NCBI GenBank assembly: GCA_030156615.1
Contig: JASGME010000007.1
Coordinates: forward strand, 1 to 43,142
Direction of reading: 5' to 3'
DNA length: 43,142 nucleotides
DNA from: Candidatus Woesearchaeota archaeon
Lineage (GTDB): Archaea > Nanobdellota > Nanobdellia > Woesearchaeales > UBA119
The first letter of the stretch is position 1; each line of letters starts with the position of its first letter. The notes below the pieces were generated by a model. It was given only the letters and a program-made list of their open reading frames with translations. It searched no databases and had not been told where the DNA came from. Positions 1 to 43,142 of the stretch are shown here, one piece after another. Made by a program: the position numbers and the translations under genes.

Positions 1-3000
1 AAATCTATTAGTCTTTGCCAATTTTGATGAGCAGTTGGATATACCCAACCACATACAGCTATTTCACCACCTAATGAAAAGTCATTTACATCTATATAAT
101 CCCCATCACCATCAAATTCATATGCTCCACCAACTCTACCTTCACGGGTGTTAGAGGCATCTCCATAAACAGTTCCGTGATTAGCATTTCCTGAGGAATC
201 CTTAGCATCATTATCCAATGTCCAATATCCAACAAGAGAACTTTCGTTCTTCCTATGACTTCCTATGTAAGGAGTGTCATGTGTTGGAACGAAATCCCAG
301 AAGCCGTTTATACAATAATAGCCGTTCCAGCTCTCTCCTGAATCTATGCAAACTCCTTCTGAATTTACACAATCTGTAGCAGAATCACAACAGGCTGAAT
401 AATATGTGCCTGATATGGATGTATTTCTGAAGTTCTCGCCAGGATCATCACCGCAACATTCTGTCTCAGAACCAGTTGTATATTCGCCAAAGCCTATAGA
501 TTCTCCACCTTTAGCCCAAACAAATGCTATGCAATCATTATCTCCTTTTGTGCAATACTCAGCTGCTTCATCTCTGTCTCTGGCAAGACAGCCTCCATCA
601 CAATAGATATCAGAAGTTTCATTAACAACGCAATAATATGGAGCAGTATCATCACATGCCGGATCAGCTGCACAATCAAATTGACATAATGAATTTTGAT
701 CAGAACATCTTGTAGCTCCTGCACCACAAACAGTGCATTGGAAGCATTTGTTATCATCTGTAATCAGGCCATACAAAGGTTCAACTGCTCCATTCTCTGC
801 ATCACAGAAAGATGTTTGCTCAGCACATTCTGAGTTCTGCTGGCATCCTGCACATCCATCCGGAATGCCGTATTGCCAGTATGCTGGAGAGCCGTCTCCA
901 TCACAATAATATCCTGAATCAGATGCTTCCTGACAATTTGCTATTTCTGTTTCTATACCAAGAGTATGCTGATTGTTACAATCGTACAACTGTCCATTGT
1001 AGCAAAGGATTGCTCCACTTGCATTTCCGCTGTTTAGAACAGAAGCATTGTAGCAGCACGAAGCTCCTGTTGCTTCTGTCTGCTCAAAGAATTCATTAGG
1101 ATCATCGCCGCAGCAAGGAGAGTTTGTTCCAATTCCGTTCGATAACCAATCCTGAGAGAAACAACTACATGAGTCACTTGAAACATCTCCATCAAGTGTT
1201 TTTACACCTTCATGGCAATACCAACTACCTCCTGCACAGAAGACATCTGATACAGAATCATCACCGCAACATCTTAGTTCATTGCTACCTTCTGCATAGA
1301 ACATATCAACATCTACGATACAAGAACATGTTTGCTCGTTATCATCTCCATTGTTGAAATAATAACATGTAGAGTTTATCCAGCCATTGCTTTCATCACA
1401 AGCATTGCCTGTCTTCTCATCTGAAGAGATATTCATCGTTGCTGCAGAGTACTCGCATTTTGTGTTTTCATTGCCATCATAATAGATATTATGAGGAGTG
1501 AAACACCAATTGTCATCTGGATCTCCTAATGCATCATTGTCACAGTAACCTGATACGCATGCTTCATCCTCTGATGATGGAGTTGATTCTGCTGTAACTC
1601 CTACACAAATCTCACCATCAATAAGCTTTGGGTGGCACTTATTAGAGGAATTGCAGAAGTAATTTTCAGGACAATCTGCATTTGCATTACAACCCAATGT
1701 GCAATCATTATTTACGCAATGGTAACCTCCTGCTGTGTTACATTCAGCATCTGTATTACAATCGAACCATGTGCCGGCAATGCAATAATCCTTATCCCCA
1801 TCCATATCAACATCAACACCTTGAGCGTCATTTGGATAACATGTATCGTTATATACGCATTTTGTTTCTGAATTACAACATGCATCTGATAAATCTGATA
1901 TAGCATCCATTGTTGCATCAAAGGTGTTTATGATTCTGTATTCGTTCGCATCATCCCCGCAACAATTAGCTATTTCTCCGCCTATGCTCCAATAGAAAGG
2001 AGTACAACCATCAGCATCGCTCGTACAATAACCTTCTGCTTCATCCCTGTCATGATCAGTATAATCACAACCTGTTGAGCTACAGGTTACATTATCCCTA
2101 GCGGTGTTTTGATATGGACAACAAGTTGTCCCTACTCCCTGGCAAGCTAATTGGCATGTTGGACAGCCTGTTCCATTGTAGTAACAGATTGTTGAGCTTG
2201 CATTATAGCAGTATCCTTCTGGACCTCCTCCATAATCACAAATGATTGCAGATATTGGATATTCACAAGTTGAGGGTGAGGCAGGACCTTGATTTAGGGC
2301 GTTATCCCTTGCTGCCACAGTATAACAATTGTAATCAAAGCAGTTTAATCCGGAAGCAGTGTATGGTGATGTTGTTGCATATGTTCCTGCTCCTGTTCCC
2401 GAGATGAAGTAGTCTTTAACTCCTGAAGTTAGGGTTGCAGATTTAACCTCTTTAATTTCTAGATTATCAATGTATCTGAAACTGTTCGCATTTGTGTCAT
2501 ATCCAACATACCAATTATAACCGGTTACCTTTCCGTGCCCAGTAGGAATTGTCTTTACCACAAAAGTATAGTGCCAGTTTCCATCATTAGGAACGTCGCC
2601 TCCTGATGTTGTAGTAGCACTTCCATCTTCAAAATACCAACGAGAATGTAAATACTGATTACATTCAGTACAGCCTGGATCTTCTTTAACCCATGCAGAA
2701 AGCATATAAGTATGTCCTGGCTCAAAAAGTCTATAATCTGGATGAATTTCATACTCAAAACTACCATTTGCATATAAGGAATAATATCCTGAATAAGACT
2801 CCTCGCTAGTTATCCTGTAATCTCCAAAACTTCCAGAGGAGTGATCAACACCGTCCTCAAATCCGGGATGTTCAACGAAATTATCTATGTTTCCTTCATC
2901 ATCATAACTTTTTGTATAATACCAATAATCATCTCCATAATCAGGAACATCAATCCAAGAAACTTTAAGTTCAGATAATGAGATTGCATCTACTGTTGGA

Positions 3001-5603
3001 GCGCTCGGAGTCTCTGGAGGAGTTTTATCATCTGCATCTTCATCTATGTAGTTAATATCTGCAACTAGAGGAGTTAATCTAATATTATCATAACCACCAT
3101 TTCCAGCACTAACATCCCATGCAAACATACCTGTATAACTTGAAGTAGTATAAGTGTTATCTGTTACATCAAAAATTAGCACATCGTTTTTATAAACCTT
3201 AAAGTTTCCATTAGGATGTCTAATTACTTTGAAATGAGCCCAACTTCCATCATTTGTATTTGGCACACTTCCAAGTTCATATGTCGTGCTTCCTGTTGAT
3301 CTTTTGAAGTATATTCTACCACCATAAAAATAAATCAAGTAACCTTGACCTGCAGACATATACATATTTTGGTTGTTATTTGTTAGCCAGAATTCCTGCT
3401 TCTCTGTTTGTTTCATGTCCCATTCCCATATACCATAAGCCTGTGTAGAAGGAGTATATATCTTACTCTGAGAACCAGTAGTTCTTAGATAACCGTTTGA
3501 CACTTCCCAAGAGCCTGCTGTAACAGTCCATGTTGGATTAGAAGTATAATCACCATCATTAAAGTCATCATATAATCCATCTACTGGAGCATATGTGCTA
3601 GTGCTTGCATTAGCTCTTGATATCCCATGTTGAATTAATCCAGATTGATATAAGTTGATGATTTCTTCTTGTGATAAAGAGCGGTTGTAGATTACTACTT
3701 CGTCGATGAGACCGTTGAAGTAGCCATATGCTCCACCACCAATCTCAATTGGTGCATAAACAAGCGATTTTGGAGAAGTCAAGCCTGTATGAACTGCTAC
3801 ACCATTTAAGTATATAGTAGGCTGTTTGTTGTTATAAACAACAATTATATGATTCCAGTCTGTTCCAATATCCGATGCATAAACAGCGATTGCGGGCATG
3901 TAATAATCACCGTGCTCGTAAACAGAAATTCCGTTCGTTCCGACGGATAAACCAGCACCACCATTTGTTCCCTTGTTTTCTGCGCCAAAAGCATATCTCT
4001 GACCACTTGTTCCGACTGTGCCGCTTGTGGATTCGGGATCTATTTGATGAGTCACAGATGTTTTAAACCAACCTCCAAAAGTAAATGTGTTTGTTGGTCT
4101 TCCAGTTGTTCCTATAACTACCTTATCATCAACTCCGTCAAAGCTCAAGGCCTTCCCTGTATAGGGATCATTATTGCCATCAGTCCAACTTGCTCCATAA
4201 ATCGTGCCATCATTATGCTCAGGGCTCCAATCCCTCGCTATGCTCCCAGAACCTTCTTCAAAAGGTAAGTATAAGACTAATCCGTCATCCTGCTCAGCAA
4301 TGCTTATCAAAATGTTGTCGTTAGCATCATTAGAAGGGGTTAATGCAATGGAAGGAGAAGCAGGTCCTGTTCTGTCAGAAGTGATGTTGCAAAGCTCATC
4401 AGACCATTCACTATAATGACTAACTTCATCTGTCAATCGGACCCTATAACAATGTCTTGAATTGTCTGACAGGCCTGCATCGATGTATTCTGTAGAAGAA
4501 GATGTGTAGATTGTGTTGCTGTCTCTTTGAAGTTCATAGATGTAACCAGTTGGCCTGTCTCCTGAAACAATGATTTTAAAACCGCCCAATTCACTGTTTA
4601 GGCTGTAATTGGTTAAAGGAGTTACGCTATCAACAGAAGGTGTTGGCAAGACTACGCAATCATTATTGCTGCAGAAGTATCCTTCTCCACATTCGGCATC
4701 TGTATTGCAATCAAACCAGGTCCCAGCATTACAGTAATCCTTATCCCCGTCTTCATCAATATCGTAATCAACATTACCTGAAGCATAACAACTATCATTG
4801 AATATGCATGAACTTGCTGAGTAACAACAGGCATCGCTATATTCAACTAAAGAATCTAAGGATAGATGATAGATTGACTCTAAGTAGTATTCGCTAGCAT
4901 CATCCCCGCAACAATCAGTTATTTCTCCGCCTATGCTCCAATCTTTGCCTAAGTCTCCAGTCGTAGCATCCGGAACACAATGACAGGTTTCATTGTTGTC
5001 ATCACCATCTGAATAGAAAACACAAGAATCATCAACAAAACCAAAGGTGTCATGACATTCATTTCTTAATTCATCTGAATAATCATCTAAAGATGGTGAA
5101 GCTGATTTCTCACATTTATGATCTTGATTATCGTATATACCTGATTCAGTGGTGAAACACCAGCCATCATCTTCTTTTCCTACAGCATCATTATCACAAT
5201 AGCCAGAGGAACATGCTTCATCTTCAGATAATGGTGTTGACTCAAAAGTGGCACCTATACATGTCTGACCGTCTGAAAGCTTCTCCTGACAGAATTGATT
5301 AATATTGCAGAAATAGCCATCTGGGCAATCTATATTCTGAGTACAGTAGAAGGCAGAATAGGGTTCAAAGAAACCTATATTTGCCTCAAGATTTGTGCCT
5401 GTTGCATTCGCACCCGACTGATATGCTGTGCCTAGAGAACGACTGCCATCTGACTGTTCCGCCCCTGCAATCCCTGTTGTAGTTCTTCTTATGTAGTAAT
5501 TTGCTGACGAAGCCTGAAAAGCATTTATAACTTGTGATGAGAGTAAAACTAATAGAATAATAAAAACTCCGATTACCAGTAAGTTCTCTTTTGACAGCTG
5601 CAT
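1..5603 (-). CDS. Giant secreted LamG / Cys-rich surface protein (3' end cut by window edge)
   Basis: I read this frame codon by codon from ATG 5603 to base 1 and found no stop, so at least 1,867 residues are present and the C-terminus lies outside. The N-terminus is a short basic stretch followed by a hydrophobic segment (about residues 8-27), a signal peptide or anchor. The order seen is: Cys-rich modules (about 85-320); an FN3-like segment (320-430); a LamG/concanavalin-like domain (440-655, with FDGVDD, WNHIIVVY and GLIDEVVIYNRSLS); a second concanavalin-like domain (670-850); a carbohydrate-binding-like jelly-roll segment (about 905-1050); a long Cys-rich stretch (1050-1780); and a last LamG domain from about 1787 (VGYWTLDNDAKDSSG). 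The motif CCGDD occurs near residues 231, 1214, 1445, 1497 and 1716. It is the last visible gene of a surface operon, 7 bases after the preceding gene. A sugar- or surface-binding adhesin is inferred from the domains; no catalytic motif is recognised. Confidence 0.9.
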   Translation of the reverse strand, partial: MQLSKENLLVIGVFIILLVLLSSQVINAFQASSANYYIRRTTTGIAGAEQSDGSRSLGTAYQSGANATGTNLEANIGFFEPYSAFYCTQNIDCPDGYFCNINQFCQEKLSDGQTCIGATFESTPLSEDEACSSGYCDNDAVGKEDDGWCFTTESGIYDNQDHKCEKSASPSLDDYSDELRNECHDTFGFVDDSCVFYSDGDDNNETCHCVPDATTGDLGKDWSIGGEITDCCGDDASEYYLESIYHLSLDSLVEYSDACCYSASSCIFNDSCYASGNVDYDIDEDGDKDYCNAGTWFDCNTDAECGEGYFCSNNDCVVLPTPSVDSVTPLTNYSLNSELGGFKIIVSGDRPTGYIYELQRDSNTIYTSSSTEYIDAGLSDNSRHCYRVRLTDEVSHYSEWSDELCNITSDRTGPASPSIALTPSNDANDNILISIAEQDDGLVLYLPFEEGSGSIARDWSPEHNDGTIYGASWTDGNNDPYTGKALSFDGVDDKVVIGTTGRPTNTFTFGGWFKTSVTHQIDPESTSGTVGTSGQRYAFGAENKGTNGGAGLSVGTNGISVYEHGDYYMPAIAVYASDIGTDWNHIIVVYNNKQPTIYLNGVAVHTGLTSPKSLVYAPIEIGGGAYGYFNGLIDEVVIYNRSLSQEEIINLYQSGLIQHGISRANASTSTYAPVDGLYDDFNDGDYTSNPTWTVTAGSWEVSNGYLRTTGSQSKIYTPSTQAYGIWEWDMKQTEKQEFWLTNNNQNMYMSAGQGYLIYFYGGRIYFKRSTGSTTYELGSVPNTNDGSWAHFKVIRHPNGNFKVYKNDVLIFDVTDNTYTTSSYTGMFAWDVSAGNGGYDNIRLTPLVADINYIDEDADDKTPPETPSAPTVDAISLSELKVSWIDVPDYGDDYWYYTKSYDDEGNIDNFVEHPGFEDGVDHSSGSFGDYRITSEESYSGYYSLYANGSFEYEIHPDYRLFEPGHTYMLSAWVKEDPGCTECNQYLHSRWYFEDGSATTTSGGDVPNDGNWHYTFVVKTIPTGHGKVTGYNWYVGYDTNANSFRYIDNLEIKEVKSATLTSGVKDYFISGTGAGTYATTSPYTASGLNCFDYNCYTVAARDNALNQGPASPSTCEYPISAIICDYGGGPEGYCYNASSTICYYNGTGCPTCQLACQGVGTTCCPYQNTARDNVTCSSTGCDYTDHDRDEAEGYCTSDADGCTPFYWSIGGEIANCCGDDANEYRIINTFDATMDAISDLSDACCNSETKCVYNDTCYPNDAQGVDVDMDGDKDYCIAGTWFDCNTDAECNTAGGYHCVNNDCTLGCNANADCPENYFCNSSNKCHPKLIDGEICVGVTAESTPSSEDEACVSGYCDNDALGDPDDNWCFTPHNIYYDGNENTKCEYSAATMNISSDEKTGNACDESNGWINSTCYYFNNGDDNEQTCSCIVDVDMFYAEGSNELRCCGDDSVSDVFCAGGSWYCHEGVKTLDGDVSSDSCSCFSQDWLSNGIGTNSPCCGDDPNEFFEQTEATGASCCYNASVLNSGNASGAILCYNGQLYDCNNQHTLGIETEIANCQEASDSGYYCDGDGSPAYWQYGIPDGCAGCQQNSECAEQTSFCDAENGAVEPLYGLITDDNKCFQCTVCGAGATRCSDQNSLCQFDCAADPACDDTAPYYCVVNETSDIYCDGGCLARDRDEAAEYCTKGDNDCIAFVWAKGGESIGFGEYTTGSETECCGDDPGENFRNTSISGTYYSACCDSATDCVNSEGVCIDSGESWNGYYCINGFWDFVPTHDTPYIGSHRKNESSLVGYWTLDNDAKDSSGNANHGTVYGDASNTREGRVGGAYEFDGDGDYIDVNDFSLGGEIAVCGWVYPTAHQNWQRLID

Positions 5604-5610
5604 TTCATCT

Positions 5611-5976
5611 TTACACGCAATTCACATCAATAAGTTCAATTGTAGTGTTTTCTACGAACAAGGGAACTATGCTACAGTTGTCTGCAGCCGTCATTATACT
5701 TATAATGACATCCGTTACTCCTTGATTGTAGAAAAGGTTTATACAGTTTGAATCTATGACTTGCTTAGATAGATTGCCATAGTTTAACTGGATAGCACTA
5801 CAATTGTTTGTAGCATTGTATATCGTTGCAATAACCGCTTCTGAGCCAGCATTGAAAGAATCCTGTTTCATTCTTGCAAATCTTTCAGATGCTGTGTCGT
5901 AAATGATATAGGCAACTAACGCCAACACCACCAAAACGAGAATGGTCATTGCATTTAGCTTTTTTCTTTTTTCCAT
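5611..5976 (-). CDS. Small membrane-anchored exported protein, unknown function
   Basis: This protein of 121 residues has a basic start (MEKRKK), one hydrophobic helix (about 9-26), and then an outward-facing domain. That domain has three cysteines in NC contexts and several N-x-S/T sequons (NAT, NCS, NLS, NTT), as expected for an N-glycosylated archaeal surface protein. Two similar halves can be seen: AIQLNYGNLSKQVIDSNC and SIVPLFVENTTIELIDVNC both place a strand-like segment before an (I)D-x-NC ending, which suggests a small internal duplication. The start overlaps the end of the upstream propeller gene by 22 bases and the giant protein starts 7 bases downstream, so it is almost certainly co-translated with them. 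The helix resembles a pilin-like anchor, but there is no clear class III signal cleavage site. The function is unknown. Confidence 0.8.
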   Translation of the reverse strand: MEKRKKLNAMTILVLVVLALVAYIIYDTASERFARMKQDSFNAGSEAVIATIYNATNNCSAIQLNYGNLSKQVIDSNCINLFYNQGVTDVIISIMTAADNCSIVPLFVENTTIELIDVNCV

Positions 5977-7157
5977 TGTTTCACCCCAAATATTATGAAT
6001 AAAATTCCAACTAATGCTGTAATGCTCCCTATCATTTTGTCTTTTTTAATACTTTCCATTTTTTTATTCATCATATAGAGAGATGAACTTCTCTCATACT
6101 CTTTAAATTTTAAAGAATTATCTTCAACATAAGCAATTTTTATGTCATCATTTGGTGTAACAGATAGGGCATTGAATAGTCCTATGTCTGGCCCTGATGC
6201 TACAACAGTTTTATCAAAGTCAATCAGATTGGATGAATTTAAAAGATAAAGTCCGCTCCAATAGTGTGAATATAATATATATGCTTGATTATTGCTTGTA
6301 GCAGCCCTAAGCAGTGTTTCTGAGCCATCAGCAATTCTTCTTGGATTAAATTCATAGAATTCAGATAAATAGATTCCTTTATCATCGTGATCATAGTATA
6401 CTACATAAGGAGAACTATTCCAAAAGAATAATGCAATTGATGATGCATTCACTTGAAACCTTTTTGATGACCATTCTTCAGACTCAATGTTAAATGTGCC
6501 TAACCTCAGATTCATGTCATCTCTTCCTCTATAACCTACAAAGATGCTTTTATTATCAGATATGCAGTCTATATTCCAGCCTGTTCCTGTTTCAAGAAGA
6601 TGTAGATTTTGCTGAGGATCGGCAAGCATAAGTTTTCTTCCTTCTTCAACATGATATAAAACATAGGGCTTGCCGTTAGCAAGACAAACAGATGAGTACA
6701 TACCTGCATTTAGTCCTGATTTTTCCTTGCTGTCAAGAATTGTTATAGAATCGTTTATTGCCAACAATAGTTTTTCATCGGCGATTGCATAATCTTGGAA
6801 TGAAATATAAAGTGTATCTTTTAATGCTGCAGCTGATATAAAGAAGCCTGTATCTTTACCTCCTTTCAATAATTCTGAATTCCATCTCCTGTCGTTTTTG
6901 TAATAATCTTCTAATGTGTTGTTTGAATAAACATGCTTTATTCCTTCTTTCGTAAGTTCTGCATAGTAGAAGATATGAGGATTATTCTGTGAATCATAAA
7001 CAACATCTACGAATCTTCTTGCAGATTCATTATCTAAAGTATAGTTTTTCCATTCTGGATGCTTTATCTCTATGGCTTTGTCAAGAGAGTATTTATACCA
7101 GAAGAATGAAGAAATAAGGATTAATACTATTCCAATTATTAAAAACAACTTATTCAT
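5955..7157 (-). CDS. Membrane-anchored seven-repeat beta-propeller-like surface protein
   Basis: The protein has 400 residues with a transmembrane helix at each end (about 5-21 and 372-393). The external part between them holds seven repeats of the form x-hydrophobic-YVxYY followed by a turn and a second strand: HIFYYAE, LYISFQD, PYVLYHVE, IFVGYRGRDD, PYVVYYDHDD, AYILYSHY and IKIAYVEDN. Seven such repeats at regular spacing fit a seven-bladed propeller, like the exo-alpha-sialidase-like repeats of secreted proteins. The C-terminal helix is followed by a short basic tail (KQWKKEKS), consistent with a cytoplasmic end. It starts 2 bases after the fibre-like gene and its 3' end overlaps the next gene, so it belongs to the surface operon. 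A binding or scaffold role at the surface is inferred; no catalytic residues were recognised. Confidence 0.8.
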   Translation of the reverse strand: MNKLFLIIGIVLILISSFFWYKYSLDKAIEIKHPEWKNYTLDNESARRFVDVVYDSQNNPHIFYYAELTKEGIKHVYSNNTLEDYYKNDRRWNSELLKGGKDTGFFISAAALKDTLYISFQDYAIADEKLLLAINDSITILDSKEKSGLNAGMYSSVCLANGKPYVLYHVEEGRKLMLADPQQNLHLLETGTGWNIDCISDNKSIFVGYRGRDDMNLRLGTFNIESEEWSSKRFQVNASSIALFFWNSSPYVVYYDHDDKGIYLSEFYEFNPRRIADGSETLLRAATSNNQAYILYSHYWSGLYLLNSSNLIDFDKTVVASGPDIGLFNALSVTPNDDIKIAYVEDNSLKFKEYERSSSLYMMNKKMESIKKDKMIGSITALVGILFIIFGVKQWKKEKS

Positions 7158-7159
7158 TT

Positions 7160-9250
7160 TTATCCTAACATAACTAATGCATTAATCATGCCTTCGCTTT
7201 CATTTAGATAGTCCATTGCCTTTCCAAGGATTGCTCCTTTGCACATTTCTGGATCTGGACATTTCATTGCATAGCCTTCTTTAGATGAGGTTGTTAACAA
7301 ATCTTTTGGCTTTATATAGCCTGACTCATTAGTTACCTTAACAGGAACTATTCCTGATAATGCTAATGGCAATCCTTCTCTATCTACTGCAAGGACATAT
7401 GAAGGATCTGTTGAGATTATGCCTGCAACTGCCGTATCATAGGGCTTGGTTGATTTTTCAACTGTTAATGTCCCCTTTATTACTACTACATCGCCTGGCT
7501 CTAGATCTCCGCTGATATGAACAATTTCTGCAATATCTCCTGTACTTCCTTGGATATTACCTCCTACCTTTACATCATTCTGGACATATAATGAATTGCC
7601 TGCAGGGATATTTGCCTCTGCGTTTGTAGTTGTGTCTGCTATGCCCATAGAGGTTGCATGAAGCTTGTTTACATTTATTATCTTGTTTCCGTTCATATCC
7701 AAGTTTCCTGTCATGGTGTCTCCTGCTTCATTAACATATATGTCACCGGAGCCTCCACTTCCCACATAACTCGCAACAAAGTCATAAACCTGATCATTAG
7801 TTGGGATGGAGTTTGTATCTCCATCTGTTATGGAAGCATCCCCGAGTTCTTTTGCACCTGATCCTGTATCAATAGTTGCAAAGGTTACGGCATCCGTCGT
7901 TCGAACATTCTGGTTCATTAAGTAAACTTCTGTATTGCCCATTCCTGTGTTGACTGTATCCGCATAGAAGTTTCCATTGACATGAAGCTTATATGAAGGA
8001 GATGTTGTCCCGATGCCAACATTGCCGCTTCTTTGAATAACCAATCTCGCTTGATTCGTTCCATGAGCCCAAAATCCAATATTTCCGTCACCAATCGCTG
8101 CAGATGGACCACCAGCATACAATGCCCAGCCAAGATTTCCATAAGTAACAGCACTCAATGTAGGTTTTAATGTCAAAGAAGCTCCTACAACATTGTTATT
8201 TTCAAAAATCACACCACCTCCTGCATTATTATCCCATTCGCTACTAGAAACATATAATTTCCTACTCGGGCTCGCCGTTCCTATTCCAACATTGCCATTA
8301 CTCAAAACTCTTACTCTCTCTGTTCCTGCGGTTACCATCCGAATAGTATCAGCTGCTGGAAAACCGATGTAAGTATCCGTGTCTCCTGAGTGAATCATAT
8401 TGTCGGCTATATAAACATTAGAAAAAGTAGGAGAATCTGTTGTTCGAACATTCTGGTTCATAGCATAAAGTTCATTAGCTCCTTGGCCTGTGTTGACTGT
8501 TGCAAAGGTTACTGCATCTGTTGTTCGAACATTCTGATTCATTAAGTAAACTTCGGTATTACCTATTCCTGTGTTGACTGTATCAGCATAGAAGTTTCCA
8601 GCGACATGAAGCTTATATGAAGGAGATGTTGTCCCGATGCCGACTCTTCCATTGGTATTATCTACATAAAGGGTGTTGGCATTGATGCTATCTGTTGAGG
8701 TGACTAGCTCAACAACGGCTCCTGAATCGGTCCATCCTGAAGCAACGGCTCCTGCAGAGATCTGCTCGCAAACTACAGAACCATCTGTGTTTATGCTTCT
8801 AATAGCGTAGCCTTCTGCACAAGGGTTTATCATAGAGAAATTAAAAAGAGTTTTTGAATTTATATAGCCAAGAGGAGAATAGAATTCTAATCTTTCAATT
8901 GTATTCCCTGAATTATCTAAGAAATCAATATCTTCTGAATTTATCTTGTAATCTTTCCAATACTTCTGGCCATATTCAAGACTTAGAGGATTTGAGGCAT
9001 TCTGACCAAGCATTACATTCCAAGAACCATCTTTTATAGCATCTACAAAAGTTTCACTCCATATAAGAGTTCCGGCTGTGGCAGCATTCCAAATCTCTAC
9101 AGTTAAATCTCCATTATTAACCAAACTGCCTGCTTGCTTAGCCCCTGTGCCCTGATCAGACAATTCTATATTAACTGCTAAACCAATAGGAAGCATAAAA
9201 AAAACAAGCGAAACAATCCATATTTTTTTAATATTCATCCTTGAAGTCAT
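7160..9250 (-). CDS. Secreted fibre-like protein with VGIGTTSP repeats
   Basis: I chose ATG 9250 because MNIKKIWIVSLVFFMLPIGLA, a typical signal peptide, begins at or just after it. ATG 9238 is an alternative, and a GTG at 9301 would lie inside the preceding gene. The mature protein opens with a beta-rich domain of about 130 residues. Repeats follow of the types VGIGT(T/A)SPS(Y/R)KL(H/Y)V and MNQNVRTTD(A/S), each marking a strand-rich shaft segment like those of phage tail fibres. Next comes a hinge with a GDTMTGNLDMNGNKI segment, as in trimeric fibre proteins. The C-terminal region (about 200 residues) has the GDIAE...EPGDVVVI...AGIISTDPSYVLA pattern found after such shafts in bacteria, phages and archaea, related to self-cleaving chaperone-type tips. 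Trimerisation and tip cleavage are inferences. A 143-base direct repeat lies in the shaft-coding part. Confidence 0.85.
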   Translation of the reverse strand: MTSRMNIKKIWIVSLVFFMLPIGLAVNIELSDQGTGAKQAGSLVNNGDLTVEIWNAATAGTLIWSETFVDAIKDGSWNVMLGQNASNPLSLEYGQKYWKDYKINSEDIDFLDNSGNTIERLEFYSPLGYINSKTLFNFSMINPCAEGYAIRSINTDGSVVCEQISAGAVASGWTDSGAVVELVTSTDSINANTLYVDNTNGRVGIGTTSPSYKLHVAGNFYADTVNTGIGNTEVYLMNQNVRTTDAVTFATVNTGQGANELYAMNQNVRTTDSPTFSNVYIADNMIHSGDTDTYIGFPAADTIRMVTAGTERVRVLSNGNVGIGTASPSRKLYVSSSEWDNNAGGGVIFENNNVVGASLTLKPTLSAVTYGNLGWALYAGGPSAAIGDGNIGFWAHGTNQARLVIQRSGNVGIGTTSPSYKLHVNGNFYADTVNTGMGNTEVYLMNQNVRTTDAVTFATIDTGSGAKELGDASITDGDTNSIPTNDQVYDFVASYVGSGGSGDIYVNEAGDTMTGNLDMNGNKIINVNKLHATSMGIADTTTNAEANIPAGNSLYVQNDVKVGGNIQGSTGDIAEIVHISGDLEPGDVVVIKGTLTVEKSTKPYDTAVAGIISTDPSYVLAVDREGLPLALSGIVPVKVTNESGYIKPKDLLTTSSKEGYAMKCPDPEMCKGAILGKAMDYLNESEGMINALVMLG
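7875..8017 (-). repeat. Copy A of a 143-base direct repeat in the fibre gene
   Basis: This stretch aligns without gaps to 8499-8641. I counted 10 mismatches in 143 bases. The copies are 624 bases apart, which is 208 whole codons, so recombination between them would delete or duplicate a shaft unit in frame. Each copy encodes a VRTTDAVTFAT / YADTVNTG / SYKLHV block. Confidence 0.9.
8499..8641 (-). repeat. Copy B of the 143-base direct repeat in the fibre gene
   Basis: This is the partner of the copy at 7875-8017. A third, shorter relative lies around 8438-8500, encoding MNQNVRTTDSPTF instead of MNQNVRTTDAVTF. Confidence 0.9.
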
Positions 9251-9285
9251 GTTTATTCTCTTATTTTTAAATCTTTCTTTAAGCT

Positions 9286-10350
9286 CTAATTCGGAACACA
9301 CTTAAGACCTGAGCCGCAATGATAGCCAGTAGGACAGCCTGCCTGTCCTCCTACATAGGCTGCATAGCCCTTTGCGTAAACATTAAGATTGCTGTTGAAG
9401 GAAACTAGAGGAGTGCCAGCAGTATTAGTTATTAAAAAGTCTGCTCCGTCTGCTGCGGGAACACTCGCAAGCTGGTATATGCCTCCTGCAATGTAGCAGT
9501 TTGTTGTGCTCATTGCGAATCTGTCTGTTCCTCCGACATTTACTATAAATGAGTTTGTCAGCCCTGCTGGAGGGGAACTTGAGGTAGCCATTGTCGGGCA
9601 GAAAAATACAATGTCTCCATCATCATCAATAATTGCAACATTACTTCCAGAAACAGTTGTAATGCTATAGGTTGCCCCATCTATAACTACACCACAACTT
9701 CCTCTTCTCCAATATCCAGAATCACAGACAAAACCATTTAAAGATGCTCCACTAGCATAACATACATTATTATAAACGCAGTCAGAGGCAGCATTGCAAC
9801 ATGCAACATTATCTCCAGAACATGCCCCAACATCACCTATACAAGTTATTTTATATTCGTTAGCATCATCACCACAACAGGTTGTTGCTGCAACCTCCCC
9901 ACCAAGATTGAATCTTCCTAAACCAACCTTACATTGACAATCATTTGCATCTCCATCATAGTTTACATTATACATTAAAGCGCCATTAGGGGTGCAAGCA
10001 GTTCCAAAACAATCTCCGGGAGTATATGAATATTGATAAGTTCCGCTATCTTCATCATAGAAGCGCCATTGAAAGTAATAATCTCCTTCAACAGAGCAAA
10101 ACCTTGGAACATATCCTGTCTTAATGTTATATGAACAGGAATAGCCTCCTGAGCCATCGTGAGCATCGTTTGCAGGGTCTGTATTGCATACAGTGGTCCA
10201 ATCTACAATTACAGTAGTAATAGAAGTAGCGCCTCCTTGCCATATCTTTATTTGATAGTAGTCAGGAGCATTTGATACTGAATAAGTTCCTTTAATGATA
10301 AATAGGAATATGACAGCTATCAACCAAAGTTTATTCCAAGATTTATTCAT
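9286..10350 (-). CDS. Secreted Cys-rich CCGDD-motif protein, first gene of the surface operon
   Basis: This protein of 354 residues has a signal peptide (about 1-24, ending near KGTYS). The first half is rich in cysteine and carries CCGDDANEYK near residue 158, the same motif that recurs five times in the giant protein of this operon. The C-terminal half is a glycine- and alanine-rich beta region without long hydrophobic stretches, ending in a small Cys motif (CPTGYHCGSGLKCVPN). A TATA-like ctttataaa at 10379-10387 (read on the minus strand) stands about 30 bases upstream, and nothing on this strand precedes it, so it is probably the operon's first gene. Disulphide-stabilised exoprotein is the safe description; the binding partner and function are unknown. 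Confidence 0.8.
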   Translation of the reverse strand: MNKSWNKLWLIAVIFLFIIKGTYSVSNAPDYYQIKIWQGGATSITTVIVDWTTVCNTDPANDAHDGSGGYSCSYNIKTGYVPRFCSVEGDYYFQWRFYDEDSGTYQYSYTPGDCFGTACTPNGALMYNVNYDGDANDCQCKVGLGRFNLGGEVAATTCCGDDANEYKITCIGDVGACSGDNVACCNAASDCVYNNVCYASGASLNGFVCDSGYWRRGSCGVVIDGATYSITTVSGSNVAIIDDDGDIVFFCPTMATSSSPPAGLTNSFIVNVGGTDRFAMSTTNCYIAGGIYQLASVPAADGADFLITNTAGTPLVSFNSNLNVYAKGYAAYVGGQAGCPTGYHCGSGLKCVPN

Positions 10351-10492
10351 TTAACTCTTTTTAAACTCTGAATCTATTCTTTATAAAATTTGCTTTTAAA
10401 TTGTTCCAGAAATAATTCAAACATCTTTTCACAATAACATTTAATGTCTTTTTTCCAGACTTAATCTTGTCAATATATGCCATATCGATATT

Positions 10493-10533
10493 ATTGTCCA
10501 CATGATATATAAATTTTCTTTTTTGTGGACAAT
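10493..10533. promoter_or_regulatory. Perfect 10-base inverted repeat flanking a TATA box
   Basis: ATTGTCCACA (10493-10502) and TGTGGACAAT (10524-10533) are perfect inverted copies separated by 21 bases that contain TATATAAA. Centre-to-centre spacing is 31 bases, about three helical turns, as expected for two protein half-sites on one face of the DNA around a promoter. It lies between the divergent surface operon and the antitoxin gene and could control either. Confidence 0.55.
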
Positions 10534-10600
10534 TGTGTCATCTAAAAAGAACCAAAAGGGTTTTAGAAAATTTTATATAGACAAAAAATACCTAAGGTTT

Positions 10601-10798
10601 GTGGAACTTCAAAACATTGATAGAAGGCTTGAGAGGATTGAAAAAACTTTGAAGTTTATCCAGGAAAACATGGTTGATGTAGATGTGATTATTACAGAAG
10701 AAGAAAGAAGAATGCTTAATGAAAGTATAGAAAATGAGAAATCTGGAAATCTAGTTTCTTTGGAGGAAATTAAAAACGTTCGAAATAAAGCTAGATAA
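10601..10798 (+). CDS. RelB-like antitoxin without an adjacent toxin
   Basis: The reading frame is open from ATG 10502, but the first 33 codons read poorly as protein. GTG 10601 follows a TATA-like ttttatata (10571-10579) by about 25 bases, as in a leaderless archaeal gene. From there the product is 65 residues: a coiled N-terminal helix (IDRRLERIEKTLKFIQENM), then VDVDVIITEEE and a helix ending in LVSLEEIKNVRNKAR. The (D)AD/VDV-x-I(L/I)TEEE pattern with a C-terminal LEE(I/L)K helix is typical of short archaeal RelB/Phd-like antitoxins that wrap a RelE-type toxin. No toxin follows: the next 92 bases are non-coding and the next gene encodes a membrane protein. It may act on a toxin elsewhere, or be a relic. 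Confidence 0.55.
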   Translation: MELQNIDRRLERIEKTLKFIQENMVDVDVIITEEERRMLNESIENEKSGNLVSLEEIKNVRNKAR

Positions 10799-10827
10799 AC
10801 AACCTGAACACTTCCTTTCTAATTGCG

Positions 10828-10881
10828 ATAGCTTATTCTTTTTCTGGCAGGAACCAAAAGCTTTTTAACGAAATAAGCTAT
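10828..10881. repeat. Perfect 10-base inverted repeat around a TATA box
   Basis: ATAGCTTATT (10828-10837) and AATAAGCTAT (10872-10881) are perfect inverted copies with a 34-base spacer containing ctttttaac (a TATA-like element) before the gene at 10891. It could be an operator pair or, as RNA, the terminator stem of the antitoxin transcript. Confidence 0.5.
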
Positions 10882-10890
10882 GAATAAGGT

Positions 10891-11586
10891 ATGCTAAAAA
10901 CTAATGAAATATCTGCAATTGCAGTAACGATATTAATAATTGGCTTAATAATTGGATTCAATGATGGGAGGGCGACATCAAGCATTGATCAATACTGGAT
11001 TAATAACTTAATGATTTGTTTTTTAGCAGTTTTCATCTCAATATCATTAAGGATAGGATTTCAAAAAATGATGGGGAGAAAGTTGGGTTTTGATGCAGAA
11101 TTCAAAACAAATTATATAGGGCTTTTTTTAGGCATATTTACTGCATTCCTGTTCAATGGTCTTGCATATCTCTTCGTGCCGGGAGGAACAAGACTTAAGG
11201 AGAAGGAAGAGATGCATATAGGCAGTCATCCATACATTAAGCGATCTAAGTTTGCTGCTGTTTCTGCATCCGGCTGGGTTGCTACATTAATTATTTTAAT
11301 CATCTCAACGATTTTATCATTCTCTTTTGAAAATCTTTTTATTGAAAAGATGATGCTGACAAATGCTCTTTTATTAATCTATTTCTTAATACCATTGCCC
11401 CCTGAGAGCGATGCCTTCTACATTGCATTCTGGTCAAGGACCTTCTACATATTTCTTCTTGCTTTATCACTTACAATCTCAATCTCTATATTTTTCATGC
11501 CATTGGCAATATCTATAATTTTCTCTCTTGTCTTGGGAGCTTTAGCAACATATCTTTTCTATAGCAAGATAGAATCAAAATCTTAG
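10891..11586 (+). CDS. M50 (site-2 protease)-like membrane protein lacking the HExxH motif
   Basis: The protein has 231 residues with about six hydrophobic helices. The layout follows archaeal M50 family proteins. The segment G-R-K-L-G-F-D-A-E-F (62-71) normally follows the zinc motif at fixed distance. A later SASGWVATLII stretch matches the usual AGPxxNI helix. IPLPPESDAF (about 166) sits where PxxxDG is expected. At the place of HExxH this protein has R54-I-G-F-Q58, so both zinc histidines and the glutamate are absent. By analogy with inactive rhomboids it would be a non-proteolytic membrane protein that binds substrates. The family assignment rests on pattern memory and is moderate. Its 3' end overlaps the convergent pelA gene by 12 bases. 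Confidence 0.6.
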   Translation: MLKTNEISAIAVTILIIGLIIGFNDGRATSSIDQYWINNLMICFLAVFISISLRIGFQKMMGRKLGFDAEFKTNYIGLFLGIFTAFLFNGLAYLFVPGGTRLKEKEEMHIGSHPYIKRSKFAAVSASGWVATLIILIISTILSFSFENLFIEKMMLTNALLLIYFLIPLPPESDAFYIAFWSRTFYIFLLALSLTISISIFFMPLAISIIFSLVLGALATYLFYSKIESKS

Positions 11587-12594
11587 AATTGCTCCTATGC
11601 CTCCTAAAGATCTTAGAATCCTTTTAGGTTCTTCGCATTCTATTATATGGGCCTCTCCTTTCATCCCTTCAACAAGATTTATTAGTTCTTCAACAGAAGA
11701 TGATTCATCAGAGAAGAGCATATCCTCGTTAATAATCAGCTTTTCTATTGCCCCAATCTGTGCCTTTTCATAGACTTCTTGGAGGCCATAAGCAGCCTTC
11801 TCTCCTTTTGAGATATTAAGAAGCAAGGATTGCACTAATTCATTTTCTTGCATAAGCCTCTGCTCTTTAATAACTTCCTGAATCTCGCTTCTCTTCAATA
11901 ATTCTGCTATGCCTCTCTCACCGGGATTAAATGCATGTGCAAAAATAACCTTTGAAAAGAAAGCCTTGGATTCTAATTCTTTCTTAAGTTCATCGTTGTA
12001 AAATCCGGGACTGGCACAGATAATATTATCCGGCTTAATTTCTTCAACTTTTTTCTCAAGAAAAGATGCAATTGTTTTATAGAAATTCTCTTTCTCTTCT
12101 AATGCATCCTTCTTGGCCACATCTCCTTTTAACTCATCTATGATTGAATAGCCTTTGTTTGTAATTAATGCAATGGTTGCATCTTCCCTGTCAAAAACTA
12201 ATGCTAATGCCTTATACTCAGTTCTTTGTTCTGCTTTCTTAAGTCTTTCAATCTGAAAGTTCTTCCAATGTCTTTTCTTTATTCCAAGCTCTTTATTCGG
12301 GATTATTGTTAAGGAATGATAACTTCCTACTGGAATGTCTTCATGCTCTGAGACAATCTTGCCGAGAAGTCTTAGAGAATCTTCATTCAATTCTTTTTTC
12401 TCTAATTCAATCTTGGCAAAGAGGCTCTTCTTAATCTGCTTTTCATTATCATCGCCTATCTTAATCTTTCTTGTTGTTAGTCCAGAAACAATATCATTTG
12501 GCTCAACAATCTTATAGATATCAATTAAATCTTCCATATTTTGAGGCAGGAGTTTCACAAAGCCCTGTTTTAGATTAAGCTCAAGAATTCTCAT
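11575..12594 (-). CDS. pelA: Pelota (Dom34/PelA), ribosome rescue factor
   Basis: This protein of 339 residues has the usual length of archaeal Pelota. Domains in order: N-terminal Sm-like domain (about 1-125, starting MRILELNLKQGFVKLLPQN); central eRF1-like domain (about 130-255, with ALALVFDREDATIALI and the PGFYNDEL segment); and C-terminal eRF1_3 domain (about 260-339), ending in the hallmark RSLGGIGAILRF. Pelota enters the A site of stalled ribosomes with aEF1A and, with ABCE1, splits them for no-go and non-stop decay. It also replaces Hbs1-dependent recycling in archaea. It lacks the GGQ of class I release factors, as expected. The ATG overlaps the end of the upstream DJ-1/PfpI gene by 14 bases, so the two are probably translationally coupled. 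Confidence 0.93.
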   Translation of the reverse strand: MRILELNLKQGFVKLLPQNMEDLIDIYKIVEPNDIVSGLTTRKIKIGDDNEKQIKKSLFAKIELEKKELNEDSLRLLGKIVSEHEDIPVGSYHSLTIIPNKELGIKKRHWKNFQIERLKKAEQRTEYKALALVFDREDATIALITNKGYSIIDELKGDVAKKDALEEKENFYKTIASFLEKKVEEIKPDNIICASPGFYNDELKKELESKAFFSKVIFAHAFNPGERGIAELLKRSEIQEVIKEQRLMQENELVQSLLLNISKGEKAAYGLQEVYEKAQIGAIEKLIINEDMLFSDESSSVEELINLVEGMKGEAHIIECEEPKRILRSLGGIGAILRF

Positions 12595-13114
12595 TCTTTT
12601 CCATTCTCTTTAACTCGTTCAATAATGCTTTTCCAAATTTCTCTGCACTCCCTGCACTGTTTGCAGTTATAATATTGCCATCCTGAACAACATCCAGTTC
12701 AACAAGATTTACTTTATTTCTTAAAAAAGACTGTCTTGATATTTCATTCTGAAAGACGGTTGCATTCTTTTTATATAAGGCTCCTGCCTCTGCCAAAAGA
12801 ACAGGGGCTATGCATATTGCACCGATGAGCTTCTTCTGTTCATATGCATTAACTGCAATTCTCGCAACAACTGGATAGTTTAGAAGTGTTAAAGCACCTG
12901 ATCCTCCTATGAAGATTATTGCATCGTATTCATCAAGATGTATGTCATAGAGAGATTTTTTAATCTCAACACTGCTTCCATTAATGCCTCTTGCAATTCC
13001 TTTTTCAATAGAAGAGACATCGCATTCTATTCCTTCCTTCTCAAGAATGCGTTTAGGGACATCAAGCTCTTCATCCCTGTAGTTCTGCTGAGCTATAATA
13101 AAAAGGGCCTTCAT
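12581..13114 (-). CDS. DJ-1/PfpI family protein
   Basis: This protein of 177 residues has the Rossmann-like class I glutamine amidotransferase fold. MKALFIIAQQNYRDEEL opens the first strand with the acidic residue (E15/E16) that supports the nucleophile. IIFIGGSGAL follows at about 66-75, and GAIC101IAPVLLAEAG is the nucleophile elbow, in the form typical of DJ-1 relatives. Members act as glyoxalase/deglycase-like enzymes, chaperones or, less often, proteases; the sequence does not decide between these. The usual histidine right after the cysteine in PfpI proteases (CHGP) is replaced by isoleucine, which argues against the protease type. It is followed by overlapping pelA, a neighbourhood suggesting shared expression rather than a shared pathway. 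Confidence 0.85.
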   Translation of the reverse strand: MKALFIIAQQNYRDEELDVPKRILEKEGIECDVSSIEKGIARGINGSSVEIKKSLYDIHLDEYDAIIFIGGSGALTLLNYPVVARIAVNAYEQKKLIGAICIAPVLLAEAGALYKKNATVFQNEISRQSFLRNKVNLVELDVVQDGNIITANSAGSAEKFGKALLNELKRMEKNENS

Positions 13115-13160
13115 CTTTACCTGTTTGAAATCTTAAGAAGTTAGATTATTTAAAACTTAC

Positions 13161-14600
13161 TTAATATGTCTTAGCAGCATAAACATAATAATCTGCATCA
13201 TTGCCACAGATTATGCATTTCTTTCCTTTAGCATCGTAATTAGAAATAAAAAGAGGTTTTGCACCTCCTGAGATTTCTTTTAGATTCTCTTCGCATCTAA
13301 CATTCTTGCACAAAGGGATTTCAACAATCTTCTTTGCCTTAATCAATTTCAAGAAATCCTTTTTTGTCTCTGCTTTCTCAATATTATTGTTCAAAAGTGA
13401 TTCTGCATTTTTAAACAATTCATTATGAATTTCTTCTAATGTTTCACTGATTGCCTTCTTCAAATCGGCTTCTTTAACCACTCTTTTCTCAAAGGTATTT
13501 CTCTTTACAAGGGTAACCTCCTGATTCTTTAGTTCTCTCTGTCCCAGTTCAAGCCTTATTGGAATTCCTTTTAGCTCCCAATCATAGAACTTTTCTCCTG
13601 TTGTTATATAATCTCTTGTATCAACAATTGGAGAGAATTCAGCGAGTATTTTCTTCAGTTCATGAGCCTTCTTCAACAAATCATCATCAATGCCAGAGGC
13701 AATAGGAACGATAACAATTTTGTTCTCTGCAAGTCTTGGAGGGATAACCAAGCCCCTGTTGTCAGAATGAACAACAAACATAACACCGAGCATCCTTGTT
13801 GAGATTGCATATGTGTTCTGCCAAACATACTGTCTGTTGCCATTCTTATCCAAAAAACTAATATTATATGCCTTGGCGAAGTTCTGTCCGTCATGATGAA
13901 AGGATGGTCCCTCTAATGCTCTTCCATTCTGAATATAATAATGAAATTTCTCTGTGAAAACTGCTCCTGCAAACTTTTCATTCTCTGTCTTTCTTCCATA
14001 GAGGCCGGGCAATGCCATCAATTCCTCGCAACACTTTTGATATATCTGCTTCAATATCTTTCCTTCTGCCAAAGCCTCCTTTTCCGTGGCAAAGGCACTA
14101 TGTCCTTCATTCCAAAGGAATTCTCTAGTCCTGAAGAAGGGAACTGGATTTTTGAATTCCCATCTCACCGCATTATTCCATTGATTTAGCCTTAAAGGAA
14201 GATCTCTCCAAGATCTTATCCATTTTGCATATGATTCGTACATAATTGTTTCACTTGTAGGCCGGACAGCAAGCCTCTCACTCAGCTTTCTATTCCCAGC
14301 TTCAGTAACCCAGGCAACCTCAGGAGAAAATCCTTCTAGATGCTCCTTTTCTTTCTCAAAAGAGGATTGTGGTATAAAAACAGGGAAATAGGCATCTTCA
14401 ATACCTGCTTCTTTGAAATCCTTGTCTATAGATTCCTTAATTTTTTCCCATATCGCATAAGATCGAGGCCTAAGAATCATACAACCAGATACAGATGAAT
14501 AATCGGCAAGCTCTGCTTTTAGAATTAGCTCCTGATACCATTGACTAAAATTTTCCTCTTTCTTAACAGATATGCCTTTTGACACTCCTACAGGACTCAT
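13161..14600 (-). CDS. proS: Prolyl-tRNA synthetase, archaeal/eukaryotic type
   Basis: This class II enzyme of 479 residues charges tRNA-Pro. Class II motif 1 is around YFPVFIPQSSF; motif 2 is RWEFKNPVPFFRTREFLWNEGH (about 145-167), typical of the archaeal ProRS form without the bacterial inserted editing domain. The anticodon-binding domain is around KIVIVPIASG to the RNTFEKRVV segment. The C-terminal zinc-binding domain has cysteines in LCKNVRC and KKCIICGND, and the chain ends in YVYAAKTY, the conserved aromatic C-terminus of this type. ATG 14600 is 25-30 bases after a TATA box (14625-14636 on the minus strand), so a leaderless start is likely. A short inverted repeat GAGAA-AG-TTCTC (14609-14620) sits between them. 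Confidence 0.96.
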   Translation of the reverse strand: MSPVGVSKGISVKKEENFSQWYQELILKAELADYSSVSGCMILRPRSYAIWEKIKESIDKDFKEAGIEDAYFPVFIPQSSFEKEKEHLEGFSPEVAWVTEAGNRKLSERLAVRPTSETIMYESYAKWIRSWRDLPLRLNQWNNAVRWEFKNPVPFFRTREFLWNEGHSAFATEKEALAEGKILKQIYQKCCEELMALPGLYGRKTENEKFAGAVFTEKFHYYIQNGRALEGPSFHHDGQNFAKAYNISFLDKNGNRQYVWQNTYAISTRMLGVMFVVHSDNRGLVIPPRLAENKIVIVPIASGIDDDLLKKAHELKKILAEFSPIVDTRDYITTGEKFYDWELKGIPIRLELGQRELKNQEVTLVKRNTFEKRVVKEADLKKAISETLEEIHNELFKNAESLLNNNIEKAETKKDFLKLIKAKKIVEIPLCKNVRCEENLKEISGGAKPLFISNYDAKGKKCIICGNDADYYVYAAKTY

Positions 14601-14766
14601 ATTAAGCAGAGAAAGTTCTCAGTTGATATTTAAAACCTTCGATTGTAAGGATTAATCCAAAACAGCCAAAAAACGAAACATTTAAATATGATGGATGCTT
14701 CCATTTAAAAAGATATCGTAATATTTAAATTTATATTTGATTTTTCATACGAGAAGGAGGGTTAAA
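14601..14766. promoter_or_regulatory. Divergent promoter region of proS and tfb
   Basis: The minus-strand TATA gttttaaatatc (14625-14636) serves proS. The plus-strand TATA atatttaaatttatat (14721-14736) serves tfb, whose leader carries an unusually good Shine-Dalgarno sequence, aggagg (14755-14760), 6 bases before ATG 14767. Most neighbouring genes look leaderless, so tfb stands out. Confidence 0.7.
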
Positions 14767-15693
14767 ATGGAGGATCAACAACATTACATAAGAAGATGTC
14801 CGGAATGTGGCAGCGTAAATCTCTTTTACAATAAAGAAAGAGGGGAGATTATTTGTAAGGATTGTGGCCTTGTTATTGAAGACAAGATGATTGATTTTTC
14901 TCAGGAATGGCGCGATTTTGAAGATGATGACAAAGGAGGCGTAAAAAGAGGAGGAGCCCCTATGACCTATACACAGTATGACAGAGGCTTAGGCACCGAG
15001 ATAGGAAGAAAATCAGACATCTCGAAATTTTCAAGCAAGGCAAGAAACAAGTTTTTCAGGCTTAGGAAATGGCAATACAGGATAAGCACTGCAATTGAGA
15101 GAAATCTAAAATTAGCTCTTGCTGAATTGAAGCGTGTTTCATCTTATCTAAAGCTTCCTGCCTCTGTTGAAGAGGAGGCTGCAAGGATTTATACTCAGGC
15201 TGTTCAAAGGGGACTTGTCAGGGGCAGAAGTATGGAATCTGTTGTAGCCGGATCTCTCTATGCTGCATGCAGAAGACATGAGGTTCCTAGGACGCTTGAT
15301 GAACTTTCTGAGGCATCAGGAATAGATAAGAAAGAGATAGGCAGGACATACAGATTTATAACAAGGGAGCTTGAAATCAAGATATTGCCATCAAATCCTG
15401 TTGATTATCTTGCAAGGTTTGTCTCTTCTCTAAAGCTTTCTCCTGAAACGCAGTCATTGGCTGTTGAAGTTCTTAATAAGGCACAGAAAGCAGAATTGAC
15501 TTCTGGAAGAGGCCCAACAGGGATTGCAGCAGCAGCATTATATGTTGCCGCTCTAATAAATGGAGAGAAAAGAACGCAAAGAGAGGTTGCAGATGTGGCA
15601 GGGGTTACAGAGGTTACAATAAGGAACAGATACAAAGAGCTATTAGAAAAGCTGAATCTTGAGAAGGAAATCAAGAAGGTAAAGAAGAAATAA
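14767..15693 (+). CDS. tfb: Transcription initiation factor TFB
   Basis: The ORF is open from 14737, but ATG 14767 follows a strong SD (aggagg), giving 308 residues, the usual TFB length. The N-terminal zinc ribbon uses C11, C14, C30 and C33 (CPEC...CKDCG). The B-reader/B-linker segment follows (FSQEWRDFEDDDKG, then a Gly/Arg-rich part). Two cyclin repeats follow (about 105-190 and 200-290), with the recurrent (G)R..ESV(V)AGSLYAACR and GPTGIAAAALYVAAL helices, and an HTH (REVADVAGVTEVTIRNRYKEL) that reads the BRE next to TATA. TFB recruits RNA polymerase to TBP-bound promoters. Only one copy is seen in the window. Confidence 0.97.
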   Translation: MEDQQHYIRRCPECGSVNLFYNKERGEIICKDCGLVIEDKMIDFSQEWRDFEDDDKGGVKRGGAPMTYTQYDRGLGTEIGRKSDISKFSSKARNKFFRLRKWQYRISTAIERNLKLALAELKRVSSYLKLPASVEEEAARIYTQAVQRGLVRGRSMESVVAGSLYAACRRHEVPRTLDELSEASGIDKKEIGRTYRFITRELEIKILPSNPVDYLARFVSSLKLSPETQSLAVEVLNKAQKAELTSGRGPTGIAAAALYVAALINGEKRTQREVADVAGVTEVTIRNRYKELLEKLNLEKEIKKVKKK

Positions 15694-15754
15694 TTCAATT
15701 ATCACTCAAAAGGAATAAAGAACATATTTAAATTTGGTTGAGAAAAGTAATTAT

Positions 15755-16387
15755 ATGCAACCAACTGGCAGTGAATTTCCTTGGCTTCTCGCAATATTAG
15801 GGATAGTTTTGTTCTCCTTTGCATATTACATTGCTAAGAAGGATATTGCGAAGAAAAAAATAAATGATCCTGAGAACATAACATTGCTATATTTCCTAAA
15901 GAGCATTAACCTCATCTGGCTTGATGTTATTCTTCTTTTCTTCCTGCTTGAGGTAAATGCCCATGAAGCATTTAATGTACCTCCTGCCCTGTCTTATTTA
16001 ATCTTCATAAGCTTAATAATCATCCAGATGGTCTTTCACGAGGCAAGCTATCGTGGACAGAGGCGTGATGCAATCGCAACGATAAAATCATCGCATGAGA
16101 TAAAGAATAAGATGCTTGAAAATTCTGAAAACGAATTAAAGTCGCACATAATTGATAAAAATCTTGCTTATCTTGAAAAATTCGCTGAACAATACAAGAT
16201 TGAAGGGATGAATAAAGTTATTAATTCAATAAAGGAATACAAGAAGAATCCAGAGACAAAGGAAAAGATAAATCTGAGGAACAATATAATAAAGGTTATA
16301 ATAACGCTAGGGGGGCACAGGGATAAGAGACATTTCAATTATGCAATCTATGCATTAAAGAATATTCTAGATTATATTGAAAAATGA
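15755..16387 (+). CDS. Membrane protein with three helices and a cytoplasmic helical domain
   Basis: The frame opens at TTG 15734, but that lies in a TATA box (catatttaaatt, 15723-15734). ATG 15755 is about 25 bases downstream and is the likely leaderless start, giving 210 residues. Helices are seen at about 10-27 (WLLAILGIVLFSFAYYI), 50-67 and 78-95. The remainder (about 100-210) is charged and helical (SSHEIKNKML..., ending in HRDKRHFNYAIYALKNILDYIEK) and should face the cytoplasm. I do not recognise the family. It lies tail-to-tail with thrS, 20 bases apart, so genomic context gives no function. Confidence 0.75.
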   Translation: MQPTGSEFPWLLAILGIVLFSFAYYIAKKDIAKKKINDPENITLLYFLKSINLIWLDVILLFFLLEVNAHEAFNVPPALSYLIFISLIIIQMVFHEASYRGQRRDAIATIKSSHEIKNKMLENSENELKSHIIDKNLAYLEKFAEQYKIEGMNKVINSIKEYKKNPETKEKINLRNNIIKVIITLGGHRDKRHFNYAIYALKNILDYIEK

Positions 16388-16407
16388 ATAAAAAAGAAGA
16401 AAAATAA

Positions 16408-18309
16408 TCAAAGTCTTTTCTCTGCAATCTCTTCTTTCATCTGTTTTATCAATGATTCAACCTTCATCTCTCCTATTACCTTGTTTTCATATCCATCTCT
16501 TAAGTTTATTGTATTGTTCTCTTCCTCTGTTTTTCCTACAACAACAATGTATTTTACTCTCTGCAATAGAGCTTCTCTGATTTTCTTCCCAATGGTTTCG
16601 CTCTTAGAATTTAGTTCTACTCTAATGCCTGCTTCATCTAGAGCATCTCTTACCTTCTCTGCGTAATCGTTGAAGGAATCGGATACGGCAATAATCTCTG
16701 CCTGAACAGGGGCCAGCCATAATGGGAACTTACCGGCAAAGTTTTCTGTCAAAATCCCTATGAATCTTTCAAGACTGCCATATATTACCCTGTGTATCAT
16801 AATAGGCCTTTTGTCTTCTCTTCCATCTTCAGAGACATATGTTAAGTCAAACCTTTCAGGCATGGAAAAATCAACCTGAATAGTGGCACATTGCCAGCTC
16901 CTCCCGAGAGAATCCTTTATGTGGAAATCAATCTTTGGCCCGTAAAAAGCACCTTCTCCCTCGTTTATTTTGTAGTCAAAGCCCTGCTTGTTTAAAGCAG
17001 AGATGAGCTTATTCGTTGCCATCTCCCAAGTCGCTTCTGTTCCTATATGATTCTCTGGCATGGTTGAAAGCTCAACAAAGTATTCAAAACCAAATACCTT
17101 ATAGAATTTATCAACGAGTTTCATTACTCCTACAACTTCAGATTCTATCTGTTCTTCAGTGCAAAAGATATGGGCATCATCCTGATGAAAACTTCTAACC
17201 CTGAAAAGTCCATTGAGAACTCCAGATAGCTCATGCCTGTGCACCAAGCCAATTTCTCCTATGCGGAGAGGAAGCTCCTTATAAGAATGTTTCTTGCTTT
17301 TGAAGACAAGGATGCAACCAGGACAATTCATTGGCTTAATCGCAAAATCTCTGCTATCAATCTTGGTGAAATACATATTGTCTTTGTAATGATCCCAATG
17401 TCCTGAGATCTCCCAAAGTTCTCTTGAAAGTATGATTGGCGTCTTTATCTCCTGATAACCTGCTTTTTTATGTTCTTGCCTCCAATAATCCAACAATTCG
17501 TTCCATATAATCATCCCTTTTGGATAGATAAACGGGAAGCCAGGTCCTTCATTCTTCACATCAAAAAGTTCCATCTCTTTCCCTATCTTCTTGTGATCTC
17601 TCTTCTTAGCCTCTTCAATCTTCTCAAGGTATTCTTTCATCTCTTTTTCAGTCGGAAAACTTATAGCATAAATCCTTGTGAGCATCTTATTCTTGCTGTC
17701 GCCACGCCAATATGCCCCTGCCAACCTTGTTATCTTAATGACTCCGATCTTGCCAGTTGATTCTAAATGAGGACCTCTGCACAAATCAACGAATTCACCT
17801 TGTTCATATATTGATATTGTCTCTCCATAAAGGTCATCAATTAATTCAAGCTTGTATGGCTCATTTATAAAAATCCGCTGGGCCTCTTCTTTTGAAACAA
17901 CCTTTCTCTTAAATTGAAGATTTTCGGCAATGATTTGTTTGCATGCCTTCTCAATCTTTTTGATGTCTTCATCGCCAATATTTAAGAAGTCAAAGTCGTA
18001 ATAGAATCCTTCCTCAATTGGAGGGCCTATTGCCAACTTCGCTTCCGGATAGAGACGCTTAACAGCCTGAGCCAGCACATGAGAAGAGCTATGCCAGAAT
18101 GTTTCTCTCCCCTCCTTTGTATTGAAATCCAAGAGGTCAAATTCTCCGTCTTTCTTTATCTTCTCGTTCAAATCAATAAGTTTGCCATTAAACTTTGCAA
18201 CTAATGCATTCTTCCTTATTGAACTTGGCAGTTTTTCCGCAATCTCTTTTGGGGTTATCCCTTCCTTAAATTCATCTACGCTTCCATCTGGAAACTTTAT
18301 TTTTATCAT
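16408..18309 (-). CDS. thrS: Threonyl-tRNA synthetase, bacterial type with TGS and editing domains
   Basis: This protein of 633 residues attaches threonine to tRNA-Thr. An N-terminal TGS domain (1-60) is followed by the N2 editing domain with H73-x3-H77 (HSSSHVLAQAV) and the paired CRGPHLESTG zinc-site-like motif, which hydrolyses Ser-tRNA-Thr. Next come the class II core with MNCPGC, RHELSGVLNGLFRVRSFHQDDAH (motif 2) and the catalytic-site histidines, motif 3 (RPIMIHRVIYGSLERFIGILTE), and the anticodon-binding domain (FPLWLAPVQAEIIAV). Most archaea have a different, D-aminoacyl-deacylase-like editing domain, so this TGS/HxxxH form indicates the bacterial lineage of the gene. The start is preceded by gaggttgat, a plausible SD. 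Confidence 0.96.
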   Translation of the reverse strand: MIKIKFPDGSVDEFKEGITPKEIAEKLPSSIRKNALVAKFNGKLIDLNEKIKKDGEFDLLDFNTKEGRETFWHSSSHVLAQAVKRLYPEAKLAIGPPIEEGFYYDFDFLNIGDEDIKKIEKACKQIIAENLQFKRKVVSKEEAQRIFINEPYKLELIDDLYGETISIYEQGEFVDLCRGPHLESTGKIGVIKITRLAGAYWRGDSKNKMLTRIYAISFPTEKEMKEYLEKIEEAKKRDHKKIGKEMELFDVKNEGPGFPFIYPKGMIIWNELLDYWRQEHKKAGYQEIKTPIILSRELWEISGHWDHYKDNMYFTKIDSRDFAIKPMNCPGCILVFKSKKHSYKELPLRIGEIGLVHRHELSGVLNGLFRVRSFHQDDAHIFCTEEQIESEVVGVMKLVDKFYKVFGFEYFVELSTMPENHIGTEATWEMATNKLISALNKQGFDYKINEGEGAFYGPKIDFHIKDSLGRSWQCATIQVDFSMPERFDLTYVSEDGREDKRPIMIHRVIYGSLERFIGILTENFAGKFPLWLAPVQAEIIAVSDSFNDYAEKVRDALDEAGIRVELNSKSETIGKKIREALLQRVKYIVVVGKTEEENNTINLRDGYENKVIGEMKVESLIKQMKEEIAEKRL

Positions 18310-18547
18310 ATTATCAACCTCGTTATTATCATTTTATTGCTTAAAGAGAAAGAAAATAAAAAGAATTTATTAATTTTGTATTAAGGCCTTAGCTCATTCG
18401 GTTGTCCATTCAATAGAAATACTTGTGTACAATTTCCCTTCTTTATCTATAAAAGGCCTAGTCATTGGTATTAATAATTAACAACTAATATTAATACTTT
18501 GTTATTATTGGCTGAAAAGGAGCAAATTTGCCTAATTTTCAGTTAAT
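18310..18547. other. 238-base intergenic region upstream of thrS, with inverted repeat
   Basis: No ORF or clear RNA was found. GTATTAAT (18468-18475) and ATTAATAC (18490-18497) form a perfect 8-base inverted repeat with a 14-base spacer. AGGCCTT (18384-18390) pairs with AAGGCCT (18453-18459) across 62 bases. That 76-base stretch begins tRNA-like (ttagctcattcggt) but has no T-arm; see the rejected items. The region may hold thrS promoter or leader elements. Confidence 0.45.
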
Positions 18548-19891
18548 TTAACCTTTTTCTAAATCTTTTAAATCAAAACAATAAACCCTTTTGCCCTCAA
18601 AGCTTTTGATTTTCTTGCTAAAGGATTTTGCAAAAACAGCATAGCTTTCTTTCCTTTCTTTGTTATGCCATTCAACAGATCTTGCTTTTCCTGCTAGCTC
18701 TTTAACAATTTTATTAGCATCTTGTTTTTCCTTCCACTTGCATTCACAAAACAAAACTTCCTTAGTCTTTTCATTTAGAGCAATCGTATCTATCTCTTTA
18801 TCCTGATACCACCATTTCCCAATCTTAGTGAAATCAAAAATTTTATCTCTCTCTTTTATCAGATATGCTTTGGCGACATCTTCAAAAATATAGCCCAAAT
18901 AGGTATCATAATCTTCTCTTACAATATCTTTATCAAAAATTCCTTCTTCTATAGAACTGAGATTTGGGTAAATATATCTAAACCAAAATTTTAGGAAATT
19001 ATCCGCGAGATAGTATCTGCCTAACCTTGATTTTACATTTTCTGTGATTGGTACAACCCTCTTGACCATCTTTACTTCTATAAGATTTTTGAGATAAGGA
19101 GTTAGATCTGTCCTTTTTACTTTAATGAAATCCTTTATTTCATTCAGCTTTGTTTTTCCATTTGCAATCGCTTCAAGGATTAATTTGTATGTGCTAACAT
19201 CTTCAAATTCGTATCTCATCAAGAAATCTACTTCGTCTTTAAGAAAACTTCTTTCTTTTCTTATTTCTTCTTCAAGCCAAGACCAGAAGTCTTTATCTAT
19301 TCTTGTCAGATAAAAGGGGATGCCGTCAGCAAAACCATAGATTTCAATTAGCTGTTTCATGCTTGCTTTTGGAAAAAATCTTTTCAAATCAAAGAATCTT
19401 ACTCCTTTTAACTCCATTGAAGCAGTTCGCCTTCCATAAAGAGGACTCTTGTAATCCAGAACATTAGATGTAATCATTGAAACTGATGAACCAACCAAGA
19501 TTAGCTTTAGTTTTGAATCTTTCAGTGTTAAATCTATAATTGCCTGAAAAATATTCAGGATATTTTTATCTTCTTTGATTAAATTCTGAAATTCATCTAT
19601 GATTATAACATCAACCTTATTCTTCAAGAATTCAAACAGAACCTCCCAATCTTCTTTTAGTTTAGCTACCTCCGGAAAAGATTTTGTGCAAACAGCATAG
19701 AATCTTTCTAGGTTTTTTTCCCCTACTGCAAGATAATAAATCCTTTTCCTTTTTTCAGTTGCTTTCAAGATTAATTCTGTTTTTCCTATTCTCCTTCGGC
19801 CATAAATAACAAACAACTCGAACTTATTGCTGTTTAGAACTTCTCCTATTTCTTTCAACTCATTTTCTCTGTCTTTGAATTGTATAATCAT
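18548..19891 (-). CDS. Archaeal AAA+ ATPase with C-terminal DUF234 nuclease-like domain
   Basis: This protein of 447 residues has Walker A GRRRIGKT at 31-38, Walker B VIIIDEFQNL at about 95-104, and a sensor-like LILVGSS. This is the archaeal ATPase family of the STAND/MNS clade. After a winged-helix section (about 215-290, KLNEIKDFIKVKRTDLTPYLKNL) comes DUF234. There DKEIDTIALNEKTKEVLFCECKWK matches the ExD...ExK pattern of PD-(D/E)XK nucleases. These genes are common in hyperthermophilic and DPANN archaea, often mobile, and their cellular role is unproven. The promoter carries two 10-base direct repeats just before the ATG, which hints at self-regulation through its winged helix. Confidence 0.88.
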   Translation of the reverse strand: MIIQFKDRENELKEIGEVLNSNKFELFVIYGRRRIGKTELILKATEKRKRIYYLAVGEKNLERFYAVCTKSFPEVAKLKEDWEVLFEFLKNKVDVIIIDEFQNLIKEDKNILNIFQAIIDLTLKDSKLKLILVGSSVSMITSNVLDYKSPLYGRRTASMELKGVRFFDLKRFFPKASMKQLIEIYGFADGIPFYLTRIDKDFWSWLEEEIRKERSFLKDEVDFLMRYEFEDVSTYKLILEAIANGKTKLNEIKDFIKVKRTDLTPYLKNLIEVKMVKRVVPITENVKSRLGRYYLADNFLKFWFRYIYPNLSSIEEGIFDKDIVREDYDTYLGYIFEDVAKAYLIKERDKIFDFTKIGKWWYQDKEIDTIALNEKTKEVLFCECKWKEKQDANKIVKELAGKARSVEWHNKERKESYAVFAKSFSKKIKSFEGKRVYCFDLKDLEKG

Positions 19892-19923
19892 AATTATACT
19901 AATTTGAATTATACTATTTAAAT
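19892..19923 (-). promoter_or_regulatory. Promoter with two 10-base direct repeats next to the start codon
   Basis: The plus-strand sequence aattatacta occurs at 19892-19901 and again at 19907-19916, exactly 15 bases apart, followed by tttaaat (19917-19923), the minus-strand TATA box. The repeats fill the space between TATA and ATG 19891, where a repressor would block initiation. Confidence 0.5.
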
Positions 19924-19986
19924 CTTTTGGCTGGACTACCTTTTGAGCGATAGAAAGGATTAAAAAAGGAGCTCATATAAAGATCT

Positions 19987-20727
19987 TCAAAGAATTTTCT
20001 TCAATTGAATAACATCTTTAACTATCAAATCAGGAGGAAGTGGTTGCTCAAGGATTTTGCTTTCTTCAATGTAATATTTTGAGTTCGGATTGTTAACTAA
20101 AACAGCTTTCATCCCAAGATGCTTTGCAGGCAATATATCCTCATCATAACGATTTCCTATGAACATTGCTAAAGAAGGGGCAACTTTCTCCCGCTTAAGG
20201 ATCTCAGAAAAGAGCGTTTCATTCTTCTTCTCAAGATTGAACTGCTCAGAGATTATAACATTCTTGTCATTGAAAAATGGCTGATCAAAGCCAAGGAAGA
20301 TGTTTATCTTGTCCCATTGCTTCAAAGTACGACCGCTGCTTAAAATTCCTAATCTATATTTCTTTGAGGCATATTTTAAGAAAGAATAAACTTCCTTATT
20401 GAATTTTAAAACACGAAACTTTGCTTTATGATATGCAAGAACACCTGCTGAAATAACCTGAGCATTGTAATCTATGCCAAGTCTTTCAAGAACATCATCA
20501 ATCTGAAATTGATAATTAGAACCTTTTTCTTTTATAACATCATCTCTTAGCCGAACTACAAGATTAAGCAAGGATTTTACGCTCTTATCCCTGAATTGAG
20601 GAAGATGATTCTTTAGGCATTTTGCAACCGCTATATTGCTGTATTTCAGGCAGTATTTGAATATCTGCGAGGTTGGAATAAGTGTATCATCTATATCAAA
20701 ATAGATTACGCTTGGAAGCCCTTCCAT
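19987..20727 (-). CDS. HAD-superfamily hydrolase
   Basis: This protein of 246 residues has HAD motif I FDIDDTL (D11 nucleophile, D13 acid/base). A helical cap region (about 18-110) is followed by motif II LGILSSGRT (about 132-140), a lysine of motif III, and motif IV GNRYDEDILPAKHLGMKAVLVNNP with the metal-binding aspartates. The form is that of small-molecule phosphatases in the phosphoglycolate phosphatase/YjjG group, but the substrate cannot be read from the sequence. It stands divergently from the Orc1/Cdc6 gene with 90 bases between them. Confidence 0.85.
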   Translation of the reverse strand: MEGLPSVIYFDIDDTLIPTSQIFKYCLKYSNIAVAKCLKNHLPQFRDKSVKSLLNLVVRLRDDVIKEKGSNYQFQIDDVLERLGIDYNAQVISAGVLAYHKAKFRVLKFNKEVYSFLKYASKKYRLGILSSGRTLKQWDKINIFLGFDQPFFNDKNVIISEQFNLEKKNETLFSEILKREKVAPSLAMFIGNRYDEDILPAKHLGMKAVLVNNPNSKYYIEESKILEQPLPPDLIVKDVIQLKKIL

Positions 20728-20787
20728 GACTTAGCCTTATGAATCTTTGTTTTTATATCTTACGATAAAATAAACAAAAGAACAAGA

Positions 20788-20801
20788 TTTTTATATTAAA
20801 T
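20788..20801 (+). promoter_or_regulatory. TATA box of the orc1/cdc6 gene
   Basis: tttttatattaaat stands 17-30 bases before ATG 20818, so the transcript should be leaderless. I saw no origin recognition box in the 90-base divergent gap. Confidence 0.6.
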
Positions 20802-20817
20802 AAGGAAAATTCTAATT

Positions 20818-21888
20818 ATGGTACTATTCAAAGACATATTGGGAGCCGAGGAAACCATTTTTAAGAATCCTGTTGCACTTGAACCAGAATATATGCCAAA
20901 AGAAATTCCATATAGGGAAGAGGAACAGCATTATATTGCTGAATGTATAAAGCCTTTGATTTTAGGAAGAAACGGAAGAAATCTTCAGATATATGGTGAA
21001 TCAGGGATTGGGAAAAGCCTTGCTGTAAAATCTGTTCTTGAGGAATTAAAAGAGGAGACGAGTGAGGTTTATCCGATATACATAAACTGTTGGCAGAAAC
21101 CAACATCTTTTAAAATTATGTTGGAAATGTGCAATCAGATAGAATACAAATTCACGCACAACAAGAGCACTGAAGAGCTTTTTGACATAATAAAGAAGAT
21201 AATAAACAAAAAAGCAGCTGTTTTTGTATTTGATGAGATTGACAAGGCTCAGGATACTGATTTTCTATACTTCATACTTGAAGAGATATACAAAAAGAGC
21301 ATAATTGTCATAAGCAATTATGAAAAATGGATGATTTCACTTGATCCAAGGATTAAATCAAGGCTGAGTCCCGATTCATTATACTTCAAAAGATATAGTA
21401 AAAAGGAAATCCTAGGCATAATCAGAAGAAGAATAGAAAGTGCCTTCTATCCTGGAGTCTTTAATGAAGAGGGCATTGAAAGAATTGCTAATGTTGTTGA
21501 AGAATCTAGCGATATAAGACTTGCCTTATTTCTTTTAAATGAAGCAGGAAACAATGCTGAATCAATGTCAAGAAGGAAGGTAACAATAGAGGATGTAGAG
21601 AAGGCTATTGAGAGAATAAATAAATATTCTTCAAAAAAAACAGAGTTGCTTGATGATTCAGATCAATTAACGCTTGACATAATAAATCAGGGCAATGGAC
21701 TTAAGATTGGCGATGCTTTCAAGAGATATTCTGAGAAAGGAGGCAAAGGAGGATACAAGACCTTTCAAAGAAGGATAGATAAGCTCGCAAAGAACAATTT
21801 TATTGAAATTGAAAAGATAAATGGAGGGAGCGAGGGCAAAACAAGTCTTTTAAAACCAAAGAACAAAAGATTAAACGAGTTTAAATAA
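20818..21888 (+). CDS. Orc1/Cdc6 replication initiator
   Basis: This AAA+ protein of 356 residues has Walker A GESGIGKS at 60-67, Walker B VFVFDEID (D139, E140), sensor 1 around IIVISNYEKW, an arginine finger in DPRIKSRLSP, and sensor 2 in DIRLALFLLNEAG. The C-terminal winged helix (about 285-345, with the KTFQRRIDKLAKNNFIEI recognition region) binds origin DNA. This matches archaeal Orc1/Cdc6 in order, though it is slightly short (usually about 370-420). Such proteins mark origins and load MCM. In archaea an origin often lies beside this gene, but no ORB element was recognised here. The GINS subunit is encoded 20 kb downstream, so replication genes are not clustered. Confidence 0.88.
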   Translation: MVLFKDILGAEETIFKNPVALEPEYMPKEIPYREEEQHYIAECIKPLILGRNGRNLQIYGESGIGKSLAVKSVLEELKEETSEVYPIYINCWQKPTSFKIMLEMCNQIEYKFTHNKSTEELFDIIKKIINKKAAVFVFDEIDKAQDTDFLYFILEEIYKKSIIVISNYEKWMISLDPRIKSRLSPDSLYFKRYSKKEILGIIRRRIESAFYPGVFNEEGIERIANVVEESSDIRLALFLLNEAGNNAESMSRRKVTIEDVEKAIERINKYSSKKTELLDDSDQLTLDIINQGNGLKIGDAFKRYSEKGGKGGYKTFQRRIDKLAKNNFIEIEKINGGSEGKTSLLKPKNKRLNEFK

Positions 21889-22050
21889 TCATCTTGTTAA
21901 AAAGCCATAAACTGCAAGAACCACTCCTATGATTAAAATCAAAGTATATCTCCAACTATTGCTGACTAAATTCAAAATTATAGAAACAATCGCTACGCCA
22001 AGTCCGATGTACATCCAAGGGGTTTTTCCAACATCTTTTGAATGTGCCAT
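21889..22050 (-). CDS. Small two-helix membrane protein
   Basis: The frame opens at 22071, but ATG 22050 follows gaggtgg, a good SD, and gives MAHSKDVGKTPWMYIGLG..., 53 residues. There are two hydrophobic helices (about 13-29 and 34-50) separated by NSWR. It resembles the small hydrophobic proteins abundant in DPANN and other archaeal genomes; the function is unknown. It is convergent with the Orc1/Cdc6 gene, whose stop codon ends one base before it. Confidence 0.65.
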   Translation of the reverse strand: MAHSKDVGKTPWMYIGLGVAIVSIILNLVSNSWRYTLILIIGVVLAVYGFLTR

Positions 22051-22101
22051 AATACCACCTCTTTTATTCAAATCAAGATGTGCTTTTAAATCTTTCTAAC
22101 A

Positions 22102-23487
22102 TTACAACTTCTTAACCTTTGGACCTTCAGGCGTGTCATCTATTGAATAGCCTTTTTCATAAATCATATCACGCAACTTATCTGCCAAGAGCCAATCTTT
22201 ATTCTTCCTTGCTTCTTCTCTCTTATCTATTAACTCTTGAATTGTTTGAGGTATCTCAATCTCTTCCTCTTGAAGGAGGTTTAGCATAAGTACCTTATCC
22301 ATCTCTTTTACAGTTCTGTATTTTCCATCTGCAGAATCATCTCTTAAGAGGGTCCATAATGCAGCTAATCCTTCTGGTGTATTTAAATCGTTATTTATAG
22401 CATCTTCAAACATATCCAGATATTTTTTATTGATTTTTCCGTCATCTTTAAGCTCAGACACTATTGTCTTTAACCGATTGTATGAATTTTGAGCGTTCTC
22501 AAGATTATTCAAGCTGAATTCAAGTGGCTTTCTGTAATGTGCAGACAAAACAAAATATCTGTATGCTAAGGGATGAAATCCCCTGCTCTCTAATTCGCTC
22601 AATGTAAATAATCCTCCTGTTGATTTTGACACCTTTTCCTTATTCATTGTTAGAAAATTGCAATGCATCCAGTAATTAACAAACTTCTTTCCTGTTGCGG
22701 CCTCACTTTGGGCAATCTCATTCTGATGATGCACTGTAATGTGATCTATGCCGCCAGTATGAATATCAAAATGTTCTCCAAGATATTTCATAGACATAGC
22801 AGAGCATTCAATATGCCAGCCGGGGAAACCTATTGGCCAGTCAGCTCCAAAATCCTTTGGATCCCATTCTTGTTGCCTTAAGCCCGGCTTCTCTGAGAAT
22901 TTCCATAGAGCAAAATCTGTTGGATTTTTCTTCTCTCCAATCGCGACTCTTGCTCCCGGCTTTATTCCTTCTTTCTTTAATCCTGAAAGTTTTCCATAAT
23001 CCTTAAACTTGGAGGTATTAAAATAGATTCCATCTGACGTACGATAGGTAAAACCTTTTTCTTCTAAACGCTTTATTAGTTCAATTTGTTCTTTTATGTG
23101 CTCTGTTGCCTTGCACCAGATATCCGGCTCAAGGATGTTTAATTTTTTTATATCTTCTCTGAAAACCTTAAAATAGAATTCTGTAATCTCCTTTGCTGTT
23201 TTATGCTCTTTCTTTGCTGCATCCTCTATCTTATCGCTTCCTTCGTCTTCATTCGATGTAAGATGTCCAACATCTGTTATATTCATTACTCTTTTAACAT
23301 TATATCCATTGTATTTAAGAACCCGTGTCAGGATGTCCCCAAAGATATATCTTCTTAGATTTCCGATATGTTGATACCAATAAACTGTTGGCCCACATTC
23401 ATAGATTCCAGCATAATTTGGTTTTATTGGCTTAAACTCCTCAATCCTTCGTCCAAGGGTATTGTAAAAGAAAATATTCTTTTTCAT
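22102..23487 (-). CDS. cysS: Cysteinyl-tRNA synthetase
   Basis: This class I synthetase of 461 residues has C31 (YECGPTVY), the HIGN form of the HIGH motif at 40-43, zinc ligands in GWHIECSAM and the [13 protein letters not shown] segment, and the KMSKS motif as KVSKS. The C-terminal anticodon-binding helical bundle ends in [27 protein letters not shown], the usual ending of the family. The length is normal. It makes Cys-tRNA directly, so the SepRS/SepCysS route is not needed. The minus-strand TATA (23507-23520) lies 25 bases before ATG 23487 and overlaps an 18-base palindrome. Confidence 0.96.
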
Positions 23488-23506
23488 TAAAGCATTGATT
23501 TCATGA

Positions 23507-23533
23507 TTTTTATTTAAAATTATCGATAATTTT
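23507..23533 (-). promoter_or_regulatory. cysS promoter with overlapping 18-base perfect palindrome
   Basis: The TATA box attttaaataaaaat (minus strand, 23507-23520) overlaps AAAATTATCGATAATTTT (23516-23533), a perfect palindrome lying over the BRE position. A dimeric regulator or a synthetase-specific control is possible. Confidence 0.5.
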
Positions 23534-23542
23534 CAGGCATCA

Positions 23543-23567
23543 AGGATATGTGCTTGTTGCATATCCT
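23543..23567. repeat. Inverted repeat between the methyltransferase and cysS genes
   Basis: AGGATATG (23543-23550) and CATATCCT (23560-23567) pair perfectly across a 9-base loop. The spot is upstream of cysS and after the methyltransferase stop, so it could be a terminator stem or a protein site. Confidence 0.35.
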
Positions 23568-23592
23568 CTTTAACAGATTAATTCAGTTTTTA

Positions 23593-24312
23593 TCATTTTA
23601 GTTCACCAACATAATAAACAGGTTCATCAAACAAATATCCAAATAAAGGTCTTTTTCCTTGCAGGGTGTATTTTTTAGAATTTACCATCTTCAAATTGAA
23701 ACCTTTTCTAAGAATCCTTTTTATTAAAAGAGGGTTTGAATAACTTGCATATATCTTTTCATCTATATTTATGTACTCAAAAGGGGAATCTTTTCTTAAT
23801 CTCATTTTGTAAAGAGAATATTTTAGGAAATTGTTAAATAATTCAAAAACATTTTCTTTAAATACAAAACAAGAATGTGTTGTTAAAAGAATCAATCCCT
23901 TTGAATTTAGTAATTCTCTTGCTTTAAGGATTGCTTTTTTTCTTTCATCAAACGAAGGAATTTGCTCTATAATATTGTTAAAATAAATTACTGCATCGAA
24001 TTTTTCCTTTGATTCAAATTTATTTATATCTTTAACAAATAATTTAACATTAGGTACCAATTTTTTTGCTTCCTTAATCATCTCTGGAGAAATGTCAATC
24101 CCTGTTACATTTTTAAATCCCAATGTTCTTAATCCATAAATCTCTCTGCCAGTTCCACAACCAACTACAAGAATTTTTGAATCTGAAGCTAAGTACTTTT
24201 TTATTACAATTTCTTCTTCTTTTGATAATCCTTCTGTTGCTTTTTTAACATATGATTTTAATCTATCTTTGTTTTTATACCTTTCAATAACAAATTCATC
24301 ATCTATCTTCAT
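23593..24312 (-). CDS. Class I SAM-dependent methyltransferase
   Basis: This protein of 239 residues has motif I ILVVGCGTGREIYGL (about 48-62), the acidic motif II residue in VTGIDISPEMI, motif post-II KLFVKDINKF, and motif IV FDAVIYFNNIIEQIPS: the standard Rossmann-fold methyltransferase order. A C-terminal insert (about 150-239) carries hydrophobic and aromatic segments and should determine the substrate, which I cannot name. It stands upstream of cysS on the same strand with a gap of 105 bases, so co-transcription is uncertain. Confidence 0.85.
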   Translation of the reverse strand: MKIDDEFVIERYKNKDRLKSYVKKATEGLSKEEEIVIKKYLASDSKILVVGCGTGREIYGLRTLGFKNVTGIDISPEMIKEAKKLVPNVKLFVKDINKFESKEKFDAVIYFNNIIEQIPSFDERKKAILKARELLNSKGLILLTTHSCFVFKENVFELFNNFLKYSLYKMRLRKDSPFEYINIDEKIYASYSNPLLIKRILRKGFNLKMVNSKKYTLQGKRPLFGYLFDEPVYYVGELK

Positions 24313-24432
24313 TTTTTACATCCGCCAGATAATTCTTTGTTCTCTTTTTCAATCCAACAATTCCCAAAAAGCTCTATAGGTAAAATCTAAACAAGCCGGC
24401 CTTTTTATTTTTTCCGACAAACCCCCAAGAGC

Positions 24433-24447
24433 AAAAAATTTAAAAAG
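24433..24447 (+). promoter_or_regulatory. TATA box of the P-type ATPase gene
   Basis: aaaaaatttaaaaag stands 23-37 bases before ATG 24470. A GC-rich gccggcc lies at about 24395-24401 further upstream. Confidence 0.5.
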
Positions 24448-24469
24448 AAAACATTTTTGTAAGGGGCTT

Positions 24470-27235
24470 ATGGATTATAAAGGGCTTAGTTCTGAAGAGG
24501 TGGAAGAATCAAGGGCGAGGTTCGGCTACAATGAAATCCCAAAAGGAGAAGAATTAACTGCCCTTAAAATATTTCTTAGACAATTTGAGGGTGTAACAAT
24601 ATATCTGCTCCTTGCTGTCCTGGGAATTTCAATATTTCTTCATGAAACTGCAGAGGTTATTGTTGTTTCGGTTATTATTTTCATAGTGCTCTTTTTAGGA
24701 TTCATAAATGAATACCGGGCAAGTAAGGAGATGAAGTCTTTAAGGAAGCTTATAGTTCCGGAGTGCATTGTCATTAGAAATGGAAAGAAAGAGGTTATTC
24801 CTACAAAAGAAGTTGTTCCAGGAGATATAGTTTATCTTTCTACAGGAGATATAGTACCTGCTGATGGCTTCATCTTTGACTCTTTAGATTTAAGAATAAA
24901 TGAATCAATCCTGACAGGAGAGTCTGAAGCTGCTTTGAAAGAGCCAACGAAGAAGGCAGACAAACACATAAATTCCAATGAGCTGCCTGTTGAAATCCTA
25001 GATCAACTTTCCGAAGAGAACAAAGCATATATGTCAACATCTGTTGTTGAAGGGAATGGTTATCTCAAGGTAACACATATAGGGAAGAATACTGAATTTG
25101 CCAAGATCGCACAGATGGTAAAAGAACAGAAAGCGAAGAGCATAGATCTGACTGAAAGACCTCTTAAGTTCCTTACACTTGTTGCAATAATCTTTGCTAT
25201 TGCTACATTTTTTGTATTCGTTTTTAGGAATACTAGCTTTCCTAATCCATTCATAGAATTCTTTAATGCGGGCTTATTGATTGAAGGCTTGACAATTACA
25301 CTTGCAATGCTTGTTGCTGGTTTGCCTGAGGGATTGCCTGTAGTGAAAAGCATAGCCCTTTCGTTGGGCGTCAGGGAGATGAGCAAGAGGAATGCTCTTG
25401 TGAACAGATTAAATGCTATACAGGCCATTGGAAAGACTTCTTTTATATGCGTAGATAAAACAGGAACTTTAACAAAGAACGAATTAACTGCTCAGATGTT
25501 CTTTTTTAACAATAAAAAATATGATGTAAGTGGTGCTGGCTATAATAACAAAGGAGAGATAAGAAACAAAAGCAGGAAAGTTGATTATAAAGAAGTTGAA
25601 CTATTTGTTGATTCTTTGATTCTTTGCAACGAAACTGAGTTGAAAATCAAAACGGAAAAAGAGGATGAGATAGAATATGAGGTGCTTGGATCAACAACAG
25701 AAGGAAGTCTTTTAGTTCTTGGAGAGAAATTAGGGATAACGAAAGCAGAGCTTGATTCAAGATATACCAAAATAGAAGAGATCCCTTTTTCATCAAGCAG
25801 GAAATATATGGCAACATTGCATAAATTTCCCTTTTCCTTGGTTCTTCATTCAGGCTCGGCTTTAAACAATGAAATAAATAAGGAGAAGCTTGAGAACACT
25901 TTATTTGTGAAAGGAGCACCAGAGATATTGCTAAAGAAAAGCGACAGGATTGTTGAGAAGTCGCATATAGAGAAATTAACAAAAAGGCGTCAACAAGAGA
26001 TAGAAGATGAAATAGAAAAGCTTAGCTCACAAGGATACAGGATATTGGGAGCTGCCGCTAAAACTCTGAAGAAAGGAGAAAAACTTGACGAATCCTCAGT
26101 GGAGGGCTTAATTTTCCTTGGCTTCATTGTTCTGAGAGATGCTCCAAGGGAAGAGGTTCCGGAAGCAATCAGAGATGCTAAAAACGCTGGCATAAAAATA
26201 ATGATGATTACAGGGGATCATAGGAATACTGGAGAGGCAATTGCAAAAGATGTTGGCTTAATCTCTGAAAAAGACAAGAACAAGATAATCTTAACAGGGC
26301 AGGAGTTGGATTCATTAACGGATGAAGAACTTGAATCAATTGTTGAACAGATTGTAATCTGTGCAAGAGCCAGACCTGAGCATAAACTTAGGATAATCTC
26401 TGCATTAAAGAAAAAGAATCATATAGTTGCAATGACAGGAGATGGTGTAAATGATGCTCCTGCATTGAAGAAGGCAGATATAGGTATTGCAGTTGGCTCC
26501 GGGACAGAGGTTGCTAAAGAGGTAAGTGATATTATACTTAATGATGATAGTTTCTCAACGATTGTTTCTGCAATACACGAAGGAAGGAGATTTCTTGAGA
26601 ATCTTCAGAAGTTTGGCTCATACCAGTTTAGTGCAAATATTGTAGAAATTTCAATTATCTTTCTCTCTATATTGTTAGGAGTGCCTTCAGCATTAACAGC
26701 ATTACAAATATTGTTTATGAACCTTGTTACGGATGATTTGCCGGCAATTGCATTATCAGCTAACAAGGCATCTAAAGATGTTCTAAGATGGAAAGTGAAA
26801 AAAGAGGAAGGCTTATTCACGAAACCACTGACATTGTTAACGATTACATCTTCTGCGATTATGACCTTCTTTGTATTTTTCACATATCTAATAAGTCTTA
26901 ATAGAACAAGTATATTGGAACTATCAAGAGGCTCTGCCCTATTCCTGCTCATCTTGTTTGAATTGCTTTTCGCTGTTAGCTTCAGATCCTTTAGAAAACC
27001 ATTCTTCAAGATAAGGCTTAAAGAAAATAAATTCTTGCTTGTTGCTATAATAATCTCATTTATAGCAACAATATTCATATTCGTGGAACCATTGAATTAT
27101 GTCTTTGGTGTTACTATGATTCCAGTGAGCTGGATGCTGTGGCTATTTGGAATAAGCTTCTTAGGATTAGCCATATTTGACTTCCTCAAGCTCAGAATAA
27201 TGAAATCGTATTATGCATTAGAAGAAAGAGTTTAG
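24470..27235 (+). CDS. P-type cation-transporting ATPase, Ca2+ (P2A) type
   Basis: This protein of 921 residues starts with the cation ATPase N-terminal segment (LSSEEVEESRARFGYNEIP). The actuator loop TGES is at 149-152. PEGLP (286-290) in the fourth helix marks the P2 (Ca2+/Na+-K+) group. The phosphorylation site is D329 in CVDKTGTLT. The nucleotide-binding region has the KGAPEI(L) motif, and the hinge is MTGDGVNDAPAL (GDGVND 657-662). Six C-terminal helices follow, with NIVEIS and MNLVTDDLPAIAL carrying polar ion-site residues. The role is export of Ca2+, or possibly another cation, at the cost of ATP. The length and helix number are usual for SERCA/PMR1-like bacterial and archaeal members. 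It stands alone, with no regulator gene beside it. Confidence 0.93.
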   Translation: MDYKGLSSEEVEESRARFGYNEIPKGEELTALKIFLRQFEGVTIYLLLAVLGISIFLHETAEVIVVSVIIFIVLFLGFINEYRASKEMKSLRKLIVPECIVIRNGKKEVIPTKEVVPGDIVYLSTGDIVPADGFIFDSLDLRINESILTGESEAALKEPTKKADKHINSNELPVEILDQLSEENKAYMSTSVVEGNGYLKVTHIGKNTEFAKIAQMVKEQKAKSIDLTERPLKFLTLVAIIFAIATFFVFVFRNTSFPNPFIEFFNAGLLIEGLTITLAMLVAGLPEGLPVVKSIALSLGVREMSKRNALVNRLNAIQAIGKTSFICVDKTGTLTKNELTAQMFFFNNKKYDVSGAGYNNKGEIRNKSRKVDYKEVELFVDSLILCNETELKIKTEKEDEIEYEVLGSTTEGSLLVLGEKLGITKAELDSRYTKIEEIPFSSSRKYMATLHKFPFSLVLHSGSALNNEINKEKLENTLFVKGAPEILLKKSDRIVEKSHIEKLTKRRQQEIEDEIEKLSSQGYRILGAAAKTLKKGEKLDESSVEGLIFLGFIVLRDAPREEVPEAIRDAKNAGIKIMMITGDHRNTGEAIAKDVGLISEKDKNKIILTGQELDSLTDEELESIVEQIVICARARPEHKLRIISALKKKNHIVAMTGDGVNDAPALKKADIGIAVGSGTEVAKEVSDIILNDDSFSTIVSAIHEGRRFLENLQKFGSYQFSANIVEISIIFLSILLGVPSALTALQILFMNLVTDDLPAIALSANKASKDVLRWKVKKEEGLFTKPLTLLTITSSAIMTFFVFFTYLISLNRTSILELSRGSALFLLILFELLFAVSFRSFRKPFFKIRLKENKFLLVAIIISFIATIFIFVEPLNYVFGVTMIPVSWMLWLFGISFLGLAIFDFLKLRIMKSYYALEERV

Positions 27236-27245
27236 GAGTTTACCT

Positions 27246-27664
27246 TTAATTAGTTACTAATTTTTCTTTGATGATCTCTTTCATTTTATCAATAATCTTC
27301 TATATATCTTTTATCTTCCTCTCAATGTAATCTTTATCCACAAAAAAACCATCATAAGCTATCTTATTTCTTTTTATCCTTAAATCATCAACTAAAGAAA
27401 CTTCATATTCACTAAATTCTTTATAGTTTTCTTGAATGTAATCTATAAGTTTTTTATGTGCTCTTTCTCCATATGTTTTATACCCGTCTAAAAGGAGAAT
27501 AACACTCATCAATTCTCTGATAACATCATAGTATTCTTTTGTAACAATAGAACTGAATTTTGTAATATCAATAATCTCAATCAGTTCTATTGTAGAATCT
27601 ACATCTTAAGGATTGATTGTGCTTTTTCTTTGTCTGGTGTTACTTTAATTAAACCCTCTATCAT
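27246..27664 (-). pseudogene. Broken HEPN-domain gene (frameshift plus in-frame stop)
   Basis: Starting at ATG 27664 the frame reads MIEGLIKVTPDKEKAQSILKM and stops at TAG. One base later in phase it continues VDSTIELIEIIDITKF...YKTYGERAHKKLIDYIQENY...DDLRIKRNKIAYDGFFV. It meets TAG at 27300-27302 and then reads KIIDKMKEIIKEKLVTN to TAA. The joined product is a HEPN protein with the typical helix pattern and R-N-x3-Y(D)G end. A single base (for example a G after ILK) would restore the first break. Its start overlaps the stop of the upstream nucleotidyltransferase gene (ATGA), the usual layout of MNT-HEPN pairs. The RxxxxH motif of RNase HEPNs has tyrosine in place of histidine. TAG ends other genes here, so it is a true stop. 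Confidence 0.75.
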
Positions 27665-28209
27665 TTTAAGAATTTTACCATCAAGTATCCTTTAAGTTTA
27701 TCACCATTTATAATGTTTTGCTTCAATTCTTCGCTCAATTTATCAAAATCCTTCTCAAAGAATATATTTATTTTCCTTTTTAATTCTCCCTCAAATTTAG
27801 TTAAATCTAATTTCTTCTCATTACATTGTAAATATAAATCAATATCACTACCTTCAATATCTTCTCCTTTTGAAGCAGAACCAAACAAAATTATAACATC
27901 AGGCATACATTCATCATCAAGATAATCTAAAAGCCCAGATTCCTTTATTCTCCTTATGATATTAAGTCTCTTTAAGAACTTAAAATAATCATTATCTCTA
28001 TTGGCATAATAAGTTGGGTATTTGTGAACTCTATGCTCCTTTTTCACAATCAAATTTTCATTTTCTAACTCTTCCAAGTATAGTTTAACAGATTTTGGAG
28101 CTAATTTAATTTTCCTACTGATCTCTCTAAGCTGAAACCCGGAACCTTCGGGTAAGGGATTATCAAAAAACACTTCTAAAACCTTCTGGAGGTTATCTTT
28201 TTTTAACAT
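27661..28209 (-). CDS. HTH-MNT protein (minimal nucleotidyltransferase antitoxin-like)
   Basis: The protein has 182 residues. The N-terminal winged helix (about 1-70, LREISRKIKLAPKSVKLYLEEL) should bind DNA. It is followed by a polymerase-beta-like minimal nucleotidyltransferase: IILFGSASKGEDIEGSDIDLYL contains the GS...(S)DIDL motif with the catalytic aspartates. In MNT-HEPN toxin-antitoxin modules this enzyme adenylylates the HEPN partner and neutralises it. Here the HEPN gene directly downstream is broken, so the protein may have lost its partner or may serve another function. A 7-base inverted repeat ends just before its start codon, consistent with self-repression. The antitoxin role is known for the family; its activity here is inferred. 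Confidence 0.82.
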   Translation of the reverse strand: MLKKDNLQKVLEVFFDNPLPEGSGFQLREISRKIKLAPKSVKLYLEELENENLIVKKEHRVHKYPTYYANRDNDYFKFLKRLNIIRRIKESGLLDYLDDECMPDVIILFGSASKGEDIEGSDIDLYLQCNEKKLDLTKFEGELKRKINIFFEKDFDKLSEELKQNIINGDKLKGYLMVKFLK

Positions 28210-28210
28210 A

Positions 28211-28242
28211 TGTAATAATAATATTACAACTGATATAAAAAT
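28211..28242 (-). promoter_or_regulatory. Operator and TATA box of the HTH-MNT gene
   Basis: TGTAATA (28211-28217) and TATTACA (28222-28228) form a perfect inverted repeat with 4 bases between, two bases from ATG 28209. A minus-strand TATA, atttttatatc (28232-28242), lies behind it. Further tattac copies occur at 28242 (tattacg) and 28282 (tattaca). Confidence 0.6.
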
Positions 28243-28352
28243 ATTACGATTTTGATACTATCTACGATTCACTTGAGACATTATTACATCAGAGATAGTT
28301 GATTCAAACATAAACCTTTTAAAACCATTTAATCTTCATTGAGTTATTAAAC

Positions 28353-28373
28353 ATGAGACTAACGAGAAAATGA
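28353..28373 (+). other. Six-codon leader ORF coupled to PPDK
   Basis: ATG 28353 encodes Met-Arg-Leu-Thr-Arg-Lys and stops at TGA 28371-28373, which overlaps the PPDK start codon (ATGA). A TATA-like ccttttaaaacc (28315-28326) lies 27-38 bases upstream, so a leaderless transcript could begin at this mini-ORF. Translation of PPDK might then depend on reinitiation. Confidence 0.35.
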
Positions 28374-30994
28374 AATATGTATATTATTTTGAGGAAGGAA
28401 ATAAGGATATGAAAGAGTTGTTAGGAGGAAAAGGGGCAAACCTTTCTGAGATGAGATCTATGAATATTCCTGTCCCTGCTGGCTTTATCATAACAATAAA
28501 AGCCTGCGAGATTTATTATAAGAATAAAAAGAGGATTCCTGAAGAGATAAAACAAGAGATTAAATGGCATCTTAATAAACTTGAAAGAGATACAGGTAAG
28601 AGATTTGGAGACAAGAAGAATCCATTGCTTGTTTCAGTAAGATCCGGAGCAGCGGTCTCAATGCCCGGAATGCTTGATACTATTCTAAACATAGGTTTAA
28701 ACGATGAAACTAGCAGAGGCTTAGCAAAAGCAATGCATAGCGAAAGAATGGCTCTTGATTCATACAAAAGATTAATTCAAACATATGCCAGCACGGTATT
28801 TGAAATTGAAGATTCTAAATTCGAAGCGATAATTGAAGAGATTAAAAGAAGGAAAAGAGTTAAGAGCATTGATTCTTTAGATGTTGAAAGTCTGAGAGAG
28901 ATTATTAAAAGATTCAAAGGGGTAATAAGAGATGCAAAGAAAGAATTTCCTCAGAATGTAGAAGAACAGCTATGGCAAGCCATTAATGCTGTATTTAACT
29001 CTTGGAACAATGATAGAGCAATACATTATAGAAAGGTAAACAAGATAAAGAATGCAGGCGGAACTGCAGCAATAATACAAGAGATTGTTTTTGGAAATCT
29101 TGGCAAAGATTCTGGCACAGGGGTTTATTTTACAAGAAATCCTATTTCAGGCAAAAAAGAAGCTTTTGGAGAATACATATTGAATGCACAGGGAGATGAT
29201 TTAGTAGGAGGCAAAAAAACTCCTAAAAACATACAAAAGCTAAAGCAAGCAATGCCAAAAGTGTTCAAAGAGTTAATTTCAATAGGAAAAAAGCTTGAAA
29301 ATCATTACAAAGACATGCAGGATATTGAATTCACAATTGAGAAGGGAAAGTTATACATTCTCCAAACAAGAAGCGGGAAAAGAACTGCATTGGCTGATGT
29401 TAATATTGCAGTAGATCTTGCTAATGAAGGTTTAATAGAGAAAGAAGAGGCTTTGTTAAGAGTAAAAGCAGAGTCTATCTCAGGATTGCTACATAAGAGG
29501 TTAAAAGAAGAGGAGAAAGCTTTGCACAAGGCTATCGCAAAGGGATTGCCGGCATCAATAGGAGCCGTCAGTGGAGAAATCGCTTTTGATTCAAAGGAAG
29601 CCAAGCAGATGAAGGAAAAGGGAAAAGATGTAATACTTATAAGAACAGAAACTTCTCCTGAGGATATTGCAGGGATGAACTTCGCTGAGGGACTTCTAAC
29701 TAAATTTGGAGGCATGACATCTCATGCAGCAGTGGTCGCGAGAGGGATTGGAAAATGTATAATCGTTGGATGTTCAGACATGGAAATAGATTACAATAAA
29801 AGAGAACTAAGGATTGGAGGTAAAATACTCAAAAAGGGGGATACAATAACATTAGATGGAAGAACTGGAGAGGTTTTTGAAGGAAGCTTAGCTACAACAG
29901 ATTCTGAGCTTAGCGGAAACTTAGAAGTTCTTCTTGAATGGGCAGACAAATTCAGAGATTTGGGAATAAGAGCTAATGCTGATAACGCTGAGGATGCTTT
30001 AAAAGCGAGGCAATTAGGAGCTGAAGGGATAGGGTTATGCAGAACAGAACATATGTTCTTTAAAGAAGATAGAATATATGCATTTAGAAGGATGATTCTG
30101 GCAAAGAGCAGAAAAGAGAGAAAAGATGCTCTTGAGGAATTATTGGATCTTCAAAAAAAGGATTTCTTTGAGATTTTTAAAGCAATGAAAGGGCTTCCTG
30201 TTGTAATAAGACTTTTAGATCCGCCATTACATGAATTCTTGCCAAAAGAAAATGAAATAAAGGAAAATGCAAGGATTCTTTCGATAACTGAAGAAGAATT
30301 AAGAAGCAGGATAGAAGGGCTGAAAGAGAGCAATCCAATGCTCGGCCACAGGGGATGCAGACTTTTAATAACATATCCAGAGATTACGCAGATGCAGATA
30401 GAAGCAATTATGGAAGCTGCAATCAAAGCGAATAAAAAAGGCATAAAAAACGAAATAGAAATAATGATTCCTTTCATAGCAGATGTAAATGAATTCATCA
30501 TTCTTAAGAAAATCATAAAAAGGAGTGCGAAAAAGATTTTCAAGAGAGAAGGAAAAGAAATAAGATATAAAATAGGCACCATGATAGAGCTGCCAAGAGC
30601 GGCCCTTACTTCAGGAGATATTGCAAAAGAAGCAGATTTCTTCTCTTTTGGCACAAATGATTTAACCCAGATGAGCTTTGGTTTTTCAAGGGATGATGTA
30701 TCTGGGTTTCTTCCTCAATATTTAGATGAAAGAATCCTTGATGAGGATCCTTTCAAGAGTATTGATAAAGAAGGCGTTGGAAGATTAATAGAGATTGCAT
30801 CTGAAGAAGGGAGAAGAACGAACCCTTCTCTAATTTTGGGCGTTTGTGGAGAGCAAGGAGCAGAACAGAAATCAATTGAATTCTTCAATAACATAAAAAT
30901 CAATTATATAAGTTGCTCTCCTTATGGAGTTCCATCAGCAAGGTTGGCTGCAGCCCAGAGTTCTATTATAAATGAAACAAAAGAAAAGAAATAA
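28370..30994 (+). CDS. ppdK: Pyruvate phosphate dikinase
   Basis: This enzyme of 874 residues interconverts pyruvate, ATP and phosphate with PEP, AMP and pyrophosphate. It shows the N-terminal ATP-grasp domain (GGKGANLSEM at about 18-27, VSVRSGAAVSMPGMLDTILNIGLND), the phosphohistidine domain with GGMTSHAAVVARG (H452), and the C-terminal TIM-barrel PEP-binding domain (GLCRTEHMFF, GHRGCRL, GTMIELPRA) with catalytic C826 in GVCGEQG. The sequence is complete and of normal length. With enolase encoded 4 kb downstream on the same strand, it supports PPDK as the PEP/pyruvate step, in either the glycolytic or the gluconeogenic direction. A six-codon ORF overlaps its start. Confidence 0.96.
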   Translation: MKYVYYFEEGNKDMKELLGGKGANLSEMRSMNIPVPAGFIITIKACEIYYKNKKRIPEEIKQEIKWHLNKLERDTGKRFGDKKNPLLVSVRSGAAVSMPGMLDTILNIGLNDETSRGLAKAMHSERMALDSYKRLIQTYASTVFEIEDSKFEAIIEEIKRRKRVKSIDSLDVESLREIIKRFKGVIRDAKKEFPQNVEEQLWQAINAVFNSWNNDRAIHYRKVNKIKNAGGTAAIIQEIVFGNLGKDSGTGVYFTRNPISGKKEAFGEYILNAQGDDLVGGKKTPKNIQKLKQAMPKVFKELISIGKKLENHYKDMQDIEFTIEKGKLYILQTRSGKRTALADVNIAVDLANEGLIEKEEALLRVKAESISGLLHKRLKEEEKALHKAIAKGLPASIGAVSGEIAFDSKEAKQMKEKGKDVILIRTETSPEDIAGMNFAEGLLTKFGGMTSHAAVVARGIGKCIIVGCSDMEIDYNKRELRIGGKILKKGDTITLDGRTGEVFEGSLATTDSELSGNLEVLLEWADKFRDLGIRANADNAEDALKARQLGAEGIGLCRTEHMFFKEDRIYAFRRMILAKSRKERKDALEELLDLQKKDFFEIFKAMKGLPVVIRLLDPPLHEFLPKENEIKENARILSITEEELRSRIEGLKESNPMLGHRGCRLLITYPEITQMQIEAIMEAAIKANKKGIKNEIEIMIPFIADVNEFIILKKIIKRSAKKIFKREGKEIRYKIGTMIELPRAALTSGDIAKEADFFSFGTNDLTQMSFGFSRDDVSGFLPQYLDERILDEDPFKSIDKEGVGRLIEIASEEGRRTNPSLILGVCGEQGAEQKSIEFFNNIKINYISCSPYGVPSARLAAAQSSIINETKEKK

Positions 30995-31070
30995 AAAAAC
31001 AAATAAGAAAAAGTTTAAGATAAAAAAATCTATGTTAATTCAAGGCAATAAGAGAAGAAACTAAAGAAAT

Positions 31071-31310
31071 CTATCTCTTTTTCTTTCTTCCTCTAGCCAT
31101 CTTTGCTTGGGCAACATCTCCGTCCTTGTCAACAAAGTAGAGATAACCGTCTTCTTTCTTTATATTTGTAGTTGCTACAACTTGGGCCTTGCCCTTTTTC
31201 ACATTCTTCCCTCTTGCCATCGGCACTCTTGCGACATTACCTTTCTTATCAACAAAGTACAGATAGCCTTTCTCCTTTTTTATTCCTACTCTTGCAACCT
31301 TTTTTGCCAT
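31071..31310 (-). CDS. Small basic protein of two tandem repeats, unknown function
   Basis: The protein has 79 residues built from two similar units of about 33 residues: KVARVGIKKEKGYLYFVDKKGNVARVPMARG (about 4-34) and VVATTNIKKEDGYLYFVDKDGDVAQAKMARG (about 44-74). Each is I-K-K-E-x-G-Y-L-Y-F-V-D-K-x-G-(D/N)-V-A-x-x-x-M-A-R-G. The chain is lysine/arginine-rich and ends in RKKKR. GYLYFVDK...G.V.. reads as two strands with a turn. Charge and size fit a nucleic-acid-binding or chromatin-associated protein, but the family is not named and this is inference. It has its own SD (gagg) and stands alone between convergent and unrelated genes. Confidence 0.7.
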   Translation of the reverse strand: MAKKVARVGIKKEKGYLYFVDKKGNVARVPMARGKNVKKGKAQVVATTNIKKEDGYLYFVDKDGDVAQAKMARGRKKKR

Positions 31311-31380
31311 TTTTGTTCCTCTTTATGTTTAAGTAGGGCTATTCTTCAACCCCCTGTTCATTTTTTAGAATAAGAATTAT

Positions 31381-31905
31381 TTAAATTTTTTGTTTTTCTC
31401 GGCTAAAATGTTTATCTGCTTCCTTCAAATAGAGTTTTATCCGCTCTAACAAAGGATCCAATACATGGGGCAAGAAGTATTCTGCGAAGATCTGCTCAAG
31501 AGGAAGAAACTCCCGGATGCGAAAACCATCATCAACCTTCTCGATAAGTCCAAGATCTCTTATTCTGTGAAGCTGCCTGTTGATGTTTGATGGTGTTATT
31601 CCTGTCAAAGGAAGTCCATGTTTATTTCTATAATCAAAAACAAAGTTCTCTACATCCCTTGAAGAAAGGGATTTGCCTTCTGAATAAGCATTAAGCAAGG
31701 CAAGGAAAATATCTACAACAACGTCCCTTGAGTCGCCTGGCTGAAGCAGGCCAAGTGATAAGCATATTCTCTTAGAAAGTTCCCTTTCGTTGAGATCAGA
31801 AGGTTTCTCATATTTCCTAAGATTAAGCTCAAACAGTGGCCTATCCTTCAACTGACCTTTCATTTTATTGAAAAAAGGATAGACCTTTTTATATTTTACT
31901 AACAT
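31381..31905 (-). CDS. Winged-helix DNA-binding protein
   Basis: The protein has 174 residues. The N-terminal segment (about 15-60) has a charged LRKYEKPSDLNERELSKR motif. A helical core follows, then a helix-turn-helix with wing (SSRDVENFVFDYRNKHGLPLTGITPSNINRQLHRIRDLGLIEKVDDGFRI, about 80-130). The acidic C-terminal helix carries LDPLLERIKLYLKEADKHF. The domain is that of MarR-like or ArsR-like archaeal regulators, but the ligand and targets are unknown. The start is uncertain: ATG 31905 follows a TATA at 31924-31931, whereas ATG 31863 follows another (aaatataaaaagg) and gives 160 residues. The upstream flank is a 222-base intergenic region with palindromes. Confidence 0.72.
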   Translation of the reverse strand: MLVKYKKVYPFFNKMKGQLKDRPLFELNLRKYEKPSDLNERELSKRICLSLGLLQPGDSRDVVVDIFLALLNAYSEGKSLSSRDVENFVFDYRNKHGLPLTGITPSNINRQLHRIRDLGLIEKVDDGFRIREFLPLEQIFAEYFLPHVLDPLLERIKLYLKEADKHFSREKQKI

Positions 31906-32127
31906 TCATGGTTTGCCCGAAAAAGTATAAAAGGCATGACGGTTTTGAATTCTTGGTAATAAAAATGAAAAACTAATTATACCTTCTTAAGAAGAGTAAG
32001 GAATATTGTACGAATTTCTAAGGACAATTTCGAATTATTAAGCTAATCATCATTAAGATGATTGATCCTTATGGATAAACAAATTCAACGTTAATTTTAT
32101 TAATCATACTTTATCTAACTCTAGAAT
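31906..32127. other. 222-base intergenic region with two palindromic elements
   Basis: No ORF was recognised. CTTCTTAAGAAG (31983-31994) is a perfect 12-base palindrome. AATCATC (32045-32051) and GATGATT (32057-32063) form a perfect 7-base hairpin with a 5-base loop. TATA-like elements lie at each end, for the divergent winged-helix gene (about 31924) and the PIN gene (tttatta near 32096). Confidence 0.45.
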
Positions 32128-32568
32128 ATGACAGAAAAATCATTTTATGTGGACGCTTGTATTTACCTTAACCTTTGGAAAAAAGAGGGTGATGAAACAA
32201 AAGGCGTTCCATATTGGAAAATCGCAAAAGACTTTTTAAAAAAAATTGATGATAATAATATTACTATTTATTATTCTGGTTTCTTGCTTAAAGAAATAAA
32301 ATATGTAATAGGTGATAAATTGTTTAATGAAAAAAGAAGGCTTTTTGACTCTTCTCCAAATTTCAAAAAGATAAACATCTCGTCAAAAGAATTAAATGAA
32401 GTAAGAAAAATAGAATCAGAATCAAACTTTGAAATTAGTTTTTTCGATATAATTCATATGATACTTTCACGAAAAACTAATTCAATCTTGATTACAAGAG
32501 ACGAAAAACTACTAGAATTATCTAAAAAGTATTCCGTTGAAGCACATAGACCTGAAAATTTTTTATAA
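32128..32568 (+). CDS. PIN-domain ribonuclease, VapC-like toxin
   Basis: The protein has 146 residues. The acidic residues of a PIN active site can be seen: D9 in FYVDACIYLNLW, E in SGFLLKEIKYV (about 57), D in SFFDIIHMIL, and D in ITRDEKLL near the C-terminus. This set coordinates Mg2+ for single-strand RNA cleavage. VapC toxins cleave tRNA or rRNA and are held by a VapB antitoxin. Here the candidate partner, an RHH protein, is encoded on the opposite strand with 3' ends overlapping by 6 bases, unlike the usual antitoxin-first operon. It may instead act with an antitoxin elsewhere. Confidence 0.82.
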   Translation: MTEKSFYVDACIYLNLWKKEGDETKGVPYWKIAKDFLKKIDDNNITIYYSGFLLKEIKYVIGDKLFNEKRRLFDSSPNFKKINISSKELNEVRKIESESNFEISFFDIIHMILSRKTNSILITRDEKLLELSKKYSVEAHRPENFL

Positions 32569-32805
32569 ACTGTTAATTTCATCAAGATCAATAGGTTGAC
32601 TTGATAAGATTTTCCTTATTTCTCTTATTTGTTCGACAGAATCCCCATTATTAGGAACAGTTCCAACTTCTTTTTCCCAAACAAATCTTCGGACTGCATC
32701 TCTAATGACCTCGGATCTATTTGAATAAATTCCTTTATCTACAAGAGAGTCAATTAACCTCAGTAATCCCTGATTTAATCTTATTTGTATTGTTTCCATT
32801 ACCAT
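32563..32805 (-). CDS. Ribbon-helix-helix protein, VapB-like antitoxin or regulator
   Basis: The protein has 80 residues. METIQIRLNQGLLRLIDSLVDKGIYSNRSEVIRDAVRRFV is the MetJ/Arc-type ribbon and two helices, with the basic ribbon strand at the start. The C-terminal tail (VEQIREIRKILSSQPIDLDEINSL) is the usual toxin-binding or dimerisation extension. ATG 32805 (MVMET) follows a minus-strand TATA (32824-32836) by about 25 bases; ATG 32799 is the alternative. The start codon lies within the inverted repeat CATTAC-CATA-GTAATG, so self-repression is likely. Its convergent neighbour is the PIN toxin gene, with which it may pair. Confidence 0.8.
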   Translation of the reverse strand: MVMETIQIRLNQGLLRLIDSLVDKGIYSNRSEVIRDAVRRFVWEKEVGTVPNNGDSVEQIREIRKILSSQPIDLDEINSL

Positions 32806-32812
32806 AGTAATG
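32797..32812. promoter_or_regulatory. Candidate RHH operator over the antitoxin start codon
   Basis: CATTAC (32797-32802) and GTAATG (32807-32812) are perfect inverted copies separated by CATA, covering the ATG of the RHH gene, about 25 bases after its TATA box (32824-32836, minus strand). This is the usual size and position of RHH autoregulation sites. Confidence 0.55.
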
Positions 32813-32975
32813 AATTAGTGATTGATTATATAAAACTTTCGTAATTTTTTGATTTTTGTGCCTTTTTTAGTTAAAATTTTACATTTGGTTCGATTTTAAT
32901 GCTTAATGTATCATCAAAAAGTTAAGAGAGCAAGAAAACGAAATCTTTAAATAATCTATTCTCAGTTGATGAACT

Positions 32976-33554
32976 ATGGCTGATTCACCTTTTAGTTCTG
33001 CAATAGAATTGTTAGACAATCTTGGTGCATTTGACACCTTGTTTCCTTTCTTGTTGATATTTACGCTCGTTTACGCCATTCTTGAAAGAAGTAAGGTGCT
33101 TGGTTCTGATAAAGATGAGCCTAAGCATAATCTGAATGCCATGGTTGCGTTTGTAATGGCCTTTTTGACTATTGCCAGTCCAAGCATAATCAGTTTTCTT
33201 AATTTTATGACTGTTTGGATAGTTGTTATTTTTTTAACCATTGTATTCTTGACTTTCTTAATATTTGCTGTAAACCAGGAAGCAGCGGAAACAATGAAAT
33301 CAAAGGGCTTTAGGATAACATTGGTTTCCATTATTGCAGGATTAGTTGTTCTAATATTTTTTATAGGTTTTTATCAAGATAAAGAATTTCCGTCTATTGG
33401 AAACTGGTTCCTCGATTTCCTGAATTCGGAAGCATTTCAAGTTATTATCTTCTTAGCAGTTTTGGCCATTTTGGTTTTGATAGTAGTTAAGGGAGGAGGA
33501 GAAAGCAAAGGAGAAAAAACAAATAAAGGAAAGAACGAGAATGAGAAAAAATAA
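32976..33554 (+). CDS. Membrane protein 1 of a three-gene paralogous cluster
   Basis: The protein has 192 residues. A short amphipathic start (ELLDNLGAFDTLFPFLLIF) leads into the first helix (about 22-36). Further hydrophobic segments lie at about 55-75, 78-98, 112-130 and 152-170, and the basic and acidic tail (KGGGESKGEKTNKGKNENEKK) should be cytoplasmic. The opening (E)LGxFDxxxPFLLIFxL is shared with the next gene, and the topology with the two following genes. The TATA ctttaaataat (32945-32955) is about 25 bases upstream. I do not recognise the family; comparable multi-spanning proteins occur in DPANN genomes, function unknown. Confidence 0.72.
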   Translation: MADSPFSSAIELLDNLGAFDTLFPFLLIFTLVYAILERSKVLGSDKDEPKHNLNAMVAFVMAFLTIASPSIISFLNFMTVWIVVIFLTIVFLTFLIFAVNQEAAETMKSKGFRITLVSIIAGLVVLIFFIGFYQDKEFPSIGNWFLDFLNSEAFQVIIFLAVLAILVLIVVKGGGESKGEKTNKGKNENEKK

Positions 33555-33623
33555 TTAAATAAAGGAAACATATTAAAAGGAGCAAGATATAAAAATAATA
33601 TAAAAACAAACAAAGGTGAAAAA

Positions 33624-34214
33624 ATGGATTATACTGATATGTTTATGCAATTGGAAGAATTGGGACTCTTTGATGTTTTTTTACCATTCCTATTGATATT
33701 TTCTTTGGCATTCATGGTTGCTAATCTTATGCCAAAGATGGGAAGAAAGAATGCAGGTATTTTTGCATTGGTTATTTCCCTATTAAGCGTTGCAACACAT
33801 GTTATTGATTTTGGAGTAGGAATAGATGTTGTAGCGTTTATTAATAGCATTCTTCCCGGAATTGCTGCTCTTGTAATAGGCATTATTGCGATTTTCTTTG
33901 TATTAGGATTGGTTGCTCCAAACGCGATTGAGTCTTCCAACAAATGGTTCGGGGGAATAGCTGGGGTAATCGCTTTGATAATAGTCATAATTGGACTGGC
34001 ACAACAAGCTTCAGTAGGCTCAGGCGGGTATCAATGGAATTCCTTTGTGAATTGGCTAGCATCTCCAGAGACCATTGCATGGCTAGTTATGATTGGTGCC
34101 TTTATTGCCAGTATCTGGTTTATAACATCTGGAGGAAAGGATAAAGACAAAGGAAGCGGAAACAATTCATCTCAAAACACTTCATCCCAAACAGGAAAAA
34201 GCGAAAATAAGTAA
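33624..34214 (+). CDS. Membrane protein 2 of a three-gene paralogous cluster
   Basis: The protein has 196 residues. It starts MDYTDMFMQLEELGLFDVFLPFLLIFSLAFMV, closely echoing the preceding gene (LGAFDTLFPFLLIFTLVYAI). Helices are at about 20-36, 45-60, 72-95, 108-125 and 150-168. A serine/asparagine-rich polar tail follows (KDKDKGSGNNSSQNTSSQTGKSENK), longer than and different from that of gene 1. The SD aaggtga (33613-33619) and TATA gatataaaaata (33586-33597) lie upstream, so it may have its own promoter despite lying 69 bases after gene 1. The function is unknown. Confidence 0.72.
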   Translation: MDYTDMFMQLEELGLFDVFLPFLLIFSLAFMVANLMPKMGRKNAGIFALVISLLSVATHVIDFGVGIDVVAFINSILPGIAALVIGIIAIFFVLGLVAPNAIESSNKWFGGIAGVIALIIVIIGLAQQASVGSGGYQWNSFVNWLASPETIAWLVMIGAFIASIWFITSGGKDKDKGSGNNSSQNTSSQTGKSENK

Positions 34215-34289
34215 TGAAGTAAAAAGACTAAGAAATCAAAAGAATAACAATTTTAATAAAATAAAAATAGCATAAACAGGTTTAGAACG

Positions 34290-34835
34290 ATGGCAACTCT
34301 TTTGGATTTGGAACTGTTTAGTATATTCTCTCCTATTTTTGTTTTCATTATTGTTTTTTTATTCATGTATATAATTCTCTCAATGGTTCCTCCGATGAAG
34401 GATAAGAAATCATTATCTTTAGTGATTGCTTTTCTAATGGCCATGATTTTTTCAGTATATCCGGGAATGAGCGAATTTGTATATGAATTAACGCCCGGGA
34501 TCGTTATCTTCATCATTATAATCAGTTTTGTATTGATAACGCTTAGTGCAGTCGGTTTAAGTCAAAAGGATCTTTTGGGCCTATTTGGAGAAGACAATAA
34601 AGGGGCAACATGGTTCTTTTTCATTATTGCCTTGGTAATTGTTGGAATTGCTGCTAGCGCGGCCTTTGGAGAGGAAATGTTGTCAATAACAGATACATCC
34701 TCTAATAATGCTTCAGGTGAATTTCAGGAGAATATAGTAGAAACGATATTTCATCCATCTGTTTTAGGATTAATATTCTTTATGCTGATTGCAATATTTG
34801 CAATGATATTCTTGACTCCACCAGCAAAAAAATAA
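34290..34835 (+). CDS. Membrane protein 3 of a three-gene paralogous cluster
   Basis: The protein has 181 residues. MATLLDLELFSIFSPIFVFIIVFLFMYIILSMV parallels the starts of genes 1 and 2 but with more divergence: the FD-x-x-x-P position reads FSIFSP. There are five hydrophobic segments, and a loop with acidic residues (FGEEMLSITDTSSNN) between the last two. The polar tail is almost absent (ends PPAKK). It lies 75 bases after gene 2 and 37 bases before enolase. A shared assembly of three related subunits is an inference from order and similarity only. Confidence 0.7.
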   Translation: MATLLDLELFSIFSPIFVFIIVFLFMYIILSMVPPMKDKKSLSLVIAFLMAMIFSVYPGMSEFVYELTPGIVIFIIIISFVLITLSAVGLSQKDLLGLFGEDNKGATWFFFIIALVIVGIAASAAFGEEMLSITDTSSNNASGEFQENIVETIFHPSVLGLIFFMLIAIFAMIFLTPPAKK

Positions 34836-34872
34836 GCATAATAGTTGATAAAAGAAGCACAGAGCTAGGAAA

Positions 34873-36132
34873 ATGATAAAGAATATATCAGCAATTGAGG
34901 TTTTTGATTCTCGTGGTGAGCCAACAGTTGAAGCCAAGATAGAGACAGAAGCAGGAGAATTCAGAGCTATAGTTCCTTCGGGGGCTTCAACAGGGAAGCA
35001 CGAAGCAGTTGAGCTAAGAGATAACGAAAAGGCATACTTCGGCAAAGGGGTTGGGAAAGCAGTTACGAACATAAACCTTGAAATATCAAAGATGCTCGTA
35101 GGCAAGGACGAAACAAACCAGAGAGAACTTGACCAATTGATGATTGATTTAGATGGAACAGAAAACAAAAGCAGGCTTGGAGCAAATGCAATCCTTGCTG
35201 TTTCTATGGCTTTGGCAAGGGCTGGGGCTGGTTCAAAAGGCATTCCTTTATATGCATACATAGGAGAGCTAGCAAAAAACAAAAGAATGAATCTTCCTTG
35301 CCCTGCATTAAACATAATCAATGGAGGGATGCATGCGGCCAATGAGCTTGATATACAAGAATATATGATTTTACCTGTTGGAGCTAAGAGTTTTAAAGAG
35401 GCAATGAGGATTGCAAGTGAAATATATCATATGTTAAAAAGAATAATAGAACAGAGATATGGAAAAAATGCAACAAATGTTGGAGATGAGGGAGGTTTTG
35501 CTCCTCCATTAAAGAATCCTGAGGAGCCTTTAAGGCTTATAATGAAAGCTCTTGATAAAACAGGCTACTTGGATAAAGTAAAGATTGGACTGGATATTGC
35601 TGCTTCTGAATTTTATTGCGATGGGAAATACAATTTTCAATCAAAGGAATTAGAAAAAGAGGAATTATTTAATTTTTATAAAAGCATAATAGAAAAGTAT
35701 CCGATTTTAAGCATTGAAGATCCATTTGAAGAAGACGATTTTGAGGGTTTTTCTGAGATGACTAGAAAGACAAAAGGAATCCAGATTGTTGGCGATGATT
35801 TGCTTGTAACAAATATTGAAAGAATTAAAAAAGCGATAACGATGAAGAGTTGCAACACATTGCTATTAAAGCTAAATCAGATTGGAACTGTAAGCGAATC
35901 AATTGAAGCTGCCAATATAGCTTTCTCGGCCGGCTGGAATGTAATGGTATCGCACAGGAGCGGTGATTCTGAAGACAGCTTTATTGCAGATTTTGCAGTA
36001 GGTATTGGAGCTCAGGAGATAAAGAGTGGTGCTCCTTGTAGATCAGAGAGATTGGCAAAGTATAACCAACTAATAAGAATAGAGAATGAAGAAGAGAAAA
36101 ATAAAGGGAAGATTAAGTTTTATTCTCTTTGA
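34873..36132 (+). CDS. eno: Enolase
   Basis: This protein of 419 residues interconverts 2-phosphoglycerate and PEP in the cytoplasm. The N-terminal capping domain has AIEVFDSRGEPTVEA and the mobile-loop VPSGASTGKHEAVELRD; the barrel has KIGLDIAASEF, SIEDPFEEDD and VGDDLLVTN, which carry the Mg2+-binding residues. LLLKLNQIGTVSESIEAA includes the catalytic lysine, and SHRSGDSEDSFIADFAVGIGAQEIKSGAPCRSERLAKYNQ is the family signature. It is complete and of usual length. It is encoded just after three membrane-protein genes and 4 kb after PPDK, its PEP partner enzyme. Confidence 0.97.
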   Translation: MIKNISAIEVFDSRGEPTVEAKIETEAGEFRAIVPSGASTGKHEAVELRDNEKAYFGKGVGKAVTNINLEISKMLVGKDETNQRELDQLMIDLDGTENKSRLGANAILAVSMALARAGAGSKGIPLYAYIGELAKNKRMNLPCPALNIINGGMHAANELDIQEYMILPVGAKSFKEAMRIASEIYHMLKRIIEQRYGKNATNVGDEGGFAPPLKNPEEPLRLIMKALDKTGYLDKVKIGLDIAASEFYCDGKYNFQSKELEKEELFNFYKSIIEKYPILSIEDPFEEDDFEGFSEMTRKTKGIQIVGDDLLVTNIERIKKAITMKSCNTLLLKLNQIGTVSESIEAANIAFSAGWNVMVSHRSGDSEDSFIADFAVGIGAQEIKSGAPCRSERLAKYNQLIRIENEEEKNKGKIKFYSL

Positions 36133-36137
36133 ATAGT

Positions 36138-36809
36138 TCATTTGGAATTCTTAACTAGCTCTTCAACCTCCTGAATGTCAATAATTCTGTTTGAGGAAGA
36201 ATCAAGAGAAAGCCTTGGACAGGCAGTATTAATGAAACAATCAATGAAAGAGAAATCATCAAGGGAGGCTTCATCAATATTATCACCTATCATAGGATAA
36301 AATTTTTTCTCTGGAAAATGTTCTTCTAATGATTTTATTTGGAGAGATGAGAATTGCCCGGGTTTTATGCTGAACAATATGCCAATGTTTTTGCTTTTTA
36401 GAAATAATGCTTTTCTAGAATTGCTCTTCTTAATCATATCTTTTCTCTCTTCTTTTCCCAGAATGCTTAAACTCTTATTCATTGGATTAAAGCAATAAAC
36501 ATCTTTTTCTGAGTTAAATAAAAGTCCTAGCGGATGAAATCTTCCTTCTCCAATGTACAGGAAGGCATCAAAACTGCCTTTTATCTTAGCAATTGAGCAT
36601 CCCAAGATCTGTCCTCTGTAAACACTTCCATATACCTCTGGAACAAATACTGATTTGCCATGTTTTTTTAAAGAGTTTACAATTGAATCAACCTGATGTA
36701 TATATTGAGTAGTTGTCACAAGGGCTAATGAATCTGGCAAAGATTCAATAATCTTCTTTGGCAAGATAAAACGCCTTTTATAAGGGAACTCAAAATAAAG
36801 AACTTTCAT
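36138..36809 (-). CDS. Dph2-like diphthamide enzyme lacking the first domain
   Basis: I chose ATG 36809, one base after the stop of the pilin gene (TAAGATG). The product is 223 residues. It matches domains 2 and 3 of archaeal Dph2: LALVTTTQYIHQVDSIV, RGQILGC71S, FLYIGEGRFHPLGLLF, IGILFSIKPGQ and DCFINTAC197PRL. Archaeal Dph2 has about 330-350 residues and opens with a further domain carrying the first of three cysteines that hold the [4Fe-4S] cluster; that domain is absent here. Two cluster cysteines (C71, C197) remain. The enzyme normally transfers the 3-amino-3-carboxypropyl group of SAM to a histidine of aEF2. A missing cluster ligand would leave it inactive or dependent on another protein. 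Family assignment is firm; activity is doubtful. Confidence 0.8.
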   Translation of the reverse strand: MKVLYFEFPYKRRFILPKKIIESLPDSLALVTTTQYIHQVDSIVNSLKKHGKSVFVPEVYGSVYRGQILGCSIAKIKGSFDAFLYIGEGRFHPLGLLFNSEKDVYCFNPMNKSLSILGKEERKDMIKKSNSRKALFLKSKNIGILFSIKPGQFSSLQIKSLEEHFPEKKFYPMIGDNIDEASLDDFSFIDCFINTACPRLSLDSSSNRIIDIQEVEELVKNSK

Positions 36810-36810
36810 C

Positions 36811-37332
36811 TTACGGGCACTCCAGAGGATCATCCAGTTTTAAAAAGGCCGAGGTGCAATCAAAGCTTTCACCTTTGTAAGATACAACAGGAACAAAAGT
36901 AACCTGTAAAGGCTTTCCGTATTCATTGAAGCTATAGTCTATGCCTGAATTTCGTCTGTCCAACAATGCAAGAGGCAGCCAACTTTCGTTAAGATCAAAT
37001 TTCCTATTGAAGCTTCCTTTTTCTCCAAGAACAGTAATCCTTAAACCAGATATGCTCCTACTTCCATCGTTCTCAAGTATGAAGTTTATTACGCCTTCTT
37101 CTTCAGAATACTGCTCATAACAGATATAAGGGATACCAACAACCACAAAATCAATAGAAACTCCTCTACACGCGTCTTGCTCACTCACCTCTGCCTCATT
37201 GACAACAGGCTTTGTCTCAAAAGATGCTATATTCACAATAACAACTGCAAGAGATACTGCAAAGGCTATCAAAAAGATAGTTGCCAACAGCGGAGATATT
37301 CCCTTTCTGTTCTTCATCAGATCCATCATCAT
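36811..37332 (-). CDS. Archaeal type IV pilin-like protein
   Basis: The protein has 173 residues. NRKGISPLLATIFLIAFAVSLAVVIV is a class III signal: a basic stretch, a KG|ISP cleavage context for the prepilin peptidase, then the pilin helix. The true start may be ATG 37317 (MKNRKG), since MMMDL adds nothing. The mature domain has four cysteines (in DACRG, YICYE, FDCTS and LECP), beta-rich blocks and no second helix. It should assemble into an archaeal adhesion pilus or sit as a minor pilin. No pilus ATPase or membrane platform gene is nearby. The following Dph2-like gene starts one base after its stop, so the two are co-translated. Confidence 0.82.
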   Translation of the reverse strand: MMMDLMKNRKGISPLLATIFLIAFAVSLAVVIVNIASFETKPVVNEAEVSEQDACRGVSIDFVVVGIPYICYEQYSEEEGVINFILENDGSRSISGLRITVLGEKGSFNRKFDLNESWLPLALLDRRNSGIDYSFNEYGKPLQVTFVPVVSYKGESFDCTSAFLKLDDPLECP

Positions 37333-37406
37333 AATTATACCTCTCGTTTTTATTAATTAAACTTTCTATAATTTAAACCTTTCAAACCATGCGTAATAAC
37401 AAATAA

Positions 37407-38849
37407 TCACATTATTGCCTTTTTTCTTGATGTCTTTATTAACATAATGAAATAAAGTGGGAAGACTATGCAGAGTTGTACAATAGCTAGGCCCAAAAAC
37501 AAAACTCTTAAACCTAAGACAGAGGCAACATAGGCTCCTCCTAGGGATAAAATCAAACTAGGCAACCATACAAGCATCTTAACTGAATTGAAATATGCTT
37601 TTCTTATTTCTAAAGGGATAGTATCCATGAATATTAGGCCGAGTGCAGTTTCTGATATAGACATTCCTAAGACGCCAAGCAGGGTTGCTAAAGTAATAGA
37701 TGTTATTCCATGACTTAGATACAATGAAAAAGGGAGAAGGGCTGTCAATAAAGTACCAAAAATAAGCAAAGGAAGCTTTCCAATATCTTCTGCATTCTTT
37801 CTTACCACAAAAGGGCCAATAATTGAAGATATCATGGCTATGATGAAGACAAGGGCTACATTACGAAATGCTCCTAAACCAACATCACTTAAAGTAGTAT
37901 AAACAAATATGCCAAGATATGCATAGATCATAAGGCTAACTACAAAACTAAGTGAAGAACCGATGAAAAAGATAAAGAGATTTTTATCCTTTTTTATCTC
38001 TTTAGAGAATGCAAATGCCTCTTTGAATTTAGCTTTTATATTTTCTAATCCTTTGTTTTCAAAAGTTTCTGGGGATTCCTCAACATAATTTACTTTTCTA
38101 TATTTCAAAGAAATTATCCAGCTGAGCAATAGCAACACAAATGCCAGAAAGAAGAGCAATGAAGGAGGGGACAATTTATAACCTAAAAAAACAATCTCTT
38201 TAGATGGATTCAAAGTAAAAAAATCTAAGATAAAGGAAGTTGTAAACATCCCAGCTGATGAAATAAAGACTCCAAACAAAGCCACATTTCTCAAAAAAAA
38301 TCCTCGCTTTTCCTCTTTGAGAATTTTTAGACTCTTTAAAGGATAAGAATAGTTATAAAAAGCAAAGAAAATAGAATAAAGGAGCATCCCGATTAGGATT
38401 CCTGCATAGTTCATCTTAAACATAAAATATGCAATCAGAAAGAGAGAAGCTAATCCAAAAATTTTGCTTATCTCAGTCTTAAAAAAAATCTTCATTCTTT
38501 GACAATTATCAAGAAGAAATGTTAGCAATAGCTCAAGGGCTGAGGCAAAAGAATGAATAACTCCTATAAAAAAAAGGTTTGCACCAAATAAAAAAGCAAA
38601 GATGTTTATGTATTGAGTAGAACTCATTCCAAATCCAAATCTATCCAAGAATTCAACAGTTCCTAACTTTCTCCTCTTTTGTCTAACCTCTTTTTCATTT
38701 TCTTGTTCTAATTCATATAAGGCTTGACGGACTATTTTCTCAGCAGCACCTCCAGCATACCCTTGATTGATTAGGAGTTGCATAACTACATCAGAATCCA
38801 TTACTTCTTTCAACTTTTCCTTAGCTAGAAGAATCGCATTTCCGTCCAT
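37407..38849 (-). CDS. MFS-like transporter with an N-terminal soluble domain
   Basis: The protein has 480 residues. The first 65 or so are soluble and helical (KEKLKEVMDSDVVMQLLINQGYAGGAAEKIVRQALYELEQENEKEVRQKRRK), an extension not usual in MFS proteins. About twelve hydrophobic helices follow in two groups of six, divided by a charged loop (YRKVNYVEESPETF...KEAFAFSKEIKKDKN). The half with FGTLLTALLPFSLYLSHG and LGMSISETALGLIF has the Gly-rich helix pattern of MFS carriers. The substrate is unknown. The minus-strand TATA tttatataaac (38873-38884) lies about 25 bases before ATG 38849, so a leaderless start is likely. Confidence 0.75.
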   Translation of the reverse strand: MDGNAILLAKEKLKEVMDSDVVMQLLINQGYAGGAAEKIVRQALYELEQENEKEVRQKRRKLGTVEFLDRFGFGMSSTQYINIFAFLFGANLFFIGVIHSFASALELLLTFLLDNCQRMKIFFKTEISKIFGLASLFLIAYFMFKMNYAGILIGMLLYSIFFAFYNYSYPLKSLKILKEEKRGFFLRNVALFGVFISSAGMFTTSFILDFFTLNPSKEIVFLGYKLSPPSLLFFLAFVLLLLSWIISLKYRKVNYVEESPETFENKGLENIKAKFKEAFAFSKEIKKDKNLFIFFIGSSLSFVVSLMIYAYLGIFVYTTLSDVGLGAFRNVALVFIIAMISSIIGPFVVRKNAEDIGKLPLLIFGTLLTALLPFSLYLSHGITSITLATLLGVLGMSISETALGLIFMDTIPLEIRKAYFNSVKMLVWLPSLILSLGGAYVASVLGLRVLFLGLAIVQLCIVFPLYFIMLIKTSRKKAIM

Positions 38850-38872
38850 AGATAAATGATTAATCCATTATT

Positions 38873-38969
38873 CTTTATATAAACATTTCGTTATAGCATT
38901 TGTCCAAAAAATCGAGAAGATAGAAGAAGAAAATATTTATTTTTGAGTAGTGACATAAATATATAAAAT
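38873..38969. promoter_or_regulatory. Divergent promoters of the transporter and beta-propeller genes
   Basis: TATA boxes: gtttatataaag (minus, core 38873-38884) for the transporter, and aaatatataaaat (plus, 38957-38969) for the propeller gene, each about 20-30 bases from its ATG. Confidence 0.6.
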
Positions 38970-38989
38970 AAGAATGGACAGGAAAAAAC

Positions 38990-40258
38990 ATGGGTTTATT
39001 TTCAAATAGAAATAAAAGGCTTGAAGAAGAAATGAGCTTTAAAGCTGACGGAAGCGTAATTTCTTCACCTACAGTTTCTTATATTGACAAGAATGGAAAA
39101 CCTGTAATTGTTTTTGGAACAAAGAACGGGAAGCTCTATGCCTTGGAAGACAACTTAAAACTGAAATGGCTTTATACTGTAAAACAAAAGCTTGATAAGA
39201 TTCAAGAGTTCTTTGTAGATGAAAACGAAGACTATTCAATCTCAATCAGACCTCTTGTATATGATTTAAACAAAAATGGAAAGAATGAAATAATATTTGG
39301 AACAAACACCGGCACTCTTGTCTGCTTAGATGAAACTGGTAAGGAACTTTGGAGATTTGAAGCAGGAGGAAAGATAAGAGCAACTCCTCTTGCATACGAA
39401 TCTGATAAAGGGATCTACCTTGTTCTTCCAACAACAACCGGCAAATTGTTTTGGTTAGATAAGAATGGAAAGCTCGTTGATGAGATGAGCCTTGATTCTG
39501 GCATAGAAGCAACTCCCGGAACATTTACAAAAGACAATAAGAGGTATTTTGTATGTGGCTCTAATTCTGGAGATATAGTTTGTTTTAACGAGAAAAAAGA
39601 GATAATCTGGCGTTATAAGACAAAAGGAAAGATTACAGCAAGGCCAATTTTCTCTATGCTTGATTCTAAGAATGAAACATATTCAATAATAGGTTCACAT
39701 GATGGGAATCTTTATTGCTTGGACAGTAATGGAAATCTTTATTGGAAATTCAAGAGTAACGACAAGATTGTTGAAGAAGCTGCCCTCGTTGATTTCAACA
39801 AGGATGGGATTCCTGAAATTGTATTCTGTTCACACGACTCAGGAGTTTATGCACTGAATGCAAAAGGCAATATGCTTTGGAATTATGAAACCGATTTCTG
39901 GATTGATGCTCCTCCAATAATAGATGACATAGATAATGATGGAAAGATGGAAGTAATAGTTGGCTCATATGATCATAACCTATACATATTAGATGCCCAA
40001 GGTTCCTTCCTGCTTAATTATGTTCCCGGTGTTTCTACATTAGCTAACCAAACAGGCCAGATTGGAGAACTCGTCACATCTGATCCGGGCGTCTATAAAG
40101 GAAAAAAACTAACATCCCATAATATGGGAGATATAATTATTGGTACAGATCTTCTGATTGAAAAGAACAACAAATGGGTTATTGTTGGTGTTAAAAACGG
40201 GAAGATTTCAAAAATGTCTTATAAAAAAGGTGGTAATCATGGGAATTCCTCTGATTAG
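38990..40258 (+). CDS. Cytoplasmic PQQ-like beta-propeller repeat protein
   Basis: The protein has 422 residues with no signal peptide or membrane helix. The repeats have the form (F/V)GTKNGKLYALEDNLKLKWLY, GTNTGTLVCLDETGKELWRFEAGGKIRATPL, GSNSGDIVCFNEKKEIIWRYKTKGKITARPI, GSHDGNLYCLDSNGNLYWKF and GSYDHNLYILDAQGSF, typical of the BamB/quinoprotein propeller with Trp docking motifs. FG-GAP-like DIDNDGKMEVIVGS segments, which bind Ca2+ in surface propellers, lie between them, although the protein should be cytoplasmic. Its 3' end overlaps the KaiC-like ATPase gene by 20 bases, so they are co-translated and probably interact. The function is unknown. Confidence 0.82.
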   Translation: MGLFSNRNKRLEEEMSFKADGSVISSPTVSYIDKNGKPVIVFGTKNGKLYALEDNLKLKWLYTVKQKLDKIQEFFVDENEDYSISIRPLVYDLNKNGKNEIIFGTNTGTLVCLDETGKELWRFEAGGKIRATPLAYESDKGIYLVLPTTTGKLFWLDKNGKLVDEMSLDSGIEATPGTFTKDNKRYFVCGSNSGDIVCFNEKKEIIWRYKTKGKITARPIFSMLDSKNETYSIIGSHDGNLYCLDSNGNLYWKFKSNDKIVEEAALVDFNKDGIPEIVFCSHDSGVYALNAKGNMLWNYETDFWIDAPPIIDDIDNDGKMEVIVGSYDHNLYILDAQGSFLLNYVPGVSTLANQTGQIGELVTSDPGVYKGKKLTSHNMGDIIIGTDLLIEKNNKWVIVGVKNGKISKMSYKKGGNHGNSSD

Positions 40259-41054
40259 CGATAAAAGCGAGATTGCAAGGATAAAAACACATATTGAAGG
40301 GTTAGATGAGGTTATGCAGGGCGGGATCCCTAAAGGTAATGTTACATTGTTAAGCGGTGTTAGCGGTACAATGAAATCATCATTAGCCTTCTCAATACTC
40401 TATTATAATTGCCTTGAGAAAAGGAACGGAGTCTATCTGTCGTTAGAACAATCGTATATATCTCTGTTGAATCATATGGTAAATCTGGACATAGATCTTT
40501 CCAAGATAAATCTGGTAATAACAACAGATCTCTCAAAGTTAGAAAACAGGGCAAAGGAAGCCACAAACTCTTCCAAAGGAACATTGTTTTTAATTGATTT
40601 GGCTGCACTAAGAAAAGAGGTCAGAGACACGAAAACAGGGGAAAGAGGAAATTGGCTTAATGTGATAAAGAATATAGTAAGAAAGGTAAAAACTCAGATT
40701 GAGCTTGATTTGTTTGCATTAGACTCAATGTCAGCATTATACGTATTATCAGATTTGGAGAACCCTAGAACGGATCTCTTCCATCTTTTTGAATTCTTCA
40801 GGGATGAAGGTGTTACATCGTTCTTCATATCAGAGATGCCTTTAGACAGGTCACGATACGGGGAATTTGATGTTGAAGATTATCTTTCAGATGGCATTAT
40901 TTTCGTAGACAGAACAGAGAAGTATAGGAAAGTTGTAAGATCCGTTGCAATAATAAAGATGAGAGCTACTGATTGCGATTTAGACATATATACGCTTGAA
41001 TTTGAGAACGGTAAGTTTAAAGCAGTCTACGGAGGACAACCTCCTCTCGTATAA
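40239..41054 (+). CDS. KaiC/RadA-like ATPase
   Basis: The frame opens at 40158, but ATG 40239 has an SD (ggtgg) 5 bases upstream and overlaps the propeller gene; the product has 271 residues. It begins with RIKTHIEGLDEVMQGGIPKGNVTLLSG, the usual entry to a KaiC core. Walker A is G40-V-S-G-T-M-K46-S47, where methionine replaces the glycine before lysine, a form seen in many archaeal KaiC-like proteins. Walker B is LFALDSMSALY. ISEMPLDRSRYGEFDVEDYLSDGIIFVDR corresponds to the C-terminal strand region. Single-domain KaiC-like ATPases act in signalling or as switches, such as in archaellum control (ArlH); the target here is unknown. Confidence 0.82.
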   Translation: MGIPLISDKSEIARIKTHIEGLDEVMQGGIPKGNVTLLSGVSGTMKSSLAFSILYYNCLEKRNGVYLSLEQSYISLLNHMVNLDIDLSKINLVITTDLSKLENRAKEATNSSKGTLFLIDLAALRKEVRDTKTGERGNWLNVIKNIVRKVKTQIELDLFALDSMSALYVLSDLENPRTDLFHLFEFFRDEGVTSFFISEMPLDRSRYGEFDVEDYLSDGIIFVDRTEKYRKVVRSVAIIKMRATDCDLDIYTLEFENGKFKAVYGGQPPLV

Positions 41055-41147
41055 AAAAACAAACTCAAAAAGAATAAATAGAGAAAAGGCAAATTTGCTC
41101 AGTTAAAATCAAAAAACAATATAAACAAGCCGAACATCCTTGCTAAT

Positions 41148-41915
41148 ATGGATGATAAAGATAAGATAAATATAACTTTTGAAACGCTTTACGACTTATT
41201 AAGCAGAGAGAAAAAGAAGGGAGAGATTCAACAGCTCCCTAATGGATTCTTTCAAGATTTATTACAATATCTAAAGACAAAACAGAGTATGCTTGAGAGA
41301 TTAAACACTGAAGACTTATTGTATTCTGTTGAAAGACAAAAAAGAATCAAAGAGATTACAAATATAAAAAGCATTGTTCAGGAGCTATTGCTTAAAAGGA
41401 TCCAAAAGATTACAGATCTGGCGTTGATCTCAATAAGAACAGGCAAAGACAATTTAGCAGACAAACCCCTTCTAGAAGAAGAAAGAATTATCGCAAAAAA
41501 CATAGTTGAAATTTTAAATATGTATAAAACGAATGTTATAGATAGAGCAATATCATTTAAGAGTCCGTGCTTAAAAGAAGCAATGCAGGAGAAACAAAAT
41601 GAAGGAAAAGGCGATAAGATAAACAAAGATAACGCTATAATCAGGACTGAAAAAGAAGACAAGAACAGCAAAGAAAAATATTTTGGGAAAGAAGAAGAAA
41701 TTGAAGAAGGAAACACTAAAAAAGATGAAACAGAAGATAAAGATGAACAACCAGTTTTAATAAGAATAATTACGCCAGTACCCCAGTTCTTAGACGAGAA
41801 TGGAGAAGTAATCGGACCTTTTCATGAAGAAGATATTGTGTCCTTACCAAGCAAAATTGCTTCTATTCTAATAAAAAAAGGAAGAGCAGAGGAACTCAAA
41901 GAATCAAAATCATAA
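41148..41915 (+). CDS. GINS complex subunit (Gins51/Gins15-like)
   Basis: The protein has 255 residues. The N-terminal helical domain (about 1-150) has the GINS A-type helices (NITFETLYDLLSREKKKGEIQQLP and the KTKQSMLERL...IVQELLLKRI region). A long lysine/glutamate-rich linker follows (about 150-200). The C-terminal small beta-domain (VLIRIITPVPQFLDENGEVIGPFHEEDIVSLPSKIASILIKKGRAEEL) matches the GPF...D-x-V-x-LP-x-x-x-A-x-x-L-I-x-x-G-x-A-E motif of the archaeal subunit. GINS joins MCM and Cdc45/GAN in the replicative CMG-like helicase. This subunit forms homotetramers or pairs with Gins23, which is not seen here. A TATA-like aatataaa lies about 27-36 bases before the ATG. Confidence 0.85.
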   Translation: MDDKDKINITFETLYDLLSREKKKGEIQQLPNGFFQDLLQYLKTKQSMLERLNTEDLLYSVERQKRIKEITNIKSIVQELLLKRIQKITDLALISIRTGKDNLADKPLLEEERIIAKNIVEILNMYKTNVIDRAISFKSPCLKEAMQEKQNEGKGDKINKDNAIIRTEKEDKNSKEKYFGKEEEIEEGNTKKDETEDKDEQPVLIRIITPVPQFLDENGEVIGPFHEEDIVSLPSKIASILIKKGRAEELKESKS

Positions 41916-41964
41916 AAAGAACAAATAGTACAACAAAGAAACAAAAAAAGGAATAATTTGAAGA

Positions 41965-42699
41965 ATGAATGAAGGAAAAGAAACAAAAGAAGGAACAACT
42001 GAAGAAAAAGAAGAAAACACCAAAGAATTAAGATTAGAAGAAATAAAAGATTTGCTAGATGAAAGGATGTATGAAAAATTAAAGGAACAGAGCATAGAAT
42101 TGTTAAGACCATGCCAAAAGAAAGCAATAGAAAAGGGATTGCTCAAAGAAAAAGATTTAGTTGTTTGCACACCAACAGCATCAGGAAAGACACTTGTAGC
42201 AGAGTTGGCTATGTTAAACAAGATATTGAAGAGTGGAAAAAAAGCTGTATATGTATTGCCATTGAAAGCGTTAGCAAATGAAAAATTCAACGAATTCAGC
42301 AAAAAATACTCTGATTTGATAAAGATAGGAAAAGCCACAAGCGACATAGATTCAGATGATAGTTTTCTGGCTGCATACCAGCTAATCATAATAACGCCTG
42401 AGAAGCTTGATTCTTTGATAAGACATGGAACGCCTTGGATAAAAGATGTAGATGTTTTTGTAATAGATGAGGTACATATCCTTAATGATCCGTCAAGAGG
42501 GCCTACAACAGAAGTCCTGATAATAATGTTAAAACAGATATGCCCTGAAGCTCAATTCTTATATCTGTCTGCTACAATAGGAAACCCAGAGATGTTGGCT
42601 GATTGGCTTGAGGCAGAACTCGTAATTGATGATTGGCGTCCTGTCAAGTTGAAGAAAGGCGTTCTAATTAAGAACAAGATAGAGTTTTATGACGACTAA
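41965..42699 (+). CDS. Hel308/Ski2-like helicase reduced to its first RecA domain
   Basis: The protein has 244 residues. A charged lead (about 1-30, EEKEENTKE) is followed by a Q-motif-like LRPCQKKAIEKGL, motif I CTPTASGKT, motif Ia VLPLKALANEKF, motif Ib ITPEKLDSLIR, motif II D-E-V-H (FVIDEVH) and motif III LSATIGNPE. The product then stops at FYDD. The Hel308/Ski2 family has about 650-750 residues, with a second RecA domain (motifs IV-VI), a winged helix and a ratchet. None of these follow in any frame before the next gene. It could be half of a split helicase completed elsewhere, or a remnant. Confidence 0.8.
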   Translation: MNEGKETKEGTTEEKEENTKELRLEEIKDLLDERMYEKLKEQSIELLRPCQKKAIEKGLLKEKDLVVCTPTASGKTLVAELAMLNKILKSGKKAVYVLPLKALANEKFNEFSKKYSDLIKIGKATSDIDSDDSFLAAYQLIIITPEKLDSLIRHGTPWIKDVDVFVIDEVHILNDPSRGPTTEVLIIMLKQICPEAQFLYLSATIGNPEMLADWLEAELVIDDWRPVKLKKGVLIKNKIEFYDD

Positions 42700-42806
42700 A
42701 CGATTAAGAATCTTGAATAAGAAAAAACATAAATAGAATAAAGATTAAAATCAGGATTAAAATAAATAAAATATTTAGAGAAAATAAAGATAAAAAAAGA
42801 CTGAAG

Positions 42807-43142
42807 ATGAAAATGAAAGGCGAAAACAACGACAAAGAAGAGAATGAAAAGCTAAACAAAGATAAGAAAGATAATGAAGAAAAGAATGAAAAAATGAACG
42901 AAGAGAGCTCAGAAAAGGATAAACTGACTCAAGATAATAAGAAAAATAAAGATAATGGGAAAAAAGTGAAAAACAGGAAAAAGAGAATAAAAAAAATAAT
43001 CTACTTCTCAATATTTCTTTTTATAATTGTTATTGGATTGGCAATGCTTCTTTTTTCAATACATGTAACAAAGCCAGCAGTAAGCAGGATTAACGAATAC
43101 ACGAACAGCACTTTCGTTTACGAGCTTGAATATTATTTAGTA
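42807..43142 (+). CDS. Membrane protein with K/E-rich N-terminus (cut by window edge)
   Basis: The frame is open from ATG 42807 to the right edge, with 112 codons present. The first 70 residues or so are highly charged (KGENNDKEENEKLNKDKKDNEEKNEK..., then KNRKKRIKK). A hydrophobic helix follows (about 72-92, IIYFSIFLFIIVIGLAMLLF), then an outward segment (SIHVTKPAVSRINEYTNSTFVYELEYYLV). The basic flank before the helix places the charged part in the cytoplasm. The family is not recognised. The two genes before it also carry Lys/Glu-rich stretches. Confidence 0.6.
   Translation, partial: MKMKGENNDKEENEKLNKDKKDNEEKNEKMNEESSEKDKLTQDNKKNKDNGKKVKNRKKRIKKIIYFSIFLFIIVIGLAMLLFSIHVTKPAVSRINEYTNSTFVYELEYYLV

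Follow-up and report, generated by a model that had tools for sequence, protein, structure and literature searches.

Two DPANN systems come closest to the locus analysed here. In an operon of Ca. Nanohalococcus occultus SVXNc, several LamG proteins are encoded together with a trimeric-autotransporter-like protein and a pyocin-knob protein, and a role in host recognition was proposed (PMC10266531). Undinarchaeota and other DPANN archaea also encode LamG (ConA-like lectin) proteins, for which a function in cell adhesion was proposed (PMC7414124). For single components, the points of comparison are the pre-neck appendage gp12 of phage phi29, a fibre carrying the autocleaving intramolecular chaperone Peptidase_G2, and the Photorhabdus PLL/PHL propeller lectins, which are the closest solved fold to one of the proteins encoded here (Foldseek E 8e-8).

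The locus consists of five genes, A to E. With the nanohaloarchaeal operon it shares its presence in a DPANN archaeon, LamG and fibre-type genes within one operon and the export of the products, while a predicted phi29-type self-cleaving domain, a propeller with two transmembrane segments and a Cys-rich CCGDD module do not feature in the description of that operon (PMC10266531). The first-pass annotation had stated that no known system combines such components, which was too strong given the published LamG/fibre operon. By analogy with the system as described there, the LamG/fibre adhesin operon is a type already known in nanohaloarchaea, of which the block described here appears as a variant. 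The DPANN LamG proteins have in common with our locus the LamG domain and the proposed adhesion, the CCGDD modules and the D-E pair setting the locus apart as far as these proteins are described (PMC7414124). We consider it somewhat better than an even chance (roughly 0.55) that the block serves a Woesearchaeota-type archaeon as an accessory island for cell-surface adhesion, comprising the fibre B, the propeller C, a D-E unit and the secreted protein A.

Gene block and genomic site

The window, i.e. the whole stretch of 43,142 nucleotides analysed, is the entire contig C3 of a genome of 861 kb in 30 contigs (96% complete). All five ORFs were located at the start of the contig and on its minus strand, in the order A, B, C, D, E from position 10350 towards 1, in agreement with the single-strand arrangement in the first-pass annotation. 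Of the junction sizes reported there, the gaps of 2 bases between B and C and 7 bases between D and E and the 22-base overlap of C and D were confirmed, whereas the gap between A and B is 35 rather than 36 bases. The view that all products are exported or anchored is borne out by hydropathy, with a hydrophobic segment opening each of the five products and a second one at the C-terminus of C. The proposed domain content was recovered for the LamG domain of E (Pfam), the tail-fibre families of B (PHROG) and the propeller of C (fold comparison), but FN3 was undetected by Pfam, and the giant gene E is not complete in the window, being truncated by the contig end and continuing on contig C1.

In the sister species G001 (86% complete, with the relevant site on one contig) the entire block of ~13.6 kb is absent from the same site. 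There, window 10891-11586 has a homologue (231 aa, 61% identical), and ~115 bases beyond it begin the counterparts of the C1 genes, i.e. two pilin-like genes, a methyltransferase, triose-phosphate isomerase and the next C1 gene. Between the same flanks, the window genome contains A to E, an antitoxin-like ORF and an AbrB-PIN pair, together ~13.6 kb. The five-gene block is an island, since the whole ~13.6 kb is missing at this site in the sister species; gain in the window genome and loss in G001 are indistinguishable from these data. A foreign composition of the island was ruled out, its GC3 of 0.25-0.29 (0.38 for D) being native-like compared to 0.311 ± 0.047. The antitoxin-like small ORF (10502-10798, plus strand) lies divergently at the island edge, and its true start may be further in; it has no Pfam match and no counterpart at the G001 site. 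At the other edge, the pair of AbrB-type antitoxin and PIN toxin (L064 4733-5391) is convergent to the end of E.

Fibre-like protein B and propeller C

Gene B (7160-9250, minus strand) encodes a secreted fibre-like protein of ~695-696 aa starting from the ATG at 9250; an alternative GTG start at 9301 would overlap A. The assignment is supported by matches to PHROG tail-fibre families (E 8e-19) and by a homologue in G261, a genome of another family. An N-terminal domain (8930-9223, minus strand), common to archaeal and bacterial fibre-like proteins in an iterated profile with 51 ORF matches, is followed by a variable shaft (approximate bounds 7900-8650, minus strand) with VGIGT-SP-x2-KL-x-V repeats at residues 203, 321 and 411 and by a C-terminal domain from the DIAE motif onwards (7163-7537, minus strand), which is predicted to be a self-cleaving chaperone of the phi29 gp12 type. 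The N- and C-terminal domains are both widespread in bacteria and archaea, so that B belongs to a broad, known fibre-like class, its named relatives within the same order being Candidatus Woesearchaeota. Superantigen-like and viroporin matches in B were below the cut-off and were dismissed.

A profile built from eight B relatives returned phi29 gp12 entries as the top three matches among 177,635 PDB sequences, and the alignment places the Asp of the GDIAE motif of B at the first residue of the released (mature) gp12 fragment. Peptidase_G2 (PF11962) is matched by three of the eight relatives, with a best E of 5.6e-4, and not by the window copy of B. At the predicted cleavage point the Asp-x-x-Glu motif is nearly invariant, with Asp in 120 and Glu in 119 of 120 relatives. 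The motif Glu is catalytic in the MEROPS G2 family; in the crystal structure of pre-mature gp12 (3suc) a Gln occupies this position. B and gp12 are alike in being fibres with a C-terminal domain starting with Asp-x-Ala-Glu, the profile aligning from the mature Asp, while B differs in being cellular and secreted instead of part of a virion, in having another shaft and in the residue preceding the cleavage Asp, which is Gly in B, Ser in phi29 and usually Ala in the relatives. The similarity between the two is distant only (E 5e-4).

The AlphaFold2 model of the C-terminal domain has a pLDDT of about 97; the prediction covers this domain only, because the aligner misplaced N-terminal fragments in the full-length alignment. 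In the Foldseek search with this model, 3suc had the top query TM score (0.50) and phage capsid decoration proteins scored better by E-value. The fold alone does not decide the kinship to gp12, as the search returns both groups. Taking the sequence evidence together, we predict the C-terminal domain of B to be distantly related to the self-cleaving chaperone of phi29 gp12.

Gene C (5955-7157, minus strand; 400 aa), likewise with a homologue in G261, encodes a protein with N-terminal and C-terminal membrane segments flanking a predicted β-propeller. The AlphaFold2 model (pLDDT 64.5), derived from an alignment of two sequences, is of low confidence in the first blades. Foldseek returned 585 PDB matches at E up to 0.001, largely propellers among the matches listed, with the Photorhabdus lectin PLL5 as the best match (E 7.7e-8, 15% identity). 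The model thus supports a β-propeller fold closest to lectins, in line with the first-pass description of a likely seven-bladed propeller; the number seven is a count by eye from sequence repeats and the best fold matches. C differs from the PLL/PHL lectins by its two membrane segments and its low identity, and we do not assign it to this group because there is neither a Pfam match nor a PDB sequence match up to E 10.

The D-E pair and the CCGDD module

Gene D (5611-5976, minus strand) encodes a protein of 121 aa with a single N-terminal membrane segment and a small outer domain according to hydropathy, and its homologue precedes the E homologue in G262, a genome of another family. Gene E (1-5603, minus strand) encodes a giant secreted protein of at least 1866 aa with a Cys content of 5.6%, the contig end cutting the gene. 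It contains a LamG domain (Laminin_G_3, PF13385; 3660-4139, minus strand) matched with E 8e-22 and 78 bits, compared to a gathering score of 27.6, and alignment to the E homologue of G262 identifies another LamG domain, of which the contig end leaves the first half (6-245, minus strand). On the matching strand, the terminal frame of contig C1 opens within the second half of a LamG domain. This continuation of E (L064 5388-7166, 592 aa) contains LamG at 137 bits (Pfam), and elsewhere in this genome there are zero Pfam LamG matches beyond E and its C1 part. A single uninterrupted ORF of G262 aligns both to E 1481-1853 (48%) and to residues 9-169 of the C1 part (47%), and in G001 one contig carries the homologues of the C1 genes directly next to those of the C3 flank. 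Because of these two independent lines, we take E to be a single gene of ~2,500 aa, as judged from sequence, of which ~65 aa are missing between contigs C3 and C1.

Gene A (9286-10350, minus strand) encodes a secreted Cys-rich protein (354 aa, 6.2% Cys) with one CCGDD module (9706-9939, minus strand; profile A6, E 7.6e-20) and a C-terminal domain. Its orthologues in G262 (C28, E 6e-68) and G261 (C44, E 5e-65) both adjoin a DNA ligase-like gene of ~650 aa (named by eye) and not B. With the same profile, modules were found in E at 4707-4949 (E 2.6e-25), at 1758-2006 (E 8.6e-28) and, weaker, at 978-1169 (E 5e-6), with further CCGDD motifs near 1271 and 458 according to the motif list, all on the minus strand. 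Ten columns are invariant in an alignment of 18 copies; they include CCGDD itself, the Glu three positions later, another CC pair and one more Cys. The module has no match in Pfam or PDB and is an undescribed Cys-rich module spread over the order. VKOR as a disulfide catalyst for the Cys-rich secretome was found in none of six genomes. Elsewhere in the genus, CCGDD genes (L063 6049-9302, L061 5926-10031, L066 4366-10107 and L065 5787-10726) are convergent to members of one protein family, whose pairwise identity is 30-81%, and in three of these four pairs the two genes overlap by or are separated by 3-4 bases.

Conservation, proposed role and rival explanations

Full five-gene synteny was not found, the search covering 60 relatives for each of A to D and 20 for E; these genomes are mostly draft assemblies, in which absences may be gaps. 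Two of the four junctions are kept. B and C are adjacent in G261 with the same 2-base gap, C being 38% identical and B 57% in its N-terminal and 60% in its C-terminal part, with a different shaft; D and E are adjacent in G262 with 55 bases between them. Searches found no C in G262 and no LamG gene in G261. Across 353 genomes of the order, C has a full match in two, the window genome and G261, and weak partial matches in G177 and G254. Of the 35 genomes containing the C-terminal domain of B, six (the window genome among them) have LamG within 6 kb of it, compared to 0.76 expected by random placement (P 5e-5). A D-like gene, three fibre genes and a LamG giant stand in a row in G280, and in G042 a fibre gene of 1010 aa is directly followed by an ORF of 2203 aa that combines subtilase, LamG domains and three CCGDD motifs (L075 7784-14395). 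LamG and the B-type C-terminal domain also occur within one ORF, in G237 (C10 116140-121764; 8127 aa frame) and in G145 (C37 1927-2937; L206). Of the expectation that relatives keep the same gene order, what holds is the conservation of the two junctions and a fibre/LamG clustering above chance, while the order of all five genes is not kept and the sister species is devoid of the block.

This pattern bears directly on the strongest alternative, namely that five unrelated secreted-protein genes were gathered by chance or transcriptional convenience and that only B-C and D-E are working units. The conservation of just these junctions, the placement of A elsewhere in G261 and G262 and the AbrB-PIN pair and antitoxin-like ORF flanking the island, as in gene-capture regions, are in its favour. 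The clustering of fibre and LamG genes above chance across families and the co-occurrence of D-like, fibre and LamG genes in G280 argue against it, so that we regard a fortuitous assembly as a serious but somewhat unlikely alternative.

Returning to the adhesion island as the preferred reading, we infer adhesion as the likeliest role from the LamG domains, the lectin-like propeller, the trimeric-fibre architecture, the export of all products and the published nanohaloarchaeal analogue, and the host-attachment or surface-recognition apparatus suggested by the first-pass annotation is retained in this sense. This is compatible with a model according to which B would be a secreted phage-tail-type fibre whose C-terminal domain acts as an intramolecular chaperone, cutting itself off before the Asp of GDIAE after trimer formation. 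C would be a membrane-anchored outer β-propeller most likely holding or receiving the fibre, an association suggested by the coupling of both genes in two families. D and E would form a second unit of a small membrane protein and a LamG/Cys-rich giant, with E binding glycans, and A may be a secreted relative with the same CCGDD module. Together, A to E might bind the organism to other cells or their polysaccharides, the variable shaft of B setting what is bound. A more specific version is speculative and, in our estimate, rather unlikely as a whole: an undescribed DPANN attachment apparatus in which a phage-type fibre matured by self-cleavage docks on a dedicated membrane-anchored propeller, whose gene starts two bases after that of the fibre, the apparatus being partnered by a Cys-rich LamG giant and passed as an island from lineage to lineage. 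The attachment of Woesearchaeota to their partners is poorly known, and the island supplies named, testable parts in the form of the fibre and its predicted cleavage site, the membrane propeller coupled to it, the pairing of a small protein with a giant and the CCGDD module. Its clean-site absence in the sister species offers a natural with/without comparison for partner range.

The genes might instead contribute to a secreted matrix (biofilm) or to the envelope of the cell itself and not form a device for holding a host. CCGDD proteins are frequent in the order and occur there repeatedly (the phylum-wide sample of 371 genomes has them in 47, of which 42 belong to the same order), this genome has several single-locus paralogues, and fibre proteins with the B C-terminal domain are widespread in bacteria too. 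The absence of the block in the sister species argues against a core envelope role and the variability of the B shaft fits recognition better than structure, making this explanation unlikely. A decayed or domesticated virus or tailocin remnant is very improbable: the C-terminal domain of B is phage-type and present in 233 IMG/VR viral contigs, many matches beginning at the cleavage Asp, and B matches tail-fibre families, but a tblastn search of 50,697 phage records gave no match for the domain, virion genes were not recognised alongside, the bordering genes are cellular or small TA modules, the cellular ones are arranged in the sister species as they are here, each of the five products has a hydrophobic N-terminal segment for export or anchoring, and GC3 is native-like. 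Least probable of all is E or A being a contact-delivered toxin instead of an adhesin. The neighbouring AbrB-PIN pair and a PT-HINT match in D, which is weak (E 0.011, below the cut-off) and was dismissed, might be taken to point to it, but Pfam detected neither a toxin domain in E and its C1 part nor HINT above the cut-off in D, and the PIN pair is an ordinary module, self-contained and encoded on the opposite strand.

Outside the island, the two small pilin-like genes adjoining it (L064 3528-4549) have the same order in the sister species. A perfect 10-base inverted repeat (ATTGTCCACA / TGTGGACAAT, window 10493-10533) around a TATA-like stretch was observed between A and the divergent antitoxin-like ORF and looks like a putative operator.
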